From positions 62,001 to 126,000 of the forward strand of contig JAIUPQ010000005.1 in NCBI GenBank assembly GCA_020161145.1: a stretch of DNA of 64,000 nt. The letters are read 5' to 3'. Origin of the DNA: Pseudomonadota bacterium (GTDB lineage: Bacteria; Pseudomonadota; Gammaproteobacteria; Burkholderiales; Burkholderiaceae_C). A program made the position numbers and the translations under genes. Below, piece by piece: positions 1 to 64,000 of the stretch. The notes under the pieces were generated by a model that was not told where the DNA came from, did not search any database, and saw only the letters and a program-made list of their open reading frames with translations. How positions within the stretch are numbered: the first letter of the stretch is position 1; every line of letters starts with the position of its first letter.

Positions 1-30
1 GCACTCTACTGCAAGGCTGCGCGCCGCAAG

Positions 31-46
31 CCGTCCAATTGGACGG
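31..46. promoter_or_regulatory. 16-bp perfect palindrome upstream of def
   Basis: CCGTCCAATTGGACGG is a perfect palindrome with no spacer, 16 bases before the def start codon. With no loop it would make a poor RNA hairpin, so an operator for a dimeric protein is more plausible than a terminator. No regulator is identified and it could be chance. Confidence 0.3.
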
Positions 47-62
47 TGTTCCTCATCCAGCT

Positions 63-581
63 ATGCCTCTGCTCGACATCTTGCGCTACCCCGACCCCCG
101 TCTGCACCGCGTCGCCAAACCGGTGGCCGCGGTGGACGGTCGCATCCGCCAGTTGGCGGCCGACATGATCGAGACCATGTACGCCGCCGACGGCATCGGC
201 CTGGCCGCCACCCAGGTGGACGTGCACGAGCGCCTGCTGGTGATGGACACCTCCGAAGGCCGTGACACCCCGCGCGTGCTCATCAACCCGGAGCTGGTGG
301 CCGCCAGCGATGAAATCGTCAGTGGCCAGGAGGGGTGTCTGTCGGTGCCGGCCGTCTACGACGACGTGCCGCGCCACGCCCGCGTCACCGTGCGGGCGCT
401 GGGCCTCGATGGCCAGCCCTTCCAGTTCGATGCCCAAGGGCTGGAGGCCGTCTGCGTCCAGCACGAGATGGATCACCTGGTGGGCAAGGTTTTCGTCGAA
501 TACCTCTCGCCGCTCAAGCGCGAGCGCATCAAGACCCGGCTGCTCAAGCAGGCGCGCGAGCTGCTAAAGAAGTCGGCATGA
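63..581 (+). CDS. def: Peptide deformylase
   Basis: Removes the formyl group from the N-terminal methionine of nascent proteins in the cytoplasm. The 172-residue protein has the three family motifs in order: GIGLAATQV (about residues 44-52), EGCLSVP with the metal-binding Cys92, and HEMDH (134-138) supplying two His ligands and the catalytic Glu. The ATG at 63 gives the usual start [14 protein letters not shown]; an in-frame ATG at 39 would add eight unconserved residues. The stop overlaps the fmt start by 4 bp (ATGA), so def and fmt are translationally coupled as in many bacteria. All catalytic residues are present and the length is normal. Confidence 0.97.
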
Positions 582-1525
582 AGGTGGCCTTTGCCGGCAC
601 GCCGGCCTTTGCGGCCGAGGCGCTGGCCGCCATCCATGCCGCCGGCTTTGCCGTGCCGCTGGTGCTGACCCAGCCCGACCGCCCCGCCGGCCGGGGCATG
701 GCGCTGACGGCCAGCGCCGTCAAGCAAACGGCCCTGGCGTTGAACCTGCCCCTGGCGCAGCCGCAAGGGCTCAAGCTGGATGGCCGCTACGCCCAGGATG
801 CCATCGCCGCTCAGGCCGCCCTGGCCGCCGCCGCACCCGACGTCATGGTGGTGGCCGCCTACGGCCTCATCCTGCCCCAGTGGGTGCTCGACCTGCCGCA
901 CCTGGGCTGCCTCAACATCCATGCCTCGCTGCTGCCGCGCTGGCGCGGCGCGGCGCCCATCCACCGCGCCATCGAGGCCGGCGACACCGAGACCGGCATC
1001 GCCATCATGCAGATGGACGCTGGCCTGGACACCGGCGCCGTCATCGCCACCGCGCGCGAGCCCATGGCGCCCACCGACACCACCGGCACGCTGCACGACC
1101 GCCTGGCCACGCTGGGCGCCCGGCTGGTGGTCGAGGTGCTGCGCGGCCTGGGCGACGCCCGCGCCGCCAGCACGCCCCAGCCGGCGGCCGGCGTCAGCTA
1201 CGCCCACAAAATCGACAAGGCCGAGGCGGCCATCGTCTGGCAGGCGCCTGCGGCGCAGATCGAGCGGCGGCTGCGCGCCTTCTCGCCCGCACCCGGTCTT
1301 TACTTCACCCAGGGCGGCCAGCGCATCAAGCTGTGGGCCGCCGAGGTGGTGCCGCTGTCGGCCCCGCCCGGTACGCTGCTGGCCACGCCCACCGGCCTGG
1401 CCGTGGCTTGCGGCGAGGGCGCGTTGCGGCCGCTGCAACTGCAGCGGCCCGGCGGCCAGCGCGGGCCGGCCGCAGCCACCTGGCAGGCGCTGGGGCTGGT
1501 GGCCGGCGACGTGCTGGCGGCTTGA
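578..1525 (+). CDS. fmt: Methionyl-tRNA formyltransferase
   Basis: Transfers a formyl group from 10-formyl-tetrahydrofolate to Met-tRNA(fMet), the step complementary to peptide deformylase. The 315-residue protein starts [16 protein letters not shown]. It carries the formyltransferase triad in standard spacing: Asn113 and His115 in [19 protein letters not shown], and Asp151 in [10 protein letters not shown]. The C-terminal part (from about residue 205) matches the tRNA-binding domain. The start codon overlaps the def stop, which fixes the start at 578. Length is typical. Nothing unusual is seen. Confidence 0.97.
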
Positions 1526-1588
1526 ATCGGCGCGGATCGCCCTCAGTTACACGGCTCTGCCGCCTCTTTCGACCTGGAGTCCCTGCCG

Positions 1589-2434
1589 ATGTTCAACCTG
1601 CTGAAAACCGCCGTTCTGATGGCCGCCATCACGGCCCTCTTCATGGCGCTGGGCCAGATGATCGGGGGCCGCCAGGGCATGATGCTGGCGCTGGCCGTCG
1701 CCGTGGCCATGAACTTCTTCAGCTACTGGTTCTCGGACAAGATGGTGCTGAAGATGTACAACGCGCGCCAGGTGGACGCCGCCAGCGCGCCGCAGTTCTA
1801 CGCCATGGTGCAGGACCTGGCCCAGCGGGCGCAGCTGCCCATGCCCAAGGTCTACCTGATCGAGGAAGACGCGCCCAACGCCTTTGCCACCGGCCGCAAC
1901 CCCGACCATGCCGCCGTGGCCGCCACCACGGGCCTGCTGCGGGCGCTGAGCGAGCGCGAGGTGCGCGGCGTGATGGCGCATGAACTGGCCCACGTCAAAC
2001 ACCGCGACATCCTGATCTCCACCGTCAGCGCCACCATGGCCGGCGCCATTTCCATGCTGGCCAACTTCGCCATGCTGTTTGGTGGGCGCGACGGCAATGG
2101 CCGCAGCAACCCCATTGCCAGCATCGCCGTGATGATCCTCGCGCCGCTGGCGGCCAGCCTGATCCAGATGGCCATCAGCCGCGCCCGCGAGTTCGAGGCC
2201 GACCGGGGCGGTGCCGAAATCTCGGGCGAGCCGCAGGCGCTGGCCGCCGCGCTGGAGAAGATCGGCCGCATCGCGCGCGGCGTGCCGCTGGAGGCGGCCG
2301 AGCGCCACCCCGAGACGGCGCAGATGATGATCATGAACCCGCTGTCGGCTGGTGGCCTGCGCGGCCTCTTCTCCACCCACCCCTCGACCGAGGAGCGCGT
2401 GGCCAAGCTGATGGCCATGGCGCGCGGCGGTTAA
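1589..2434 (+). CDS. htpX: Membrane zinc metalloprotease HtpX
   Basis: M48B integral inner-membrane protease that helps degrade misfolded membrane proteins under envelope stress. The 281-residue protein has two N-terminal hydrophobic segments (about 4-24 and 31-47). The zinc motif HELAH is at 131-135, and a downstream glutamate in REFEADRGG is the likely third zinc ligand. Two more hydrophobic stretches lie between them, as expected for the family. A GGAG ribosome-binding site lies just before the ATG. It follows fmt by 63 bp on the same strand and may share its transcript. Confidence 0.95.
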
Positions 2435-2467
2435 AGAAATCGGCCGGCCTGGTCGATACGACTGGGC

Positions 2468-2794
2468 ATGTACCGCGTCTTCCTCATTCTGGTCAGCCTG
2501 CTGGCGCTGGCCGGCTGCGACCAACTCGGCATCGAGTCGGCCACGCAGATGGCCGAGCGCAAAACCGCCGAGGGCAAGGCCATTGGCGGCGCCTGCCGCC
2601 AGGGCGGGCGCGGCATCGAAGACTGCTACGTGCTGAACAAGAAAGCCGACAAGGCCGCCGTCTACGCCGGCTGGCGCGAGATGGACGACTACATGCGCGA
2701 GAACAAGCTCGACGCCATGGCGCCCACGCTCTCGCCCCAGGGCGCCGCTGCCCCCGAGCCGGCGGCCAGCAGCGAGGCCGCCGACGCGCACTGA
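2468..2794 (+). CDS. Small putative lipoprotein
   Basis: A 108-residue protein of unrecognised function. The N-terminus is a short hydrophobic signal ending in the lipobox LALAGC (Cys18), so it is probably a lipidated envelope protein. The mature part is charged, with two further cysteines (in GGACRQGG and IEDCYVLNKK) that could form a disulfide. It ends in an Ala/Pro/Glu-rich tail. It follows htpX by 33 bp, so co-expression with an envelope-stress protease is plausible, but no role can be assigned. Confidence 0.75.
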   Translation: MYRVFLILVSLLALAGCDQLGIESATQMAERKTAEGKAIGGACRQGGRGIEDCYVLNKKADKAAVYAGWREMDDYMRENKLDAMAPTLSPQGAAAPEPAASSEAADAH

Positions 2795-2807
2795 CGCCTC
2801 CGGCGTC
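2793..2807. terminator. Short hairpin between convergent genes
   Basis: GACGCC-TCC-GGCGTC forms a 6-bp stem with a 3-base loop. It overlaps the stop of the small lipoprotein gene and lies just before the stop of the convergent Lrp-type gene. There is no T-tract, so it is at best a weak bidirectional terminator. Confidence 0.3.
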
Positions 2808-2809
2808 GC

Positions 2810-3331
2810 TCACGCCAGGTGATCCAGCGGCAGCGCGCCACCGGTCTTGACTTCACCCAGCGCGAAGCTGGTGTGCAAATCCTTGACGTGGGGCAGCCGG
2901 AACAGCCGCTCGCGCACCCAGCGTGAGTAGGCGTCCAGGTCGGTAAACAGCGCCTGCAACTCGAACGTACCGGCGCCGCTGATGTAGTGGCAGTGCGTGA
3001 CCTCGGGCAGCGCCGCCAGCGCCAGCTCCAGGGTGCGCACGGCATCGACATGGTGGCTGTCGGTGTCGATGCGCACAAAGGCCAGCACCCCCAGCCCGAT
3101 CCGGCGCCGGTCGATCTCGGCCCGGTAGCCGGTGATGATGCCCAGCTGCTCCAGCCGCTTGACCCGCCGCCAGGTGGGCGCGCCCGACAGGCCGATGATG
3201 GCCGCCAGCTCGGCGTTGGATTGGCGTGCGTCGCGCTGCAGCGCGGCCAGCAGCGCCACGTCGTAGCGATCGAGTTGGGCGGGTTCGGCCGGCGCTGGCG
3301 GGGTTTTCCCTGGGTTTCGGGAATCAAGCAA
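2810..3331 (-). CDS. Lrp/AsnC-family transcriptional regulator
   Basis: A 173-residue feast/famine regulator. An N-terminal helix-turn-helix (about 20-80) contains the AsnC-type pattern LDRYDVALLAALQRDAR and a recognition helix around GLSGAPTWRRVKRLE. A C-terminal RAM-type domain (about 85-160) would bind an amino acid and multimerise. The only reasonable start is TTG at 3331, supported by a GGAG ribosome-binding site 8 bases upstream. The gene is divergent from the indolepyruvate oxidoreductase gene and shares a 157-bp intergenic region with it. It therefore probably controls that gene in response to an aromatic or branched-chain amino acid (inference). Confidence 0.9.
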   Translation of the reverse strand: MLDSRNPGKTPPAPAEPAQLDRYDVALLAALQRDARQSNAELAAIIGLSGAPTWRRVKRLEQLGIITGYRAEIDRRRIGLGVLAFVRIDTDSHHVDAVRTLELALAALPEVTHCHYISGAGTFELQALFTDLDAYSRWVRERLFRLPHVKDLHTSFALGEVKTGGALPLDHLA

Positions 3332-3367
3332 CTGTGTTTCTCCGGATTCTGATATTTGCCATCATTC

Positions 3368-3393
3368 TTGCGCCAGAGAGTTCATTCTGGCAA
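3368..3393. promoter_or_regulatory. Candidate operator for the Lrp-type regulator
   Basis: Two half-sites, TTGCGCCAGA and TCTGGCAA, face each other across 8 bases between the divergent regulator and oxidoreductase genes. GCCAGA/TCTGGC is a perfect 6-bp inverted pair. Lrp-family sites are typically imperfect inverted repeats in such regions. The assignment rests on position and symmetry only. Confidence 0.4.
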
Positions 3394-3488
3394 TGAAAAG
3401 AACACACTTATCCCAACCTTGCTCCTACACTGCCCTCATTCATGCGGGCGGTGGATAGGCATCGCTCGCGCTGAGGAGACAACCACCC

Positions 3489-6400
3489 ATGAATGCCCCC
3501 CTGCCCGATGCGGTGCGCCGCGCCATCGAGACCGTCACGCTGGATGACAAATACGCACAGCCCGAAGGCATGGCCTTCATGAGTGGGGTGCAGGCGCTGG
3601 TGCGGCTGCCCATGCTGCAGCGCGTGCGCGACGTGGCGGCGGGGCTCAACACCGGCGGCTTCGTCAGCGGCTACCGCGGTTCGCCGCTGGGTGGCTATGA
3701 CCAGATGCTGATGCAGGCGCGCAAACACCTGGCCGCCCACCACGTCACCTTCCAGCCCGGCGTCAACGAGGAACTGGGCGCCACGGCGGTCTGGGGCACG
3801 CAGCAGCTGGATCTGTACCCGCAAAAAGCCAAATACGACGGCGTCTTCGGCATCTGGTACGGCAAAGGCCCGGGCGTGGACCGCTGCATCGACGTCTTCA
3901 AGCACGCCAACATGGCCGGCACCTCGCGCCACGGCGGCGTGATCGCCATCGCCGGTGACGACCACGTCAGCAAAAGCTCCACCGCCCCGCACCAGAGCGA
4001 CCACGTGTTCAAGGCGGCCGGCTTCCCGGTCTTCTTCCCTTCCGACGTGCAAGGCATTCTGGACATGGGCCTGCACGCCTTCGCCATGAGCCGCTTTGCC
4101 GGCGTGTGGACGGGCATGAAGACCATCCAGGAGGTGGTGGAGTCGGCCACGCGGGTGGACGTCACGCCCGACCGCGTCAAGATCCTGCTGCCCGAGGACT
4201 TCCAGATGCCGCCCGGCGGCGTGCACATCCGCTGGCCCGACCCGCCGCTGGAGCAGGAAGCCCGGCTGATGGACTACAAGTGGTATGCGGCCCTGGCCTA
4301 TGTGCGCGCCAACAAGCTCAACTACAACGTGGTGGCCACATCGCAGGACCGGCTGGGCATCATCGCCAGCGGCAAGGCCTACAACGACACGCGCCAGGCG
4401 CTGATCGACCTGGGCCTGTCGGACGACGTGCTGCGCCAGCTGGGCGTGCGCGTGCACAAGGTCAACGTGGTCTGGCCGCTGGAGGCCAGCATCACGCGCG
4501 ACTTTGCCCAGGGGCTCAAGGAAATCCTGGTCGTCGAGGAAAAGCGCCAGGTCATCGAATACCAGATCAAGGAGCAGCTCTACAACTGGCGCGCCGACGT
4601 GCGGCCGCTGGTGCTGGGCAAGTTCGACGAGGAAGAAGGCGACATGACCGGCGGCGAATGGAGCCGCCCCAACCCCGCCGACGCCTGGCTGCTGCGCGCC
4701 AAGGCCGACCTGACCCCCGCCATCATCGCCAAGGCCATTGCCCGCCGGCTCAAGAAAATGGGCGTGCCGGAAGACGTGGCGGCACGCATGGATGCGCGCG
4801 TGGCCACCATCGAGGCCAAGGAGCGCGAGATCGCCACGCTGGAGATCACCACGGGCGATCGCGTGCCCTGGTTCTGCTCGGGCTGCCCGCACAACACCAG
4901 CACCCGCGTGCCCGAGGGCTCGCGCGCCGTGGCCGGCATCGGCTGCCACTACATGGTCAGCTGGATGCCCGGCCGCCAGACCAGCACCTTCACCCAGATG
5001 GGCGGTGAGGGCGTGCCCTGGGTGGGCCAGGCGCCGTTCACCGACGAGCCGCACATCTTCACCAACCTGGGCGACGGCACCTACTTCCACTCGGGCCTGC
5101 TGGCCATTCGCCAGAGCATTGCGGCCGGCGTCAACATCACCTACAAGATTCTGTACAACGACGCCGTGGCCATGACCGGCGGCCAGCGCGTGGGCGAGCG
5201 CCCCGAGGGCCACTCGGTGTTGCAAATCATGCAAAGCCTGCTGGCCGAAGGCGTGGCCAAGCTGGTCATCGTCACCGACAGCCCCGAGAAATACCAGGGC
5301 GTCGCGCTGGCACCCGGCGTCACCGTGCACCACCGCGACGAACTCGACCGCATCCAGCGCGAGTTCCGCGAGATCAAGGGCACCTCGGCCATCATCTACG
5401 ACCAGACCTGCGCCACCGAGAAGCGCCGCCGCCGCAAGCGCGGCACCATGGCCGAGGCCGACAAGCGCGTCATCATCAACGAGCTGGTCTGCGAGGGCTG
5501 CGGCGACTGCTCGGTGCAGAGCAACTGCGTCAGCGTCGAGCCACTGGAGACCGAGTTCGGCCGCAAGCGCACCATCAACCAGAACTCCTGCAACAAGGAC
5601 TTCTCCTGCGTCAAAGGCTTTTGCCCCAGCTTCGTCACCGTGGAGGGCGGCACGCTGAAGAAACCCACGGCCGCCAAGGCCAAGGGCTTTGCCATGCCCG
5701 ACGTGCCCGAGCCCGCACTGCCGGACAGCCGCGAGGCCTGGGGCATCGTCGTGGCCGGCATTGGCGGCACCGGCGTCATCACCATCGGCCAGTTGCTGGG
5801 CATGGCGGCCCATCTGGAAGGCAAGGGCATCGTCACCCAGGACGCGGCCGGCCTCGCGCAAAAAGGCGGCGCCACCTGGAGCCACGTGCAGATTGCCGAC
5901 ACGCCTGAAGCCATTCACACCACCAAGGTGGATACGGCCAAGGCCGACCTCATCATCGGCTGCGAGGAAATCGTCGCCGCCGGCAAGCCCACGCTGACGG
6001 TGATGCACCCCGAGCGCACCTTCGTGGCGCTGAACAACCACCAGACGCCCACCTCCAACTTCGTGCTCGACGCCGACTGGCAGCACCCGGGCGGGCGCTG
6101 CGAGGAGGCCATTGCGGCGGCCGTCGGCCCGGCGCGGCTGGCCGCGTTCGACGCCGAGGAGGTCTCGGCCAAGCTGCTGGGCGACTCCATCTACACCAAC
6201 CCGCTGATGCTGGGCTTTGCCTGGCAGCATGGCCGCATCCCGCTGACCCATGCCTCGCTGATGCGCGCCATCGAGCTCAACGGCGTGCAGATCGACAAGA
6301 ACAAGGCCGCCTTCGAATGGGGCCGCCGCTGCGCCCACGACCTGGCCGCCGTGCAGGCGCTGTACACCACCGGCGAGGTCATCAAACTGGTGCGCCAGCC

Positions 6401-7037
6401 CTCGCTGGACGAAGTCATCGCCAAGCGCGAAGCCTTCCTGACCGACTACCAGGACGCCGCCTATGCGGCCGACTACCGCCGCTTCGTCGATCAGGTGCGC
6501 CAGGCCGAGACGCCGCTGGGCAGCACCCGCCTGAGCCTGGCCGTGGCGCGCTACCTGTTCAAGCTGATGGCCTACAAGGACGAGTACGAGGTCGCCCGCC
6601 TGCACACCAGCGCCGCCTTTGCCCAGAAGCTGGCCGACACCTTTGAAGGCAACTACACCGTCACCCACCACCTGGCGCCGCCCAAGCTCGCCAAGACCGA
6701 CGAGCACGGCCATCTGATCAAGAAAGCCTACGGCCCCTGGGTGCGCAGCGCCTTCGGCCTGCTGGCCAAGATGAAGGGCTTGCGCGGCACCGCCTTCGAT
6801 CCCTTCGGTCGCACCGAAGAGCGCAAGAGCGAACGCGCGCTGATTGAGCAGTACAAGGCCAGCATCAACCGCCTGCTGACCGGCCTGACCGCCGAGAAGC
6901 TGCCGCTGGCGGTGGAGATTGCCTCCATCCCCGAAGACATCCGCGGCTACGGCCACGTCAAGGAGCGCCACCTCGAAGCTGCCCGCACCCGCTGGCAGCA
7001 ACTCGAAGCGCGCTGGGCGGCTGGCGGTGGCGCCTGA
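3489..7037 (+). CDS. Indolepyruvate ferredoxin oxidoreductase, fused one-chain form
   Basis: A 1182-residue fusion of the alpha (IorA-like) and gamma (IorB-like) parts of 2-oxoacid:ferredoxin oxidoreductase. The family converts aryl-pyruvates made by transamination of aromatic amino acids into aryl-acetyl-CoA, using thiamine diphosphate and Fe-S clusters. The N-terminal pyrimidine-binding half has GYRGSPLGGYD. The TPP-binding half has CSGCPHNTS and GDGTYFHSG (about 529). A cysteine-rich linker begins at CEGCGDC (668-674) and continues to CNKDFSCVKGFCPSF. The gamma domain starts near GIGGTGVITIGQLLG, followed by a long C-terminal extension typical of proteobacterial one-chain forms. It is divergent from an Lrp-type regulator. 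Confidence 0.92.
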   Translation: MNAPLPDAVRRAIETVTLDDKYAQPEGMAFMSGVQALVRLPMLQRVRDVAAGLNTGGFVSGYRGSPLGGYDQMLMQARKHLAAHHVTFQPGVNEELGATAVWGTQQLDLYPQKAKYDGVFGIWYGKGPGVDRCIDVFKHANMAGTSRHGGVIAIAGDDHVSKSSTAPHQSDHVFKAAGFPVFFPSDVQGILDMGLHAFAMSRFAGVWTGMKTIQEVVESATRVDVTPDRVKILLPEDFQMPPGGVHIRWPDPPLEQEARLMDYKWYAALAYVRANKLNYNVVATSQDRLGIIASGKAYNDTRQALIDLGLSDDVLRQLGVRVHKVNVVWPLEASITRDFAQGLKEILVVEEKRQVIEYQIKEQLYNWRADVRPLVLGKFDEEEGDMTGGEWSRPNPADAWLLRAKADLTPAIIAKAIARRLKKMGVPEDVAARMDARVATIEAKEREIATLEITTGDRVPWFCSGCPHNTSTRVPEGSRAVAGIGCHYMVSWMPGRQTSTFTQMGGEGVPWVGQAPFTDEPHIFTNLGDGTYFHSGLLAIRQSIAAGVNITYKILYNDAVAMTGGQRVGERPEGHSVLQIMQSLLAEGVAKLVIVTDSPEKYQGVALAPGVTVHHRDELDRIQREFREIKGTSAIIYDQTCATEKRRRRKRGTMAEADKRVIINELVCEGCGDCSVQSNCVSVEPLETEFGRKRTINQNSCNKDFSCVKGFCPSFVTVEGGTLKKPTAAKAKGFAMPDVPEPALPDSREAWGIVVAGIGGTGVITIGQLLGMAAHLEGKGIVTQDAAGLAQKGGATWSHVQIADTPEAIHTTKVDTAKADLIIGCEEIVAAGKPTLTVMHPERTFVALNNHQTPTSNFVLDADWQHPGGRCEEAIAAAVGPARLAAFDAEEVSAKLLGDSIYTNPLMLGFAWQHGRIPLTHASLMRAIELNGVQIDKNKAAFEWGRRCAHDLAAVQALYTTGEVIKLVRQPSLDEVIAKREAFLTDYQDAAYAADYRRFVDQVRQAETPLGSTRLSLAVARYLFKLMAYKDEYEVARLHTSAAFAQKLADTFEGNYTVTHHLAPPKLAKTDEHGHLIKKAYGPWVRSAFGLLAKMKGLRGTAFDPFGRTEERKSERALIEQYKASINRLLTGLTAEKLPLAVEIASIPEDIRGYGHVKERHLEAARTRWQQLEARWAAGGGA

Positions 7038-7314
7038 CGACGACGGCGACTGGGCCGAGATCGCTCGCGACCTCAGCCCCACCGAGGCCCATTTGATGGC
7101 CGGCACGCTGCGGCGTGCCGGCATCACCGCCGAGGTGGCCGACGCCCACCTGGCGCAGGCGCATTCGCTGCTGGCCATTGCGATGGGCGGCACCCGCGTG
7201 CGGGTACCCGAGGCGCAACTGAACGCTGCGCGCGACCTGCTGGCCGCCGTGCAGGCCGGGGTGTTCGAGCTGGATGACGACTTCGACCCCGGCCCGCCAC
7301 CGCAGGGCGCGTGA
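7027..7314 (+). CDS. DUF2007-type putative signal-transducing protein
   Basis: About 95 residues from a GTG start at 7027 that overlaps the end of the oxidoreductase gene by 11 bases. The upstream reading frame is just the shadow of that gene. The protein has the DUF2007 pattern: an acidic start, then LSPTEAHLMAGTLRRAGI, then GTRVRVPEAQLNAARDLL. DUF2007 proteins are small alpha/beta proteins of unknown biochemical role. The tail is acidic and Pro-rich. The tight overlap suggests co-translation with the oxidoreductase. The start is uncertain because no strong ribosome-binding site is visible. Confidence 0.7.
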   Translation: MAPDDDGDWAEIARDLSPTEAHLMAGTLRRAGITAEVADAHLAQAHSLLAIAMGGTRVRVPEAQLNAARDLLAAVQAGVFELDDDFDPGPPPQGA

Positions 7315-7317
7315 GTG

Positions 7318-7764
7318 ATGAGCACCGCGCACATCACGTTCACCAAAGGAGCGGGCAAGTTCGACCAGATGACCGTCCATCGAGCGGACGGCGATGAGGT
7401 CGTCGCCTGCCCCAAGCAGCGCATCATTCCGCACGACATGGCGCACTACGCGGTTGAGCACACATTGGGCCGGCGCGGTTTTCTGAGCCGTGTCCGCGAG
7501 GGTGAGGTGGCCGCGTTCCGGATGCAGCCCGATGCCGAAAGCGACGCGGTCGAGCGGCTGGTGGAGGTGTTTCAGGGCGACGCCTGGTCGGGCGGCACGT
7601 CCGCGCCGCAAGACCTGCTGGACCTGTACCACGTCACCTGCGCGGCCAGGGCCTGTCAGCCGCTGGCCGTGACGCTGGCCGACCTCGCGGCGGTGCGCGC
7701 CGCCTTCCAGGCGCTGGATGCGCAGTGGCAGGCCCTGCCCGTGGGCCTGCCACTGGCGCTCTGA
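7318..7764 (+). CDS. Hypothetical protein with HDMAH motif
   Basis: A 148-residue protein I cannot assign. The ATG at 7318 follows the DUF2007 stop by 3 bases; an adjacent GTG at 7315 would add one residue. The most distinctive part is RIIPHDMAHYAVEH, whose two histidines and aspartate could bind a metal. There is no signal peptide or membrane segment, so it is probably cytosolic. It is the last gene of the oxidoreductase operon and ends 7 bases before the convergent aotP stop. Confidence 0.7.
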   Translation: MSTAHITFTKGAGKFDQMTVHRADGDEVVACPKQRIIPHDMAHYAVEHTLGRRGFLSRVREGEVAAFRMQPDAESDAVERLVEVFQGDAWSGGTSAPQDLLDLYHVTCAARACQPLAVTLADLAAVRAAFQALDAQWQALPVGLPLAL

Positions 7765-7771
7765 CGCGCCG

Positions 7772-8539
7772 CTACTTCAACCCACCGCTCAGAAACTGCC
7801 GCAGCCGCTCACTTTGCGGTCGCACCAGAATCTCCTTGGGCTTGCCCTGCTCCTCGATCAGCCCCTGGTGCAGAAACACCGCGTGGCCGGCCACCTCGCG
7901 GGCGAACTCCATCTCGTGGGTGACCACCAGCATGGTGCGGCCCTCGGCGGCCAGCTCGCGCATGACCTTGAGCACCTCGCCCACCAGCTCGGGGTCCAGC
8001 GCACTGGTGGGTTCGTCGAACAGCATGACCTCGGGATCGACCGCCAGCGCGCGGGCAATGGCCACACGCTGCTGCTCGCCGCCCGAAAGCTGGGCCGGAT
8101 GCACATCCTGCCGGTGCGCCAGGCCCACGCGGGCCAGCAGCGCCTGGCCGCGCTCGATGGCCTCGGCCTTGGGCTGGCCCAGCACGTGGATGGGCGCCTC
8201 GATCACGTTCTCCAGCGCCGTGCGGTGCTGCCAGAGGTTGAAGTTCTGGAACACGAAGGCCAGCCGCGCCCGCCAGCGCTGAAGCTGTCTGGCATCGGCC
8301 GCCATCAGGCTGCCATCACGGTCGCGCTTGAGGGCCAGTTCTTCGCTACCCAGCTTGAGCGAGCCCTCGTGCGGTTGCTCCAGCAGGTTCAGGCAGCGCA
8401 AAAACGTGCTCTTGCCCGAGCCGCTGGCGCCGATCAAGGCCACCACGTCGCCCTTGTGCGCGGTCAGCGAGATGCCGCGCAACACCTCGCGTTGGGCGTA
8501 CTTCTTGTGGATGTTGTCGGCGGTGAGGGCAAGCGTCAT
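7772..8539 (-). CDS. aotP: ABC transporter ATP-binding protein, Aot/HisP type
   Basis: The ATPase that powers the adjacent basic amino acid (or beta-Asp-Arg) importer at the cytoplasmic face of the inner membrane. The 255-residue protein has Walker A GASGSGKST (37-45), the signature LSGGEQQRV and Walker [11 protein letters not shown], followed by the H-loop in VVTHEME. It is most like polar-amino-acid ATPases (HisP, ArtP, AotP). It is the last gene of the operon, 5 bases after cphZ. Gene order matches Pseudomonas aotJ-aotQ-aotM-aotO-aotP. Confidence 0.93.
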   Translation of the reverse strand: MTLALTADNIHKKYAQREVLRGISLTAHKGDVVALIGASGSGKSTFLRCLNLLEQPHEGSLKLGSEELALKRDRDGSLMAADARQLQRWRARLAFVFQNFNLWQHRTALENVIEAPIHVLGQPKAEAIERGQALLARVGLAHRQDVHPAQLSGGEQQRVAIARALAVDPEVMLFDEPTSALDPELVGEVLKVMRELAAEGRTMLVVTHEMEFAREVAGHAVFLHQGLIEEQGKPKEILVRPQSERLRQFLSGGLK

Positions 8540-8544
8540 GGTGG

Positions 8545-9666
8545 TCAGGCAGAAAGAAGCGTGCCGCTGCGCTGGGCCTCACGGCCCGCCACCTTGCCCA
8601 GCGTCATGCCGGCATGCGCAAAGCGGCGCAGGTCGCGCGCGAAAAAGAGGCCGTCCACCGGCGCGGCAAGCGTGGTGGTGAGGCCTTCGATGGGGTCGAT
8701 CAGATCCACCAGCGGCGTGCCGGCCGCCACCGGCGTGCCCGGCGTGGCCAGAAACACCACCATGCCGCCATGCGGGGCGATCAGCGGCATGGAGCCGGCC
8801 AGCGGCGTGGCCTCGCAGCGCGCGGGCGGCGGCTCGGGCGCGGGGCCGGCCAGGGCGCCGATGGCGCTGAGGTAGTGGACGATGTGCTGCGCGTCGGCGG
8901 CAGCCAGATCGTGCCGCACGTCGGCCTCGCCACGCAGCTCGATGGTGGCGGCCAGGCAGGCAGCGGGCAGCGGGTTGGCGGCCGGCAGGCGCGCGGCCAC
9001 GTCCACCCAGACCATGGAGCAGGCCTCGTCAAACGGCTCGCCACCCGAGTGCTCGGCCAGCAGCGCCACCTCGGCGCCCAGGTGGCGCGCCAGCAGCTCG
9101 CCGCGGCCGGCCCAGGTTTGCGGGGTGGTGTAGAGGTGCAGCACGGCCTCACCGTCGCAATGCAGATCCAGCACCACGTCGGCGTCGATGGCCAGGCCGA
9201 GCAGCGTGCGGCGCAGATGGGCCAGCGGGTTGCCGTTGGGCAGCGCGGCCACGGCGTCGCGCAGCGCGGCGCGCACGGTGGCCACGTTGTGCGCCGCGTC
9301 GCCAGTCAGCCGGCCTCCGACGGCGGTCAGCACGGCCGGTGCCAGGTCGGTGAACTGCCGGTTGAAGTTCTCGCCGCTGGCCACGTCGAAGCGGCCCTGG
9401 TAGCCGCGCAACACCCACTGGTGGGTGCCGATGGGGTTGGCCATGGGCACCAGCACGATCTCGCCCTGGATGTGGCCGGCCGCCTCGGCCGCGTCCAGAT
9501 GCCGGCGCAGGTGGTGGGCCACCAGCATGCCGGGCACCTCATCGGCATGCAGCGAGCCCTGGATGTAGACCTTGGGCCCGCGCCCCGGCGTGCCGTAGTG
9601 CAGGCTGATCAACTGCTGCGTGGTGCCGGGGGTGGCGCTGTGAAGGGTATGGGTTTGGCGTTGCAT
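8545..9666 (-). CDS. cphZ: Zinc-dependent cyanophycin dipeptide hydrolase (CphZ/AotO), M14 family
   Basis: A 373-residue member of the succinylglutamate desuccinylase/aspartoacylase branch of the M14 zinc hydrolases. Expected zinc ligands are His40 and Glu43 in SLHADE and His169 in DLHCD, with a catalytic glutamate near 244 in IELRGE. GENFNRQF is also a family hallmark. Its place between the permease and ATPase genes equals that of aotO in Pseudomonas. AotO homologues have been shown to be CphZ enzymes that split beta-Asp-Arg into Asp and Arg. The start at 9666 gives a 1-base overlap with the aotM stop (TGATG). Function is inferred from family and operon order. It could instead act on another N-acyl amino acid, but the upstream cyanophycinase favours CphZ. 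Confidence 0.85.
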   Translation of the reverse strand: MQRQTHTLHSATPGTTQQLISLHYGTPGRGPKVYIQGSLHADEVPGMLVAHHLRRHLDAAEAAGHIQGEIVLVPMANPIGTHQWVLRGYQGRFDVASGENFNRQFTDLAPAVLTAVGGRLTGDAAHNVATVRAALRDAVAALPNGNPLAHLRRTLLGLAIDADVVLDLHCDGEAVLHLYTTPQTWAGRGELLARHLGAEVALLAEHSGGEPFDEACSMVWVDVAARLPAANPLPAACLAATIELRGEADVRHDLAAADAQHIVHYLSAIGALAGPAPEPPPARCEATPLAGSMPLIAPHGGMVVFLATPGTPVAAGTPLVDLIDPIEGLTTTLAAPVDGLFFARDLRRFAHAGMTLGKVAGREAQRSGTLLSA

Positions 9667-10352
9667 CAGCGATGGGTCATGGGCGCGAGCCAGCGGCGCT
9701 CGGCAAAGCGAAACAGCGCCACCAGCACGAAGGTGATGACGAGGTAGAACACGGCTGCGGTCAGAAAGGCTTCGAACGGCAGGTAGAACTTGGCGTTCAT
9801 CTCGCGCGCGGCGCCGGTGATGTCCATCAGCGTGACCACGCTGGCCAGCGCGGTGCCGTGCAGCATCAGCACCACCTCGTTGCCGTAGGCGGGCAGCGCG
9901 CGGCGAAAGGCTTGCGCCAGCACCACGCGGCGCAGCATCACCCAGCGGCTCATGCCCAGCGCCTTGGCGGCCTCGATTTCGCCCAGCGGCACGGCGCGCA
10001 TGGCGCCGGCAATGATCTCGGTGGTGTAGGCGCAGGTGTTGATGGCGAATGCCGCCATGGCGCAGAACCAGGCCGACGACAGCAGCGGCCATAGCGCGCT
10101 GTCGCGCACGGCCTCAAACTGGGCCAGGCCGTAATAGAGCAGGAACAGCTGCACCAGCAGCGGCGTGCCACGGATCACGTAGGTGAACAGCCACACGGGG
10201 CGCGACACCCACGGCGAAGGCAGGCTGCGCAGCATGGCCAGCGGCAGCGCCCCGGCCAGGCCCAGCGCCAGCGCCAACACCAGCAGCTCCAGCGTCGTCA
10301 GCGTGCCCGCCCAGTACATGGGCAGGCTGTCGGTGATGGCTTGCCAGTCCAT
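9666..10352 (-). CDS. aotM: ABC transporter permease, HisM/AotM type
   Basis: Inner-membrane permease of 228 residues with about five hydrophobic segments. The EAA-type cytoplasmic loop that contacts the ATPase is near EIEAAKALGMSRWVMLRRVV. It starts directly over the stop of aotQ (TGATG) and its stop overlaps cphZ the same way, so the genes are translationally coupled. Homology class is polar amino acid transport (His/Arg/Orn). With aotQ it should form a heterodimeric channel. Confidence 0.92.
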   Translation of the reverse strand: MDWQAITDSLPMYWAGTLTTLELLVLALALGLAGALPLAMLRSLPSPWVSRPVWLFTYVIRGTPLLVQLFLLYYGLAQFEAVRDSALWPLLSSAWFCAMAAFAINTCAYTTEIIAGAMRAVPLGEIEAAKALGMSRWVMLRRVVLAQAFRRALPAYGNEVVLMLHGTALASVVTLMDITGAAREMNAKFYLPFEAFLTAAVFYLVITFVLVALFRFAERRWLAPMTHR

Positions 10353-11038
10353 CAGAAGGTCGCCTTACGCACACCGACCGAGAAGCGCGTTTGCAGCCAG
10401 GCAAAACCGGCCTCCGAGAGGCTGGTGAAGGCCAGGTAGACCAGCGCCACCGCGCCGTAGAACAAAAAGGGCTCGCGGGTGATGCCGGCGGCCTGGCCGG
10501 CGCGGTTCATCAGATCGGCCAGGCCAATGACCGAGACGATGGAGGTGCTCTTGAGCATGACCAGCCAGTTGTTCGACAGCCCCGGCAGCGCATGGCGCAG
10601 CATCTGCGGAATGATGACGCGGCGCCAGGTTTGCGTGGGGGTCAGGCCGTAGGCCACGGCGGCCTCGCGCTGGCCGGCGGGCACGGCCAGCACGGCGCCG
10701 CGCAACACCTCGGTCAGGTAGGCACCGAAGATGAAGCCGATGGTGGCCACGCCGGCGACGAAGGGGTTGATGTCGATGTAGTCCCAGCCCAGGCGCTCGC
10801 CCAGCTGGTTGATCAGCATCTGGCCGCCGTAGAACACCAGCAGCATGGTGACCAGGTCGGGCACGGCGCGCACCAGCGTGGTGTAGAGCGTGGCCACGCC
10901 GCGCGCCACACGCGAGCGCGAGAGCTTGGCCGCCGCGCCCAGGAGACCCAGCAGCGCCGCAATGGCCAGCGAGCCCAGCGCCACGCCCAGGGTGACCAGG
11001 GCGCCCTGAAGCAGCGCGGGGGCGTAGCCGTGCAGCAT
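10352..11038 (-). CDS. aotQ: ABC transporter permease, HisQ/AotQ type
   Basis: Second permease subunit, 228 residues, with hydrophobic segments spread over the whole length. The conserved cytoplasmic loop is near QREAAVAYGLTPTQTWRRVI. The start codon abuts the TAA of aotJ with no gap, which supports one transcript from the binding-protein gene onward. It pairs with the other permease in the polar-amino-acid uptake family. Confidence 0.92.
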   Translation of the reverse strand: MLHGYAPALLQGALVTLGVALGSLAIAALLGLLGAAAKLSRSRVARGVATLYTTLVRAVPDLVTMLLVFYGGQMLINQLGERLGWDYIDINPFVAGVATIGFIFGAYLTEVLRGAVLAVPAGQREAAVAYGLTPTQTWRRVIIPQMLRHALPGLSNNWLVMLKSTSIVSVIGLADLMNRAGQAAGITREPFLFYGAVALVYLAFTSLSEAGFAWLQTRFSVGVRKATF

Positions 11039-11815
11039 TTACTGGCCGAATACGTCGAAGTCGAAGTACTTGGCCTCGATCTTCTTGTAGCTGCCGTCGG
11101 CGCGGATGGCGGCGATGGCGGCATTGAACTTCTGCACCAGCGCCGCATCGGCCTTGCGCACGGCGATGCCCGAGCCGGTACCGAAGTATTTGGGGTCGTC
11201 CACCGGCTGGCCCAGGAAGGCAAAACCCTTGCCGGCCGGGCGCTTCAAAAAGCCCAGGTCGGCGGCCACCGAGTCGATCAGCAGCACGTCCACGCGGCCG
11301 GCGGCCAGGTCGAGAAACGCCTCATCGGCCTTGCCGTAGCGCACGATCTGGCTGCCGGTGTAGATGGCCGTGGCGTAACGGTCCTGCGTGGTCGAGCGCT
11401 GCACGCCGATCTTCTTGCCCTTGAGCGCAGCCACCGAGATGTTGGGCGCCAGCGTGGCCTTGCCCACGATGCGCGCCGGGGTGTTGTAGTACTTGTTGGA
11501 GAACGCCACCTGGCGCTGGCGCTCTTCGGTGATGGACATGGACGAGATGATGGCGTCGAACTTGCGCGCCTGCAGTGCCGGGATCATGCCGTCCCATTCC
11601 TGCTGCACCAGCGTGCACTCGGCGCCCATGCGGGCGCACAGCGCCATGGTGATGTCCACGTCAAAGCCCTTGAGCTTGCCGTCGGTGCCGATCTCGGAGA
11701 ACGGCGGATATGCCCCCTCGATGCCGATGCGCACCTTCTTCCAGTCGGGCGCCTGGGCATGGGCAAGGCCGGCCGCCAGGGCCAGCGCAGCAAGCAACGT
11801 ACGGCGAAGCAACAT
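11039..11815 (-). CDS. aotJ: Periplasmic substrate-binding protein, HisJ/ArgT/AotJ type
   Basis: Periplasmic receptor of the ABC importer, about 258 residues with a cleavable signal peptide ending near GLAHAQA. The mature protein has the family-3 solute-binding pattern: IGIEGAYPPFSE, GFDVDITMALC and AIISSMSITEERQ. The last is the region that contacts basic amino acids in HisJ/ArgT. ATG at 11815 is preferred over the adjacent GTG because a GGAGG site lies 6 bases before it. Likely substrates are Arg, Orn or the cyanophycin dipeptide beta-Asp-Arg. It lies 130 bp downstream of the cyanophycinase, separated by a structured repeat. Confidence 0.9.
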   Translation of the reverse strand: MLLRRTLLAALALAAGLAHAQAPDWKKVRIGIEGAYPPFSEIGTDGKLKGFDVDITMALCARMGAECTLVQQEWDGMIPALQARKFDAIISSMSITEERQRQVAFSNKYYNTPARIVGKATLAPNISVAALKGKKIGVQRSTTQDRYATAIYTGSQIVRYGKADEAFLDLAAGRVDVLLIDSVAADLGFLKRPAGKGFAFLGQPVDDPKYFGTGSGIAVRKADAALVQKFNAAIAAIRADGSYKKIEAKYFDFDVFGQ

Positions 11816-11861
11816 CACAAACCTCCATTCATCGCAGACAGATCACGCACACCACAGCCCA

Positions 11862-11945
11862 ACCCAGCACGCACCGCCGATCCGGCTTCGCCGGTCGACT
11901 GGTGCGGCCCCTTGAGGGGCGCGATCTGTGATCGCGTAGGGGTGG
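11862..11945 (-). repeat. Intercistronic three-hairpin repeat, copy A
   Basis: Lies directly after the cyanophycinase stop and before aotJ. Three hairpins in a row on the transcribed (-) strand: GCGATC/GATCGC around a 3-base loop; GCCCC/GGGGC around TTGA; and a longer arm in which GCACC (11871-11875) faces GGTGC across a CCGG-TTC-type loop. The same architecture recurs in copies B and C, with different but complementary bases in the outer arm. It may stabilise, terminate or attenuate the upstream message. Confidence 0.8.
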
Positions 11946-13223
11946 TCAAGGTTTCGGCCACGGGGTGAACAACGGACGAGCCATTTTGACGGGCTGCACA
12001 TCCAGATAGATGTTGGCCACCGTGTAGTCCTCGCCGCCCTGGGCGTCGGTGTACCAGCCCATGCTGTCCTTGCCTTTGTAGAGGCGCAAAGCAAAGCCCA
12101 AATCGGCGCGGGCCTGGTCTTCAGGTGCCAGCGCGTCGAACGCCAGGCCTCTTATCTGGGTCAGCTTGCTGTCGATCAGGTAGGCCATGGCGTTGCTGAT
12201 GATGCGCTCGCCCAGCATGTCCACGTAATAGGGCTCGACCTCGTATTCGGGCTTGTAGCTGGCGGCGTTGGGGTCCAGCTTCTGGCCATCGAGTTTCTCG
12301 AGGCTGGGGAAGATGCGGCTTTGCGCCAGGTCGTACTGATCGCCCGCGTCCAGGTAGGTCAGCCTCGCGCCGGTGAAGTTCAGTGCCGGCTGGCTGGCAT
12401 CGACGTGGATGGCCGACAGGTCCACCAGCAGCGCCCCCTTGGCACCCATCACCTCCACCTGATCGCCATGCACCACGGCGGCGCTGTTTTCCTCAACGCC
12501 CAGGCCCAGTTTGTAGCCCTTGGCAATCATCAGCGGAATCATGCGGCCAAAGCGCCCTCGCTTGAGGAAGTGCTGGTCCACGAACACCTTGGGGCCGATG
12601 AAGCCCAGGCCCTCGTCGATCTCCTTGCCCGCGCGCAAGTCGCCCTTCATCACGTTGATGACGCTGTAGGCATCGCGGAACATGATCTGGCTCATGATGG
12701 CCGCGCCGGCCGAGGTGCCGGCCACCACGCCGCCGCGCCGGTACAGCGCCCAGATCGCATCCAGCATGGGCGTGGAGCGCCCGCCCGGGCGCAGCGTGTC
12801 CACGATGCGCTCCTGCGCGCCACCCGAGAAGAACACCCCTTGGGCGAGGTTGATCTCTTCGAGCAGCGCCGGGTCGCGCACGGCCTTGTCGAGGTCCACC
12901 CATTTGAAGGCCGGCGCCACCGGCAGCACCTCGGCCTGCGCGCCGCGCTTGACCAGCTGCTCGCTGATGCGCCGGCCGGTCTTGTCGGGGTTTTGCGACG
13001 CCGTGCCCAGCACCACCCACTTGGAGCCGCGCCCGCCCGACAAGGCCACCAGCCGACGCCAGATGTCGTCGTTGTCGTCCTGCAGCGCGCCGCCGATGAC
13101 GACGGCATAGCCTTTGGCGGTATCGGGGGAAGGCATGGCGGGTGATGCAGCCCAGACGGGCGCGCCCAGCAGCAGTGCACAGGTCAGCAACAGGCTGCGA
13201 CGCGACGGGAGCGTGGGGTGCAT
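11946..13223 (-). CDS. cphE: Exported cyanophycinase (S51 serine peptidase)
   Basis: Cleaves the cyanophycin backbone to beta-Asp-Arg dipeptides. The 425-residue protein starts with an Arg-containing hydrophobic signal peptide ending near VWAAS, so it is exported to the periplasm or medium, like CphE rather than cytosolic CphB. The mature part carries S51 landmarks: YAVVIGGALQDDN, FFSGGAQERI and the nucleophile motif GTSAGAA with Ser171. It is longer than cytosolic CphB (about 270 residues), as known extracellular forms are. It is upstream of and codirectional with the aot operon, and divergent from a TonB-dependent receptor. No cyanophycin synthetase is in the window, so the role is scavenging or remobilisation (inference). 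Confidence 0.88.
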   Translation of the reverse strand: MHPTLPSRRSLLLTCALLLGAPVWAASPAMPSPDTAKGYAVVIGGALQDDNDDIWRRLVALSGGRGSKWVVLGTASQNPDKTGRRISEQLVKRGAQAEVLPVAPAFKWVDLDKAVRDPALLEEINLAQGVFFSGGAQERIVDTLRPGGRSTPMLDAIWALYRRGGVVAGTSAGAAIMSQIMFRDAYSVINVMKGDLRAGKEIDEGLGFIGPKVFVDQHFLKRGRFGRMIPLMIAKGYKLGLGVEENSAAVVHGDQVEVMGAKGALLVDLSAIHVDASQPALNFTGARLTYLDAGDQYDLAQSRIFPSLEKLDGQKLDPNAASYKPEYEVEPYYVDMLGERIISNAMAYLIDSKLTQIRGLAFDALAPEDQARADLGFALRLYKGKDSMGWYTDAQGGEDYTVANIYLDVQPVKMARPLFTPWPKP

Positions 13224-13378
13224 GGGCGGTGGCCGAAAGCAAAGCGCCGATGCTAGCCCAAGGCGCTGCGTGCCGAAAAGCCACAGTCTGGGGCGCTGCG
13301 GCAGGTCTCGATTGGCAAGCCGCGCTGCGCCCTATATCGTGCTGCGCGTGCCGCCTTGGCCCGCCACCGGAAGTAACC

Positions 13379-16162
13379 ATGATCGCCAGACCGCTTGCGC
13401 TTCGCTTCGTTCCCCGCGTCATTGCCCTGGCCGCCACCCTGGCCGCCAGCGGTGCCTGGGCCCAAGAGGCCCCGCCCGCGCCGGAGGCGCCGGCCGCAGC
13501 GCCGCAGCGCGTCGTCATCACCGGTTCGGCCATCAAGCGCATCGACGCCGAGACGGCGCTGCCGGTGCAGGTGATCCGGCGCGAGGACATCGTCAAGGCG
13601 GGCCTGACCACCGCCGCCGAAATCATGGCCAAGCTGTCGGCCAACGCCAAAGGCCTGACCGACGGTGGCAGCATCTCCATCGGCGGCTACCACGACCAGA
13701 CCGGCCTCAACAGCGTCAACCTGCGCGGCATCGGCACCAGCAGCACGCTGGTGCTGCTCAATGGCCGGCGCATGGCCAACTTCGCCTCGCCCGGTGACGA
13801 CGCCGGGGTCGATCTGAACAACATCCCTGCCGCCGCCATCGAGCGCGTCGAGGTGCTGCTCGACGGCGCCTCGGCCCTCTACGGCACCGACGCCATCGGC
13901 GGCGTCGTCAACTTCATCACCCGCACCGACTTCGAGGGCGCCGAGGTCAACGCCTACGTGGGGGCCACGCAGGAAGGCGGCGCGGGCAAGCGCGAGTTCT
14001 CCATCGCAGCCGGCGTCGGCAATCTGGACGAAGACGGCTTCAACGTCTTTGGCGTCTTCGACGTGCAGCGCACCGGCGCGCTGAACGCCAACCAGCGCCA
14101 GTTCATCAGCGACCTGAAGATTCCCGAGCGGCTGCCCCACCTGCTGTCCAGCGCCACCAGCCCCGGCAACATCCGCCTGTCCAGCTCGCAGCGCAACCTG
14201 CTGCAGGACGAGGGTTTTTCCACCAACGGCAAAGACGTCATCGTCAACCGCACCATCAACCTGAGCGCGCCCGAGTGCAGCCCGCCGCACACGCTGTACC
14301 TGCCCAACGGCATCGGCGGCGTGGACGGCTGCACCTTCGACTACATGCGCGACGTGGAGCTCTACCCCAAGAGCGACAAGCTCAGCTTCCTGGGCCGCGG
14401 CGTGTTCAAGCTGAACAACGACCACCAGGCCTATGCCGAGCTGTCGGCGGCGCGGGCCAAGTCGTATTACGTGGGCACCTCCAACCGGGTGGATGCCGAC
14501 ATGGACGTCTCGCTGATCCCCGAGCTGGCGGCCACGGGCCTGGGCGCGCTGGACCCCGACGACGAAGACCGCATCATCACCGTGCGCACCCGCATCCTCG
14601 ATGCCGGCCGCCGGGTCAGCGAGCTGACCAGCACCGGTACCCGCCTCGTCGCCGGTGTCATGGGCACGCTGGGCAGTTGGGACTACGACGTGGCGCTGAA
14701 CCGCAGTGTCAACACCGTGAGCGACCGCGACAAACATGGCTACCTGCTCTACACCCCGCTGATGAAAGGCTATGCCGACGGCACGCTCAATCCCTTTGGC
14801 CCGCAGGACGCGGCTGGGCAGGCGTATCTGGACGACATCCAGGTCGATGAGGTGGTGCGCCGCGCGCGCGGCACCATGACCGGCATCGACGGCAAGCTCT
14901 CGACGACCTTGGGCCAAATGGCTGGCGGCCCCATGGGGCTGGCCGTGGGCACCGAGTTCCGCCGCGAATCGGCCTGGTTCCGTCCGTCGGCGCTGCTGGT
15001 CAGCGACGAAATCACCGGCGATGCCTCGCCCGGCGAAGGCCAGGAGACCGACAACGGCCGCAACGTGGCCGGCCTCTATGGCGAGCTGGCGCTGCCGGTG
15101 GCCAAGGGGCTGGAGTTGCAGGTGGCCGCCCGCTACGACCACTACCAGGGCGTGGGTGGCACCTTCAACCCCAAGGCCGGCATCCGCTGGCAGCCGGCCG
15201 CCGAGTGGGTGGTGCGCGGCTCGATGGGCACGGGCTTCAGGGCGCCCTCGCTGGCCGATCTCTACCGGCCGGCGCGGGGCAGCCAGACCTCGGTGCTGCC
15301 CGACCCGGTCTACTGCGCCACGGAAGACAACGACTTTTCCATCTGTGCCGACAACTGGGACACCCGCATCTACAGCAACCCCAACCTCAAGCCCGAGCGC
15401 AGCACGCAGTTCTCGGCTGGGGTCATCTTCCAGCCCACGGCCAACTGGAGCTTCAGCGCCGACTACTGGAACATCAAGAAGCGCGACATCATCAGCACCA
15501 TCGGCGAGGACGTGATCCTGGCCAACCCCACCAAGTACGCCAACCTCATCCACCGCTACAACCAGGACGGCAACCCGTTCTGCGACTACGACCCCGACGA
15601 CGTGGGCATTTGCTACATCGATCTGGTCAAGGAAAACCGCGGCCGCCTGCGCACCGCAGGGCTGGATCTGGTGGCCGAGTTGCGCGGCGTCAAGACCTAA
15701 TGGGGCACCTGGGGCGCGCGCCTGGCCGGCACCGTGGTCTTGCAGTCCGAGCAGCAGACCGCGCCGGGCGACCCCTATGTCAGCAACCTGGGCCGCTTCG
15801 TCACCGACGGCGTGGTGCAGCGCTGGCGCCACCGCCTGACCATCGATTGGGAGCATGGCCCCTACAGCCTGATGCTGGGCAACAGCTACATGTCCAGCTA
15901 CGACGACCAGAACTCGGCCATCGACACCGACTCCGGCAGCGTGGTGACCAAGAACCGCGTGGCCGCCTACTCGCTGTGGGATCTCTCCGGCGCCTGGGCC
16001 GTGACCCGCGAGCTCAAGCTGCGCGCCGGCGTGCAGAACCTGCTCAACACCTCGCCGCCGTTCTCCAACCAGGCCTATTACTTCATCAACGGCTACGACC
16101 CCAGCTACACCGATCCGCGCGGACGCTTTTACTACCTGAGCGCCACCTACCGCTTCAACTGA
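13379..16162 (+). pseudogene. TonB-dependent receptor interrupted by an in-frame TAA
   Basis: The reading frame from 13379 encodes a signal peptide (cleavage near GAWAQ) and a TonB-box-like VVITGS. The plug domain includes NLRGIGTSSTLVLLNGRRMA and ALYGTDAIGGVVNF, and a beta-barrel follows. At 15698-15700 a TAA replaces codon 774. The same frame then resumes without a shift (WGTWGARLAG...) and reaches a normal receptor end, ATYRFN, at 16162. Without the stop it would be 927 residues; with it, the last 153 residues of barrel, including the C-terminal aromatic signature, are lost. It is divergent from the cyanophycinase gene, which suggests a role in taking up cyanophycin fragments (inference). 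Options are a recent nonsense mutation, a sequencing error or readthrough. Confidence 0.85.
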
Positions 16163-16420
16163 AGCGGTGCGGCGCAAAGGGTGATGTGCCCCATACGCTT
16201 GCAGGCGGGCGGCCCTGGATGCATGATGCCGGGATCAGTCCGGCCTCGTCAGTCATGACGGGGCCCGGCGTTCGGCCTGCACACGCGCCTGACCGGCGGG
16301 GGCTGCATGGGCCTCCACAGGCGTGGAGTTGAGAGGCTGCGGGTTGCGGGCGGCATCAGGCCACCCGCGCAAGCCCCGCGACCCGGCGGCAGCCGCGTCG
16401 GTGTAGAACAGGTCATCTGC

Positions 16421-19400
16421 ATGCATTTCGCCCCTTTGGCCTTGGTACCGGTTGCGTTGCGCGCCGTGCTGTTGTGCGCGGTGGCGGCGAGCCTGGTCCA
16501 GCCACTGCGGGCCCAGCGTCCAGAGCCACCCCGCCCTGCGCCGGCATCGGCGCCCGCCGCGCAGGAGGTGTTGCTGCCGGCGCCGCAGGTCCAGGCGCTG
16601 GTGCCGCAGACGGTGACGCGCCACGCACTGGGTGAGGCGGTTTCGGTGCGCCTGGGGCAGCCCCTGAGCGGCTTGACCCTCAACCCCGGCATGGGGTTGC
16701 GGGTGGGCGTGGTCTCCAGCCTGACCATCGATGCCGACGGCATGATGTGGGTGGGCGGCAGCGCCGGCATCCAGCGCTTCGACGGTCGCAACCTCAGCGA
16801 GCCGCTGCGCCATCAGCAACGGGTGCAGCCGCAGGCCTCGGTGCGCGAACCCGAGCAGCCTCAGCAGCGCGGGCCCGATGCCGACGCCTTGCGCGACATT
16901 GAAATGCTGCACGCGCAGGGGCCGTGGCTGTACTACACCACGCAGGACGGCGTGTTTTCCTATTACCGGCCCACAGGGCTGTCGCGACAGATTGCCGACG
17001 ACGGCAGCGGCTGGAAGGACGTGGAGCCGGAGGCCGGGGAGCGGCCCTATCGCGTCCGGCCGCAAACCCAGTGGTGCCTGGCCGGCCCCAACCGGCTGCT
17101 GGCCCTGTCCGAGGCGGCGCCCACGCGCCAGCTGCGCGACATCGATCTGGCCAGTGGCGCCGTGCGGCGGGTGGAGTTGCCGGGCGTCCCCAGCGACAGC
17201 GCCATCGTGATCACGCCGCTGTGCAACGCCACCTACCTCATCTGGGTGGATCACGGCCTGGGCAAGTTGCGACGCTACCGCCTGTCGGACGGTGCCTTGC
17301 GCGATATCGAATTGCCGCCCGACATGCTGCCCGAGCCCAGGGCGCGGGACGCCGGCTGGTCGCTGTTGGCCTGGTCGCTGGACGGCCAGCCGCTGCTGGG
17401 CACCAGCCAGGGCGTGGCACGGCTCGACTTTGCCGCCGCACGGCTGGTGCTCGATCCGGCGCTGTCGCAAGGGCTCAAGGGCTCGCGGCTCACGGGCTAC
17501 GAGCGTGAGGTCTGGCGACTGAGCACCGGCACGTCCCGCCTGTGGGTCAGCCGCCGGGGCTCCGAGCTGTTCGAGGTGACCCCCGATGGGGCCGTGGCCT
17601 CGCACCGGCTGGGCTGGACGCAAGGCATCACCGAGTCGGGCGTCAGACCGATTTTTGGCCTGGTCACCACCGTCTATGGCACGCAGGAATGGATCTGGCT
17701 GCTGCAGGGCGAGAGCGTGGTGGGGTATATGCGCGACACCGCGCCGCAAATCGTCTCGACCACCGTGCACGCCGACGACGTCGGGCATTTCCGGGCCGAC
17801 GTCTGGGGCGTGTGCGACGACGCGACGGGCCAGCGCTGGGTGATCAACTCACTGGGTCAGGTGGGGGTGCACGCGCTGCGCGGTCCCCAACGGCTGCATG
17901 TGCTGCCCGACGTGGTGGGTGTCAGCCAGGGGCGCTGCATGGGCGGATCGCTGTGGGCGCTGAGTCAGGGCGGGCTGGTGCAGTTGACGCGCGTGGCCGA
18001 CACCGTCGAGGTGCGGCGTTTTCGGGCGCTGGACAACCTCGGCACCGGCACGCGGGTGCGCATGCAGCAGGTCGATGACGAGCGGCTGCTGCTGCTGACG
18101 CCGCAGCGCGTCCGGCTGCTGGACGTGCGCAAACAAGAGGTGCTGACGCAGGCGCTGCCCGGTTATTTCAAAGCCCTGATGGCGCCGCCATTGCCACGGC
18201 CGGGCCACCCTGATCAGGCACTGGTCAGCGGCCCGGGGGCTGACACCATGACGCTGGTGTCGCTGGACATGCGGCGCATCTGGCCGCTGCATCTGGCCGC
18301 GCCGTCCGAGCCGGCGGCGCTCGCACCGACGCGGGTGCCGCCCATGGAGCTGGCCGCCTGGGTTGACGAGGAGCGCCTGATCGCCGTGCGCCACGACGGC
18401 CAGAGCCGGGTGCTGTGGGTGTCGGACACGGGGCAGGTGGCGCGCGTGGAGCCCCTGCGCCTGTGGCCTTGGTGGCGTGGCCGTGTCGGCTATTGCGCCC
18501 TGCCCGGCTACGGTGGCAGCGCCATCTTGTCCACCACCCAGGGGCTGGCCCAGATCAGCCTGACGGCCGCGCAGGCCGACTACCTGACGCAGCGCGAAGG
18601 CGTGGCGTGGGACGACTTCAATGCCGATGCCTGCTCGCTGCGCGGCAGCCGGATGCTGTTCGGCGCCACCATGGGCTGGACCGAGGTCGATACCACCAGC
18701 CAGGTGAACAAAGACCAGTTGCCGGTGCCGATGCTGCTGATGGTGGGCGAGGGGCGCGAGCCCATGCGGGCCTGGGCGCCAGGGGTTGACGAGGTGTTGG
18801 CCATCGACGAGCAATCGGGCGTGCTGAGACTGGATATCGGCCTGGATCGCTTCAGCGGCCGGCATGACTTCGACCTGTACTACCGGCTCAAAGGGGTGGA
18901 GCCGGCCTGGCGGCGCAGCGCCGATGGCGGGCGGGTGGAGTTTGCCGGCCTGCGCGCGGGCGACTACGAGATCGAGTACGGCTTTGCCGACGACCTGGGC
19001 GACCCGGAGGCGGTGCGCAGCGTCACGCTGACGGTGCGCGCACCCTGGTGGCGCAGCAGCGCCATGCTCATCCTCGTCGCGCTGGCGCTGGCGGCCGTGC
19101 TGGCAGCCTGGTCGGTGCAGCAGCGGCGCAACCTGGCCCGCCTGGGCGCGTCGCGCCAGCAGCTCAGCCTGGCGCTGGAAGGCTCGGCCGGGGTGTTGTG
19201 GGATCGCTGCGAGGGACAGGTCTCGTGCACCGACGCACCCTGGCTGCAGCTGACCGCCAACGACCTCTCGGGCACCGTCGCCTCGTTCGAGGAGCGCATC
19301 CACCCCGAGGACTTGCCGCGCTACAAGGCGGCGGTGCAGCTGTGCGAAGCCCACCTCTCCGAAGGGTTGTTCATCGAATACCGGCTGCGCCATGCCAAGG

Positions 19401-20827
19401 GGCATTGGGTCTGGGTGCGCGATGCCGGGCGCGCGTTTGCCCGCCTGGGGCCGGACATGCCGGCACCGCGGCTGGTGGGCACGCTGCACGAAATCAGCCA
19501 CGTCAAGCAGATCGAGGAAGACCTGCGTCGCATGGCCAGCACCGACGAGCTCACCGGCCTGCCCAACCGGCGCGAATGCAACCGCTTCATCGACGCCGCC
19601 ATCTCGCGCACGCTGGCTCGCGGCACCTCGTTTTGCCTGCTGTTCCTCGACCTCAACCAGTTCAAGACCATCAACGACTCGCTGGGCCACAGCTTTGGTG
19701 ACGCCTTGCTGCGCCGCGTGGCGTCCGACCTGACGCGGGCGCTGCCGCGCAAGGGCACGCTGTTCCGGCTGGGGGGCGATGAATTCGTGGTCTGCCTGCA
19801 GGAGTGCGACGTCGCCCAGGGCGAGCGGGTGGCGCAGACCCTGCTCGACGCGCTCAGTGGCATCCGCAACATCAACGGCGTGGACGTGCACGTCACAGGG
19901 GCGTTCGGCATCGCCGCCTGCCCGCAGCATGCCGATTCGCGCAAGGAGTTGCTGCAGTTTGCCGATGCGGCCATGTATGCGGCCAAGGCCAGCGGCCCGC
20001 ACAGCTACATGGTGTTCGAGATGCAGGACGCATCGCGGCTGGTGCAGCGCGCCCACATCGAGGCCGCGCTGGCCCAAGGCCTGGCGCGCCGCGATTTCAG
20101 GGTGCTGTACCAGCCCATCTGCGACGCCCAGACCCGCCGGACCTGCCGCTACGAGGCGCTGCTGCGCTGGCAGCACCCGCAGTTCACGGAAGAGCCGCTG
20201 CAGCGGGTCATCGACATCCTGGAAACCAGCGGCCTGATCCGCAGCGTGGGCGCCTGGGTGCTGGACCAGGCCCTGGCCGACCACCACACGCTGTGTGCGC
20301 TCAACCCGGACGAGCCCGCGCTGGGCATTTGCGTCAACGTCTCGGTGCACCAGTTGCGCGATGCCGGCTTTGTGCAGGAAGTCGAGGCGGCCTGCCAGCG
20401 CCACGACGTGGCGCCCCATGCCCTGGAGATCGAGGTGACCGAGTCCGTGCTGGCCAGCACCCACGAATGCATCAGCCACACGCTGGGGCGCCTGCGTGCC
20501 CTGGGTGTGGGCGTGAGCATCGACGACTTCGGCGTGGGCTACTCATCGCTGAGCTATCTGCAATCGCTGCCGGCCACCACCTTGAAGATCGACAAGTCCT
20601 TCATCGATGGCATCGACAGCAACGAAGTCTCGCGCAAGCTGTGCATGTCGCTGATCTCCATGGCCCATGCGCTGGGGCTGCGCGTGGTGGCCGAGGGCGT
20701 GGAGCGCGAGGCCCAGCTGCGCGACCTGCAAAGTGGCGGCTGCGAGGAAGTCCAGGGCTACCTGTTCGCGCGCCCGATGGAGCTGGCGGCCATGCAGCAA
20801 AAGGCCAGCACCGCGCCCGCAGGCTAG
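16421..20827 (+). CDS. Propeller-sensor diguanylate cyclase/phosphodiesterase (GGDEF-EAL)
   Basis: A 1468-residue membrane sensor that should make and/or degrade cyclic-di-GMP. From the N-terminus it has a signal peptide or anchor, then a periplasmic beta-propeller of two-component-regulator type (MMWVGGSAGIQRFDG and later repeats, about 80-770). A Y_Y_Y-like domain, one membrane segment (about 880-900) and a PAS-like domain (about 910-1030) follow. GGDEF is intact (about 1118) and the EAL domain (YEALLRW about 1245, DDFGVGYSS about 1367, then KIDKSF and AEGVE) has its catalytic residues. The usual RxxD inhibitory site before GGDEF is not present. ATG 16421 was chosen because it begins the signal peptide. 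An upstream ATG at 16307 adds an unlikely leader. Confidence 0.9.
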   Translation: MHFAPLALVPVALRAVLLCAVAASLVQPLRAQRPEPPRPAPASAPAAQEVLLPAPQVQALVPQTVTRHALGEAVSVRLGQPLSGLTLNPGMGLRVGVVSSLTIDADGMMWVGGSAGIQRFDGRNLSEPLRHQQRVQPQASVREPEQPQQRGPDADALRDIEMLHAQGPWLYYTTQDGVFSYYRPTGLSRQIADDGSGWKDVEPEAGERPYRVRPQTQWCLAGPNRLLALSEAAPTRQLRDIDLASGAVRRVELPGVPSDSAIVITPLCNATYLIWVDHGLGKLRRYRLSDGALRDIELPPDMLPEPRARDAGWSLLAWSLDGQPLLGTSQGVARLDFAAARLVLDPALSQGLKGSRLTGYEREVWRLSTGTSRLWVSRRGSELFEVTPDGAVASHRLGWTQGITESGVRPIFGLVTTVYGTQEWIWLLQGESVVGYMRDTAPQIVSTTVHADDVGHFRADVWGVCDDATGQRWVINSLGQVGVHALRGPQRLHVLPDVVGVSQGRCMGGSLWALSQGGLVQLTRVADTVEVRRFRALDNLGTGTRVRMQQVDDERLLLLTPQRVRLLDVRKQEVLTQALPGYFKALMAPPLPRPGHPDQALVSGPGADTMTLVSLDMRRIWPLHLAAPSEPAALAPTRVPPMELAAWVDEERLIAVRHDGQSRVLWVSDTGQVARVEPLRLWPWWRGRVGYCALPGYGGSAILSTTQGLAQISLTAAQADYLTQREGVAWDDFNADACSLRGSRMLFGATMGWTEVDTTSQVNKDQLPVPMLLMVGEGREPMRAWAPGVDEVLAIDEQSGVLRLDIGLDRFSGRHDFDLYYRLKGVEPAWRRSADGGRVEFAGLRAGDYEIEYGFADDLGDPEAVRSVTLTVRAPWWRSSAMLILVALALAAVLAAWSVQQRRNLARLGASRQQLSLALEGSAGVLWDRCEGQVSCTDAPWLQLTANDLSGTVASFEERIHPEDLPRYKAAVQLCEAHLSEGLFIEYRLRHAKGHWVWVRDAGRAFARLGPDMPAPRLVGTLHEISHVKQIEEDLRRMASTDELTGLPNRRECNRFIDAAISRTLARGTSFCLLFLDLNQFKTINDSLGHSFGDALLRRVASDLTRALPRKGTLFRLGGDEFVVCLQECDVAQGERVAQTLLDALSGIRNINGVDVHVTGAFGIAACPQHADSRKELLQFADAAMYAAKASGPHSYMVFEMQDASRLVQRAHIEAALAQGLARRDFRVLYQPICDAQTRRTCRYEALLRWQHPQFTEEPLQRVIDILETSGLIRSVGAWVLDQALADHHTLCALNPDEPALGICVNVSVHQLRDAGFVQEVEAACQRHDVAPHALEIEVTESVLASTHECISHTLGRLRALGVGVSIDDFGVGYSSLSYLQSLPATTLKIDKSFIDGIDSNEVSRKLCMSLISMAHALGLRVVAEGVEREAQLRDLQSGGCEEVQGYLFARPMELAAMQQKASTAPAG

Positions 20828-21090
20828 GCCGCCACAACACCCGCCAGCGCGGCATGGCGCAGCGACCGCCACGCCAGTCGCGCGGCCTGACGGGGTCGCC
20901 AGGGGCTGACGAAGGCGCGGGCGCCGGCCGGCAGTTGCAGGCGCTGGCCAGGCTGCAGCACCCAGTCCTCGGCCTGGCCCGAGACGGTCAGCCAGATCGT
21001 GCCCTCCAGCGCTTCGACCTGACCCGCCAGGCTGGTCTGCAGCACCTCGCCGGCAGGCAGGGTGAAGGTGGTGTCGGCATTGAGTTGCAT
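20824..21090 (-). CDS. DUF2917-family protein
   Basis: An 88-residue protein resembling DUF2917: a cupin-like small beta fold with GTIWLTVSGQAEDWVLQPGQ and a C-terminal hydrophobic, Arg-rich part. No function is established for this family. It is divergent from a LysR regulator that starts 91 bp away, which may control it. The stop overlaps the end of the convergent GGDEF-EAL gene by 4 bases. Confidence 0.75.
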   Translation of the reverse strand: MQLNADTTFTLPAGEVLQTSLAGQVEALEGTIWLTVSGQAEDWVLQPGQRLQLPAGARAFVSPWRPRQAARLAWRSLRHAALAGVVAA

Positions 21091-21181
21091 GGTGACTCTC
21101 CGGTTGCGGTGCCGCTATCTTCCGTGTCCCGAGGGTTGGGTGTCCAATGGCGATTGCGTTCACCATTGATGAGTCCTGAGC

Positions 21182-22120
21182 ATGAATCAACGTCCGCTCG
21201 CGCTGGTCAGCCTGCGCACCTTCGAGGCCGTGGCGCGGCGCCTGTCGTTCAGCGGCGCAGCCGACGAGCTGCACCTGACGCAAAGCGCGGTCAGCCGCCA
21301 GATCCAGGCGCTGGAGGCCGAACTGGGCGCGCCGCTGTTCAGCCGCGCCACGCGCCGCGTGGAGTTGACCGTGGCCGGCCAGGCGTTGAGCAGCGCCGTG
21401 GTGCCGGCGCTGGCGCGCATCGACGCCGCCGTGACTGCGCTGCGCCAGCAGCGCGCGCGGCGCCACCTCACCGTCAGCACCTATGCCTCGTTCGCCACCA
21501 GCTGGCTGCTGCCGCGGCTGGCGGGGTTCCAGCAACAGCACCCCGACATCGACATCCGCATCTCCACCCAGGACCACCTGATCACGCTGGAAGAGCCCGA
21601 CGTGGACGTGGCGCTGCGCCACCACTTCGACGCCACCGTGCCGCCCGGTGGCGAGCGCCTTTTTGGCTCGGTGCTGACCCCCGTGGTGGGGCCGCTGACG
21701 GCCCAGGGCGGCCCGCCGCTGAACCAGCCGGCCGACCTGGCCCGCCACACCTTGATCGAGCCCGACGACCCGCGCGATGCGGTCAACCACTACAGCTGGA
21801 GCTATTGGCTGGCCGCCCAGGGCCTGCCCGGCCTGATGCCCCAGCGCTGGCTGTACCTGCACTACACCCACCAGCAGGCGCAGGCCGCGGCTGCCGGCCA
21901 GGGCGTGGCGCTGGCGCACCTGGCGCTGGTGCACCAGACGCTGGATCGGGGCGAGCTGGTGGAGCCGTTCGGCGCGCCGGGCCGGCTGCGCCTGCCCGGC
22001 GCCCATTGGCTGGTGCTGCTGCCAGGGGCGCGGCTGCGGCCCGAGCTGCGCGCGTTCGCCCAGTGGCTGCGCGACGAGGCGGCGCTGACCCGGGCCCGGA
22101 TTGATGCCGACCAGGCATGA
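21182..22120 (+). CDS. LysR-family transcriptional regulator, GcvA-like
   Basis: A 312-residue regulator. The N-terminal winged HTH (about 5-65) contains LRTFEAVARRLSFSGAADEL and the recognition helix around LTQSAVSRQIQALE. The C-terminal effector domain resembles the GcvA subgroup (SWLLPRLAGFQQQHPDIDIR). It is divergent from the DUF2917 gene, a common arrangement for a LysR regulator and its target. The GST gene begins 55 bp downstream on the same strand. Confidence 0.9.
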   Translation: MNQRPLALVSLRTFEAVARRLSFSGAADELHLTQSAVSRQIQALEAELGAPLFSRATRRVELTVAGQALSSAVVPALARIDAAVTALRQQRARRHLTVSTYASFATSWLLPRLAGFQQQHPDIDIRISTQDHLITLEEPDVDVALRHHFDATVPPGGERLFGSVLTPVVGPLTAQGGPPLNQPADLARHTLIEPDDPRDAVNHYSWSYWLAAQGLPGLMPQRWLYLHYTHQQAQAAAAGQGVALAHLALVHQTLDRGELVEPFGAPGRLRLPGAHWLVLLPGARLRPELRAFAQWLRDEAALTRARIDADQA

Positions 22121-22175
22121 TCACCATGCGCCGGACTCACCCATGGACCGGCCGGCGTTGGCTACCATGCCGGCC

Positions 22176-22871
22176 ATGATGAAACTGGTCATTGGCAACA
22201 AGAACTACTCGTCCTGGTCCATGCGGCCCTGGGTGTTGATGCGTGAATTCGGCCTGCCGTTCGAGGAAGTGCGGCTGCGCTTCGACAGCTTCGCCCCCGA
22301 CTCGGCCTTCAAGAAGGCGGTGGCGCGCTACAGCCCCGTGGGCCGCGTGCCGGTGCTGGTGCTGGCGGATGGCCTGGCGGTGTGGGACACGCTGGCCATT
22401 GCCGAGACGCTGGCCGAGCAGTTTCCGGCGCTGCCGCTGTGGCCGCAGCAAGCCGGCCTGCGCGCCCGTGCCCGCAGCCTGTGCGCCGAAATGCATGCGG
22501 GCTTTGGCGCGCTGCGCGGGCATTGCGGCATGAACATCGAAGCCCGCCTGCCCGAGGTGGGGGCCCGGCTGCTGGCCGAGCACCCCGCGCTGCGCAGCGA
22601 CCTGGCGCGGCTGGAGACGCTGTGGGGCGAGGCGCTGGCTGCGTCGGGTGGCCCGTTTCTGTTCGGTGCCTACGGCATCGTCGATGCGTTCTACGCCCCG
22701 GTGGCCACCCGGCTGCGCACCTACGGCCTGCCCGTGGCGGCCCCGGCCCAGGCCTATGCGGACCGGCTGCTGGCCACGGCCGGCGTGCGGGCCTGGGAGG
22801 CCGACGCGCTGGCCGAAGCCGACTTCCTGGCTTTTGAAGAGCCCTACCGTCAGGAACGCGGCGCCCGCTAG
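22176..22871 (+). CDS. Glutathione S-transferase family protein
   Basis: About 231 residues. The thioredoxin-like N-terminal domain starts LVIGNKNYSSWSMRPWVLMR; the Ser-rich motif is the likely glutathione-activating site, as in YfcF-type GSTs. The conserved cis-proline region GRVPVLV follows, then an all-helical C-terminal domain. The start at 22176 (two consecutive ATG codons) puts the first beta-strand at the N-terminus. An upstream in-frame ATG at 22101 would overlap the LysR gene and adds unconserved residues. The substrate is unknown. The stop overlaps the convergent hchA stop. Confidence 0.88.
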   Translation: MMKLVIGNKNYSSWSMRPWVLMREFGLPFEEVRLRFDSFAPDSAFKKAVARYSPVGRVPVLVLADGLAVWDTLAIAETLAEQFPALPLWPQQAGLRARARSLCAEMHAGFGALRGHCGMNIEARLPEVGARLLAEHPALRSDLARLETLWGEALAASGGPFLFGAYGIVDAFYAPVATRLRTYGLPVAAPAQAYADRLLATAGVRAWEADALAEADFLAFEEPYRQERGAR

Positions 22872-23743
22872 CCGCGCGCCACTTCGGCCAGCAGCGCCTG
22901 CGCGGCCAACTGGCCCAGGCGGTTGGATGCCAGCGGGCTGTCGCCGGTCAGCAGCTTGCGGTCCTGGTGGGTGGCGCCGCTGATGTCCTGGTTGACCAGC
23001 TCCACGCCCAAGGCCTGCAGCCGCTCGCCGAAGAACCACGTCAACTGGCCGGGCATGTAGCCCATGGCGGGCGTCTGGCGGTCCATGGCGTCGGGGAAGG
23101 CGCAGATGCGGTAGCCCTTGAGCGGGTAGTCGGCCGCCGCCCGACCCTCGCCGGCCGCCAGCAGCGCGGCCGGGCCGTGGCACAGCGAGATCAGGTGCTT
23201 GTCCTGTGCCAGCGCCCAGTCCAGCACGGCCTTGACGTCACGGCTGCCGGGCAGGCCGATCAGCGCACCGTGGCCGCCGGGGATGAAGACGGCCAGGTAG
23301 TCCGAATCAGCGCCCAGCCGCTGGGCCACCACCTCATCGAGCTTGAGCGGCTGGCGCAGCCTGGGCAGGTAGCGGGCGTAAAACGCCTGGACGGCTTCGT
23401 CCTGCTGCGGCATGGCCCACTGCTCCAGCTTGACGGCGTTGCCCGACAGCGTGGCGATGTCCATCTCGAAACCCGCCGCATCCAGGTGGATCATGGGCAA
23501 CAGCATCTCGATGGGATGGTTGCCGGTGGAGAACAAGGTGCCGTTGGCCAGCGGCAGGTAGCGCTCGTCGGCCGCGATGACCAGCACCTTCCAGCGCCCG
23601 CCGGTGTAGCGGCCCGGGTAGCTGGCGCCGGCCAGGTCAGACCTGGGCGCCGTGAATTGGCTGAGCGAGTAAGGCGAGGGGAAGAACGCGCCGTACTCGG
23701 CCGGATCGGGGCGGGGGGCGTGGTCAGGGCTGGGGGTGTTCAT
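22868..23743 (-). CDS. hchA: Hsp31-type glyoxalase III / deglycase (DJ-1/PfpI family)
   Basis: A 291-residue protein of the HchA class, known as a glutathione-independent glyoxalase and holding chaperone. It has the long N-terminal HchA extension (YGAFFPSPYSLSQFTAP), FIPGGHGAL, and the nucleophile elbow SLCHGPAALL containing the catalytic cysteine. The start is coupled to the stop of the efflux channel gene by a 1-base overlap (TGATG). It is therefore the last gene of the mdt operon. That linkage suggests shared induction by reactive electrophiles or toxicants (inference). Confidence 0.9.
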   Translation of the reverse strand: MNTPSPDHAPRPDPAEYGAFFPSPYSLSQFTAPRSDLAGASYPGRYTGGRWKVLVIAADERYLPLANGTLFSTGNHPIEMLLPMIHLDAAGFEMDIATLSGNAVKLEQWAMPQQDEAVQAFYARYLPRLRQPLKLDEVVAQRLGADSDYLAVFIPGGHGALIGLPGSRDVKAVLDWALAQDKHLISLCHGPAALLAAGEGRAAADYPLKGYRICAFPDAMDRQTPAMGYMPGQLTWFFGERLQALGVELVNQDISGATHQDRKLLTGDSPLASNRLGQLAAQALLAEVARG

Positions 23744-25197
23744 CAAGAGGTCTCCTGGGGTTGGACTGCATTGGGGGTATCGAGCCACGGCGCCTGCCAG
23801 CCACCGCCCAGCGCCTGGATCAGGCCGATGGCCGCCTGCTGGCGCTGCAGCTGCAGCTGCATCACCGTGCGGCGCGACGTCAGCGTGCTGGCCTGGGCGG
23901 TGACCACGCTGGTGTAGTCGGCGAGGCCGGCCTCGTAGCTGTTCATGATGCGCTGCTCGGCGGCGGCCGCCGCATCGGCGGCGGTGCGCACATGCTCGAT
24001 CTGCACCGCCAGCGTGGCCAGCGCCGTGAGCTGGTCTTCGACCTCGCCCATGGCGGTGAGGGCGGTCTGGCGGTAGCTGGCGCTGGCCGCCTGGTGGGCC
24101 GCCAGCGCCGCGTCCACGGCGGCGCTGCGCGCACCGGCGTCCAGCAGCGTCTGGGCCAGCGAGGCGCCCAGCGACCAGGCCAGTGTGGGCGTGGCGGCCA
24201 GGTCGGCCAGGCTGCCGGCGCTGCCGCCCAGGCCGACGCTGAGATTGAGGCCGGGAAACCAGGCGGCCCGCGCCACGCCGATGCCGGCGTTGGCGGCGGC
24301 CACGGCGCGCTCGGCGGCGGCCACGTCGGGGCGGCGCAGCAGCAGCGCGGCGGGCAGCTCGGGCGGCACCGCCGGCACCTGGGTCGCCCAGGTCGCCGGG
24401 GCCAGGTCGAACGCGGCCGGCGGCACGCCGACGAGCAGCGCCACGGCATGCTCCAGCTGGTCGCGACTGCCCTGCAAGGCCACGCGACTGGCCTGGGCGC
24501 TGGCCAGCGTGCTGTGGGCCTGCAGCAAGTCGGTGTGGGCGGCCACGCCCACGTCGTAGCGGTTGCCGGTGATGCGGGCGGCGCGCTGGTAGCCGACGAG
24601 GATGTCGTCCAGCAAGGCCAGCTCGGCATCGGCCGCACGCAGGGCGAAATAGCTGGTGGCCAGGCTGCCCTGGGCGGCCAGCCGGGCCGCCGCCAGGTCG
24701 GCCTGGCTGGCCTGCACGTTCGCGTCCTGGGCACGGGCGGTGTCGGCCAGCCGGCCCCAGAGGTCGGGCGCCCAGCTGGCCGAGAGGCCGGCCGAGGCCG
24801 AGCCGCCGGCCGGGCGGCCGCTGCGCTGGGTGCTGGCCTGGACGCCCAGCGTGGGCCACAGCGCTGCGTTGGCCTGGCGCGCCAGCGCATCGGCCTGGGC
24901 CACGTTGGCCAGCGCCTGCGCCAGGCTGGGGTTGTGCAACTCGACGCGCGCCATCAGCGCGTCCAGCTCGGTGTCGCCAAACAGCCGCCACCAGTGGCCC
25001 GTCTGCCAGTGGCGCAGCGCCTCGGTGCTGACCCAGCCGGCGGGTGCGGTGCTCTTCCAGCTGGCCGCCAGCGGCACCAGGGGCGGGGTCTGGGTGGGGG
25101 CCAGGCTGCAGGCGGCCAGCAGCGCGGCCCCCATGGCGGCGAGCCCGGTTGTGAGGCGAGGTCGTTCAAGGGTCACGGCGGCCGGTCCTTTGGTCAT
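23743..25197 (-). CDS. NodT-family outer-membrane efflux lipoprotein
   Basis: TolC-like outer-membrane channel of 484 residues that completes the MdtABC tripartite pump. A lipobox (LLAACS) ends a hydrophobic N-terminus. Two outer-membrane-factor repeats follow, with landmarks WWRLFGDTELD, SYFALRAADAEL and LLLRRPDVAAAERAVAAAN. The start at 25197 overlaps the mdtC stop by 4 bases (ATGA). Length and motifs are normal. Confidence 0.92.
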   Translation of the reverse strand: MTKGPAAVTLERPRLTTGLAAMGAALLAACSLAPTQTPPLVPLAASWKSTAPAGWVSTEALRHWQTGHWWRLFGDTELDALMARVELHNPSLAQALANVAQADALARQANAALWPTLGVQASTQRSGRPAGGSASAGLSASWAPDLWGRLADTARAQDANVQASQADLAAARLAAQGSLATSYFALRAADAELALLDDILVGYQRAARITGNRYDVGVAAHTDLLQAHSTLASAQASRVALQGSRDQLEHAVALLVGVPPAAFDLAPATWATQVPAVPPELPAALLLRRPDVAAAERAVAAANAGIGVARAAWFPGLNLSVGLGGSAGSLADLAATPTLAWSLGASLAQTLLDAGARSAAVDAALAAHQAASASYRQTALTAMGEVEDQLTALATLAVQIEHVRTAADAAAAAEQRIMNSYEAGLADYTSVVTAQASTLTSRRTVMQLQLQRQQAAIGLIQALGGGWQAPWLDTPNAVQPQETS

Positions 25198-28100
25198 GCG
25201 GCGCTGGCTCGCGCCAGGTGGGCCTCGCCCGGGGTGCGGCGGCGCAGCCGGTCGAGCAGCACGTAGACGGCGGGCGTGGTCAGCAGGGTCAGCACCTGGC
25301 TGGCCAGCAGCCCGCCGACGATGGTCACGCCCAGCGGCTGGCGCAACTCGGCGCCCTGGCCAAAGCCGATGGCCAGCGGCAGCGCCCCCAGGCCGGCGGC
25401 CAGGGTGGTCATCACGATGGGCCGAAAGCGCAGCAGGCAGGCCTCGCGCACGGCCTGGGTGGCGCTCAGGCCGCGTGCGCGCTCGGCATCGAGCGCAAAG
25501 TCGATGATGAGGATGGCGTTCTTCTTGACGATGCCGATCAGCAGAAACACCCCGATCAGCGCCATGATGGAAAACTCCATCTTCAGCGCCAGCAGCGCCA
25601 GCACGGCGCCAAAGCCGGCGCTGGGCAGCGTGGTCAGCACGGTGATGGGGTGGATCAGGCTTTCGTACAAGATGCCCAGCACGATGTAGATGACGACGAT
25701 GGCGGCCACGATCAGCAGCGTCTGCTGCGACTGCGTCTGCTGTGCGGCCGCCGCCGCGCCGGAGAACGCGCCACGCACGCTGTTGGGCATGCCGATGGCA
25801 TCGACAGCGGCCAGCACGGCGGCACGGCCCTGCTCCAGCGAGACGCCGTCGGCCAGGTTGAACGAGAGGGTGTTGGACAACTCGCCGCCGTCGTGCCAGA
25901 CGCCAGTGGGCACGGCGCGTTCGGCAAAGCTGGCAAAGGCCGCCAGCGGCACCAGCGTGGCCGGCGCGGTGGAGATGGCCTGCCCGGTGGACGCATTGCG
26001 CAGCCCGGGGTTGGCGGAGGTGCCTTCGGTGGCCGCGCTGTCGCTGCGGGGCACCCACACGTCGCGCAGCACCACCGGCGAGCGGCTGTGGGCTGGCGCC
26101 CATTCCATCACCACGGCGTACTGGTTGAGGTCGCTGTACATGGTGGCCACCTGGCGCTGGCCGAAGGCGTTGTAGAGCGCGGTGTCCACGGCGCTCAGGC
26201 TCACGCCCAGGCTGGCGGCCTGGTCGCGATCCACCCGCACAAAGGTCTCGACGCCGTTTTCGCTCAGGTCGTCGCCATCCACGTCGGTGAGCAGTGGCTC
26301 GCGCTTCATCTGCTCGGCCAGCTTCAGCGTCCAGGCGTTGAGGTCGGCCTGGTTGTCGCTCTTGAGGGTGTACTGGTAGGTGCTGTTGCTGCTGCGCCCG
26401 CCCATGCGCAGCTCCTGCACCGGGTTCAAAAACACGCGCAGCCCGGTGATGCGGCCCAGCGGCGCGCGCAGCCGGCTGATGACGTCGCGGGTGGCCTCGC
26501 CCTTGGGGCGCTCGCTGGCCGGCTTGAGCGCCATCGACAGAAAGCCGCCGCCCGAGCGCCCGCCACCGGCAAAGGCCACCACCGTGCCCACCGAGGGGTC
26601 GGCACGGATGATGTCCACGGCCTGCTGCAGCTTGTCGGCCATGGCGCTGGACGAAATGCTCTGGTCAGCACGCAGGCCGCCCATGATCTGACCGTTGTCC
26701 TGCTCAGGGAAAAAGCCTTTGGTGATGGCCGCGAACAGGTAGCCGTTGAGCCCGATGACCACCGCCAGCACCGCCACCACCAGCCAGGGCGAGGCCAGTG
26801 CCCAGTCCAGCGTGCGGGCGTAGCCGCCCAGCAGCCGGGTGCCACCCGCCTGCGCCTTGGCCGCCAGCCACCGGCGCAGCCGCCCGGCGGCGCTTTGGCG
26901 CGGTGCGCGGGCCGGTGCCTGGTGGCGCAGCAGCAGCGCGCACAGCATGGGCGTGGTGGTGAGCGAGATGACCAGCGAGATCATCACCGCCGCCGACAGC
27001 GTGACGGCGAACTCGCGAAACAGCCGCCCCACCTGATCGCCCATGAACAGCAGCGGAATGAACACCGCCACCAGCGAGACGCTGATGGTCAGCACCGTGA
27101 AGCCCACCTCGCGGGCGCCGTCCAGCACGGCTTGCAGGCGCGAACGCCCCCGCTCCAGGTGTCGGGCAATGTTTTCAAGCACGACGATGGCGTCGTCGAC
27201 CACGAAGCCGGTGGCCACCGTCAGCGCCATCAGCGTCAGGTTGTTGAGCGAAAAACCCAGCAGGTACATCACGGCGAACGTGCCCAGCAGCGAGGTCACC
27301 GTGGCCACCGCCGGAATCAGCGCCGCCCGCACGGTACCCAGAAACAGGCCCACCACCAGCACCACCAGCCCCACGGCGATGACCAGCGTGATCTCCACCT
27401 CTTTGACCGACGCCCGCACCGAGCCGGTGCGATCGATGGCGGTGTGCAGCGTGATGTCGGGCGGCAGTTGGGCACGCAGCTGCGGCAGCACGGCCTCGAT
27501 GGCGTTGGCGGTGGCGATCAGGTTGGCGTCGGGCTGCTGGGTGATGCTGACGACGACGGCGGGCTCGCCGTTGAACATGCCGCGCGTGCGGGTGTCCTGC
27601 ACGCTGTCGGTGACCTCGGCCACCTGGGCCAGGCGCACCTCCTGGCCGTTGCGCATGGCGACGATGAGGTCGCGGTAGGCCGCCGCGCGCAACCCCGGCG
27701 GCGGGGTCAGCACCTGCAGCGCGCGGCCGTCGGCGCTGCGGCCCACCTCGACCACGCCCTTGGGCCGGTTGGCGTTGTTGGCCTGGATGGCCGCGCGCAC
27801 GTCCTCGGAGGAGATGCCCAGCTCCTGCAGCACGAAGGGGTTGAGCGCCACCCGCACCGCCGGCAGTGAGCCGCCGCCCAGCTCCACGTCGCCCACACCC
27901 TTGATCTGCAGCAGCCGCTGGCTGACGATGTTGCTGACCGCGTCGTAGATCTGGCCCGGCGTGCGCGTCTGGGAGGTCAGCGCCAGAATCAGAAAAGGCT
28001 GCGCCGCCGGGTTGGCCTTGCGGTAGGTGGGGTTGCTGCGCAGGTTGGCGGGCAGGTCGGCCCGCGCGGCGTTGATGGCGGCCTGCACGTCGCGCGCGGC

Positions 28101-28409
28101 GCTGTCGATGTTGCGCTCCAGATCGAACTGCAACACCACGCGCGAGGAGCCGGTGCTGCTGCTGGAGGTCATTTCGTTGACGCCGGCAATGGTGCCCAGC
28201 GTGCGCTCCAGCGGCGTGGCCACGGTGCGCGCCATGTCGGCCGGGCTGGCGCCGGGCAGGTTGGCGCTGACGAAGATGACCGGAAAGTCCACCGCCGGCA
28301 GCCGCGCCACCGGCAGCGCGAAATAGGCCGCGATGCCGGCCAGCGCCAGGCCCAGCGTCAGCAGCACGGTGGCGATGGGCCGCTCGATGAACAGGCGCGA
28401 GAGGTTCAC
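25194..28409 (-). CDS. mdtC: RND multidrug efflux permease, MdtC type
   Basis: Inner-membrane proton-driven pump subunit of 1071 residues with the usual 12-segment RND layout. It opens NLSRLFIERPIATVLLTLGL. It keeps the paired aspartates of membrane helix 4 (VVDDAIVVLENIARH) and the motif near the C-terminus, GIVKKNAILIIDFAL. The GTG start at 28409 overlaps the mdtB stop by 4 bases. The TM4-TM5 loop here is short (about 7 residues between ARH and LQAV), a useful internal control for the expanded loop of the neighbouring mdtB. Confidence 0.93.
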   Translation of the reverse strand: MNLSRLFIERPIATVLLTLGLALAGIAAYFALPVARLPAVDFPVIFVSANLPGASPADMARTVATPLERTLGTIAGVNEMTSSSSTGSSRVVLQFDLERNIDSAARDVQAAINAARADLPANLRSNPTYRKANPAAQPFLILALTSQTRTPGQIYDAVSNIVSQRLLQIKGVGDVELGGGSLPAVRVALNPFVLQELGISSEDVRAAIQANNANRPKGVVEVGRSADGRALQVLTPPPGLRAAAYRDLIVAMRNGQEVRLAQVAEVTDSVQDTRTRGMFNGEPAVVVSITQQPDANLIATANAIEAVLPQLRAQLPPDITLHTAIDRTGSVRASVKEVEITLVIAVGLVVLVVGLFLGTVRAALIPAVATVTSLLGTFAVMYLLGFSLNNLTLMALTVATGFVVDDAIVVLENIARHLERGRSRLQAVLDGAREVGFTVLTISVSLVAVFIPLLFMGDQVGRLFREFAVTLSAAVMISLVISLTTTPMLCALLLRHQAPARAPRQSAAGRLRRWLAAKAQAGGTRLLGGYARTLDWALASPWLVVAVLAVVIGLNGYLFAAITKGFFPEQDNGQIMGGLRADQSISSSAMADKLQQAVDIIRADPSVGTVVAFAGGGRSGGGFLSMALKPASERPKGEATRDVISRLRAPLGRITGLRVFLNPVQELRMGGRSSNSTYQYTLKSDNQADLNAWTLKLAEQMKREPLLTDVDGDDLSENGVETFVRVDRDQAASLGVSLSAVDTALYNAFGQRQVATMYSDLNQYAVVMEWAPAHSRSPVVLRDVWVPRSDSAATEGTSANPGLRNASTGQAISTAPATLVPLAAFASFAERAVPTGVWHDGGELSNTLSFNLADGVSLEQGRAAVLAAVDAIGMPNSVRGAFSGAAAAAQQTQSQQTLLIVAAIVVIYIVLGILYESLIHPITVLTTLPSAGFGAVLALLALKMEFSIMALIGVFLLIGIVKKNAILIIDFALDAERARGLSATQAVREACLLRFRPIVMTTLAAGLGALPLAIGFGQGAELRQPLGVTIVGGLLASQVLTLLTTPAVYVLLDRLRRRTPGEAHLARASAA

Positions 28410-31400
28410 GGCGCCTCCCCGGCCCGCCCGGCACCGGCCGCCGCGCGGCGGCCGGCCAGCCGCTGGCCCAGGCGGTCGAACCACAGGTAGATGACCGGGG
28501 TGGTGAACAGCGTCAGCAGCTGCGACAGCACCAGCCCGCCAAAGATGGCCAGCCCCAGCGGCCGGCGCAGCTCGCCGCCGTCGCCCCAGCTCAGCATCAG
28601 CGGCACGGCGGCGGCCAGCGCGGCCAGCGTGGTCATCAGGATGGGCCGAAAGCGCAGCAGCGCGGCCTCGCGAATGGCCTCCTCGGGCGAGCGCCCCTGC
28701 TGGCGCTCGGCCTCGATGGCGAAGTCGATCATCATGATCGCGTTCTTCTTGACGATGCCGATCAGCAGCACCAGGCCGATGATGCCCACCACGTCCAGCG
28801 CATGGCCGGTGAGCCACAGGGCCAGCAAGGCGCCCACGCCGGCCGAGGGCAGGGTGGACAGGATGGTCAGCGGGTGGACGTAGCTCTCGTAGAGCACGCC
28901 CAGCACGATGTAGACGCAGACCACGGCGGCCAGGATCAGCCACAGCTGGTTGGCCAGCGCGCGCTCGTAGGCACCCGAGGCGCCGGTGAAGCGCAGCGTC
29001 AGCGCCTCGGGCAACCCCTCGGCTGCGGCGGCGGCGCGGATGGCCGTCACCGCCGCGCCCAGCGAGACGCCGGGCGCGGTGTCGAAGCCCACGGTGGCCG
29101 CCGGGTACTGGTTGGCACGCTGCACCTGCAGCGCCGCCGGCTCTTCCACCACCTGGGCAAAACTCGCCAGCGGCGTGGTGCTGCCGTCGCTGGTGCGCAC
29201 CGGCAGGTCGCGCAGGGTGCGCAGGCTGGCGGCGTCGTCGCGCGCCGCCTCCAGGATGACGCGGTACTGGTTGGTCTCGGTGAAGATGGTGGAGACGATG
29301 CGCTGGCCGAAGGCGTTGTACAGCGTGTCGTCGAGCTGACTGGCCGTCACGCCCAGCCGCGCAGCGGTGTCGCGGTCCACCCGCACCATGGCCGCCAGGC
29401 CCGCGCCACCAGCGGCCGTGGTGGCGTGGCGCAGCTCGGGCAGGCTGGTCAGGCGGGCGGCCAGGCGCTGGGCCCAGGCGTTGACCTGGGCGGTGTTCAC
29501 GCCCTCCACGTCGAAGCGGTAGGCGGTGGGGCCGCTGTCGGCGTCGATGGTCAGGTCCTGGGTGGGCTGCAAAAAGAGGGTGACGCCGGCCACCTGGTCG
29601 GCCACCTGCTGGCGCAGCCGCTGCATGATGGTGGCCTCGCTGTCGCCCAGCAGCGTGCGGGGCCGCAGATTGACCACCAGCCGGCCGGCCGCCAGCGTGC
29701 TGTTGTTGGCCGCATCCACCCCCACCACCGAGCTGACCGACTGCACCGCCGCATCGGCCAGCACCACCTGCGCCGCCGCGCCCTGCAGCGCGGCCATGCG
29801 CTCGAACGAGACGGTGCTGGCCGCCTGCACCTGGCCTTGCAGCTGGCCGGTACTCTGGATGGGGAACAGGTCTTTGGGCATGACCCAGTACAGCAACACC
29901 GTGACCACCAGCGTGGCCAGTGCCACCGCCAGCGTGGCGCCCTGGCGTGCCAGCACCCAACCCAGCGCCTGGTCGTAGCGGGTGATGACCGCGTCCAGGC
30001 GCGTCTGGAACCAGCGGCCCAGCCGGCCATGGGCCTGCTCCAGCGGCTCCAGCCAGCGCGCCGACAGCATGGGCACCAGCGTCAGCGACACCAGCGCCGA
30101 AAAGAGGATGGTGATGGCCAGCGTGACGGCGAACTCGCGAAACAGCCGGCCGATGACCTCCTGCATGAACAGCAGCGGAATCAGCACGGCAATCAGCGAG
30201 ACGGTCAGCGAGATGATGGTGAAGCCGATCTGGCCGGCGCCGTCCATGGCGGCTTGGAGGGCGGATTTGCGAGGGAGGTTGTCGTGACCATGAGCCTGCG
30301 CCGGAACATCGCCCGGCATCGCCTGCGCGATGTTTTGGCTACGGCCGGACGCCTGGGCGTCCTTCACGTCGGCTGCGCCGACATGAGCCTGCGCCGGAAC
30401 ATAACCAGGCATCTGGCGATGCCTGGTTATGTTCTCAATCATCACGATGGCGTCGTCGACGACGAAGCCGGTGGCAATGGTCAGCGCCATCAGGCTCAGG
30501 TTGTTGAGTGAATAGCCCAGCAGGTACATGGCGCCTACGGTGCCGATCAGCGAAATGGGCACGGCAACGGAGGCGATCAGCGTGGCGCGCAGGCTGTGCA
30601 GAAACACGAAGATCACCAGCACCACCATGACCACCGCCAGCAGCAATTCCCACTCCACATGCGCGACCGAGGCGCGGATGCCCAGCGTGCGGTCGGACAG
30701 CACCTGCAGCTGCACGCTGCCGGGCAGGCTCTGCTGCAAGGCGGGCAGCTGGGCTTTGATGGCGTCCACCGTGGCGATGACGTTGGCGCCCGGCTGGCGC
30801 TGCACGTTGAGCACGATGGCCGGGTTCAGCGCGGCGGCCGCGTCGGTGCCCGCCTTGATGCCCGCCCACGCGCCCAGACGGTCGTTCTCGGCCCCCACGC
30901 TCACCTGGGCCACCTCTTTGAGTCGCACCGGTGCGCCGTCCACGTAGGCGACGACCAGCTCGCGGTAGTCGTCGATGGTCAGCAACTGGTCGTTGGCGTT
31001 GATGGTGTACTGGCGCAGCGGGCCGTCGAAGCTGCCCTTGGCCGAGCTGGTGTTGCCGCTGCTGATGGCGCTGCTGACCGAGTCCAGCCCCAGGCCCATG
31101 GCCGCCAGCGCCTCCAGATTGCCCTGCACGCGCACGGCGGGGCGCTGGCCGCCGGCCAGCGTGACCAGGCCCACGCCGCCGATCTGGCTGATCTTCAGTG
31201 CCAGCCGCGTGTTGACCATGTTCTGCACCTCGGGCAGCGGCAGGCTGTCCGAGGTGATGGCCAATTGCAGGATGGGCGCGTCGGCCGGGTTGACCTTGGC
31301 GTAGACGGGCGGTGCCGGCAGGTCGGCCGGCAGCAGCGAGTCGGCCGCGTTCATGGCGGCCTGCACCTGCTGCTCGGCGGCATCCATGTTGACGTTGAGC

Positions 31401-31687
31401 GCGAACTGCAGCGTCACCTGCGACACGCCCGCGCCGCTGGTGCTGCTCATGCGCTCCAGCCCCGCCATCTGGCCGAACTGGCGCTCCAGCGGCGCGGTGA
31501 CGGTGCGGCTCATCACGTCGGGGCTGCCGCCGGGGTAGAGGGTCTGCACCTGGATGGTGGGGTAGTCCACCTGCGGCAGCGCCGCCAGCGGCACAAAGCG
31601 CAGCCCCACCAGGCCGGCCAGCACGATGGCCACCATGCACAGCGCCGTGGCCACCGGGCGCAGGATGAAAAGGCGCGAGGCGTTCAT
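28406..31687 (-). CDS. mdtB: RND multidrug efflux permease, MdtB type, with loop insertion
   Basis: Partner of MdtC, 1093 residues. It starts NASRLFILRPVATALCMVAI, has the paired Asp411-Asp412 in helix 4 (VVDDAIVMIENITRH) and ends with an intact second half including GIVKKNAIMMIDFAI. Residues about 424-476, in the cytoplasmic loop after helix 4, are an extra segment rich in Ala, Gln, Pro and His containing the repeated peptide VPAQAH. Against MdtC this loop is about 46 residues longer. The frame is preserved, so the protein may still work. The start at 31687 is 19 bases after mdtA. Confidence 0.92.
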   Translation of the reverse strand: MNASRLFILRPVATALCMVAIVLAGLVGLRFVPLAALPQVDYPTIQVQTLYPGGSPDVMSRTVTAPLERQFGQMAGLERMSSTSGAGVSQVTLQFALNVNMDAAEQQVQAAMNAADSLLPADLPAPPVYAKVNPADAPILQLAITSDSLPLPEVQNMVNTRLALKISQIGGVGLVTLAGGQRPAVRVQGNLEALAAMGLGLDSVSSAISSGNTSSAKGSFDGPLRQYTINANDQLLTIDDYRELVVAYVDGAPVRLKEVAQVSVGAENDRLGAWAGIKAGTDAAAALNPAIVLNVQRQPGANVIATVDAIKAQLPALQQSLPGSVQLQVLSDRTLGIRASVAHVEWELLLAVVMVVLVIFVFLHSLRATLIASVAVPISLIGTVGAMYLLGYSLNNLSLMALTIATGFVVDDAIVMIENITRHRQMPGYVPAQAHVGAADVKDAQASGRSQNIAQAMPGDVPAQAHGHDNLPRKSALQAAMDGAGQIGFTIISLTVSLIAVLIPLLFMQEVIGRLFREFAVTLAITILFSALVSLTLVPMLSARWLEPLEQAHGRLGRWFQTRLDAVITRYDQALGWVLARQGATLAVALATLVVTVLLYWVMPKDLFPIQSTGQLQGQVQAASTVSFERMAALQGAAAQVVLADAAVQSVSSVVGVDAANNSTLAAGRLVVNLRPRTLLGDSEATIMQRLRQQVADQVAGVTLFLQPTQDLTIDADSGPTAYRFDVEGVNTAQVNAWAQRLAARLTSLPELRHATTAAGGAGLAAMVRVDRDTAARLGVTASQLDDTLYNAFGQRIVSTIFTETNQYRVILEAARDDAASLRTLRDLPVRTSDGSTTPLASFAQVVEEPAALQVQRANQYPAATVGFDTAPGVSLGAAVTAIRAAAAAEGLPEALTLRFTGASGAYERALANQLWLILAAVVCVYIVLGVLYESYVHPLTILSTLPSAGVGALLALWLTGHALDVVGIIGLVLLIGIVKKNAIMMIDFAIEAERQQGRSPEEAIREAALLRFRPILMTTLAALAAAVPLMLSWGDGGELRRPLGLAIFGGLVLSQLLTLFTTPVIYLWFDRLGQRLAGRRAAAGAGRAGEAP
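30289..30434. repeat. Hairpin-rich in-frame insertion inside mdtB
   Basis: A chain of inverted repeats embedded in coding sequence. Two identical 21-base direct repeats (30289-30309 and 30382-30402, starting CATGAGCCTGCG) each lead into an inverted repeat. The second is a perfect 16-bp stem, GAACATAACCAGGCAT (30397-30412) against ATGCCTGGTTATGTTC (30419-30434), with a 6-base loop. Between them lie GGACGCC/GGCGTCC and GTCGGC/GCCGAC stems. The insertion adds about 46 codons without breaking the frame. Confidence 0.85.
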
Positions 31688-31706
31688 GCGGGGCGCGCCA
31701 AGGGGT

Positions 31707-32993
31707 TCAGTGGCCGCTGGCGCGGCGGGCGGCGGAGGCTGCAGAGGCGGCGGGCGCGCCGCCACCTGGCGCAGCACCCGCCAACTGCACGCGGCTGCCG
31801 TCCTTGACCCGGTCGCCCCCCTCGGTCACCACCTGCTCGCCGGCCTGCAGGCCGCTGGCGATGAGCACCTGCTCCACCGTGGTCAGGCCGCGCGTGACCG
31901 TGCGCATCTGGGCCACGCGCGCCGGGCTCACCACATAGACGTAGTCGCCCTTGGGCCCGGTGCGCACGGCGGTCACCGGCACCAGCACGCCGGCCGCCGT
32001 GCCCAGTTGCAGCCGCACGTTGACGAACTGGTTGGGGAACAGCTCGCCGCCGGCGTTGGCAAACCGGGCCTTGGCGCGCACCGTGCCGCTGGTGGTGTTG
32101 ATCTGGTTGTCCAGCGTCAGGAAGCTGCCTTCGGCCAGCGGGTGGCCGCGGCCACGGTCCAGCGCCGTCACCGGCAACCGGCTGCGGCGCTGCGCTGCCA
32201 GCACGTCGGGCACGCGGTCCTGCGGCACGGCGAATACCACGTCGGTGGGGGTGATCTGGGTGATGGTGGCAATGCCGGTGGTGCTGCCCGAGCCCACCAG
32301 ATTGCCCACGTCCACCGTGCGCAAGCCGATGCGTCCGGTGATGGGCGCGCGGATGCTGGAGAAGTCCACGTTGAGCTGGGCGGCGCGCTCACTGGCGCGG
32401 TCGGCCTCCACCGTGCCTTCGAGCTGCTGCACCAGCGCCGTCTGGGTGTCCACCTCCTGACGGGCGATGGAGTCCTGCTGCCACAGCCGCTCGTAGCGCG
32501 CCTGCGTCACGCGGGCGGCGGCGAGCTGGGCCTCGTCGCGGGCGCGCTGGCCACGCGCCTGCTCCAGCGCCTGCTGATAGGGCCGCGCATCCAGCCGCGC
32601 CAGCACCTGGCCTTTGCTCACCATCTGGCCTTCGGTGAACAACACCTCGGTCAGCACGCCCGATACCTGCGGCACCAGCGTGGCCGTGGCGGGCGGGGTC
32701 ACCGTGCCCAATGCGTCGATCAGCACCGGCAACTCGCCCGCCGTGGCGCGCGCCGTGCCCACGGTGGTGCTGCCACCGCCACCCGGCCCGCCGCCACCCG
32801 GTCCGCCACCTGGCCCCGGCCCCGGCCCACCGCCGGGCCCGCCACCCGCTGCGCCCGCCGTCGGCGCCTTGGCGCGTTGCACCAGGGAGTAGGCACCGCC
32901 CACCAGGGCGGCCATCAGCAGCAGGGCCACGACGGTGCCGAGCCAGCGTCGGCGGGGAGCGGGGGGTGGGGATGCGGCGTCAGTCATGGGCAT
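31707..32993 (-). CDS. mdtA: Membrane-fusion protein MdtA
   Basis: Periplasmic adaptor of the RND pump, 428 residues. A single N-terminal membrane anchor (about 17-36) is followed by a Gly/Pro-rich linker at about 52-76, unusually low in complexity. Barrel-sandwich and hairpin regions come next (VPQVSGVLTEVLFTEGQMV, then SSIRAPITGRIGLRTVDVG), then a C-terminal membrane-proximal domain and an Ala-rich tail. It is the first pump gene, before mdtB, and lies 99 bp after the ABM-fold lipoprotein gene. The linker length is the only odd feature. Confidence 0.92.
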   Translation of the reverse strand: MPMTDAASPPPAPRRRWLGTVVALLLMAALVGGAYSLVQRAKAPTAGAAGGGPGGGPGPGPGGGPGGGGPGGGGSTTVGTARATAGELPVLIDALGTVTPPATATLVPQVSGVLTEVLFTEGQMVSKGQVLARLDARPYQQALEQARGQRARDEAQLAAARVTQARYERLWQQDSIARQEVDTQTALVQQLEGTVEADRASERAAQLNVDFSSIRAPITGRIGLRTVDVGNLVGSGSTTGIATITQITPTDVVFAVPQDRVPDVLAAQRRSRLPVTALDRGRGHPLAEGSFLTLDNQINTTSGTVRAKARFANAGGELFPNQFVNVRLQLGTAAGVLVPVTAVRTGPKGDYVYVVSPARVAQMRTVTRGLTTVEQVLIASGLQAGEQVVTEGGDRVKDGSRVQLAGAAPGGGAPAASAASAARRASGH

Positions 32994-33092
32994 GGCAGGG
33001 AGGCGGGGCGGCCTGCCATGCGCACGGGCGCACGGCGCCGCCCAGGCGGGCGCATGGTGGCGTGCGCCAGGCGGACGCCGCGCAGGTGGGGG

Positions 33093-33506
33093 TCAGGGCT
33101 TGGCAGGGACGAACACGCCGCCCTGGACGCTGAGAATTTCACCCTGGGTCAGCGTCACGCGGTTGAACGTTTCGCTGGACAGCAGCGTGCCCCAGTCCTT
33201 TTGCTCGCGCCAGCGCGTCACCATGACGAACATCGGCTCGTTCTGCGGCCGCATGTTCTCCAGCAGCGAGCTGTACATCAGGCCCGGCTGCTGACGCGCC
33301 AGCGCCAGCAGCTGATCGGCGGCGGCGCGCACGTCGGCGCGCGTCTTGCCCGGTTTGGCGCCCAGCGACACCACGATGGTGTAGCCCGGCGCATCGGCGG
33401 CTGGCTCCTGGGCCCGCATGTTGGCGCAACCGGTGGCGGTGGCCAGCAGCAGCGCTGCTGCGGCAACGCCCACGGAGGAACGGATGATGGTGCTGCGAGT
33501 CAGCAT
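33093..33506 (-). CDS. Lipoprotein with ABM (antibiotic biosynthesis monooxygenase-like) domain
   Basis: A 137-residue protein. The N-terminal signal has a lipobox-like ATGC, suggesting lipid anchoring. The mature part looks like the dimeric alpha-beta barrel of the ABM superfamily (YTIVVSLGAKPGKTRADVR, ENMRPQNEPMFVMVTRWREQ). Family members include quinol monooxygenases and small heme-degrading proteins; no specific activity can be assigned. The ATG at 33506 has a GGAG site at good spacing. It precedes mdtA in the same direction, so may be the first gene of that operon. Confidence 0.72.
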   Translation of the reverse strand: MLTRSTIIRSSVGVAAAALLLATATGCANMRAQEPAADAPGYTIVVSLGAKPGKTRADVRAAADQLLALARQQPGLMYSSLLENMRPQNEPMFVMVTRWREQKDWGTLLSSETFNRVTLTQGEILSVQGGVFVPAKP

Positions 33507-33675
33507 GGCGGCATCTCCTGGTAAAAGTTCAAGGGGGGAAGAACGCCCCATGATGACATGTCGCCTGCACCTTGCGGACACCTGGCTGACACGTTGCCGA
33601 CACACTTGCGGACGCGGCGGCCCCTGGCAAGGCCAGCTTTTGCGTCGGCGGCCCGTTGCGGGCATGATGAGGACC

Positions 33676-34224
33676 ATGTCCAAGCTCCTCACCTCATGGG
33701 CCGCCGCGCTGCTGCTGGCGGCGCCCGCCGCCCAGGCCGCCCTCGCCGTGGGTGCGGCCGCGCCCTCCTTCACCGTCGAGGCCGCCACCGGCGGCAAAGC
33801 CCATCCCTTCGATCTGGCCGAGGCGCTCAAGCGCGGTCCGGTGGTCGTCTACTTCTATCCCAAGGCCTTCACCAGCGGCTGCACGCTGGAGGCCAAGCAG
33901 TTTGCCGACGCCATGCCGCAGTTCCAGGCGGCCGGGGTCAGTGTCATCGGCCTGTCCACCGACGACATCCCCACCCTCAAGCGCTTCAGCGAGGAAGCCT
34001 GCCGCAGCGCCTTTCCCGTGGGGGCCGACGCGAATGGCGCGGTCATGCGCGCCTACGACGCCAGGCTCGCGGTGCTGCCCAACACGGCCGATCGCATCTC
34101 CTACCTGGTGACGCCCGACGGCCGCGTGGCCGCCGTCCACGAAGCCATGGCGGCCAGTGGCCACGTGCCGGCCATGCTCAAGGCGGCGCAGGGGTGGCGG
34201 GCAAGCCAGCCGAGCCGTCCGTAA
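33676..34224 (+). CDS. Exported peroxiredoxin, PrxQ/Bcp type
   Basis: Thiol peroxidase of 182 residues with a cleavable signal peptide (cleavage near AAQA-AL), so probably periplasmic, unlike cytosolic Bcp. The peroxidatic Cys69 lies in KAFTSGCT. The usual second cysteine five residues later is absent (a lysine). Cys109 in FSEEACRSAFPV matches the resolving position of alpha-3 type PrxQ. The start at 33676 is preceded by GAGG at short spacing; two in-frame ATGs at 33664 and 33667 are alternatives. It is upstream of AbgT on the same strand. Confidence 0.88.
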   Translation: MSKLLTSWAAALLLAAPAAQAALAVGAAAPSFTVEAATGGKAHPFDLAEALKRGPVVVYFYPKAFTSGCTLEAKQFADAMPQFQAAGVSVIGLSTDDIPTLKRFSEEACRSAFPVGADANGAVMRAYDARLAVLPNTADRISYLVTPDGRVAAVHEAMAASGHVPAMLKAAQGWRASQPSRP

Positions 34225-34307
34225 CCGATGGACTGCGGCGTGCGCCGCCGTCCATCCTGAGGAAAGCGCCAAGACGGGCGCAGGGCGGGCATGGCTACCA
34301 TCGCCCC

Positions 34308-35861
34308 ATGAATGCACCCTCCCGTCCCCTGATCACCCGCCTGCTCGACGCCGTGGAGCGCGTGGGCAACAAGTTGCCCGACCCGGCGCTGCTGTTTCTG
34401 CTGCTGATGCTGCTGGCCTGGGGGCTGTCGTGGTGGCTGTCGGGTCTGAGCTTCACCGAGATCGATCCGCGCACCAAGCAGCCCATCGAGGTCAAGAACC
34501 TGCTCACCGGCACCAGCCTCACCGCGTTTCTGGCGCAGATGGTGCACACCTTCGTGAGCTTCCACCCGCTGGGCGTGGTGCTGGTGGCCATGCTGGGCCT
34601 GGGCGTGGCCGAGCACACGGGCTTCATCAATGCGGGGCTGCGCGGCCTGCTGGCCGTGACCTCGCGCAAGCTGCTGACGCCGGTGCTGGTGGCGGTGGGT
34701 GTGCTGTCCCACGTGGCGGCGGATGCGGGCTATGTGCTGGTGATTCCGCTGGGCGCGGTGATCTTCTACGCCGCCGGGCGCCACCCGCTGGCCGGTATTG
34801 CGGCGGCGTTCGTGGGGGTGTCGGGCGGGTTTTCGGCCACGTTCTTCGTGCCCTCCAGCCTGGATCCGCTGCTGGCCGGGCTGACGCAGGCGTCGGCGCG
34901 GCTGATCGACCCGGCGGTGGTGATCAACCCGCTGAACAACTACGTGTTCACCACCGTCTCGACCCTGTTGGTGGTGGCCATAGGCTGGGTGCTGACGGAC
35001 AAGGTGATCGAACCCCGCCTGGCCGCAACGCCGGTGGACGGCGACGCCAGCGACATGCCCAAGATGACGGCGCTGTCGGCCGCCGAGAAGCGGGGCCTGG
35101 CCTGGGCGCTGGCGGCCATGGTGCTGGCGCTGGTGCTGGTGGTGCTGACGGCGTTGCCGGCGGGCTCGGCCTGGCGCGCGCCCCAAAGCGCACCCAGCGG
35201 TGCGGGCGAGCTGCTGGTGGCGACGGCGCCGCTGATGCAGTCCATCGTGGCGCTGATCTTTCTGCTGTTCCTGCTGCCGGGCGTGGTCTATGGCTATGTG
35301 GCGGGCACCGTCAGCAGCCATCGCGACATCATCCAGGGCATGAGCAAGGCCATGAGCGGCATGGGCTATTACATCGTCATGGCCTTCTTTGCGGCGCAGT
35401 TCATCTACGCCTTCGGGCAGAGCAACATCGGCGCGCTGCTGGCCATCAAGGGCGCCAACGGCCTGCAGGCCATGGCCTTGCCCACGGGGTTGACCATGGT
35501 GGGCATCGTGCTGCTGTCGTCGCTGGTCAACCTGGTGGTGGGCTCGGCCTCGGCCAAATGGGCGCTGATCGGCGCCATCATGGTGCCCATGCTGATGCAG
35601 CTGGGCATCTCGCCCGACTTCACCCAGGCGGCCTACCGGGTGGGTGACTCCAGCACCAACATCATCACGCCGCTGCTGCCCTACTTCCCGCTGATCGTGG
35701 TCTTTTGCCAGCGCTACGTCAAAGGCGCCGGCATCGGCACGCTGCTGGCGCTGATGCTGCCCTACTCGGTGGCGCTGCTGGTGCTGTGGACGACGATGCT
35801 GCTGGGCTTTTGGGCGCTGGGCGTGCCGCTGGGCCTGGGTGCGTCCTATGCCTATCCCTGA
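34308..35861 (+). CDS. AbgT-family transporter
   Basis: Inner-membrane transporter of 517 residues with around 11-13 hydrophobic segments. Landmarks are RVGNKLPDPALLFLLLM at the N-terminus, HVAADAGYVLVIPLGA, NPLNNYVFTT and YRVGDSSTNIITPLLPYFPL. AbgT proteins take up p-aminobenzoyl-glutamate or export sulfonamide-type antimetabolites. Which applies here cannot be told: no abgA/abgB hydrolase genes are nearby. Its last 10 bases overlap the convergent LysR gene. Confidence 0.92.
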   Translation: MNAPSRPLITRLLDAVERVGNKLPDPALLFLLLMLLAWGLSWWLSGLSFTEIDPRTKQPIEVKNLLTGTSLTAFLAQMVHTFVSFHPLGVVLVAMLGLGVAEHTGFINAGLRGLLAVTSRKLLTPVLVAVGVLSHVAADAGYVLVIPLGAVIFYAAGRHPLAGIAAAFVGVSGGFSATFFVPSSLDPLLAGLTQASARLIDPAVVINPLNNYVFTTVSTLLVVAIGWVLTDKVIEPRLAATPVDGDASDMPKMTALSAAEKRGLAWALAAMVLALVLVVLTALPAGSAWRAPQSAPSGAGELLVATAPLMQSIVALIFLLFLLPGVVYGYVAGTVSSHRDIIQGMSKAMSGMGYYIVMAFFAAQFIYAFGQSNIGALLAIKGANGLQAMALPTGLTMVGIVLLSSLVNLVVGSASAKWALIGAIMVPMLMQLGISPDFTQAAYRVGDSSTNIITPLLPYFPLIVVFCQRYVKGAGIGTLLALMLPYSVALLVLWTTMLLGFWALGVPLGLGASYAYP

Positions 35862-36697
35862 AGCTCGCGCACCAGAAAGTCGATGAAGGTGCGCACCTTG
35901 GCGCTCTGGTACTCGCGGTTCAGGTAGGCGGCGTACAGCGTCAGCGGCGGCCGGGGCTCATCCGGCAGCAGCGCCACCAGCCGGCCTTCGGCCAGTGCCT
36001 CGTCCACCAGCCAGGCGGGCAGATAGGCCACGCCCAGACCGGCCTCGGCCAGGCGGGCCAGCATCACGGTGTTGTTGCTGTCGGCGCTGGCCGTCAGCGG
36101 GCTGTCCACGCCGGTGTAGTTGGGCAGCACGCCCCGGTGGCCGGCCAGCTCGGCGGTGGTGCGCGGCGTGCCGTGGCGTGCCAGATAGGCGGGGCTGGCC
36201 ACGAAGTGAAAGGCCACCGGCGTCAGGGGCCGCACGATGAGCTGGGGCTGAGGCTGGGCCGTGACGCGCAAGGCCAGATCCAGGCCCTCGGCCACCAGAT
36301 CGACGTGGCGGTTCTCCAGGTGCAGCGACAGCACCACCAGCGGCTGCTCGACCTGGTAGCGGGCCATCAGCTGCGCAAAGCGCGGCGTGGCGCACCAGAC
36401 GGGGGCCGTGAAGCGCAGCACGCCCTGGGCCGTGCGGCGGCCGCGCTGCGCGGCCGCGCGTGCCGTGGCCAGCGTGTCCAGCGCGTGGCCGGCCTCGCGC
36501 AGGTACTCGGCGCCGGCCTCGGTCAGCGCTAGGCGGCGGCTGCTGCGGTTGAGCAGGCGCACCTGCAGGTCGGCCTCCAGCCGGCTGACGTGCTTGCTGG
36601 CCATGGCCACGGACAGCCCTAACGCCTGGGCCGCCCGCGTGAAGCTGCCCAGCGTGGCCACCTGCCGAAAGACTTCGAGGCTTTGCAGACGGTCCAT
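35852..36697 (-). CDS. LysR-family transcriptional regulator, CrgA/YhjC-like
   Basis: A 281-residue regulator with an N-terminal HTH (VFRQVATLGSFTRAAQALGL, then VAMASKHVSRLEADLQVRLL) and a substrate-binding-like C-terminal domain. The subgroup resembles the LysR proteins that often sit divergent from oxidoreductases or small membrane proteins. It is divergent from the DoxX-azoreductase pair (start to start 98 bp), which it may regulate, and convergent with AbgT. Confidence 0.9.
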   Translation of the reverse strand: MDRLQSLEVFRQVATLGSFTRAAQALGLSVAMASKHVSRLEADLQVRLLNRSSRRLALTEAGAEYLREAGHALDTLATARAAAQRGRRTAQGVLRFTAPVWCATPRFAQLMARYQVEQPLVVLSLHLENRHVDLVAEGLDLALRVTAQPQPQLIVRPLTPVAFHFVASPAYLARHGTPRTTAELAGHRGVLPNYTGVDSPLTASADSNNTVMLARLAEAGLGVAYLPAWLVDEALAEGRLVALLPDEPRPPLTLYAAYLNREYQSAKVRTFIDFLVRELQG

Positions 36698-36795
36698 GTT
36701 TTCTCCTGAGGAAATGAAGGTTCAACGCAGAGCCCGTTGGTTTCCTGGGGGTTGATTTTCTACACTGGCGGCCGTTTTGTTTGACGCCACCTCCC

Positions 36796-37200
36796 ATGAC
36801 CCACCTGACTTCCCGACTGGCCTCTTTGCAACCCTATGCGCTGGCGTTGCTGCGCATCGTGGCCGGCTACACCTATTTGCTGCATGGCACGGCCAAGCTG
36901 TTTGGCCTGCCACACATCGAGCGGTTCGACGGACTGTCATGGCTGTCGCTGATGGGCGTGGCCGGCATGCTGGAGACGGTGGGCGGTACCCTGCTGGTGC
37001 TGGGCTTGTTCACCCGACCGGTGGCCTTCGTGCTCTCGGGCATGATGGCGGTGGCCTATTTCATGGCCCATGCCTCGGCCGGTACGGTGCTGTTGCCGCT
37101 GCTCAACGGCGGCGAGCCGGCGGTGCTGTTCTGCTTCGTGTTCTTGTACCTGGCCACGGCCGGTGGCGGCGCCTGGGCGCTGGATCGCGCGCGCCGCTGA
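36796..37200 (+). CDS. DoxX-family membrane protein
   Basis: A 134-residue integral membrane protein with four hydrophobic segments and the DoxX landmarks LRIVAGYTYLLHGTAKLFG, GMLETVGGTLLVLGL and MAVAYFMAHA. DoxX-like proteins are linked to thiol and redox homeostasis, but the biochemical role is open. ATG at 36796 was chosen; no strong ribosome-binding site is visible. It is followed by the azoreductase gene after 43 bp. Confidence 0.85.
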   Translation: MTHLTSRLASLQPYALALLRIVAGYTYLLHGTAKLFGLPHIERFDGLSWLSLMGVAGMLETVGGTLLVLGLFTRPVAFVLSGMMAVAYFMAHASAGTVLLPLLNGGEPAVLFCFVFLYLATAGGGAWALDRARR

Positions 37201-37243
37201 ATGCCCTCCTTTGTCCTGCACAAAAAGAAAGCGATTTCCCGAC

Positions 37244-37828
37244 ATGAAAACCCTGCTCATCGTCCGCTCGTCCGTCAACGGCGCGGCCAGCTTTTCCAAC
37301 CGCCTGCTGGAGGCCTGGGTGGCCCATGCCCGCCAGCGCCTGGGCGAGGTGCGCGTGGTCGAGCGCGACCTGGCGGCCCATCCGGTGCCCCTGCTGACGC
37401 CCGAGACCGTGGCCGCCATCCGGGCCGGCGTGGTGGACACCCCGGCGCGCATCGAAGCCGACCGGCTGGCGCGTGAGCTGGTGGCCGAGTTGCAGGCCGC
37501 CGACGAGATCGCGCTGGGGCTGCCGCGCTACAACTTTCAGGCGCCGGCCGGCTTCAAGGCCTATATCGACACCATTGCCCGCCCGCGCATCACCTTCCGC
37601 TACGGCGAGAGCGGCCCCGAAGGGCTGCTGACCGACAAGCCCACCTATGCGCTGATGGCCAGCGGCGGGCTGTATCCGGCCGAGTCGGATCACTACGTGC
37701 CCTGGCTGCGTCAGGTGCTGGGGTTTCTGGGCCTCAAGGACTTGCGCGTCATCCAGGCCCAGGGCGTGGCCATGGACGCCGAAGGCGCGCTGGCCCGCGC
37801 CACGGCGGCCATCAACGCGACGACATGA
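37244..37828 (+). CDS. azoR: FMN-dependent NADH-azoreductase family flavoprotein
   Basis: A 194-residue flavodoxin-fold quinone/azo reductase. It starts MKTLLIVRSSVNGAASFSNR, contributing the FMN phosphate loop. The region LGLPRYNFQAPAGFKAYIDT matches the AzoR core (family P-M-Y-N-F), though with P-R-Y-N-F here. ASGGLYP is the usual glycine-rich motif. It likely reduces quinones in the cytosol. It lies downstream of DoxX and divergent from a LysR regulator, consistent with a redox-stress unit (inference). Confidence 0.88.
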   Translation: MKTLLIVRSSVNGAASFSNRLLEAWVAHARQRLGEVRVVERDLAAHPVPLLTPETVAAIRAGVVDTPARIEADRLARELVAELQAADEIALGLPRYNFQAPAGFKAYIDTIARPRITFRYGESGPEGLLTDKPTYALMASGGLYPAESDHYVPWLRQVLGFLGLKDLRVIQAQGVAMDAEGALARATAAINATT

Positions 37829-38061
37829 CGCACGCCGCGGCCACGATGTAGCTCGGTTGCGACACCGCCGAGCGGGCGTCACCAGGCGACCAAGGGTAAA
37901 CCCCTGGAACATATGCCAGAATGCAAAAGGGATATCCGCAACCTCGGTCGCGGCCCGCGCGCCGTTGTATAGAGGCAACATTTTTAGCCGGCGTGACCAA
38001 GCTGTAATAAATGGCTGGTGCAATGCAAACCATCCAGTTCACTGTGTTTGAGGACATTTAA

Positions 38062-39069
38062 ATGAAAAAGACACTCCTGGCTTCGGCCGTTCTGCTTGCT
38101 GCTGCGGCTCCCGCGCTGGCCCAATCTTCGGTGACCATCTACGGCGTGCTTGATCTGGGCGCACGCTCGATCAAGAACGACGGCTACAGCACCGACAACA
38201 TGATTGCCAAGGACGGCTCGGGCGCCGCCAGCCGTCTGGGCTTCAAGGGCACCGAGGACCTGGGCGGCGGCCTGAAGGCCGAATTCGTGCTGGAGTCGGG
38301 CCTGACCGCCAACACCGGCACCGCCGGCGCCGGCTCGCGCTTCTGGGATCGCCAGGCCACGCTGAGCCTGTCCAGCGCCTCCTGGGGTGAAATCCGTCTG
38401 GGCCGCGCCAAGACCTCCAACCGCCTGGTCATCGACGCCTTCGACCCCTGGGGCTCGGTGGGCATGCCGGATGGAACCCGCATCTACTCGGCCCTGACCA
38501 GCGCCGCCGTCACCAACCGCGTCGACAACCAGATCGCCTACTTCACGCCCACCATGGGCGGTTTCTACGGCTCGGTGGACGCGTCGGAAGGCTCGTCCAA
38601 CGGCAACAAGACCTACTCGGGTCGCCTGGGCTACAAGAAGGGCGCGCTGCACGTGGCCGGCGGCTACGGCGAGTCCGAGAACACCAATGGCCAGAAGTAC
38701 AAGCTCGGCACCCTGGGCGGCAGCTACGACTTCGGTTTCGTGACCCCGTCGCTGTCGGTGTCGCAGGCCAAGTACATGGGCTACGAGCAGACCATCTACC
38801 AGATCGGCGCCACCGCGCCGCTGGCCGGCGGCACGCTGCGCGCGTCCTACGTCCAGAGCACCGTCAACACCGCTGCCGAGGCCTTCACCGGCGACGGCCA
38901 GTTGTTCGCCGTGGGCTACCTGTACCCGCTGTCCAAGCGCACCGCGCTGTACGGCACGGCCGCCTTCATCAAGAACGACGGTCGGGCCACCTACCGCCTG
39001 GGCGGCACGGGCATCACTGCGGGTGGCGATTCCACCGGCTTCGACGTGGGCATCCGCCACAGCTTCTAA
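38062..39069 (+). CDS. Outer-membrane porin, trimeric Gram-negative type
   Basis: A 335-residue general porin. A signal peptide ends PALAQ, and the barrel begins SSVTIYGVLDLGARS, the signature of beta-proteobacterial porins. Landmarks include SRLGFKGTEDLGGGLKAEF, FWDRQATLSLSS and a C-terminal phenylalanine (GIRHSF) needed for barrel assembly. A GAGGA site precedes the ATG. The 233-bp upstream region is AT-richer and probably holds its promoter, but I cannot fix it. A strong terminator follows. Confidence 0.95.
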   Translation: MKKTLLASAVLLAAAAPALAQSSVTIYGVLDLGARSIKNDGYSTDNMIAKDGSGAASRLGFKGTEDLGGGLKAEFVLESGLTANTGTAGAGSRFWDRQATLSLSSASWGEIRLGRAKTSNRLVIDAFDPWGSVGMPDGTRIYSALTSAAVTNRVDNQIAYFTPTMGGFYGSVDASEGSSNGNKTYSGRLGYKKGALHVAGGYGESENTNGQKYKLGTLGGSYDFGFVTPSLSVSQAKYMGYEQTIYQIGATAPLAGGTLRASYVQSTVNTAAEAFTGDGQLFAVGYLYPLSKRTALYGTAAFIKNDGRATYRLGGTGITAGGDSTGFDVGIRHSF

Positions 39070-39110
39070 GCACACCACCCCGGGCAGGTCACCTGCCCGC
39101 CGTGAACCGA

Positions 39111-39142
39111 ACCGACGCCACCGCAAGGGGCGTCGGTTTTTT
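39111..39142 (+). terminator. Rho-independent terminator after the porin
   Basis: A 9-bp stem ACCGACGCC (39111-39119) pairs with GGCGTCGGT (39129-39137) and is followed by a T-run to 39142. It ends at the stop codon of the convergent cyclophilin gene. A second 7-bp hairpin (CGGGCAG/CTGCCCG, 39081-39099) lies between it and the porin stop. Confidence 0.9.
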
Positions 39143-40068
39143 CATGGGCTGCTGCGATCGCTCGGTGCCGGTTGCGCATCGCGCACCGGCACCGCCACGC
39201 CGCACAACTCCACCCGACCGGGGGCGCGCACGGTCCAGCCGTCTTTGCGCTCGCGGCGCAGTTGGTTGAGGGCGGCGAAAGTGGGTGAGTCGGTGCGCAG
39301 CAGCTCCAGCCGGGGGCGCAGTGGAGGCGGCAGTTCGCTGGCCAGTTGCACCGCCGTGATGGCCGTGCGCAGCGTCGGGTCGGCGTAAAAACCCATCGGC
39401 GGTGGGCCCCGGCGCAAGGTGGCCAGCCACTCCATGCCCTGCACCACGCGGCCCACGACGGTGATGTTGCGATCCAGCGCGCGCGGCGCCTGGCCGATGA
39501 CGGCGTAAAGCTGGGCGCCGGTGCTGCTGTCCGGCGCGTTGTCGCGGCCGGCCCCCACCATGCCGTAGCAGTGCGCCAGCCAGGCCACGTCGCCCGCGCG
39601 GGCCACCGGCATGCCGTCCACAAACCCCACCTGCGCCGCCCAGGGGTCGCCGTCGGGCAGGGCGGTGAAGGCCAGCCCGGCGGCGGGCCGCTCGAATTCG
39701 GCCGGCAGCTTGCCCTTGGCCTCGCCCAGCGGCTTGCGCGGCTCGCCGGGGATGTCCTCGCCCGGGTCGCCCCACTGGACGACGAAGTTGTCCTGGGCGC
39801 GCAAGATGGCCAGACCGTCCCAGTAGTGGCCGCGCGCCAGGGTGCGGATGTTGGCCACGTGGGCGGGGGCGAACTGCGGCGCCAGCTCGATCACCACCTG
39901 CCCCTGCGGCAGCGTCATCACCAAGGTGTTGTCGGGCGCCAGCGCCCGCCAGTGGGTGGCCGGCGCGGCGGCCAGCAGGGCGGCGGCCGAGCCGGGCGGC
40001 GGCGGCTCGTCGGCCGCCTGGGCGGTGGCGGCGCACAGCAGCGCCAGCGCGGTCAACAGCGGCTTCAT
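39142..40068 (-). CDS. Exported cyclophilin-type peptidyl-prolyl isomerase
   Basis: A 308-residue protein with a signal peptide (cleavage near AAQA-AD). The cyclophilin-like domain has [19 protein letters not shown] and the shifted motif [10 protein letters not shown]. It should assist folding in the periplasm. The domain is longer and more divergent than PpiA, and several canonical active-site residues are not obvious, so activity is not certain. The start overlaps the rmlC stop by 4 bases. Confidence 0.82.
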
Positions 40069-40607
40069 GGCAGATCCTTAAGCAAGGGCGCGGCAGCGTC
40101 CTTGGGCGACAGCAGCGGCGCCATGCCCAGATCGGGCCAGGCAATGGCCAGGTCGGGGTCGTCCCAGCGCACGCTGCCCTCGGCCTCGGGGGCGTAGTAG
40201 TCGGTGGCCTTGTAGAGAAAGTCGGCGCTGTCGCTGAGCACCACGAAGCCGTGCGCGAGGCCGGGCGGAATCCACAGCTGGCGGTGGTTGTCCGCCGTCA
40301 GCTCCACGCCCACCCAGCGGCCGAACGTGGGGCTCTCGCGACGGATGTCCACCGCCACGTCGAACACCGCACCTGCCGTCACCCGCACCAGCTTGCCCTG
40401 GGCATGCGGCGCCCGCTGAAAGTGCAGGCCGCGCAGCACGCCGCGTGCGCTGCGCGAATGGTTGTCCTGCACAAAAGCCGTGGGGCTGCCGACGGCGGCG
40501 TCAAACAGGCGCTGCGAAAAACTCTCCAGGAAAAATCCGCGCGCGTCGCCGAATACCTTGGGTTCCACAATCAGTACGTCGGCGATGGCGGTGGTCTTTA
40601 TTTGCAT
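40065..40607 (-). CDS. rmlC: dTDP-4-dehydrorhamnose 3,5-epimerase
   Basis: A 180-residue cupin-fold epimerase of the dTDP-L-rhamnose pathway. The motif GVLRGLHFQ contains the catalytic His62, and Tyr132 near FLYKATDYY is the second catalytic residue. The start MQIKTTAIADVLIVEPKVFG is typical. The rest of the pathway (rmlA, rmlB, rmlD) is not in the window, so this is a detached copy. It is translationally coupled to the downstream cyclophilin gene and divergent by 16 bp from the FAD reductase gene. Confidence 0.93.
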   Translation of the reverse strand: MQIKTTAIADVLIVEPKVFGDARGFFLESFSQRLFDAAVGSPTAFVQDNHSRSARGVLRGLHFQRAPHAQGKLVRVTAGAVFDVAVDIRRESPTFGRWVGVELTADNHRQLWIPPGLAHGFVVLSDSADFLYKATDYYAPEAEGSVRWDDPDLAIAWPDLGMAPLLSPKDAAAPLLKDLP

Positions 40608-40623
40608 GGCAGCATGACGGTCA

Positions 40624-41820
40624 ATGAACGAGCCCACATTGAACCGCACTTTGCCCGCGCGCTGCGAGGTGCTGGTCATCGGCGCCGGCCCGGCGGGCAG
40701 CGCCTGCGCGCAGATGCTGGCGCGCGCCGGACGCGACGTGCTGCTGGTGGATCGCCAGGACTTTCCGCGCGACAAGGTCTGCGGCGATGGCCTGATTCCC
40801 GATGCCCACCACGCGCTGACGCGCCTGGGCGTGCACGAGCCGGTCATGGCGCGGGCGCGGGTGGCCGACCACGTGCGCTGCGTAGGCCCGCGCGGCGGGC
40901 GCATCGACGTGCCCGGCCGACTGGCCGTGCTGCCCCGGCGCGAGTTGGATGCCATCTTGCTGGACGCCGCTCGGGCGGCGGGCGCACGCGTGGCCACGCC
41001 GTGGCGGTTTGAAGCGCCGCTGCAGGAGGGCGAGCGCGTCGTCGGGGCCTGGTTGCACGGCGCCGCCACGGCCGAGGTGCGCGCCGACTGGACGGTGTTG
41101 GCCACCGGCGCCGCCGCACAGCCGCTGCAGCGCATGGGCGCGTGCGTGCGCCAGACACCGTCGGCCATCGCGCTGCGTGGCCATGTGCGGCATGCGGCCA
41201 TGGATGAAGGCTGGCGCACGCTGGACGTGGTCTGGCATCGCGCCTTCGCCGGTGGCTATGGCTGGATCTTTCCGGGCCCGGACGGCGTCTTCAACATCGG
41301 CGTGGGGGCGGCCGGCGCAGGTCAGACCCATTTGCGCGACCTGATGGCACGCTTTGCGGCCGTCTACGAGCCCGCGGGCCGGCTGCTGCGCGAGGGGCAA
41401 TGGGTGGCGCCCGCCAAGGGCGCGCCGCTGCGCTGGTCGCTGACCGGCGCCCAACCGGTGCGGCCCGGCCTGCTGGTGGCCGGCGAGGCCGTGGGCAGCA
41501 CCTATGCCTTCACCGGCGAAGGCATAGGCAAGGCGCTGGAGACCGGCATCCTGGCGGCCGAGGCGCTGGTGGCCGGTGGCGGCGATGCGGCCGTGCAGCG
41601 GCAGTACGCGGCCGCGCTGGCCGCCATCAAACCCCGGTTCGACCTGTACGAGCGCGCCCAGCGCATCAACCGCTACCCGTGGCTGGTGGACTTGCTGATC
41701 TGGCGGGCCAACCACACGCCGGCCCTGCAGCGCCGCATGGCCGGCGTGCTCGAAGAAACCGCCCATCTGGGCGACCCCCTGTCGCCGCGCGGCCTGATGC
41801 GGCTGATGTGGCCGAAGTGA
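40624..41820 (+). CDS. FAD-dependent reductase, geranylgeranyl-reductase family
   Basis: A 398-residue flavoprotein. The N-terminal dinucleotide-binding motif VLVIGAGPAGSACAQML and the segment DFPRDKVCGDGL are shared with geranylgeranyl reductases and aromatic-ring hydroxylase-like enzymes. A second FAD motif is PGLLVAGEAVGSTYAFTGEG. The substrate cannot be assigned; photosynthesis genes are not nearby, so a lipid or isoprenoid reduction is one possibility. The glycosylase gene follows 5 bp later, so they are likely one operon. Confidence 0.85.
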   Translation: MNEPTLNRTLPARCEVLVIGAGPAGSACAQMLARAGRDVLLVDRQDFPRDKVCGDGLIPDAHHALTRLGVHEPVMARARVADHVRCVGPRGGRIDVPGRLAVLPRRELDAILLDAARAAGARVATPWRFEAPLQEGERVVGAWLHGAATAEVRADWTVLATGAAAQPLQRMGACVRQTPSAIALRGHVRHAAMDEGWRTLDVVWHRAFAGGYGWIFPGPDGVFNIGVGAAGAGQTHLRDLMARFAAVYEPAGRLLREGQWVAPAKGAPLRWSLTGAQPVRPGLLVAGEAVGSTYAFTGEGIGKALETGILAAEALVAGGGDAAVQRQYAAALAAIKPRFDLYERAQRINRYPWLVDLLIWRANHTPALQRRMAGVLEETAHLGDPLSPRGLMRLMWPK

Positions 41821-41825
41821 GTGCC

Positions 41826-42914
41826 ATGCTCCCTGTGACCTTGCGCGAGCTGCGCCGCCACGCCGTGGCGCGCAGCCTGTTTGCACCCACCACCTTGATG
41901 GACGCCATCGAGCGCCTGGGCGGCTTTGTGCAGGCCGACCCACTGCGCGCGCCGGCGCGGGCGCAAGACCTGACGCTGCGCCACCGCGTCAAAGGCTACC
42001 GCGCGGGCGATCTGGAGCGCCGCTACCCCCGGCTGCCGCTGCAGGAAGACTTCTTCATCAACTACGGCTTCGTGCTGCCCGCGCTGCGCGCCCTGATGCA
42101 CCCGCGCACGGCCCGCAGCGTCTGGGACGGGGCGCGCTGGCGGCAGGCCCAGACCGTGCTGGATGAGGTGGCGCGGCTGGGCCAGGCCCACCCCGCCGAC
42201 GTGGACGCCGCCTTGCAGCACGGCGCGGTGACCAACTGGTTTGGTGGCGCCAGCCGGCTGACCACCGAGCTGCTGGACGGTCTGCACTACCGCAGCCGGC
42301 TGGATGTGGTGCGGCGCGAAGGCGGCACCCGCTGCTATGGCCTGGCCGCGCCCTGGCAGCCCCACCCCGACCCGCAGGCGGCCATGGACGCCATGGCCGA
42401 CGCGCTGGTGCAGACCTATGCGCCGCTGCCCTCGGCCAGCCTCTCGCAGCTCATCCACATGCTGGCCGGCGCCGCGCCGCAGTGGGACTCCTTGCGGCGC
42501 ACCACCGCCGTGCGCGCGCGCCAGCGCCTGGCCAGCGCGCGGGTGGACGGCGAGGACTGGTACTGGCCTGCGCACGAAGACCCCCGCCGGGGCTGGCGCG
42601 TCGCGCGTGCCGTGCGGCTGCTGGCGCCGTTCGACCCCGTGGTCTGGGACCGCCGCCGCTTCGAGCGGCTGTGGGGCTGGGCCTACCGCTTCGAGGCCTA
42701 CACCCCGGCCGCCAAGCGGGTGCGCGGCCACTATGCGCTGCCCCTGCTGTGGGGCGATGCGGTGATCGGCTGGGCCAATGCCCGCGTGACCGAAGGCCGG
42801 CTGCAGGTGCAGCCCGGTTTCGTTGCCGGTCACGCGCCGGCTGGCGCGGCGTTTGCGCAGGCTTACGATGCCGAAATCGCCCGCCTGGCGGTGTTTCTGG
42901 ACGTGGCGGTTTGA
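41826..42914 (+). CDS. YcaQ/AlkZ-family DNA glycosylase (HTH_42)
   Basis: A 362-residue winged-helix protein of the family that removes bulky alkylated bases and unhooks interstrand crosslinks. The catalytic motif near the N-terminus is Gln36-Ala37-Asp38 in GFVQADPL, the Q-x-D form found in E. coli YcaQ rather than the Q-x-Q form of AlkZ. Other landmarks are RHRVKGYRAGDLERRYPRLP, NYGFVLP and FDPVVWDRRR. ATG at 41826 is 5 bp after the FAD reductase stop. PPK2 follows after 75 bp. Confidence 0.87.
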   Translation: MLPVTLRELRRHAVARSLFAPTTLMDAIERLGGFVQADPLRAPARAQDLTLRHRVKGYRAGDLERRYPRLPLQEDFFINYGFVLPALRALMHPRTARSVWDGARWRQAQTVLDEVARLGQAHPADVDAALQHGAVTNWFGGASRLTTELLDGLHYRSRLDVVRREGGTRCYGLAAPWQPHPDPQAAMDAMADALVQTYAPLPSASLSQLIHMLAGAAPQWDSLRRTTAVRARQRLASARVDGEDWYWPAHEDPRRGWRVARAVRLLAPFDPVVWDRRRFERLWGWAYRFEAYTPAAKRVRGHYALPLLWGDAVIGWANARVTEGRLQVQPGFVAGHAPAGAAFAQAYDAEIARLAVFLDVAV

Positions 42915-42989
42915 CGCCGCTCAACGCCCCGCGCAGCCAGGCGGCGCATCATCGTTGAGTCCTCCTTTTTGTTTCGACCTGGATTGCTC

Positions 42990-44135
42990 ATGGCCACCAA
43001 GACGCCCGCCTCCCCCAAGACGCCTGCTCCCAAAGCCCCGCCGGCCCGTCGCGCCACGCGCAATGCGCGGCCACGGCTGGTGGCCGACGGTGACGTGCCC
43101 GCCCACCTCTCGCCGGTGGCGCTGCAAAACGAAATCGTCGCGCGCAAGCTGGACCGTGTGCATGCGGTGCAAGCGGCCGTGGCGACTGCCGTGCCCGACA
43201 TCGGGGCCATGGTGGCCGGCGCCTCGCCCGACGACGTCAAGGCGCTGCGGCGGGCGCTGAGTGCGCGCGCGGCCGCCACCACCGCGGCCAAGGGCACCGC
43301 GCCCGACCTGGAGCTGTCGGCCGGCTGGCGCGAGGGGGCCTACCCCTACAAATACCTGATGTCGCGCAAGCACTACGAGCAGCAGAAATACCAGCTGCAG
43401 GTGGAACTGCTCAAGCTGCAGGCCTGGGTCAAGGAGACCGGTGCGCGCGTGGTCATCCTCTTCGAGGGGCGTGACGCGGCCGGCAAGGGCGGCACCATCA
43501 AGCGCTTCATGGAGCACCTCAACCCACGGGGTGCGCGCGTCGTGGCGCTGGAAAAGCCCAGCGAGGTCGAGCGCGGCCAGTGGTATTTCCAGCGCTACAT
43601 CCAGCACCTGCCCACGGCGGGCGAGATCGTGATGTTCGACCGCTCCTGGTACAACCGCTCGGGCGTGGAGCGCGTGATGGGGTTTTGCACCGAGGCCGAG
43701 TACAACGAGTTTCTGCGCCAGGCGCCCGAGTTCGAGCGCCAGCTGGTGCGCTCGGGCGTGCACCTGTTCAAGTTCTGGTTCTCGGTCGAGCGGGCCGAGC
43801 AGCGACGCCGCTTCAAAGAGCGTGAGCAGCACCCGCTCAAGCAGTGGAAGCTCAGCCCCATCGACAAGGCCAGCCTCGACAAGTGGGAGGACTACACCCG
43901 CGCCAAAGAGGCCATGTTCCTGCACACCGACACCTCGGACGCCCCGTGGACGGTGATCAAGAGCAACTGCAAAAAGCGCGCCCGCCTCAACGCCATGCGC
44001 TACGTGCTGCACCGCCTGCCCTATCGGGGCCGCGACGCCGGCACGCTGGGCCCGGTGGACCCGCTGATCGTGGGCCGGCCCTCCATCGGCATCGGCGGCT
44101 ACGACGACCAGTTGGCGCCGGCGGCGGCGGACTGA
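42990..44135 (+). CDS. ppk2: Polyphosphate kinase 2
   Basis: A 381-residue nucleotide kinase using polyphosphate. Walker A is FEGRDAAGKGG (159-169), the lid and Walker B regions include FDRSWYNRSGVERVMGF, and KFWFSVERAEQ is typical of class I PPK2. The first ~100 residues are an Ala/Pro/Lys-rich extension. ATG at 42990 is preferred; an in-frame TTG at 42969 would add seven residues. The final gene before the SAH riboswitch region, on the same strand. Confidence 0.92.
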   Translation: MATKTPASPKTPAPKAPPARRATRNARPRLVADGDVPAHLSPVALQNEIVARKLDRVHAVQAAVATAVPDIGAMVAGASPDDVKALRRALSARAAATTAAKGTAPDLELSAGWREGAYPYKYLMSRKHYEQQKYQLQVELLKLQAWVKETGARVVILFEGRDAAGKGGTIKRFMEHLNPRGARVVALEKPSEVERGQWYFQRYIQHLPTAGEIVMFDRSWYNRSGVERVMGFCTEAEYNEFLRQAPEFERQLVRSGVHLFKFWFSVERAEQRRRFKEREQHPLKQWKLSPIDKASLDKWEDYTRAKEAMFLHTDTSDAPWTVIKSNCKKRARLNAMRYVLHRLPYRGRDAGTLGPVDPLIVGRPSIGIGGYDDQLAPAAAD

Positions 44136-44160
44136 CTTAAGCGCGCCGCACAGCGGCCGA

Positions 44161-44166
44161 TAGAAT
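44161..44166 (+). promoter_or_regulatory. Likely -10 element for the ahcY leader
   Basis: TAGAAT lies about 10 bases before the first paired base of the SAH riboswitch, so the transcript would begin just ahead of the aptamer. A weak -35 candidate, TTAAGC at 44137-44142, lies 18 bases upstream and overlaps the end of the ppk2 region. Confidence 0.5.
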
Positions 44167-44175
44167 GCGGGCTCC

Positions 44176-44260
44176 GGCTTCGAGGAGCGCTGCGAGAGCC
44201 CGGTCGCCTGACCGGGTCCCAGGCTCGAAGCCGTTGGCCGTCTGCCCAACCGCGCTCACT
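44176..44260 (+). promoter_or_regulatory. SAH riboswitch
   Basis: S-adenosylhomocysteine-sensing RNA ahead of ahcY. P1 pairs GGCTTCGAG (44176-44184) with CTCGAAGCC (44224-44232). The conserved GAGGAGCGCTGCGA follows P1, and P2 is CCCGGT...ACCGGG. The segment GAGCGC (44186-44191) can form a pseudoknot with GCGCTC (44252-44257). These match the family consensus in sequence and order, and the regulated gene is the SAH hydrolase, as expected. Ligand binding should raise expression. Confidence 0.93.
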
Positions 44261-44301
44261 GAACGCCACCGCCGTGGCGTGCCGGTGAGGCGCGGTTTTT
44301 T
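44248..44301 (+). terminator. Regulated terminator of the SAH riboswitch
   Basis: AACCGCGCTCAC (44248-44259) can pair with GTGAGGCGCGGTT (44285-44297) with one bulged G, enclosing an inner hairpin (ACGCCAC/GTGGCGT), and ends in a T-run at 44296-44301. The left arm contains the same GCGCTC that makes the aptamer pseudoknot, so SAH binding and termination are mutually exclusive. This predicts transcriptional control. Confidence 0.8.
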
Positions 44302-44349
44302 CATGGCTGCGTCACTGGCTGCGCCCGGCAACCTGACTTTGGAGCTGCC

Positions 44350-45759
<1,410 letters not shown>

Positions 45760-45771
45760 GCGCGGGCAGCC

Positions 45772-46377
45772 ATGGGCACGGTTGATCCTTCACCGTTCAC
45801 CCTGCCCTGGGCCGTGCTGTTCTGGGCCGTCTACATCTGGGCGTTCTACGTCGCCGAGGCGGCCGTGGTGCGCCACTCCAAGGCCACGCGGGCCGCCGCC
45901 CCGGTGCCCACGCAGGACGGGCTGAAGTGGATTGCGCTGGCCTCCACGGCGGCCGCTGTGGCCGCGCTGGGCCTGGCCTATGCCGGGGTGGGCGTGCCCG
46001 CGCAGCCGGCGGCCACGGTGCTGTTCGGCCTGGGCTTGGCGCTGATGCTGGCGGGCAGCGCGTTGCGGCGCCACTGTTTCCGGATGTTGGGCGCGGCCTT
46101 CACCTATGAGGTGCGGGTGGCACCCGGGCAGCACGTCGTTGACCTGGGCGCCTACCGATGGGTGCGCCATCCGGCCTATCTGGCCGGCCTCGTGATGACG
46201 CTTGGCTTTGGTTTGGCGACGACCAGCCTGGCGGCCGCCACCCTGGTGCTGGGGGTCACGCTCATCGTCTACCTGCGCCGCATCCGGGCCGAGGAGGCGG
46301 CGCTACTGGCCACGTTGGGCGACGACTACCGCCGCTATGCGGCCGGGCGCAAGCGACTGCTGCCTTTTATTTATTGA
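45772..46377 (+). CDS. ICMT/phospholipid-methyltransferase-like membrane protein
   Basis: A 201-residue integral membrane protein of the isoprenylcysteine carboxyl methyltransferase-like family. There are several hydrophobic segments, then the SAM-binding C-terminal pattern GAYRWVRHPAYLAGLVMTLG and RIRAEEAALLATLGDDYRRY. These proteins are SAM-dependent methyltransferases acting on membrane substrates; the substrate is unknown. It lies 12 bp after ahcY and so should be controlled by the SAH riboswitch. In many relatives another small membrane protein sits at this position. Confidence 0.85.
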   Translation: MGTVDPSPFTLPWAVLFWAVYIWAFYVAEAAVVRHSKATRAAAPVPTQDGLKWIALASTAAAVAALGLAYAGVGVPAQPAATVLFGLGLALMLAGSALRRHCFRMLGAAFTYEVRVAPGQHVVDLGAYRWVRHPAYLAGLVMTLGFGLATTSLAAATLVLGVTLIVYLRRIRAEEAALLATLGDDYRRYAAGRKRLLPFIY

Positions 46378-46385
46378 CGCGCACG

Positions 46386-47123
46386 ATGCGAGCCGACCAA
46401 CTCCTCGCCGCCCGCGGCCTGGCACCCAGCCGCTCGGCCGCGCAGCGCCTGATTGCCGGCGGGGCCGTGCAGTGGCAGGGCGCGCAGGGCTGGCAAACCG
46501 TGGCCAAGGCCGGCGAGGTGCTGCCTGAGGGCGCCGAGCTGCGCCTCACGGATGACGCCGAGCTGCGCTGGGCCTCGCGCGGTGGGCTCAAGCTCGAAGG
46601 GGCGCTGGCCCGGACGGGGCTGTCCGTGGCCGGTTGTGACTGCCTGGACGTGGGCCAGAGCACCGGGGGCTTCACCGACGTGCTGCTGGCGCGCGGCGCC
46701 GTGCAGGTCACCGGCATCGACGTGGGCCACGGCCAGCTCCACCCGCGCCTGGCGGCCGATGCGCGGGTGACGGCGCTCGAAGGCGTGCATGTGCGCGCGC
46801 TGGGGCAGGCGCTGGGTGCGCGCCAGTTTGCCCGCATCGTCGGCGATCTGAGCTTCATCTCCATGCTGGGGGCGCTGCCGCACCTGGCGCCGCACCTGGC
46901 GCCGGGCGGGCAGGTGCTGCTGCTGATCAAGCCGCAGTTCGAGCTGGGGCCGGGCGCGGTGGGCAAAGGCGGTATCGTGCGGGATGACGCCGCCGTGGCG
47001 GCCCTGGTGGTCCGCGCGGGCGATGCCGCCCTGGCCCAGGGCTGGCAGGTGCACGACGTGTTCGACTCGCCCATCACCGGCGGCGACGGCAACAGAGAAC
47101 TGTTTTTATGGGCCCAGCGATGA
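46386..47123 (+). CDS. tlyA: TlyA-family rRNA methyltransferase
   Basis: A 245-residue protein with an N-terminal S4 RNA-binding domain (MRADQLLAARGLAPSRSAAQ) and a C-terminal FtsJ-like SAM-binding domain (LDVGQSTGGFTDVLLARGA, then IVGDLSFISM). The TlyA family methylates rRNA ribose 2'-OH groups. It starts 8 bp after the ICMT-like gene, and its stop overlaps the metF start by 4 bases, so it is embedded in the SAM-cycle operon. The old name haemolysin is unlikely to reflect its function. Confidence 0.92.
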   Translation: MRADQLLAARGLAPSRSAAQRLIAGGAVQWQGAQGWQTVAKAGEVLPEGAELRLTDDAELRWASRGGLKLEGALARTGLSVAGCDCLDVGQSTGGFTDVLLARGAVQVTGIDVGHGQLHPRLAADARVTALEGVHVRALGQALGARQFARIVGDLSFISMLGALPHLAPHLAPGGQVLLLIKPQFELGPGAVGKGGIVRDDAAVAALVVRAGDAALAQGWQVHDVFDSPITGGDGNRELFLWAQR

Positions 47124-47968
47124 TTCCCGTCAGCTTTGAGTTCTTTCCCCCCAACACCCCCGTGGGCGACGCCAAGCTCGCGCAGGTGGTGCAGGATCTG
47201 GCCGCCGTGCGGCCCCAGTACTTCAGCGTCACCTACGGTGCCGGTGGCGCCACGCGCGACAAGACGCTGGCCACGGTGCAGGCCATCGCCGCCCAAGGCC
47301 ACGAGGCCGCGCCGCACATCTCCTGCATCGGCGCCACGCGCGAGGGCGTGGCGGCCACGCTGGCCACCTACCGCGCCCAGGGCATCCGGCGCCTGGTGGC
47401 GCTGCGCGGCGATCTGCCCAGCGGCACCGCCACGGCCGGCGAGTTCCGTTACGCGGCCGAGCTGGTGCGCTTCATCCGCGAGACGCAGGGCGAGGACTGG
47501 CACATCGAGGTGGCCGCCTACCCCGAATACCACCCGCAGCAGCGCTACGCCGCGCAAGACCTGCGGCACTTTGCCGCCAAGATGGCGGCCGGCGCCAGCG
47601 GGGCCATCACGCAGTTCTTCTTCAACGCCGACGCCTACTTCCACTTCGTCGATCAGGCGCGGCAGCTGGGCGTCACCCAGCCCATCGTGCCGGGCATCAT
47701 GCCGTTTCACAACTACGCGCGCATCGCCCAGTTTGCGGCGCGCGACGGCATCGACATCCCGCGCTGGGTGGCGCTGAAGATGGAAGGCTATATGGACGAC
47801 GCGGCCAGCATCCGTGCGTTCGGGCTGGAGGTGATCGGCGGCCTGTGCGAACGCCTGCTGGCGGGCGGCGTGCCGGGGCTGCACTTCTACACGCTCAACC
47901 AGTCGGCGCTGGCGCTGAGCCTGTGTGAGCGGCTGGGGTTCGTTGCCGGCACGCCACGAGCGGCTTGA
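47120..47968 (+). CDS. metF: 5,10-methylenetetrahydrofolate reductase
   Basis: FAD-dependent reductase supplying 5-methyl-THF for methionine synthesis from homocysteine, the product of AhcY. The 282-residue TIM barrel has SFEFFPPNTP, FSVTYGAGGATRDKT, ALRGDLP and the folate-site region HFYTLNQS. ATG at 47120 overlaps the tlyA stop (ATGA). An in-frame ATG at 47108 would add four residues. The operon thus links SAH removal to remethylation. The 3' end overlaps an FNR-type box. Confidence 0.96.
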   Translation: MIPVSFEFFPPNTPVGDAKLAQVVQDLAAVRPQYFSVTYGAGGATRDKTLATVQAIAAQGHEAAPHISCIGATREGVAATLATYRAQGIRRLVALRGDLPSGTATAGEFRYAAELVRFIRETQGEDWHIEVAAYPEYHPQQRYAAQDLRHFAAKMAAGASGAITQFFFNADAYFHFVDQARQLGVTQPIVPGIMPFHNYARIAQFAARDGIDIPRWVALKMEGYMDDAASIRAFGLEVIGGLCERLLAGGVPGLHFYTLNQSALALSLCERLGFVAGTPRAA

Positions 47969-47978
47969 TCCAGATCAA
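47965..47978. promoter_or_regulatory. FNR/Anr-type box upstream of ompW
   Basis: TTGATCCAGATCAA is an exact match to the FNR consensus TTGAT-N4-ATCAA. It overlaps the metF stop codon and lies 109 bases before the ompW start. ompW is a known FNR target in enterobacteria. A candidate -10 (TAGGGT, 47995-48000) is somewhat closer than ideal for class II activation. Confidence 0.75.
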
Positions 47979-48086
47979 GAAGCGCCGGCGAACCTAGGGT
48001 TTTCCTGGGCATGTTGCGTTGCCGCAAATGGACAACGGGCGCTGCCGCGTGCAATGGAGGCCTCAGCTTTTATACGGAGTGCTTCC

Positions 48087-48680
48087 ATGCGCCAGACCCT
48101 GATCGCCCTTGCCGCCATTGCCGTGATGGCCCCCGCGTTTGCCCAGTCCGAGGACAGCGGCAACTGGATCGTGCGAGCCCGTGCCGTGCACCTGGACTCG
48201 GCCAACAAAGACAGCACCGGCCTGGGGCTGACCATCAACAACAAGTGGCTGCCCGAGGTGGACATCAGCTACTTCATCACGCCCAACATCGCGGCCGAGC
48301 TGATCCTGACGGTGCCGCAAAAGCAGACCGTCTACAGCAAGGGCGCGGCCATCGGTGAGTTCAAGCACCTGCCGCCCACGCTGACGCTGCAGTACCACTT
48401 CACCAACCTGGGCGTGGTGCGCCCCTACGTGGGCGCGGGCGTCAACTACACCCGCCTGTCGTCGGTCAACGTGCTGAACGGCGACGCCGACCTCAAGCGC
48501 AACAGCTGGGGCCTTGCCGCGCAAGTCGGCGTGGACATTCCGGTGGGCGATGGCTGGCTGCTCAACCTCGACCTCAAGAAGGTGCAGATCAAGACCACCG
48601 TCTCCGCGGGCGGCGCGGAGGCGGGCAAGTTCAAGGTCGATCCGCTGCTGCTCAGCGTGGGCGTGGGCAAGCGGTTCTGA
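48087..48680 (+). CDS. ompW: OmpW-family outer-membrane protein
   Basis: An eight-stranded outer-membrane barrel with a hydrophobic channel, linked to stress and anaerobic adaptation. The 197-residue protein has a signal peptide (cleavage near PAFAQ), then NWIVRARAVHLDSANK, the family landmarks ISYFITPNIAAELI and LQYHFTNLGVVRPYVGAGVN, and a C-terminal aromatic GVGKRF. A GGAG site lies 7-9 bases before the ATG. The FNR-type box upstream suggests oxygen control. Confidence 0.93.
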   Translation: MRQTLIALAAIAVMAPAFAQSEDSGNWIVRARAVHLDSANKDSTGLGLTINNKWLPEVDISYFITPNIAAELILTVPQKQTVYSKGAAIGEFKHLPPTLTLQYHFTNLGVVRPYVGAGVNYTRLSSVNVLNGDADLKRNSWGLAAQVGVDIPVGDGWLLNLDLKKVQIKTTVSAGGAEAGKFKVDPLLLSVGVGKRF

Positions 48681-48683
48681 TCT

Positions 48684-49808
48684 TCAGACGGCCAGCGCGC
48701 CGGCCAGCCGCCAGCCTTGGCGCAGCGAGGCTGGCCAGCGGCCGTGCTGCAGCAAGTCCGCCACCGCCTGGGCCGAGTCGTCGCAGGCCAGGCCTTGCGC
48801 GGCCAGCCAGGCGGGGTCGTGGTAGGTGTGGCAGTAGCGCTCGCCGCCGTCGCACAGCAGCGTGACGATGGAGCCCACCTGGCCCTGCACGCGCATCTGC
48901 TCGGCGCAGGCCAGCGCGGCCAGCAGGTTGGTGCCGGTGGACGCGCCCACCGGCCGGCCCAGGTGGTCGGACAGCGCCCGCATGGCGGCCACGCTCCAGA
49001 GGTCGGGCAGCTTGACCATGGCGTCGATCACGCCGGGCACGAAGCTGGCCTCCACGCGCGGCCGGCCTATGCCCTCGATGCGTGAGCCCTGTTCGATGCG
49101 CAGGCTGGCGTCGCCGCTTTCGTAGTAATCGAAGAACACCGAGCGCTCGGCATCGGCCCCGCAGACCTGGGTGGGCAGGCAACCGTAGCGCGCGTAGCGG
49201 CCCATGGTGGCCAGCGTGCCGCCGGTGCCCGCCGAGCAGACGATCCAGGCCGGCGTGGGGTGCGGCTCGCAGCGCATCTGCGCAATGATGGACTCGGCGA
49301 TGTTGTTGTTGCCGCGCCAGTCGGTGGCCCGCTCGGCGTAGGTGAACTGGTCCATGTAGTGGCCACCCAGTTCATCGGCCAGCCGCTGTGACTCGGCGTA
49401 GATCTGCGTCGGGTCATCCACCAGATGGCTGCGCCCGCCCTGGAACTCGATGGCCTTGATCTTCTCGCCCGAGACCGTGGCCGGCATCACCGCCACGAAG
49501 GGCAGGCCCAGCAGCCGCGCGAAATACGCCTCCGACACGGCGGTGGAGCCGCTGCTGGACTCCACCACCGTGGAGCCCTCGCGCAGCCAGCCGTTGCACA
49601 GCGCATAGAGAAACAGCGAGCGCGCCAGCCGGTGCTTGAGGCTGCCCGTGGGGTGGCTGGATTCGTCCTTGAGATAAAGGTCGATGCCGGGAAAGCCCGG
49701 CAGCGGCAGTGGCACCAGGTGGGTGTCGGCCGAGCGCTGGAAGTCGGCCTCGATGCGGCGGATGGCGGCGCGCACCCAGGTGTGGGCGGCGGGGACGGGC
49801 GTGGGCAT
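48684..49808 (-). CDS. PLP-dependent cysteine-synthase-family enzyme
   Basis: A fold-type II PLP enzyme of 374 residues from the ATG at 49808 (an upstream ATG at 49841 adds 11). The PLP lysine is in [11 protein letters not shown], the phosphate-binding motif is [14 protein letters not shown], and [19 protein letters not shown] is the substrate loop. The subgroup includes cysteine desulfhydrases (Cds1-like) rather than classical CysK/CysM, so H2S release from cysteine is one possibility. It lies 42 bp after gltL in the same direction and may be part of the glutamate-uptake operon. Confidence 0.82.
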
Positions 49809-49850
49809 GGCGGTGGCCGGGCGTCGGTCTTGTTGATGCAAAAAACCGAA

Positions 49851-50585
<735 letters not shown>

Positions 50586-50656
50586 GGCTCAATCCTCTAA
50601 AAAAATGCAACGTGGCTGATGGGCAGGCTGCCGGCAATGCAACAGCATAACCAGGT

Positions 50657-50740
50657 GACTGCCGTGGAGCCGGCTTTGCCGGGCCGCTGGCAGTGCCCCC
50701 TGAAAGGGGGCGCGATCTGTGATCGCGTAGGGGGTGAGGG
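50657..50740 (-). repeat. Intercistronic three-hairpin repeat, copy B
   Basis: Lies within 4 bases of the gltK stop and before gltL. It has the same three hairpins as copy A: GCGATC/GATCGC; GCCCCCT/AGGGGGC around GAA; and an outer arm CTGCC/GGCAG around a CCGGC-TTT-GCCGG loop. Compared with copy A the outer arm has changed on both sides. Confidence 0.82.
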
Positions 50741-50743
50741 GGT

Positions 50744-51409
50744 TCATCGAATGATGGCGATGTTTTTCTGCAGCCTGCGCACGGCGTAGCTCAGGCCAAA
50801 GCAGATGACGAAGTAGACGGCGGCGGCGACCAGATAGGTCTCCATCGGGCGGTTGAAGTTGCGCCCGGCCGTCTCGAAGCCCTTGAGCAGGTCGTAGGCA
50901 CCGATGACGTAGACCAGCGAGGTGTCCTGGAACAGGATGATGGTCTGCGTCAGCAGCACCGGCAGCATGTTGCGCAAGGCCTGCGGCAGCACCACGAAGC
51001 GCATGGTCTGGCTGTAGGTCAGCCCCATGGCGTAGCCGGCCTGGGGCTGGCCAACGGGCACGCTCTGGATGCCGGCACGCATGATCTCGGCGAAGTAGGC
51101 CGCCTCGAACAGCGTGAAGGTGATGACGGCGGAGCGCTCGGCCCCCAGCGGCTGGCCGATCAACAGCGGGATCAGCAGGAAGAACCACAGGATCACCATG
51201 ATCAGCGGCACGCTGCGCATGGTGTTGATGTAGGCCGCCGCCGCATTGGACAGCAGCTTGTGGGATGAGAGCCGCGCCAGCGCCAGCAACGTGCCCAGCA
51301 CCAGCCCGCCCAACGCCGCGATGGCGGTGAGCGCGAGTGAGAACTGCAGGCCGGCCCAGACGTAGTCGGCCAGCACCTGGCCGTTGAGGAAAGCGAAGTC
51401 GAGGTTCAT
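50744..51409 (-). CDS. gltK: Glutamate/aspartate ABC transporter permease GltK
   Basis: A 221-residue inner-membrane permease with about five hydrophobic segments and the ATPase-contact loop near PQAGYAMGLTYSQTMRFVVL. It overlaps the gltJ stop by 4 bases. Sequence type and gene order identify it as the GltK-like subunit. Confidence 0.92.
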   Translation of the reverse strand: MNLDFAFLNGQVLADYVWAGLQFSLALTAIAALGGLVLGTLLALARLSSHKLLSNAAAAYINTMRSVPLIMVILWFFLLIPLLIGQPLGAERSAVITFTLFEAAYFAEIMRAGIQSVPVGQPQAGYAMGLTYSQTMRFVVLPQALRNMLPVLLTQTIILFQDTSLVYVIGAYDLLKGFETAGRNFNRPMETYLVAAAVYFVICFGLSYAVRRLQKNIAIIR

Positions 51410-52146
51410 CGCGGCACCCCCGCCAGGCCCGGCACGCGCAGCTTGTGCTCGATGCCACGCGCCACGGCAAACACCAGCAGCGCCGAGATGGCGTACAGCA
51501 CGGTGACCGCCAGGTAGATCTCCACGCCACGCGAGGTTTCCTCCTGCGCCTGGCGGGCAAACATGGTCAGCTCGGCCACCGAGACGGCGAACGCCACCGA
51601 CGAGTTCTTGACGATGCTCATGCCCTCACTGGTCAACGGGGGGATGACGATGCGCAGCGCGCGCGGCAGCAGCACGTAGCGGTAGGCCTGGGGCAGCGTC
51701 AGGCCCAGTGCCAGCGCCGCATAGGTCTGGCCGCGCGGCAGGCTCTGGATGCCGGCCTTGACCTGCTCGGAGATGCGCGCCGAGGTGAAAAAGCCCAGGC
51801 CGAACACCACCAGCACAAAGCCGGGAATGGCCTTGAGCGAGGGCACCAGTTCGGGTGCCACGAAATACCAGAGAAACACCTGCACCAGCACCGGGATGTT
51901 GCGGAACAGCTCGGTCCACACGTCGCCCAGCAGCACCAGCCAGCGGTTGGGCGTGGTGCGCAAGATGCCCATCAGCGAGCCGGCCGCCAGCGCCAGCACC
52001 AGCGACAGCACCGAGACCGTCAGCGTCCAGCCCCAGGCCGACATCATCCAGTCCAGGTAGGTGATCTCGCCGCCCTGCCCAAAACAGCGCGGCGCGACGG
52101 TGCCCTCAATCGTGTCGCGGCAAAAGACTTGCCAGTCCCATTCCAT
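51406..52146 (-). CDS. gltJ: Glutamate/aspartate ABC transporter permease GltJ
   Basis: A 246-residue permease from the ATG at 52146, which is preceded by GGGGAG; an upstream start adds unlikely residues. It begins MEWDWQVFCRDT and has the loop RGQTYAALALGLTLPQAYRY. It pairs with GltK. It lies downstream of gltI after a 126-bp gap holding repeat copy C, a common place for a stabilising hairpin because binding proteins need excess expression. Confidence 0.92.
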   Translation of the reverse strand: MEWDWQVFCRDTIEGTVAPRCFGQGGEITYLDWMMSAWGWTLTVSVLSLVLALAAGSLMGILRTTPNRWLVLLGDVWTELFRNIPVLVQVFLWYFVAPELVPSLKAIPGFVLVVFGLGFFTSARISEQVKAGIQSLPRGQTYAALALGLTLPQAYRYVLLPRALRIVIPPLTSEGMSIVKNSSVAFAVSVAELTMFARQAQEETSRGVEIYLAVTVLYAISALLVFAVARGIEHKLRVPGLAGVPR

Positions 52147-52189
52147 GCCCACTCTCCCCAGCGTTATGCGAACCTCCATCCAACCCAGC

Positions 52190-52270
52190 GACTGCCGTGG
52201 ATCCGGCTTCGCCGGTCCACTGGCAGGGCCCCCTTGAGGGGGCGCGATCTGCGATCGCGTAGGGGGTGGG
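52190..52270 (-). repeat. Intercistronic three-hairpin repeat, copy C
   Basis: Lies 2 bases after the gltI stop and before gltJ. Hairpins are GCGATC/GATCGC, GCCCCC/GGGGGC around TTGA, and an outer arm in which CTGCC-GTGGA pairs with TCCAC-TGGCAG around CCGG-CTT-CGCCGG. It is close to copy A, but its outer arms differ by compensating changes. Confidence 0.85.
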
Positions 52271-52272
52271 CT

Positions 52273-53172
52273 TTACTTCTCGATGTAAGCCTCGGCCGGC
52301 TTGTCGTTGGGCGAGGCCAGCGCCGCCTTCAGCGCCGCGCTCATCGGCAGGTTGAGGTTGGCGTTGGTGGGCGGAATGGGCTTGGTGAACCATTTGTCGT
52401 AGGCCTTGGCCACGTCACCCGACTTCATGGCCGCCTTCAGGCTGTCGTCCACGGCCTTCTTGAAGGCCGCGTCGTCCTTGCGCAGCATGATGGCGATGGG
52501 CTCCACCGACAGCACCTCGCCGACGATCTTGAAATCGGCCGGGTTCTTGCTGCGGGCGATGGCGCCGGCCAGCAGCGAGCCGTCCATCACGAAGGCATCG
52601 GCGCGGCCGGTGTCCAGCAGCAAAAAGCTGTCGGCGTGGTCTTTGCCGAAGACCTCGCGGAAGTTGACGTTTTCGGCGCGCTTGTGGCGGCGCAGCGTCT
52701 GCACGGACGTGGTGCCGGTGGTGGTGGCCACCGTCTTGCCCGTCAGGTCGGCAATGCTCTTGATGCCCGAATTGGCCTTGACCGCGATGCGCACCTCTTC
52801 GACGAAAGTGGTTACGGCAAACGCCACGTCTCTTTGCCGCGCCTCGTTGTTGGTGGTGGAGCCGCACTCCAGGTCGACGGTGCCGTTCTGCACCAGCGGA
52901 ATGCGGTTCTGCGAGGTGACCAGCTGGTATTTGACGTTGATGGTGCCGAGGCCCAGTTGCTTGCGCAGGCCGCTGACCACGCGCTCGCACAGTTCCACGT
53001 GATACCCCGTGTACTTGCCCGCACCCAGCGTGTACGACAGCGCCCCCGACGATTCGCGCACGCCCAGCGTGATGCTGCCCGAGTCCTTGATTTTCTTGAG
53101 GGTGTCCACCTGGGCCTGGACGGTGGTGGCAAGCAGGGCGAGGGTGGCGGCAGCAAGCAAGGCGCGCGTCAT
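52273..53172 (-). CDS. gltI: Glutamate/aspartate periplasmic binding protein
   Basis: A 299-residue periplasmic receptor with a signal peptide ending near VQAQ. Family-3 binding-protein landmarks are GSITLGVRESSGALSYTLG, DLECGSTTNNEARQ and VATTTGTTSVQTLRR. The last two are typical of GltI/AatJ. A strong AAAGGAG site precedes the start, and the start overlaps the stop of the upstream LysR gene by 4 bases. Confidence 0.93.
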   Translation of the reverse strand: MTRALLAAATLALLATTVQAQVDTLKKIKDSGSITLGVRESSGALSYTLGAGKYTGYHVELCERVVSGLRKQLGLGTINVKYQLVTSQNRIPLVQNGTVDLECGSTTNNEARQRDVAFAVTTFVEEVRIAVKANSGIKSIADLTGKTVATTTGTTSVQTLRRHKRAENVNFREVFGKDHADSFLLLDTGRADAFVMDGSLLAGAIARSKNPADFKIVGEVLSVEPIAIMLRKDDAAFKKAVDDSLKAAMKSGDVAKAYDKWFTKPIPPTNANLNLPMSAALKAALASPNDKPAEAYIEK

Positions 53173-54125
53173 GACGGAACTCCTTTTGAGGCAGGTTGGG
53201 GTGCGATTGATTCTAGGGACGTGATCAGGTGCGCCCACAAGGCCTCGGCCGCCGGCTTGGCGGGGCGCGAGGCGGTGGGGCGTTCGCGGTAGATGCGAAT
53301 CTCCATGGTCAGCATGTGCACGGCGTCACCCGCCGGCATCAGCCGGCCGGCACGCACGTCGCGCTGGGCGATGCTGCTGGGCAGAAAGGCCAGGCCATGA
53401 CCTTCCAGCGCCATGGCCTTGAGGCCCTCGGCCATGTCGGTCTCATAGACCGGCTGCAGATGCGGCGGCTGCGGTGCCTGTTTGATGACTTGCTCGACCA
53501 GCCGCGCCAGGTAGGCGCCCGGCGCATAGCCCAGATAGGGCACGCGGGCACGCGCGGTGCCGGGCAGGCGGTGCAGCGGCTGCCCGCCCTCGCCGGTGCG
53601 GGCATAGGGGGCCAGCGTCTCGGTGCCCAGGGTCAGCATGTCGTAGCGGTCGGCCGGCAGCGCCAGCGGCTGGGTGGGGTGGTGGTAGGCCACCAGCAGG
53701 TCGCAAGCGCCCTCTGTGAAGCGCAGCACGGCGTCGTGCACGTTGAGCGCCATCAGCCGGCTGTTGACGTCGCCAAAGCGCTTGCGCAGCGTCATCAGCC
53801 ACTGCGGAAAAAAGGTGAAGGCCAGGCTGTGCGGCGCCGCGAACTCGATCATGTCGTCGCCGCCGCGCTGGTGGCTGCGCATCATGGCGCGCGTGGCCTG
53901 CAAGGCGCCCAGGATGTCCAGCGCCTGGGCCAGGAACGTCTCGCCGGCAACCGTCAGGCGGGTGGGATAGCACGAGCGGTCCACCAGATCGATACCAGCC
54001 CAGGCCTCCAGCGCCTGGATGCGTCGCGAGAACGCCGGCTGCGTCACATGCCGCTGCTGCGCCGAGCGCGAGAAGCTGCGCGTCTCGGCCAGGCTGGCGA
54101 AGTCTTCAAGCCATTTGGTATCCAT
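53169..54125 (-). CDS. LysR-family transcriptional regulator
   Basis: A 318-residue regulator with an N-terminal HTH (WLEDFASLAETRSFSRSAQQ, then VTQPAFSRRIQALEAWAG) and a substrate-sensing C-terminal domain. It resembles the HypT-like subgroup. It is upstream of and codirectional with gltI, overlapping it by 4 bases, so it is the first gene of the transporter operon, unlike the more common divergent arrangement. It probably regulates the operon and itself (inference). Confidence 0.88.
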   Translation of the reverse strand: MDTKWLEDFASLAETRSFSRSAQQRHVTQPAFSRRIQALEAWAGIDLVDRSCYPTRLTVAGETFLAQALDILGALQATRAMMRSHQRGGDDMIEFAAPHSLAFTFFPQWLMTLRKRFGDVNSRLMALNVHDAVLRFTEGACDLLVAYHHPTQPLALPADRYDMLTLGTETLAPYARTGEGGQPLHRLPGTARARVPYLGYAPGAYLARLVEQVIKQAPQPPHLQPVYETDMAEGLKAMALEGHGLAFLPSSIAQRDVRAGRLMPAGDAVHMLTMEIRIYRERPTASRPAKPAAEALWAHLITSLESIAPQPASKGVPS

Positions 54126-54191
54126 GCGGGGGTGAGGATAGCGCGCTGCAGCGTGGTGGCCCTGCGGGCAATCCCGCGTTGCGCGATGGGC

Positions 54192-55418
54192 TCAGGCCAC
54201 CGCCGCGCGCCGCCCCGCCAGCCCCACCGCTTGCGCGGCCACGATGGCCAGCACCAGCAGCATGGCCGAGCCCACGAAGATGGCGCCCGGGCGGCCGCCG
54301 TCCAGCAGCAGGCCGAACAGCGGGGTGGCCAGCGCAAAGCCGGCGTCCAGGCCCGAATAGACCAGGCCGTAGACGCGGCCGGTGGCGCCGGGCGGCGTGG
54401 CGCGGCGGATCAGCAGGTCGCGCGAAGGGCCGGCCAGGCCGCTGCCGATGCCGGCCAGCGTCAAGGCCGCCAGCGCACCCAGCGGGGTCAGCCAGCCGGT
54501 GGCCACGCCCAGCAGCAGGGCGGCGGCGGCACTCATGGCGATGGCGATGTGGCGCTCCAGGTGGGCGCTGCGCGCGGCCCAAAAACCACCCAGCACCATG
54601 CCGCCGGCCGCGCCCAGCAGGTAGCCAGTGACGGCCAGCGCCATGCGCGCCACCGGCTGGTCGTACAGCAGGGCCAGCGCCGGCGCGCCAAACGACTGGA
54701 TGGCCGCCAGCGCGGCGGTGCTGAAAAAGAAAAACGAAAAGCACAGCCAGATGCCGGGCAAGGCCAGAAACGCCAGCGGGTGGGCGACGCTCTGGGGCTG
54801 GGCCTTGGCGGCGCTGCGCTGTGCGGTGTGGTGGTCGTCCAGTGCGTCGCGCTGCCACCAGGCCAGCAGCCACACGGCAGCGGCCAGTGCGGCGGCGCAG
54901 AGATAGGCCAGGCGCCAGTGGCCACCCAGGGCAGTGGTCAGGCCCAGCAGCAGCACCGGAGCGGCCGCCCAGCCCAGGTTGCCGCTGATGCCGTGCACCG
55001 AGAACGCATGGGGCAGCCGCGCCGGCGCGATGCGGCGGTTGAGGATGGTGAAGTCGGCCGGGTGAAAGGGCGCATTGCCCAGGCCGGCCAGCGCCGCCGC
55101 CAGTTGCAAGCCGGCCAGCCCCTGGGCCTGCGAGGCGGCCAGGGCGGCGACCACGAAGCAGGCCAGTGCCGTCAGCAGCACCGGCCGCGCGCCGAAGCGA
55201 TCGACGACGAAGCCGCTGGCCATTTGCCCCACGCCCGAGACGACGAAGAAGGTGGTGACCACCAGCCCGAGCTGGGCGTAGCTGAGGCCGAAGGTCTGCG
55301 TAAAGAGGGGGAACAGCGGCGGCAGCAGCAGGTGAAAGAAGTGCGAGGTGGCATGCACCAGCCCGACGAGGGCGATGGTGTGGGCGTCCTGGCGGGCGGT
55401 GGTGGTGGCGGTGGTCAT
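54192..55418 (-). CDS. Major facilitator superfamily transporter, Fsr-like
   Basis: A 408-residue inner-membrane transporter with about 12 hydrophobic segments. The N-terminus (HATSHFFHLLLPPLFPLF, then GQMASGFVVDRFGAR) resembles the fosmidomycin-resistance branch of the MFS. Substrate is unknown. The start at 55418 overlaps the ABC exporter stop by 4 bases; an upstream start at 55451 is less likely. Confidence 0.87.
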   Translation of the reverse strand: MTTATTTARQDAHTIALVGLVHATSHFFHLLLPPLFPLFTQTFGLSYAQLGLVVTTFFVVSGVGQMASGFVVDRFGARPVLLTALACFVVAALAASQAQGLAGLQLAAALAGLGNAPFHPADFTILNRRIAPARLPHAFSVHGISGNLGWAAAPVLLLGLTTALGGHWRLAYLCAAALAAAVWLLAWWQRDALDDHHTAQRSAAKAQPQSVAHPLAFLALPGIWLCFSFFFFSTAALAAIQSFGAPALALLYDQPVARMALAVTGYLLGAAGGMVLGGFWAARSAHLERHIAIAMSAAAALLLGVATGWLTPLGALAALTLAGIGSGLAGPSRDLLIRRATPPGATGRVYGLVYSGLDAGFALATPLFGLLLDGGRPGAIFVGSAMLLVLAIVAAQAVGLAGRRAAVA

Positions 55419-57220
55419 GGTGTGGCGGCCACGCTGTGCTGCAGGTGCCACATCCGGGCGTAGGCGCCCCCTGCAGCCAGCAGTGCCGTGTGGCGGCCGC
55501 GCTCGATGATGCGCCCGCCGTCCATGACCAGAATGTCGTCGGCCTCGACGATGGTGGAGAGGCGGTGGGCGATGACCAGCGTCGTCTTGCCGCGCGCCAG
55601 CCGCGTCAGCTCGGCCTGGATGGCGCGCTCGTTGGCCGAGTCCAGCGCCGAGGTGGCCTCGTCGAAGATGAGGATGGGCGGGTTTTTCAGCAGCGTGCGG
55701 GCGATGGCCACCCGCTGCTTCTCGCCGCCCGAGAGCTTGAGCCCGCGCTCGCCCACCAGGGTGTCGTAGCCCCTGGGCTGGGCGACGATGAAGTCGTGGA
55801 TGCGCGCGGCACGGGCGGCGGCCTCGATCTCGGGCTGGGTGGCGCCCTCGCGGCCATAGCCGATGTTGTAGGCCACGCTGTCGTTGAACAGCACGGTGTC
55901 TTGCGGCACCACGCCGATGGCGCGGCGCAGGCTGTCCTGCGTCACGCTGCGGATGTCCTGGCCGCCCACGGTGATGGCGCCGCCCTGCACGTCGTAGAAG
56001 CGGTACAGCAGCCGCGCCAGCGTGCTTTTGCCGGCGCCGCTGGGGCCCACCACGGCCACTGTGTGGCCGGCCGGAATCTCAAAGCTGACGCCTTGCAGGA
56101 TGGGCCGCTCGGGCTCGTAGCCAAAGCGCACATCGTCGAACCGCACGGTGCCGGCGGGCTGGGCCAGCGCGGTGGCGCCGGGGGCATCGGCCACCTCCTG
56201 CTGCTTGTCCATCAGCGCAAAGAGCCGGTCCAGATCGACCATGCTTTGCTTGACCTCGCGGTAGAGCACGCCCAGAAAGTTCAGCGGGATGTACAGCTGC
56301 AGCAGCAGCGTGTTGACCAGCACCAGATCGCCCAGCGTCAGCTGGCCCGCCACCACGCCGCTGGTGGCCCGCCACAGCATGGCCAGCAGCGAGGCGGCGA
56401 TGATGGCCTGCTGGCCGGTGTTGAGCAGCGACAGCGACGTCTGCGAGCGGATCTGCGCGCGCCGGTGGTCCTGCAGCACGGCGTCGTAGCGCGCGGCCTC
56501 CACGGCCTCGGCGTTGAAGTACTTGACCGTCTCGTAGTTCAGCAGCGCGTCCACCGCACGCGTGTGGGCGCGGGCGTTGAGCTCGTTCATCTGCCGCCGC
56601 CACTGCGTGCGCCACTCGGTCACGCTGATGGTGAAGGTGGCGTAGGCGGCCAGCGCCGTCAGCGTGATGGCCACATAGCCCCAGTCGAAGCGCGAACCCA
56701 GCAACACCAGCGCCAGCGTCAGCTCCACCAGCGTGGGCACGATGGTGTAGAGCGAGTACTGCACCAGCGACTGCAGCGATTGCACGCCGCGCTCGATGTC
56801 GCGCGTCATGCCGCCGGTCTGGCGCTCGAGGTGAAAGCGCAGCGACAGGCCGTGCAGGTGGTTGAACGTGGCCAGCGCGATCTGGCGCGAGATGCCGTGC
56901 GTGGCCTTGGCAAAGACCAGTTCGCGCAGCTCGGTGAACAACGAGGTGGACAGCCGCAGCAGCGCGTAGCCGATCAGCAGCGCCGCCGGCACCACCAGCA
57001 CCGCGCGCACGTCCACCGCGCCGGGGGTGAGGCGATCGACCAGCTCCTTGAGCACCAGCGGCACGCCCAGGTTGGCGACCTTGGCCGCCACCAGCAGCGC
57101 CAGCGCCACCGCCAGCCGCCAGCGCCAGGGCCGCACATAAGGCCACAGCAGCTTCCACACCATCCAGTCGGGGCGGCCGGGAACGGGCAGGGGGCGGGAG
57201 GTGGAGGAGGCGCCGCGCAT
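55415..57220 (-). CDS. ABC exporter, ATM1/HMT family
   Basis: A 601-residue half-transporter with a membrane domain (six segments, about 25-310) fused to an ATPase. The segment LLNYETVKYFNAEAVEA is the hallmark of the ATM1/HMT1 family, whose members export glutathione-linked or sulfur-containing compounds and heavy-metal conjugates. Walker A is GPSGAGKST, the signature LSGGEKQRV and Walker B LIFDEATSALD. ATG at 57220 was chosen; a TTG at 57244 is possible. It is coupled to the MFS gene. Confidence 0.92.
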   Translation of the reverse strand: MRGASSTSRPLPVPGRPDWMVWKLLWPYVRPWRWRLAVALALLVAAKVANLGVPLVLKELVDRLTPGAVDVRAVLVVPAALLIGYALLRLSTSLFTELRELVFAKATHGISRQIALATFNHLHGLSLRFHLERQTGGMTRDIERGVQSLQSLVQYSLYTIVPTLVELTLALVLLGSRFDWGYVAITLTALAAYATFTISVTEWRTQWRRQMNELNARAHTRAVDALLNYETVKYFNAEAVEAARYDAVLQDHRRAQIRSQTSLSLLNTGQQAIIAASLLAMLWRATSGVVAGQLTLGDLVLVNTLLLQLYIPLNFLGVLYREVKQSMVDLDRLFALMDKQQEVADAPGATALAQPAGTVRFDDVRFGYEPERPILQGVSFEIPAGHTVAVVGPSGAGKSTLARLLYRFYDVQGGAITVGGQDIRSVTQDSLRRAIGVVPQDTVLFNDSVAYNIGYGREGATQPEIEAAARAARIHDFIVAQPRGYDTLVGERGLKLSGGEKQRVAIARTLLKNPPILIFDEATSALDSANERAIQAELTRLARGKTTLVIAHRLSTIVEADDILVMDGGRIIERGRHTALLAAGGAYARMWHLQHSVAATP

Positions 57221-57243
57221 GGGCTTGGCAGTATCGGTTAACA

Positions 57244-57675
57244 ATGCCGGCCATGGACCAAGACGAACCCCTCCTGCCGCCCGCCGACAAAGAGCTGGTG
57301 CTGCGCGTGCTGCCCATGCCGGCCGATGCCAACTACAACGGCGACATCTTTGGCGGCTGGATCATGTCGCAGATCGACCTGGGCGGTGCCGTGCTGCCCG
57401 CGCGGCATTCGGGCGGGCGCGTGACCACGGTGGCGGTGGACCAGTTCGTCTTCAAGCAGCCGGTGCGCATCGGCGATCTGCTCAGCATCTACTGCAAGAT
57501 CGTTCGCGTCGGCCGCACCTCCATGACCATCGACGTGGAGGTCTGGGCCGAGCGCTTCTGGCAGCGCGACGAGACCGGCTGCAACGTGGTCATCAAGGTG
57601 ACCGAGGCGGTGCTGACCTATGTGGCCATCGACCGCAACGGCAACAAGCGCCAGGTGCCGCCGCTGCCGGTATGA
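57244..57675 (+). CDS. Acyl-CoA thioesterase, YciA type
   Basis: A 143-residue hot-dog-fold thioesterase hydrolysing acyl-CoA to free acid. The motif NYNGDIFGGWIMSQID contains the catalytic Asp of the YciA group, and VVIKVTEAVLTYVAIDRNG is typical. ATG at 57244 or 57253 can start it; the region to the divergent ABC gene is only 23 bp, so its promoter must overlap that gene. The stop overlaps the next gene by 4 bases. Confidence 0.9.
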   Translation: MPAMDQDEPLLPPADKELVLRVLPMPADANYNGDIFGGWIMSQIDLGGAVLPARHSGGRVTTVAVDQFVFKQPVRIGDLLSIYCKIVRVGRTSMTIDVEVWAERFWQRDETGCNVVIKVTEAVLTYVAIDRNGNKRQVPPLPV

Positions 57676-58511
57676 GCGTGGATCTGGCTGCGCTGCACGG
57701 CTGGGTGGGGCACAGCCAGACCGACGACGACACCGCCGCCTTGCGGCCCGCGCGGCTGCTGGCCGCCACGCTGGGACTGGATGGCGCGGCGCTGCAAGCC
57801 GGTGCTGCGTTGCCGCCGCTGTGGCATTGGCTGTACTTTCTGGAAGGCCTGCCGCCCGATCAACTGGGCCGCGACGGCCATCCGGCGCTGGGTGGCTTTT
57901 TGCCGCCGGTGCCGCTGCCCAACCGCATGTGGGCCGGTGGCCGGCTGCGCTGGCTGGCGCCGCTGCCGCTGGGCGCGGCGCTGACGCGGCGCTCACAGGT
58001 GCTGCGCATCGAGTCCAAGCAGGGTCGCAGCGGGCCGCTGGTGTTCGTGACGGTGCGCCACGACATCGCGGCCGATGGGCAGGCCGTGATCGAGGAAGAG
58101 CAGGATCTGGTCTATCGGCAGCCGGTGCCGGCTGCTGCCCTGGCGCCGGCGCCCGAGGCGGCGGACGGGGTCTTGCTGGAGACGCTGCGCACCGATGCCA
58201 CGCTGCTGTTTCGTTACTCGGCGCTGACCTTCAACGGCCACCGCATCCACTACGACGTGGACTACTGCCGCGACGTCGAGGGCTATGCGGGGCTGGTGGT
58301 GCACGGGCCGCTGCAGGCCACCTGGCTGGCGGGCGTGGCCCAGCGCCACCTGGGCCGGCCGCTGACGCGCCTGACCTACCGGGCGCTGGCCCCGGCCACG
58401 GCGGGCATGACGCTGTCGGCCCGGCTTGGGCGCGAGGCCGACGACGGGTTGACGCTGGCCAGCGTCATGCCGGATGGTGCAGTGTCCATGCAGGCGAAAG
58501 CCGAGGCCTGA
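57672..58511 (+). CDS. FAS1-like dehydratase / MaoC-type acyl-CoA hydratase
   Basis: A 279-residue double hot-dog hydratase. The N-terminal half resembles FAS1-like dehydratases (including mesaconyl-C4-CoA hydratase) and the C-terminal half has the MaoC landmarks FNGHRIHYDVDY and GLVVHGPLQATWL, which carry the catalytic His. It overlaps the thioesterase stop (ATGA), so both probably act on the same acyl-CoA pool. The substrate cannot be named. Confidence 0.82.
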   Translation: MSVDLAALHGWVGHSQTDDDTAALRPARLLAATLGLDGAALQAGAALPPLWHWLYFLEGLPPDQLGRDGHPALGGFLPPVPLPNRMWAGGRLRWLAPLPLGAALTRRSQVLRIESKQGRSGPLVFVTVRHDIAADGQAVIEEEQDLVYRQPVPAAALAPAPEAADGVLLETLRTDATLLFRYSALTFNGHRIHYDVDYCRDVEGYAGLVVHGPLQATWLAGVAQRHLGRPLTRLTYRALAPATAGMTLSARLGREADDGLTLASVMPDGAVSMQAKAEA

Positions 58512-58521
58512 CAATCACTAC

Positions 58522-58549
58522 TTGCGCAGCCGCAAGGGGCGCGTAATAC
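58522..58549 (+). promoter_or_regulatory. Candidate promoter for the restriction-modification genes
   Basis: TTGCGC (58522-58527) and TAATAC (58544-58549) are separated by 16 bases and lie just before the restriction gene. The -35 region overlaps an inverted pair CTTGCG/CGCAAG (58521-58536). It could also be a terminator hairpin for the upstream gene. Confidence 0.35.
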
Positions 58550-58564
58550 TGGATCTTCATCCAT

Positions 58565-59152
58565 ATGGGTATTGAACTTCTTCCCCCACTTTTGCGCGCG
58601 AACTACGAGGTTCATGAGCGCAAACATGCTTGCGCCATTCTCAAACAGGACTTCCCGGCCGAGTGGCGGGACATCTGTGAGGTGCTTGGTGGTTTTCGCC
58701 TTTTGCGCTCCTGGCTGACTGAGGGTGGGGGGAGCAAGTCCAAGGTGTCCAAGGACATTGATTCGGCGCTCTATTCGCGTGGGTGGGAGGAGAAGCAGTT
58801 CCGCACGGAGATCGTAGTAGACGGTATGCGCAGCGAGTCGCCCACACATCAGATCGATTGCTTCAAGAACCGTGTGGCGCTGGAGATTGAATGGAACAAC
58901 AAAGATCCATTTTTCGACCGCGATCTGAACAACTTCCGTCTGCTGTTTGAGTTGCGAGCCGTCAGCGTGGGCGTGATCGTGACGCGCAGCGATGAGTTGC
59001 AACAGGTGTTTGCGGGACTGGGGCGGGCGTCCAGTTTTGGCGCCTCCACTACTCACATGTCCAAGCTGCTACCTCGCATTGAGGGCGGCGGCGGAGGTGG
59101 TTGCCCGGTGTTGGTGTTTGGCATTCGCAAGGAGTTATACGTTGAAGACTGA
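58565..59152 (+). CDS. BglII/BstYI-family type II restriction endonuclease
   Basis: A 195-residue endonuclease. The catalytic pattern is Asp98 in HQIDCFKN, then Glu107 and Glu109 in VALEIEWNNKD. Spacing (9 then 2) equals Asp84-Glu93-Gln95 of BglII, with Glu in place of Gln. The segment DRDLNNFRLLFELR is also typical of the family. Recognition is probably a GATC-containing site (inference). The sequence here is visibly less GC-rich than its neighbours, suggesting transfer. Its end overlaps the methyltransferase start by 11 bases. Confidence 0.85.
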   Translation: MGIELLPPLLRANYEVHERKHACAILKQDFPAEWRDICEVLGGFRLLRSWLTEGGGSKSKVSKDIDSALYSRGWEEKQFRTEIVVDGMRSESPTHQIDCFKNRVALEIEWNNKDPFFDRDLNNFRLLFELRAVSVGVIVTRSDELQQVFAGLGRASSFGASTTHMSKLLPRIEGGGGGGCPVLVFGIRKELYVED

Positions 59153-59828
59153 ACTTGATGCAGGGGTTGATCTACTGGCCCGTACGGCGGGGCAGCGGTT
59201 TGCCACGGTGCTGGCCGATCCGCCTTGGCAGTTCCAGAATCGCACCGGCAAGGTGGCGCCCGAGCATCGGCGGCTGAATCGCTACAGCACGATGTCACTC
59301 GATGCCATCAAGCAACTCCCTGTGGTGGGCGCTTGCGCTGATACCGCGCACTTGTATCTCTGGGTTCCCAACGCCTTGCTGCCGGAGGGCCTTGCGGTGC
59401 TGGCGGCTTGGGGTTTCGAGTACAAAAGCAATCTGGTTTGGCACAAGGTGCGCAAGGATGGGGGGCCTGATGGAAGGGGCGTAGGGTTTTACTTCCGCAA
59501 CGTGACCGAACTGATCCTGTTCGGTGTGCGTGGCAAGAGCATGCGCACGCTGGCGCCGGCGCGCAGCCAAGTCAATTTCATCGCCACCCAGAAGCGCGAG
59601 CACTCGCGTAAGCCGGACGAGGCTTACGAACTGATTGAGCGTTGCAGCCCTGGGCCTTATTTGGAACTGTTCGCGCGTGGCGCACGACCCGGGTGGACAG
59701 CTTGGGGCAATCAAGCTGAGGACTATTTCCCCACCTGGGAGACTTATCGCAATCACTCTCAGAGTGGACGAGAGGCCAGTCTGTTTGCCACATCTCAAGA
59801 CATGGGCTTGGGTGTAGAGGCGCGCTGA
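59142..59828 (+). CDS. MT-A70-family DNA adenine methyltransferase
   Basis: A 228-residue N6-adenine methyltransferase that should protect the cognate site of the adjacent endonuclease. Motif ADPPWQFQ (about 25-32) holds the DPPW catalytic tetrad, and LYLWVPNALLPEGLAVL and GYRG-like ending PGWTAWGNQAEDYFP are family features. The TTG start at 59142 is chosen because AAGGAG lies 7 bases upstream; an ATG at 58992 would add an unrelated leader overlapping the endonuclease gene. The gene order is R then M. Lower GC than surroundings. Confidence 0.87.
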   Translation: MKTELDAGVDLLARTAGQRFATVLADPPWQFQNRTGKVAPEHRRLNRYSTMSLDAIKQLPVVGACADTAHLYLWVPNALLPEGLAVLAAWGFEYKSNLVWHKVRKDGGPDGRGVGFYFRNVTELILFGVRGKSMRTLAPARSQVNFIATQKREHSRKPDEAYELIERCSPGPYLELFARGARPGWTAWGNQAEDYFPTWETYRNHSQSGREASLFATSQDMGLGVEAR

Positions 59829-59939
59829 ATCTGGGCTGACAGGGGGCTGACACCACCTGGGGCAATCCCTGAAGCGGACATATTCCTCGGCTGCTTAAAG
59901 TGGGCTGGTCTTCGGTTCCACCCCCAAGGGAGTCCATTC

Positions 59940-60971
59940 ATGTCCGCACCGCTTGCTTCCATTCTTCGTCGTACGGCCTTGGCCGCTGCCGGCGCTGCGC
60001 TGCTGGTTGCCGCCGCGCCTGCGCTGGCCCAGTCGCCCATCGTCATCAAGTTCAGCCACGTGGTGGCCGCCGACACGCCCAAGGGCAAGGCTGCCGAGTT
60101 TTTTGCCAAGCGCGCGGGTGAGTTGACCAAGGGCAAGGTCAAGGTCGAGGTCTATCCCAACAGCCAGCTCTACAAGGACAAGGAGGAGATGGAGGCGCTG
60201 CAGCTGGGCTCGGTGCAGATGCTGGCGCCCTCGCTGTCCAAGTTCGCGCCGCTGGGCGTGCGCGAGTTCGAGGTGTACGACCTGCCGTTCATCTTCGACA
60301 ACTACGCTGAGCTGCACAAGGTCACCAACGGCCCGCTGGGCAAGAGCCTGCTGGACAAGCTGCAACCCAAGGGCATCACGGGCCTGGCTTATTGGGACAA
60401 CGGCCTCAAGGTCTTCTCGGCCAACAAGCCGCTCAAGACCGTGGCCGACTTCAGGGGCCTGAAGATGCGCATCCAGTCGTCCAAGGTGCTGGACGCGCAG
60501 ATGCGTGCGCTGGGCTCGCTGCCGCAGGTGATGGCCTTCTCCGAGGTCTACCAGGCGCTGCAGACGGGCGTGGTCGATGGCACCGAGAACCCGCCGTCCA
60601 ACCTGTACACGCAGAAGATGCATGAGGTACAGAAGTACGTCAGCATCTCCGACCATGGCTACCTGGGCTATGCGGTGGTGGTCAACAAGCCGTTCTGGGA
60701 CAAGCTGCCGGCCGACGTGCGCAAGCAGCTCGAGCAGGCCATGGCGGAGGCCACCAAGGTGGCCAACGACAGCGCGCTGGCGCTCAACAACGAGGCCATC
60801 GAGAAGGTCAAGACCAGTGGCAAGTCCACCGTCTACGTGATGACGCCGGCCGAGCGGCTGGCGCTGAAGAAGGCGCTGATGCCGGTGCACAAGCAGATGG
60901 AGTCGCGCATCGGCGCCGAGACCATCCAGTCCTTCTACAAGGAAACCGGGTTCGACCCGGCCAAGCTCTAA
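59940..60971 (+). CDS. dctP: TRAP transporter substrate-binding protein DctP
   Basis: Periplasmic receptor for C4-dicarboxylate-like acids, 343 residues with a signal peptide (cleavage near ALAQ). Landmarks are IKFSHVVAADTPKGKAAEFF, the substrate-contact region RGLKMRIQSSKVLDAQM with the carboxylate-binding Arg, and VVDGTENPPSNLY. A GGGAG site lies before the ATG. First gene of dctPQM. Confidence 0.95.
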   Translation: MSAPLASILRRTALAAAGAALLVAAAPALAQSPIVIKFSHVVAADTPKGKAAEFFAKRAGELTKGKVKVEVYPNSQLYKDKEEMEALQLGSVQMLAPSLSKFAPLGVREFEVYDLPFIFDNYAELHKVTNGPLGKSLLDKLQPKGITGLAYWDNGLKVFSANKPLKTVADFRGLKMRIQSSKVLDAQMRALGSLPQVMAFSEVYQALQTGVVDGTENPPSNLYTQKMHEVQKYVSISDHGYLGYAVVVNKPFWDKLPADVRKQLEQAMAEATKVANDSALALNNEAIEKVKTSGKSTVYVMTPAERLALKKALMPVHKQMESRIGAETIQSFYKETGFDPAKL

Positions 60972-60995
60972 GCTCCGACCTCGGGGGGTGCTGCG

Positions 60996-61643
60996 ATGAA
61001 GTGGCTCGACCGCTTGGAGGAGGTGCTGGTCATCTTGCTGATGGCCACCGCCACCCTCATCACGTTTGTGGCGGTCGTGCACCGCTACCTGTCCGGGTTC
61101 GACATCCCGGGCCTGCAAGACTGGCTGCTGGGCCTGAACATGGCCTGGGCCCAGGAGGCCACGATCTACCTCTTCGTCTGGATGGCCAAGTTCGGCGCCG
61201 CCTACGGCGTGCGCACCGGCATCCACGTGGGGGTGGACGTGGTCATCAACCGGCTCGAGCCACCCGTGCGCAGCAAGTTCATTCTGTTTGGGCTGTTGGC
61301 GGGGGCGCTGTTCACCGCCACCATCGCCACGCTGGGCGGGCAGTTCGTCTGGCACAACGGCATGAACTATGCGGTGCTGCACGACCTGCTGGGCCAGGAT
61401 GTCGAGGGGCTGTTCGAAGGGCCGGTCACGCCCGACCTCGAATGGCCCACCTGGATCGTCTACCTCGCCATTCCGCTGGGCTCGGGGCTGATGTGTTTTC
61501 GCTTTTTGCAGGTGGCCTGGAACTTCTGGCACACCGGCGAGCTGCCGCACCACGACCATGGCCATGTGGACGGCCTGGATGAGGATGAAGCCGCTGCGCC
61601 CGATCTGCACCCGCAACCCACCGCCCCCGGAGGCCGCGCATGA
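60996..61643 (+). CDS. dctQ: TRAP transporter small permease DctQ
   Basis: A 215-residue four-helix membrane subunit. The conserved WLLGLNMAWAQEATIYLFVW and YGVRTGIHVGVDV regions identify the family. The C-terminal tail after the last helix (from about residue 180) is unusually rich in His, Asp and Glu (LPHHDHGHVDGLDEDEAA). It overlaps dctM by 4 bases. Confidence 0.92.
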   Translation: MKWLDRLEEVLVILLMATATLITFVAVVHRYLSGFDIPGLQDWLLGLNMAWAQEATIYLFVWMAKFGAAYGVRTGIHVGVDVVINRLEPPVRSKFILFGLLAGALFTATIATLGGQFVWHNGMNYAVLHDLLGQDVEGLFEGPVTPDLEWPTWIVYLAIPLGSGLMCFRFLQVAWNFWHTGELPHHDHGHVDGLDEDEAAAPDLHPQPTAPGGRA

Positions 61644-62923
61644 ACGGCATCATCATCTTTGGCCTGCTGGTGGTGCTGATGCTCACCGGCATGCCGATTT
61701 CCATCGCGCTGGGCCTCACCGTGCTGACCTTCATCTTCGGCTTCACCGAGGTGCCGCTGGCCTCGGTGGCGCTCAAGCTGTTCACCGGCATCGAGAAGTT
61801 CGAGATCATGGCCATCCCGTTCTTCATCCTGGCGGGCAACTTCCTGACCCACGGCGGGGTGGCGCGGCGCATGATCCGCTTTGCCACCTCCATGGTGGGC
61901 CACTGGTATGGCGGCCTGGGGCTGGCCGGCGTGCTGGCCTGCGCCCTCTTCGCGGCGGTGTCGGGCTCGTCGCCGGCCACCGTGGTGGCCATTGGCTCCA
62001 TCCTGCTGCCGGCCATGGTCAAGGCCGGTTTTCCCAACCGCTTCGGTGCGGGCGTCATCACCACCTCGGGCGCGCTGGGCATCCTGATCCCGCCGTCCAT
62101 CGTGATGGTGATGTATTCGGTCTCCACCAACACCTCGCTGGGCGCCCTCTTCATGGCCGGCGTGGTGCCGGGCATTGGCCTGGCGGCGGCGCTGGGCTTC
62201 ACCACCTGGTACCGGGCGCGCAAACACAACTACCCGCGCATGGCCAAGGCCAGCTGGGGTGAGCGTGGGCGCGCGCTGCGCGAGTCGCTGTGGGGGTTGC
62301 TGCTCATCGTCATCGTCATGGGCGGCATCTACACCGGCTTGTTCACGCCCACTGAGGCGGCGGCCATGTCGGCCGTCTACGCCTTCTTCATCGCCGTCTT
62401 CGTCTACAAGGACATGGGCCTCAAAGACGTGCCGCGCGTGCTGCTGGCCTCGGCCAACATGAGCGCCATGCTGCTGTACATCATCACCAACGCGGTGCTG
62501 TTCAGCTTTGTGCTGGCCAACGAGAACATCCCGCAGCAACTGGCCGACTGGCTGGTGGGCATGGGCCTGGGCGCCATTGGCTTCCTGCTGGTGTGCAACA
62601 TCTTGCTGCTGGCGGCGGGCAACTTCATGGAGCCCTCGTCCATCGTGCTCATCATGGCGCCCATCCTGTTCCCGGTGGCCATGAAGCTGGGCATCGATCC
62701 AGTGCATTTCGGCATCCTGATCGTCGTCAACATGGAGGTGGGCATGTGCCACCCGCCCGTGGGGCTCAACCTCTACGTGGCCTCGGGCATCACCAAAATG
62801 GGCATCACCGAGCTGACCGTCGCCGTCTGGCCGTGGCTGCTGACCATGCTGATGTTCCTGGTGGTGGTCACCTACTGGCCGGCGCTGTCGCTGGCCCTGC
62901 CGCGGGCGTTGGGCATGCTGTGA
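61640..62923 (+). CDS. dctM: TRAP transporter large permease DctM
   Basis: A 427-residue membrane subunit with around 11-12 hydrophobic segments, driving sodium- or proton-coupled uptake of dicarboxylates with DctP and DctQ. Landmarks: LTGMPISIALGLTVLTFIFG, AVSGSSPATVVAIGSILLP and MEVGMCHPPVGLNLYVASG. Starts over the dctQ stop (ATGA). Length is normal. Confidence 0.95.
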   Translation: MNGIIIFGLLVVLMLTGMPISIALGLTVLTFIFGFTEVPLASVALKLFTGIEKFEIMAIPFFILAGNFLTHGGVARRMIRFATSMVGHWYGGLGLAGVLACALFAAVSGSSPATVVAIGSILLPAMVKAGFPNRFGAGVITTSGALGILIPPSIVMVMYSVSTNTSLGALFMAGVVPGIGLAAALGFTTWYRARKHNYPRMAKASWGERGRALRESLWGLLLIVIVMGGIYTGLFTPTEAAAMSAVYAFFIAVFVYKDMGLKDVPRVLLASANMSAMLLYIITNAVLFSFVLANENIPQQLADWLVGMGLGAIGFLLVCNILLLAAGNFMEPSSIVLIMAPILFPVAMKLGIDPVHFGILIVVNMEVGMCHPPVGLNLYVASGITKMGITELTVAVWPWLLTMLMFLVVVTYWPALSLALPRALGML

Positions 62924-62932
62924 GTGCCCCCA

Positions 62933-62965
62933 GGGCCGGGCTGCGCCCGGCCCGGCCCGGCGTTT
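62933..62965 (+). terminator. Likely terminator after dctM
   Basis: GGGCCGGGC and GCCCGGCCC form a 9-bp stem around a TGC loop just after the dctM stop. A short T-run follows about ten bases later, so termination may be partial. Confidence 0.5.
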
Positions 62966-63062
62966 TCTCGTAAGGGAATCTCCTCATCCATCCAGTGGAT
63001 GCAGGGCCGTGAGGTCATGCCTAGACTGAGCACTCCTTTGGTTGCTTCTCAGGAGTGTTCAG

Positions 63063-64000
63063 ATGACCCGATTGACCCCTCTCGCGTTGGCGGCCGGTGT
63101 GTTGGTGGCGTTGCCCACCCAGGCCGCCATTGAGCGCACCGGCTATTACATCGCTCCGTTTGGGCTGGCGGATGGCCACCAGGTGGAGTGGAACACCACC
63201 AGCGGCGTGGCGCAGCGCACAGACGATGCCGGCGTGGCCACGGCCACGTTCACCCAGAATGCCGCGGGCGAGCGCACGCTGACGCTGGACGTGCCCCGTG
63301 CGCGCGACTACCTAACCATGGACGCCTGCGGGCAGGAGGCCACGGCGCGCGACGTCACCACGGCGTACACCTATGCCGTGGTGGGTGCGCCGCGTGCGCT
63401 GGACAACACCCGCCTGGCCACCGTGGGCTACACCTACTGGGTGACGGGCTGCACGGCCGGCACGCGCGTGGACTGGTCGGCCGTGCCCGCCACGTACGCG
63501 GGACGGCCGATGCGGGCGCGACTGCCGCTGTCGGACATCGGCCCGGGCACCCGCCTGACGGGTTTCAGCGAAGAGGCGGTGGCCCAAGACGCCTCGGGGC
63601 AGTTTCAACCGCTCTTCCCGTCGCAAGACACCGTGGTGTTCTCGGGGCTGCCCGGCACGGCCACGTTCGAGCGCAGCGGCCACAGCTACCCGGTGCGGCT
63701 GGATGCCAACGGCTGGCTGGTGTTCTCGCTGCCCGGCGGTGAGCGGGCCTACACCCGGATGTCGCTGGGCCTGCAGCGAGGCGGCGAGATCTGGCTCTAC
63801 GCCGATCAGGCTGGCGACCAGGCACAGTGGATGCGGCAGACCACCATGGTCACGCCCCAGCCGGGGTCGTCGTTCGACACCGCACGGCAGGCGGCACGGT
63901 ACTGGCTCAGCCCCATCGAATCATCGGATCCGGCATTGCGGTATTTCGGCTGGCAACTCAAGCCCGACCTCACCGGCTCCAGTTGCGGCGGGCCAGTGCT
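63063..64000 (+). CDS. Unrecognised exported protein, truncated by the window edge
   Basis: An open frame begins at ATG 63063 and stays open to 64000 (312 codons, no stop). AGGAG lies about 7 bases upstream. The first ~21 residues form a signal peptide with cleavage near TQA-AI. The mature part is polar and beta-rich in appearance (YYIAPFGLADGHQVEWNTTS). Three cysteines are visible (TMDACGQEA, WVTGCTAG, GSSCGGPV), so disulfides are possible. I recognise no domain. The C-terminus lies beyond the window. Confidence 0.7.
   Translation, partial: MTRLTPLALAAGVLVALPTQAAIERTGYYIAPFGLADGHQVEWNTTSGVAQRTDDAGVATATFTQNAAGERTLTLDVPRARDYLTMDACGQEATARDVTTAYTYAVVGAPRALDNTRLATVGYTYWVTGCTAGTRVDWSAVPATYAGRPMRARLPLSDIGPGTRLTGFSEEAVAQDASGQFQPLFPSQDTVVFSGLPGTATFERSGHSYPVRLDANGWLVFSLPGGERAYTRMSLGLQRGGEIWLYADQAGDQAQWMRQTTMVTPQPGSSFDTARQAARYWLSPIESSDPALRYFGWQLKPDLTGSSCGGPV

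Follow-up and report, generated by a model that had tools for sequence, protein, structure and literature searches.

The locus summarised in Table 1 is, with fairly high confidence, a module for the utilisation of cyanophycin, a polymer rich in nitrogen and used for storage, in which an exported CphE-type cyanophycinase, an Aot-type importer and the dipeptide hydrolase CphZ are joined by a neighbouring TonB-dependent receptor that likely takes fragments of the polymer through the outer membrane. It lies in a window of 64,000 nucleotides, the whole stretch of DNA that was analysed, from contig JAIUPQ010000005.1 of a Pseudomonadota bacterium.

Gene content of the locus

The six minus-strand genes of the original prediction, a cyanophycinase followed by aotJQM-cphZ-aotP, were confirmed in the ORF list of the window with the order, coordinates and family assignments claimed. 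Profile searches recovered a complete Aot/His-type ABC importer set, comprising a binding protein, two permeases and an ATPase, and the locus clusters genes for a cyanophycinase, a dipeptidase and a transporter. Of these proteins, AotJ and the cyanophycinase scored above curated cut-offs; for the ATPase and both permeases, His-type models were the best matches, below their cut-offs. The nearest solved relatives of AotJ are histidine-binding and lysine/arginine/ornithine-binding proteins. Copies of aotP, 81-84% identical, stand last in the operon at 10 of the 13 genus loci, the contigs of L033, L038 and L039 ending ahead of the aotP position.

Table 1. Features of the cyanophycin locus, with positions in the window.
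Feature	Position	Strand	Basis
aotP/hisP-type ABC ATPase	7772..8539	-	ABC_tran 3.5e-33; HisP best NCBIfam model, 361.6 bits, below equivalog cut-off of 466
cphZ (AotO-type) cyanophycin dipeptide hydrolase	8545..9666	-	AstE_AspA_cat; phmmer to PDB 8ein, 8eip
aotM/hisM-type permease	9666..10352	-	BPD_transp_1; HisM 242 bits, cut-off 306
aotQ/hisQ-type permease	10352..11038	-	BPD_transp_1; HisQ 262.2 bits, cut-off 319
aotJ-type periplasmic binding protein	11039..11818	-	SBP_bac_3; TIGR01096 265.5 bits, cut-off 256.35
Long CphE-type cyanophycinase, 425 aa	11946..13223	-	TIGR02069 136.3 bits, cut-off 126.6
Intergenic region between the divergent genes	13224..13378	.	Gap from the cphE ATG to the ATG taken as receptor start
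TonB-dependent receptor gene, interrupted	13379..16162	+	13379-15697, stop, 15701-16162; plug and barrel domains
In-frame TAA in receptor gene, codon 774	15698..15700	+	Frame reading; 11 aligned genus relatives uninterrupted

By its profile score and its catalytic residues, the cyanophycinase is of the CphE type (S51), and hydrolysis of cyanophycin is the activity expected of that family. S171, H218 and E245 do not vary in two alignments, of 21 and 43 sequences, and correspond to the Ser/His/Glu triad proposed for CphEal of P. alcaligenes DIP1 (PMC3235067). The AF2 model (pLDDT 90.5) found its best Foldseek matches in 7uqv, 7uqw and 3en0 over about 280 alignment columns, and the N-terminus, inspected by eye, bears an apparent export signal that looks twin-arginine-like. 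The genome also contains a type II secretin and an IaaA-family gene (PF01112). No close homologue of the cyanophycinase was found in the plasmid collection (22 records, all <60%).

Residues 13-364 of CphZ were aligned by phmmer with 8ein (9.3e-73) and 8eip (6.3e-72), both of which carry the PDB name succinylglutamate desuccinylase. These two entries are presumably the published CphZ structures, and H40, E43, H169 and E243, invariant in 16 sequences, are taken to be the metal-site residues. CphZ is present as a single copy in the genome, and its family membership suggests activity on beta-Asp-Arg. Taken with the gene families, the catalytic residues support the complete cyanophycin route predicted for the locus.

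The interrupted receptor

The divergent TonB-dependent receptor of the original prediction stands as a plus-strand gene with plug and barrel domains; its integrity does not, owing to an in-frame TAA. The two ORFs concerned (13142-15700 and 15734-16162) belong to one frame split by this codon, the first piece matching Plug (1e-20) and barrel (5e-34) and the second matching barrel (5.2e-8) in the domain search. The stop, the only one inside the frame starting at 13379, cuts off the last 153 residues, which comprise the closing barrel strands including the C-terminal strand. The receptor copies of all 11 aligned genus relatives are uninterrupted. The receptor is 72.7% identical to its nearest relative ahead of the stop and 71.9% identical past it, and such equal conservation on either side, with no sign of decay, indicates that the lesion is either very recent or an error in the sequence. 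That a sequencing or assembly error produced the stop, leaving the whole route intact, has a probability only a little short of even: constraint is not visibly relaxed past the stop and no second stop interrupts the frame, but a recent genuine nonsense mutation would look alike in the single assembly at hand.

Plug-domain matches number 17 across the genome. The solved structures most similar to the receptor, whether sequences or folds are compared, are siderophore, colicin or B12 receptors, and a structure comparison based on the I. benzenivorans orthologue (mean pLDDT of the model 75.2) yielded the fold common to such receptors and nothing narrower; structural matches of a predicted model of this kind tell of the fold only. 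The nearest plasmid-borne relatives share 36.6% identity with the receptor. In one annotated plasmid record, a relative of the receptor is adjoined by TonB-ExbBD, a solute-binding protein, YejB-type permeases and TldD-type peptidases, a neighbourhood whose annotation points to a peptide-import setting.

Cyanophycin synthesis in the genome and the family

The 15 CphA-family matches of the genome all lie outside the window, in agreement with the claim that no cyanophycin synthetase is encoded there. The accompanying claim that the organism would live on polymer made by others fared otherwise. CphA1 is encoded in the same genome (C4:193135-195672, an 853-aa ORF scoring 970.9 bits against a cut-off of 850), some 115 kb from the locus and adjoined by a second CphA-like gene, so that neither this claim nor a view of the organism as a pure consumer of cyanophycin is supported. 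By the same token, the genome falls outside the class of scavenging clusters defined by the lack of cphA1.

In the family sample, 248 of 399 genomes carry CphA1 at E <=1e-200 (240 above the cut-off) and 63 carry a long cyanophycinase. CphA1 is present in 56 of these 63 genomes versus 248 of the 399 overall, kinship being ignored in the comparison. The long cyanophycinase is absent from 192 of the 248 CphA1 genomes, which fits a role of the exported enzyme on polymer outside the cytoplasm. The operon might instead recycle the organism's own cyanophycin, derived from lysed sister cells or periplasmic leakage, rather than polymer of other species. The CphA1 and second CphA-like gene of this genome would suit such recycling, as would the enrichment of CphA1 among long-cyanophycinase genomes; we nevertheless consider it rather unlikely, since the enrichment takes no account of kinship, an enzyme with an apparent export signal should not reach cytoplasmic granules, and one missing from so many CphA1 genomes is not a general degrader of their own polymer.

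Linkage of receptor and cyanophycinase

Genome comparison, the check proposed along with the prediction, found the receptor and the cyanophycinase to be conserved together, with linkage across the genus, the family and the Oxalobacteraceae. An arrangement that recurs in all three is beyond chance. Within the genus, 14 of 16 genomes possess a long cyanophycinase, the window's own counted, and a divergent receptor accompanies it at 11 of the 13 loci of relatives. The two exceptions are L040, whose upstream region is lost to a contig end, and L038, which has no receptor in 9 kb upstream and was classed as a short flank in the linkage count. The order receptor/CphE/AotJ/Q/M/CphZ/AotP is repeated within the genus and, beyond it, at loci of other genera such as L090, L091, L094, L102, L111, L120 and L129, and elsewhere the receptor-enzyme pair occurs without CphZ in the stretch fetched (e.g. 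L072-L076 and L078-L083).

When long-cyanophycinase ORFs flanked by 4 kb or more on each side were taken from genus, family and the best 80 named loci, 102 of 149 had a receptor orthologue in the stretch fetched, the window itself being left out and tandem cyanophycinases counted separately. This total divides into 9 of 9 in the genus, 54 of 73 in the family and 39 of 67 in named records among the matches listed. The named loci are the best 80 matches of a contig scan with the cyanophycinase alignment as query, and 15 of them that duplicated genome loci were dropped ahead of the linkage count, the trees and the distance comparison. An earlier contig scan utilising a single cyanophycinase protein had returned 25 pattern matches and no relatives, and was replaced by the alignment query. 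Receptor orientation was read from the locus scans, the side labels of the linkage table being unreliable where stop-to-stop frames overlap.

A full-length receptor orthologue is present in 41 of the best 80 named loci. In 17 of these 41 loci, all from Oxalobacteraceae, receptor and enzyme lie on the same strand, and CphZ is divergent in 16 of the 17; the genera among the matches listed include Janthinobacterium, Massilia, Duganella and Rugamonas. Relative to the window, these 17 named loci among the matches listed show 36-61% identity in the receptor and 38-44% in the enzyme. The two same-strand loci scanned for neighbours, L192 and L198, harbour a DcuC-family permease and an RpiR-type regulator. 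The divergent order is kept at L183, likewise of the Oxalobacteraceae. The remaining 47 of the 149 cyanophycinase ORFs (the named part again drawn from the best 80 loci) have no receptor nearby, including those of the complete aot-cphZ operons L098, L104 and L177. Among the matches listed, no receptor was found at many Oxalobacteraceae loci including L199, L202, L206, L208 and L209, nor, within the stretch fetched, at any of the 11 Planctomycetota-like loci.

The linkage also holds when approached from the receptor. A search of the 399 family genomes with the first receptor piece (E <=1e-150, the two top candidates of each genome being scored) gave 68 receptor orthologues, the window's own among them; a long cyanophycinase lies no more than 2 kb from 55 of these and no more than 10 kb from 58. 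For another receptor of the same genome, taken as control, 0 of 16 places had such a neighbour inside 10 kb, in a comparison made by eye with one partial receptor (666 aa) at a threshold of 1e-110 versus 1e-150. A rival reading, in which a commonplace siderophore or vitamin receptor stands by accident beside an operon that imports arginine through Aot and lacks a dedicated outer-membrane step, is improbable, despite the nature of the receptor's best solved relatives, its broken gene and the 10 of 68 orthologues that are unlinked, given that the structural matches tell the fold only, that the linkage far exceeds that of the control and that it survives different gene orders.

Co-occurrence at the level of whole genomes was rejected as evidence. 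All 51 receptor genomes possess a long cyanophycinase (399 genomes, Fisher 2.6e-53), and so do 12 of the 13 genomes with the control receptor, which makes the co-occurrence unspecific; receptor-rich lineages probably share both the receptor and the cyanophycinase. Linkage alone was retained.

Given that some of the 10 unlinked orthologues are close paralogues, the receptor subfamily need not share one substrate. Paralogues among the unlinked receptors lie near a gene that by eye is recQ-like. At L235, an unlinked receptor is about 4 kb or less from a complete aot-cphZ set, and at L237 another stands directly beside cphZ, followed by a family-5 binding protein and a permease.

Evolution of the pair

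In a FastTree receptor tree of 105 rows, with named loci from the best 80, the arrangement label has to change 11 times, a total that includes the separate label carried by the window; the same-strand state needs four changes, on the same selection of named loci. Receptor and CphE distances are correlated (Mantel r 0.425, 94 pairs, 0 of 999 permutations as high, named loci from the best 80), a moderate value that would be compatible with a re-pairing of lineages. In the printed examples, close relatives agree in their pairing of receptor and enzyme, and deeper lineages pair otherwise; the enzyme tree was likewise built with FastTree, and its long branches were flagged. Congruence of the trees was rejected as support, because co-inheritance of neighbours yields it anyway. 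It is about an even chance that this receptor subfamily is a dedicated TonB-dependent, Sus-like importer of fragments of cyanophycin, an isopeptide polymer, which has, within the Burkholderiales, been re-paired more than once with varied exported cyanophycinases and inner-membrane importers (the Aot ABC system, the DcuC-family permease and possibly a Dpp-type system).

Proposed route of cyanophycin utilisation

The best-supported chain runs from export through CphE cleavage and Aot import to CphZ hydrolysis, with activities as their families would predict. CphE would pass into the periplasm, perhaps even out of the cell, and convert cyanophycin to beta-Asp-Arg. AotJQMP would carry beta-Asp-Arg, and probably arginine too, over the inner membrane, and CphZ would split the dipeptide into aspartate and arginine in the cytoplasm. 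As AotJ of P. aeruginosa binds L-Arg (PMC6829864), the Aot system may mainly carry arginine, with or instead of beta-Asp-Arg. The linkage suggests that the receptor most likely draws cyanophycin fragments through the outer membrane for periplasmic CphE to finish the cut, in a Sus-like division of labour. With its receptor frame broken, this genome may have lost the outer-membrane step or may rely instead on dipeptide that is set free outside the cell and diffuses in through porins, for which beta-Asp-Arg should be small enough; the loss may also be one of appearance only, through an error in the sequence.

Relation to known systems

Pseudomonas possesses an aot operon with CphZ/AotO. The present operon resembles it in keeping the binding protein, two permeases, CphZ and the ATPase together and in the CphZ family itself; not known from that operon are the long exported cyanophycinase at the head of the present one and the TonB-dependent receptor gene divergent from it.

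Scavenging clusters of cyanophycinase, isoaspartyl dipeptidase and transporter were described by Ben Hania et al. (cited in Sharon and Schmeing 2023, PMC10206079, which also mentions the dipeptide hydrolase family). The present locus is alike in grouping cyanophycinase, dipeptidase and transporter genes; the clusters counted there come from genomes without cphA1 and use iadA or iaaA, whereas the present genome does contain cphA1 and has CphZ as the dipeptidase of its cluster. In Citromicrobium sp. JLT1363, a TonB-dependent transporter gene was reported to neighbour that of a cyanophycinase, and cyanophycin was proposed as the transporter's substrate (Tang et al. 2012, PMC3400609). The likeness to the present locus is one of gene neighbourhood and proposed substrate, and concerns one alphaproteobacterial genome; the passages concerned leave CphZ/Aot genes unmentioned. 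The cyanophycin passages of PMC12661447, PMC7564069, PMC11890772, PMC10687191 and PMC2536512 name no receptor beside a cyanophycinase, though a putative cyanophycinase that is secreted is mentioned in PMC2536512.

With scavenging clusters (PMC10206079) and one receptor next to a cyanophycinase (PMC3400609) described before, the arrangement is less unusual than originally proposed. What survives of the proposal is the combination of receptor, exported cyanophycinase, inner-membrane importer and CphZ, with cyanophycin fragments as the putative receptor substrate: the literature search found no report of a receptor-CphE-CphZ module across the Burkholderiales, Sharon et al. (PNAS 2023), which possibly shows part of it, lying outside that search. 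Exported cyanophycinases are known, and for the crossing of the outer membrane by the polymer or its fragments, only one proposal was found, from a single genome (PMC3400609). A subfamily of receptors that remains next to such enzymes even where the gene order differs offers a testable candidate for this step, and bears on the turnover of cyanophycin nitrogen by water and soil bacteria.

The cyanophycinase itself is closest in description to CphEal of P. alcaligenes DIP1 (PMC3235067, from which the word TonB is absent), with which it shares its length (a 1260-bp gene in CphEal) and the Ser/His/Glu triad; the export signal of CphEal has an apparent counterpart here. A Sec signal is reported there for CphEal, whereas the signal of the present enzyme appears twin-arginine-like by eye.

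Surroundings of related loci

Long cyanophycinase homologues (40-47%) were found among the best 80 matches listed on 11 metagenome-assembled contigs that are, by title, Planctomycetota-like (loci L184-L190, L194, L196, L223, and L227), and no homologue of the receptor, CphZ, or Aot was present in the fetched stretches of these 11 loci, some of which are short. In the window's own genome, the second CphA-like gene scored 652 bits, under the CphA1 cut-off. The receptor pieces at L087, all lying within 0.8 kb, look like what is left of a degenerate receptor gene in a different genus, and the plasmid cluster L252 looks like a peptide-import island. A recQ-like gene, recognised by eye, was observed near unlinked receptor paralogues other than the one at L229. 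The remaining features are listed in the table.

Features at the receptor, synthetase, and related loci
Feature	Position	Setting
Large sensor-like protein	Window, 16307-20827	Adjoins receptor; GGDEF/EAL-like stretches, by eye
DUF885 protein	L229:6039-7757	Ahead of unlinked close receptor paralogue
Beta-lactamase-fold (PF00144) protein	L072:4464-5594	After receptor gene, same strand
Beta-lactamase-fold (PF00144) protein	L077:4301-5467	After receptor gene, same strand
Second CphA-like gene	L045:5823-8306 (= G000:C4, ~195.8-198.3 kb)	Adjoins CphA1
Plasmid cluster	L252 (= CP124675.1, 256460-272970)	Annotated TonB, ExbB/ExbD, receptor, solute-binding protein, YejB-type permease, and TldD/PmbA genes
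Receptor pieces	L087:6875-7703	Beside CphE, CphZ near
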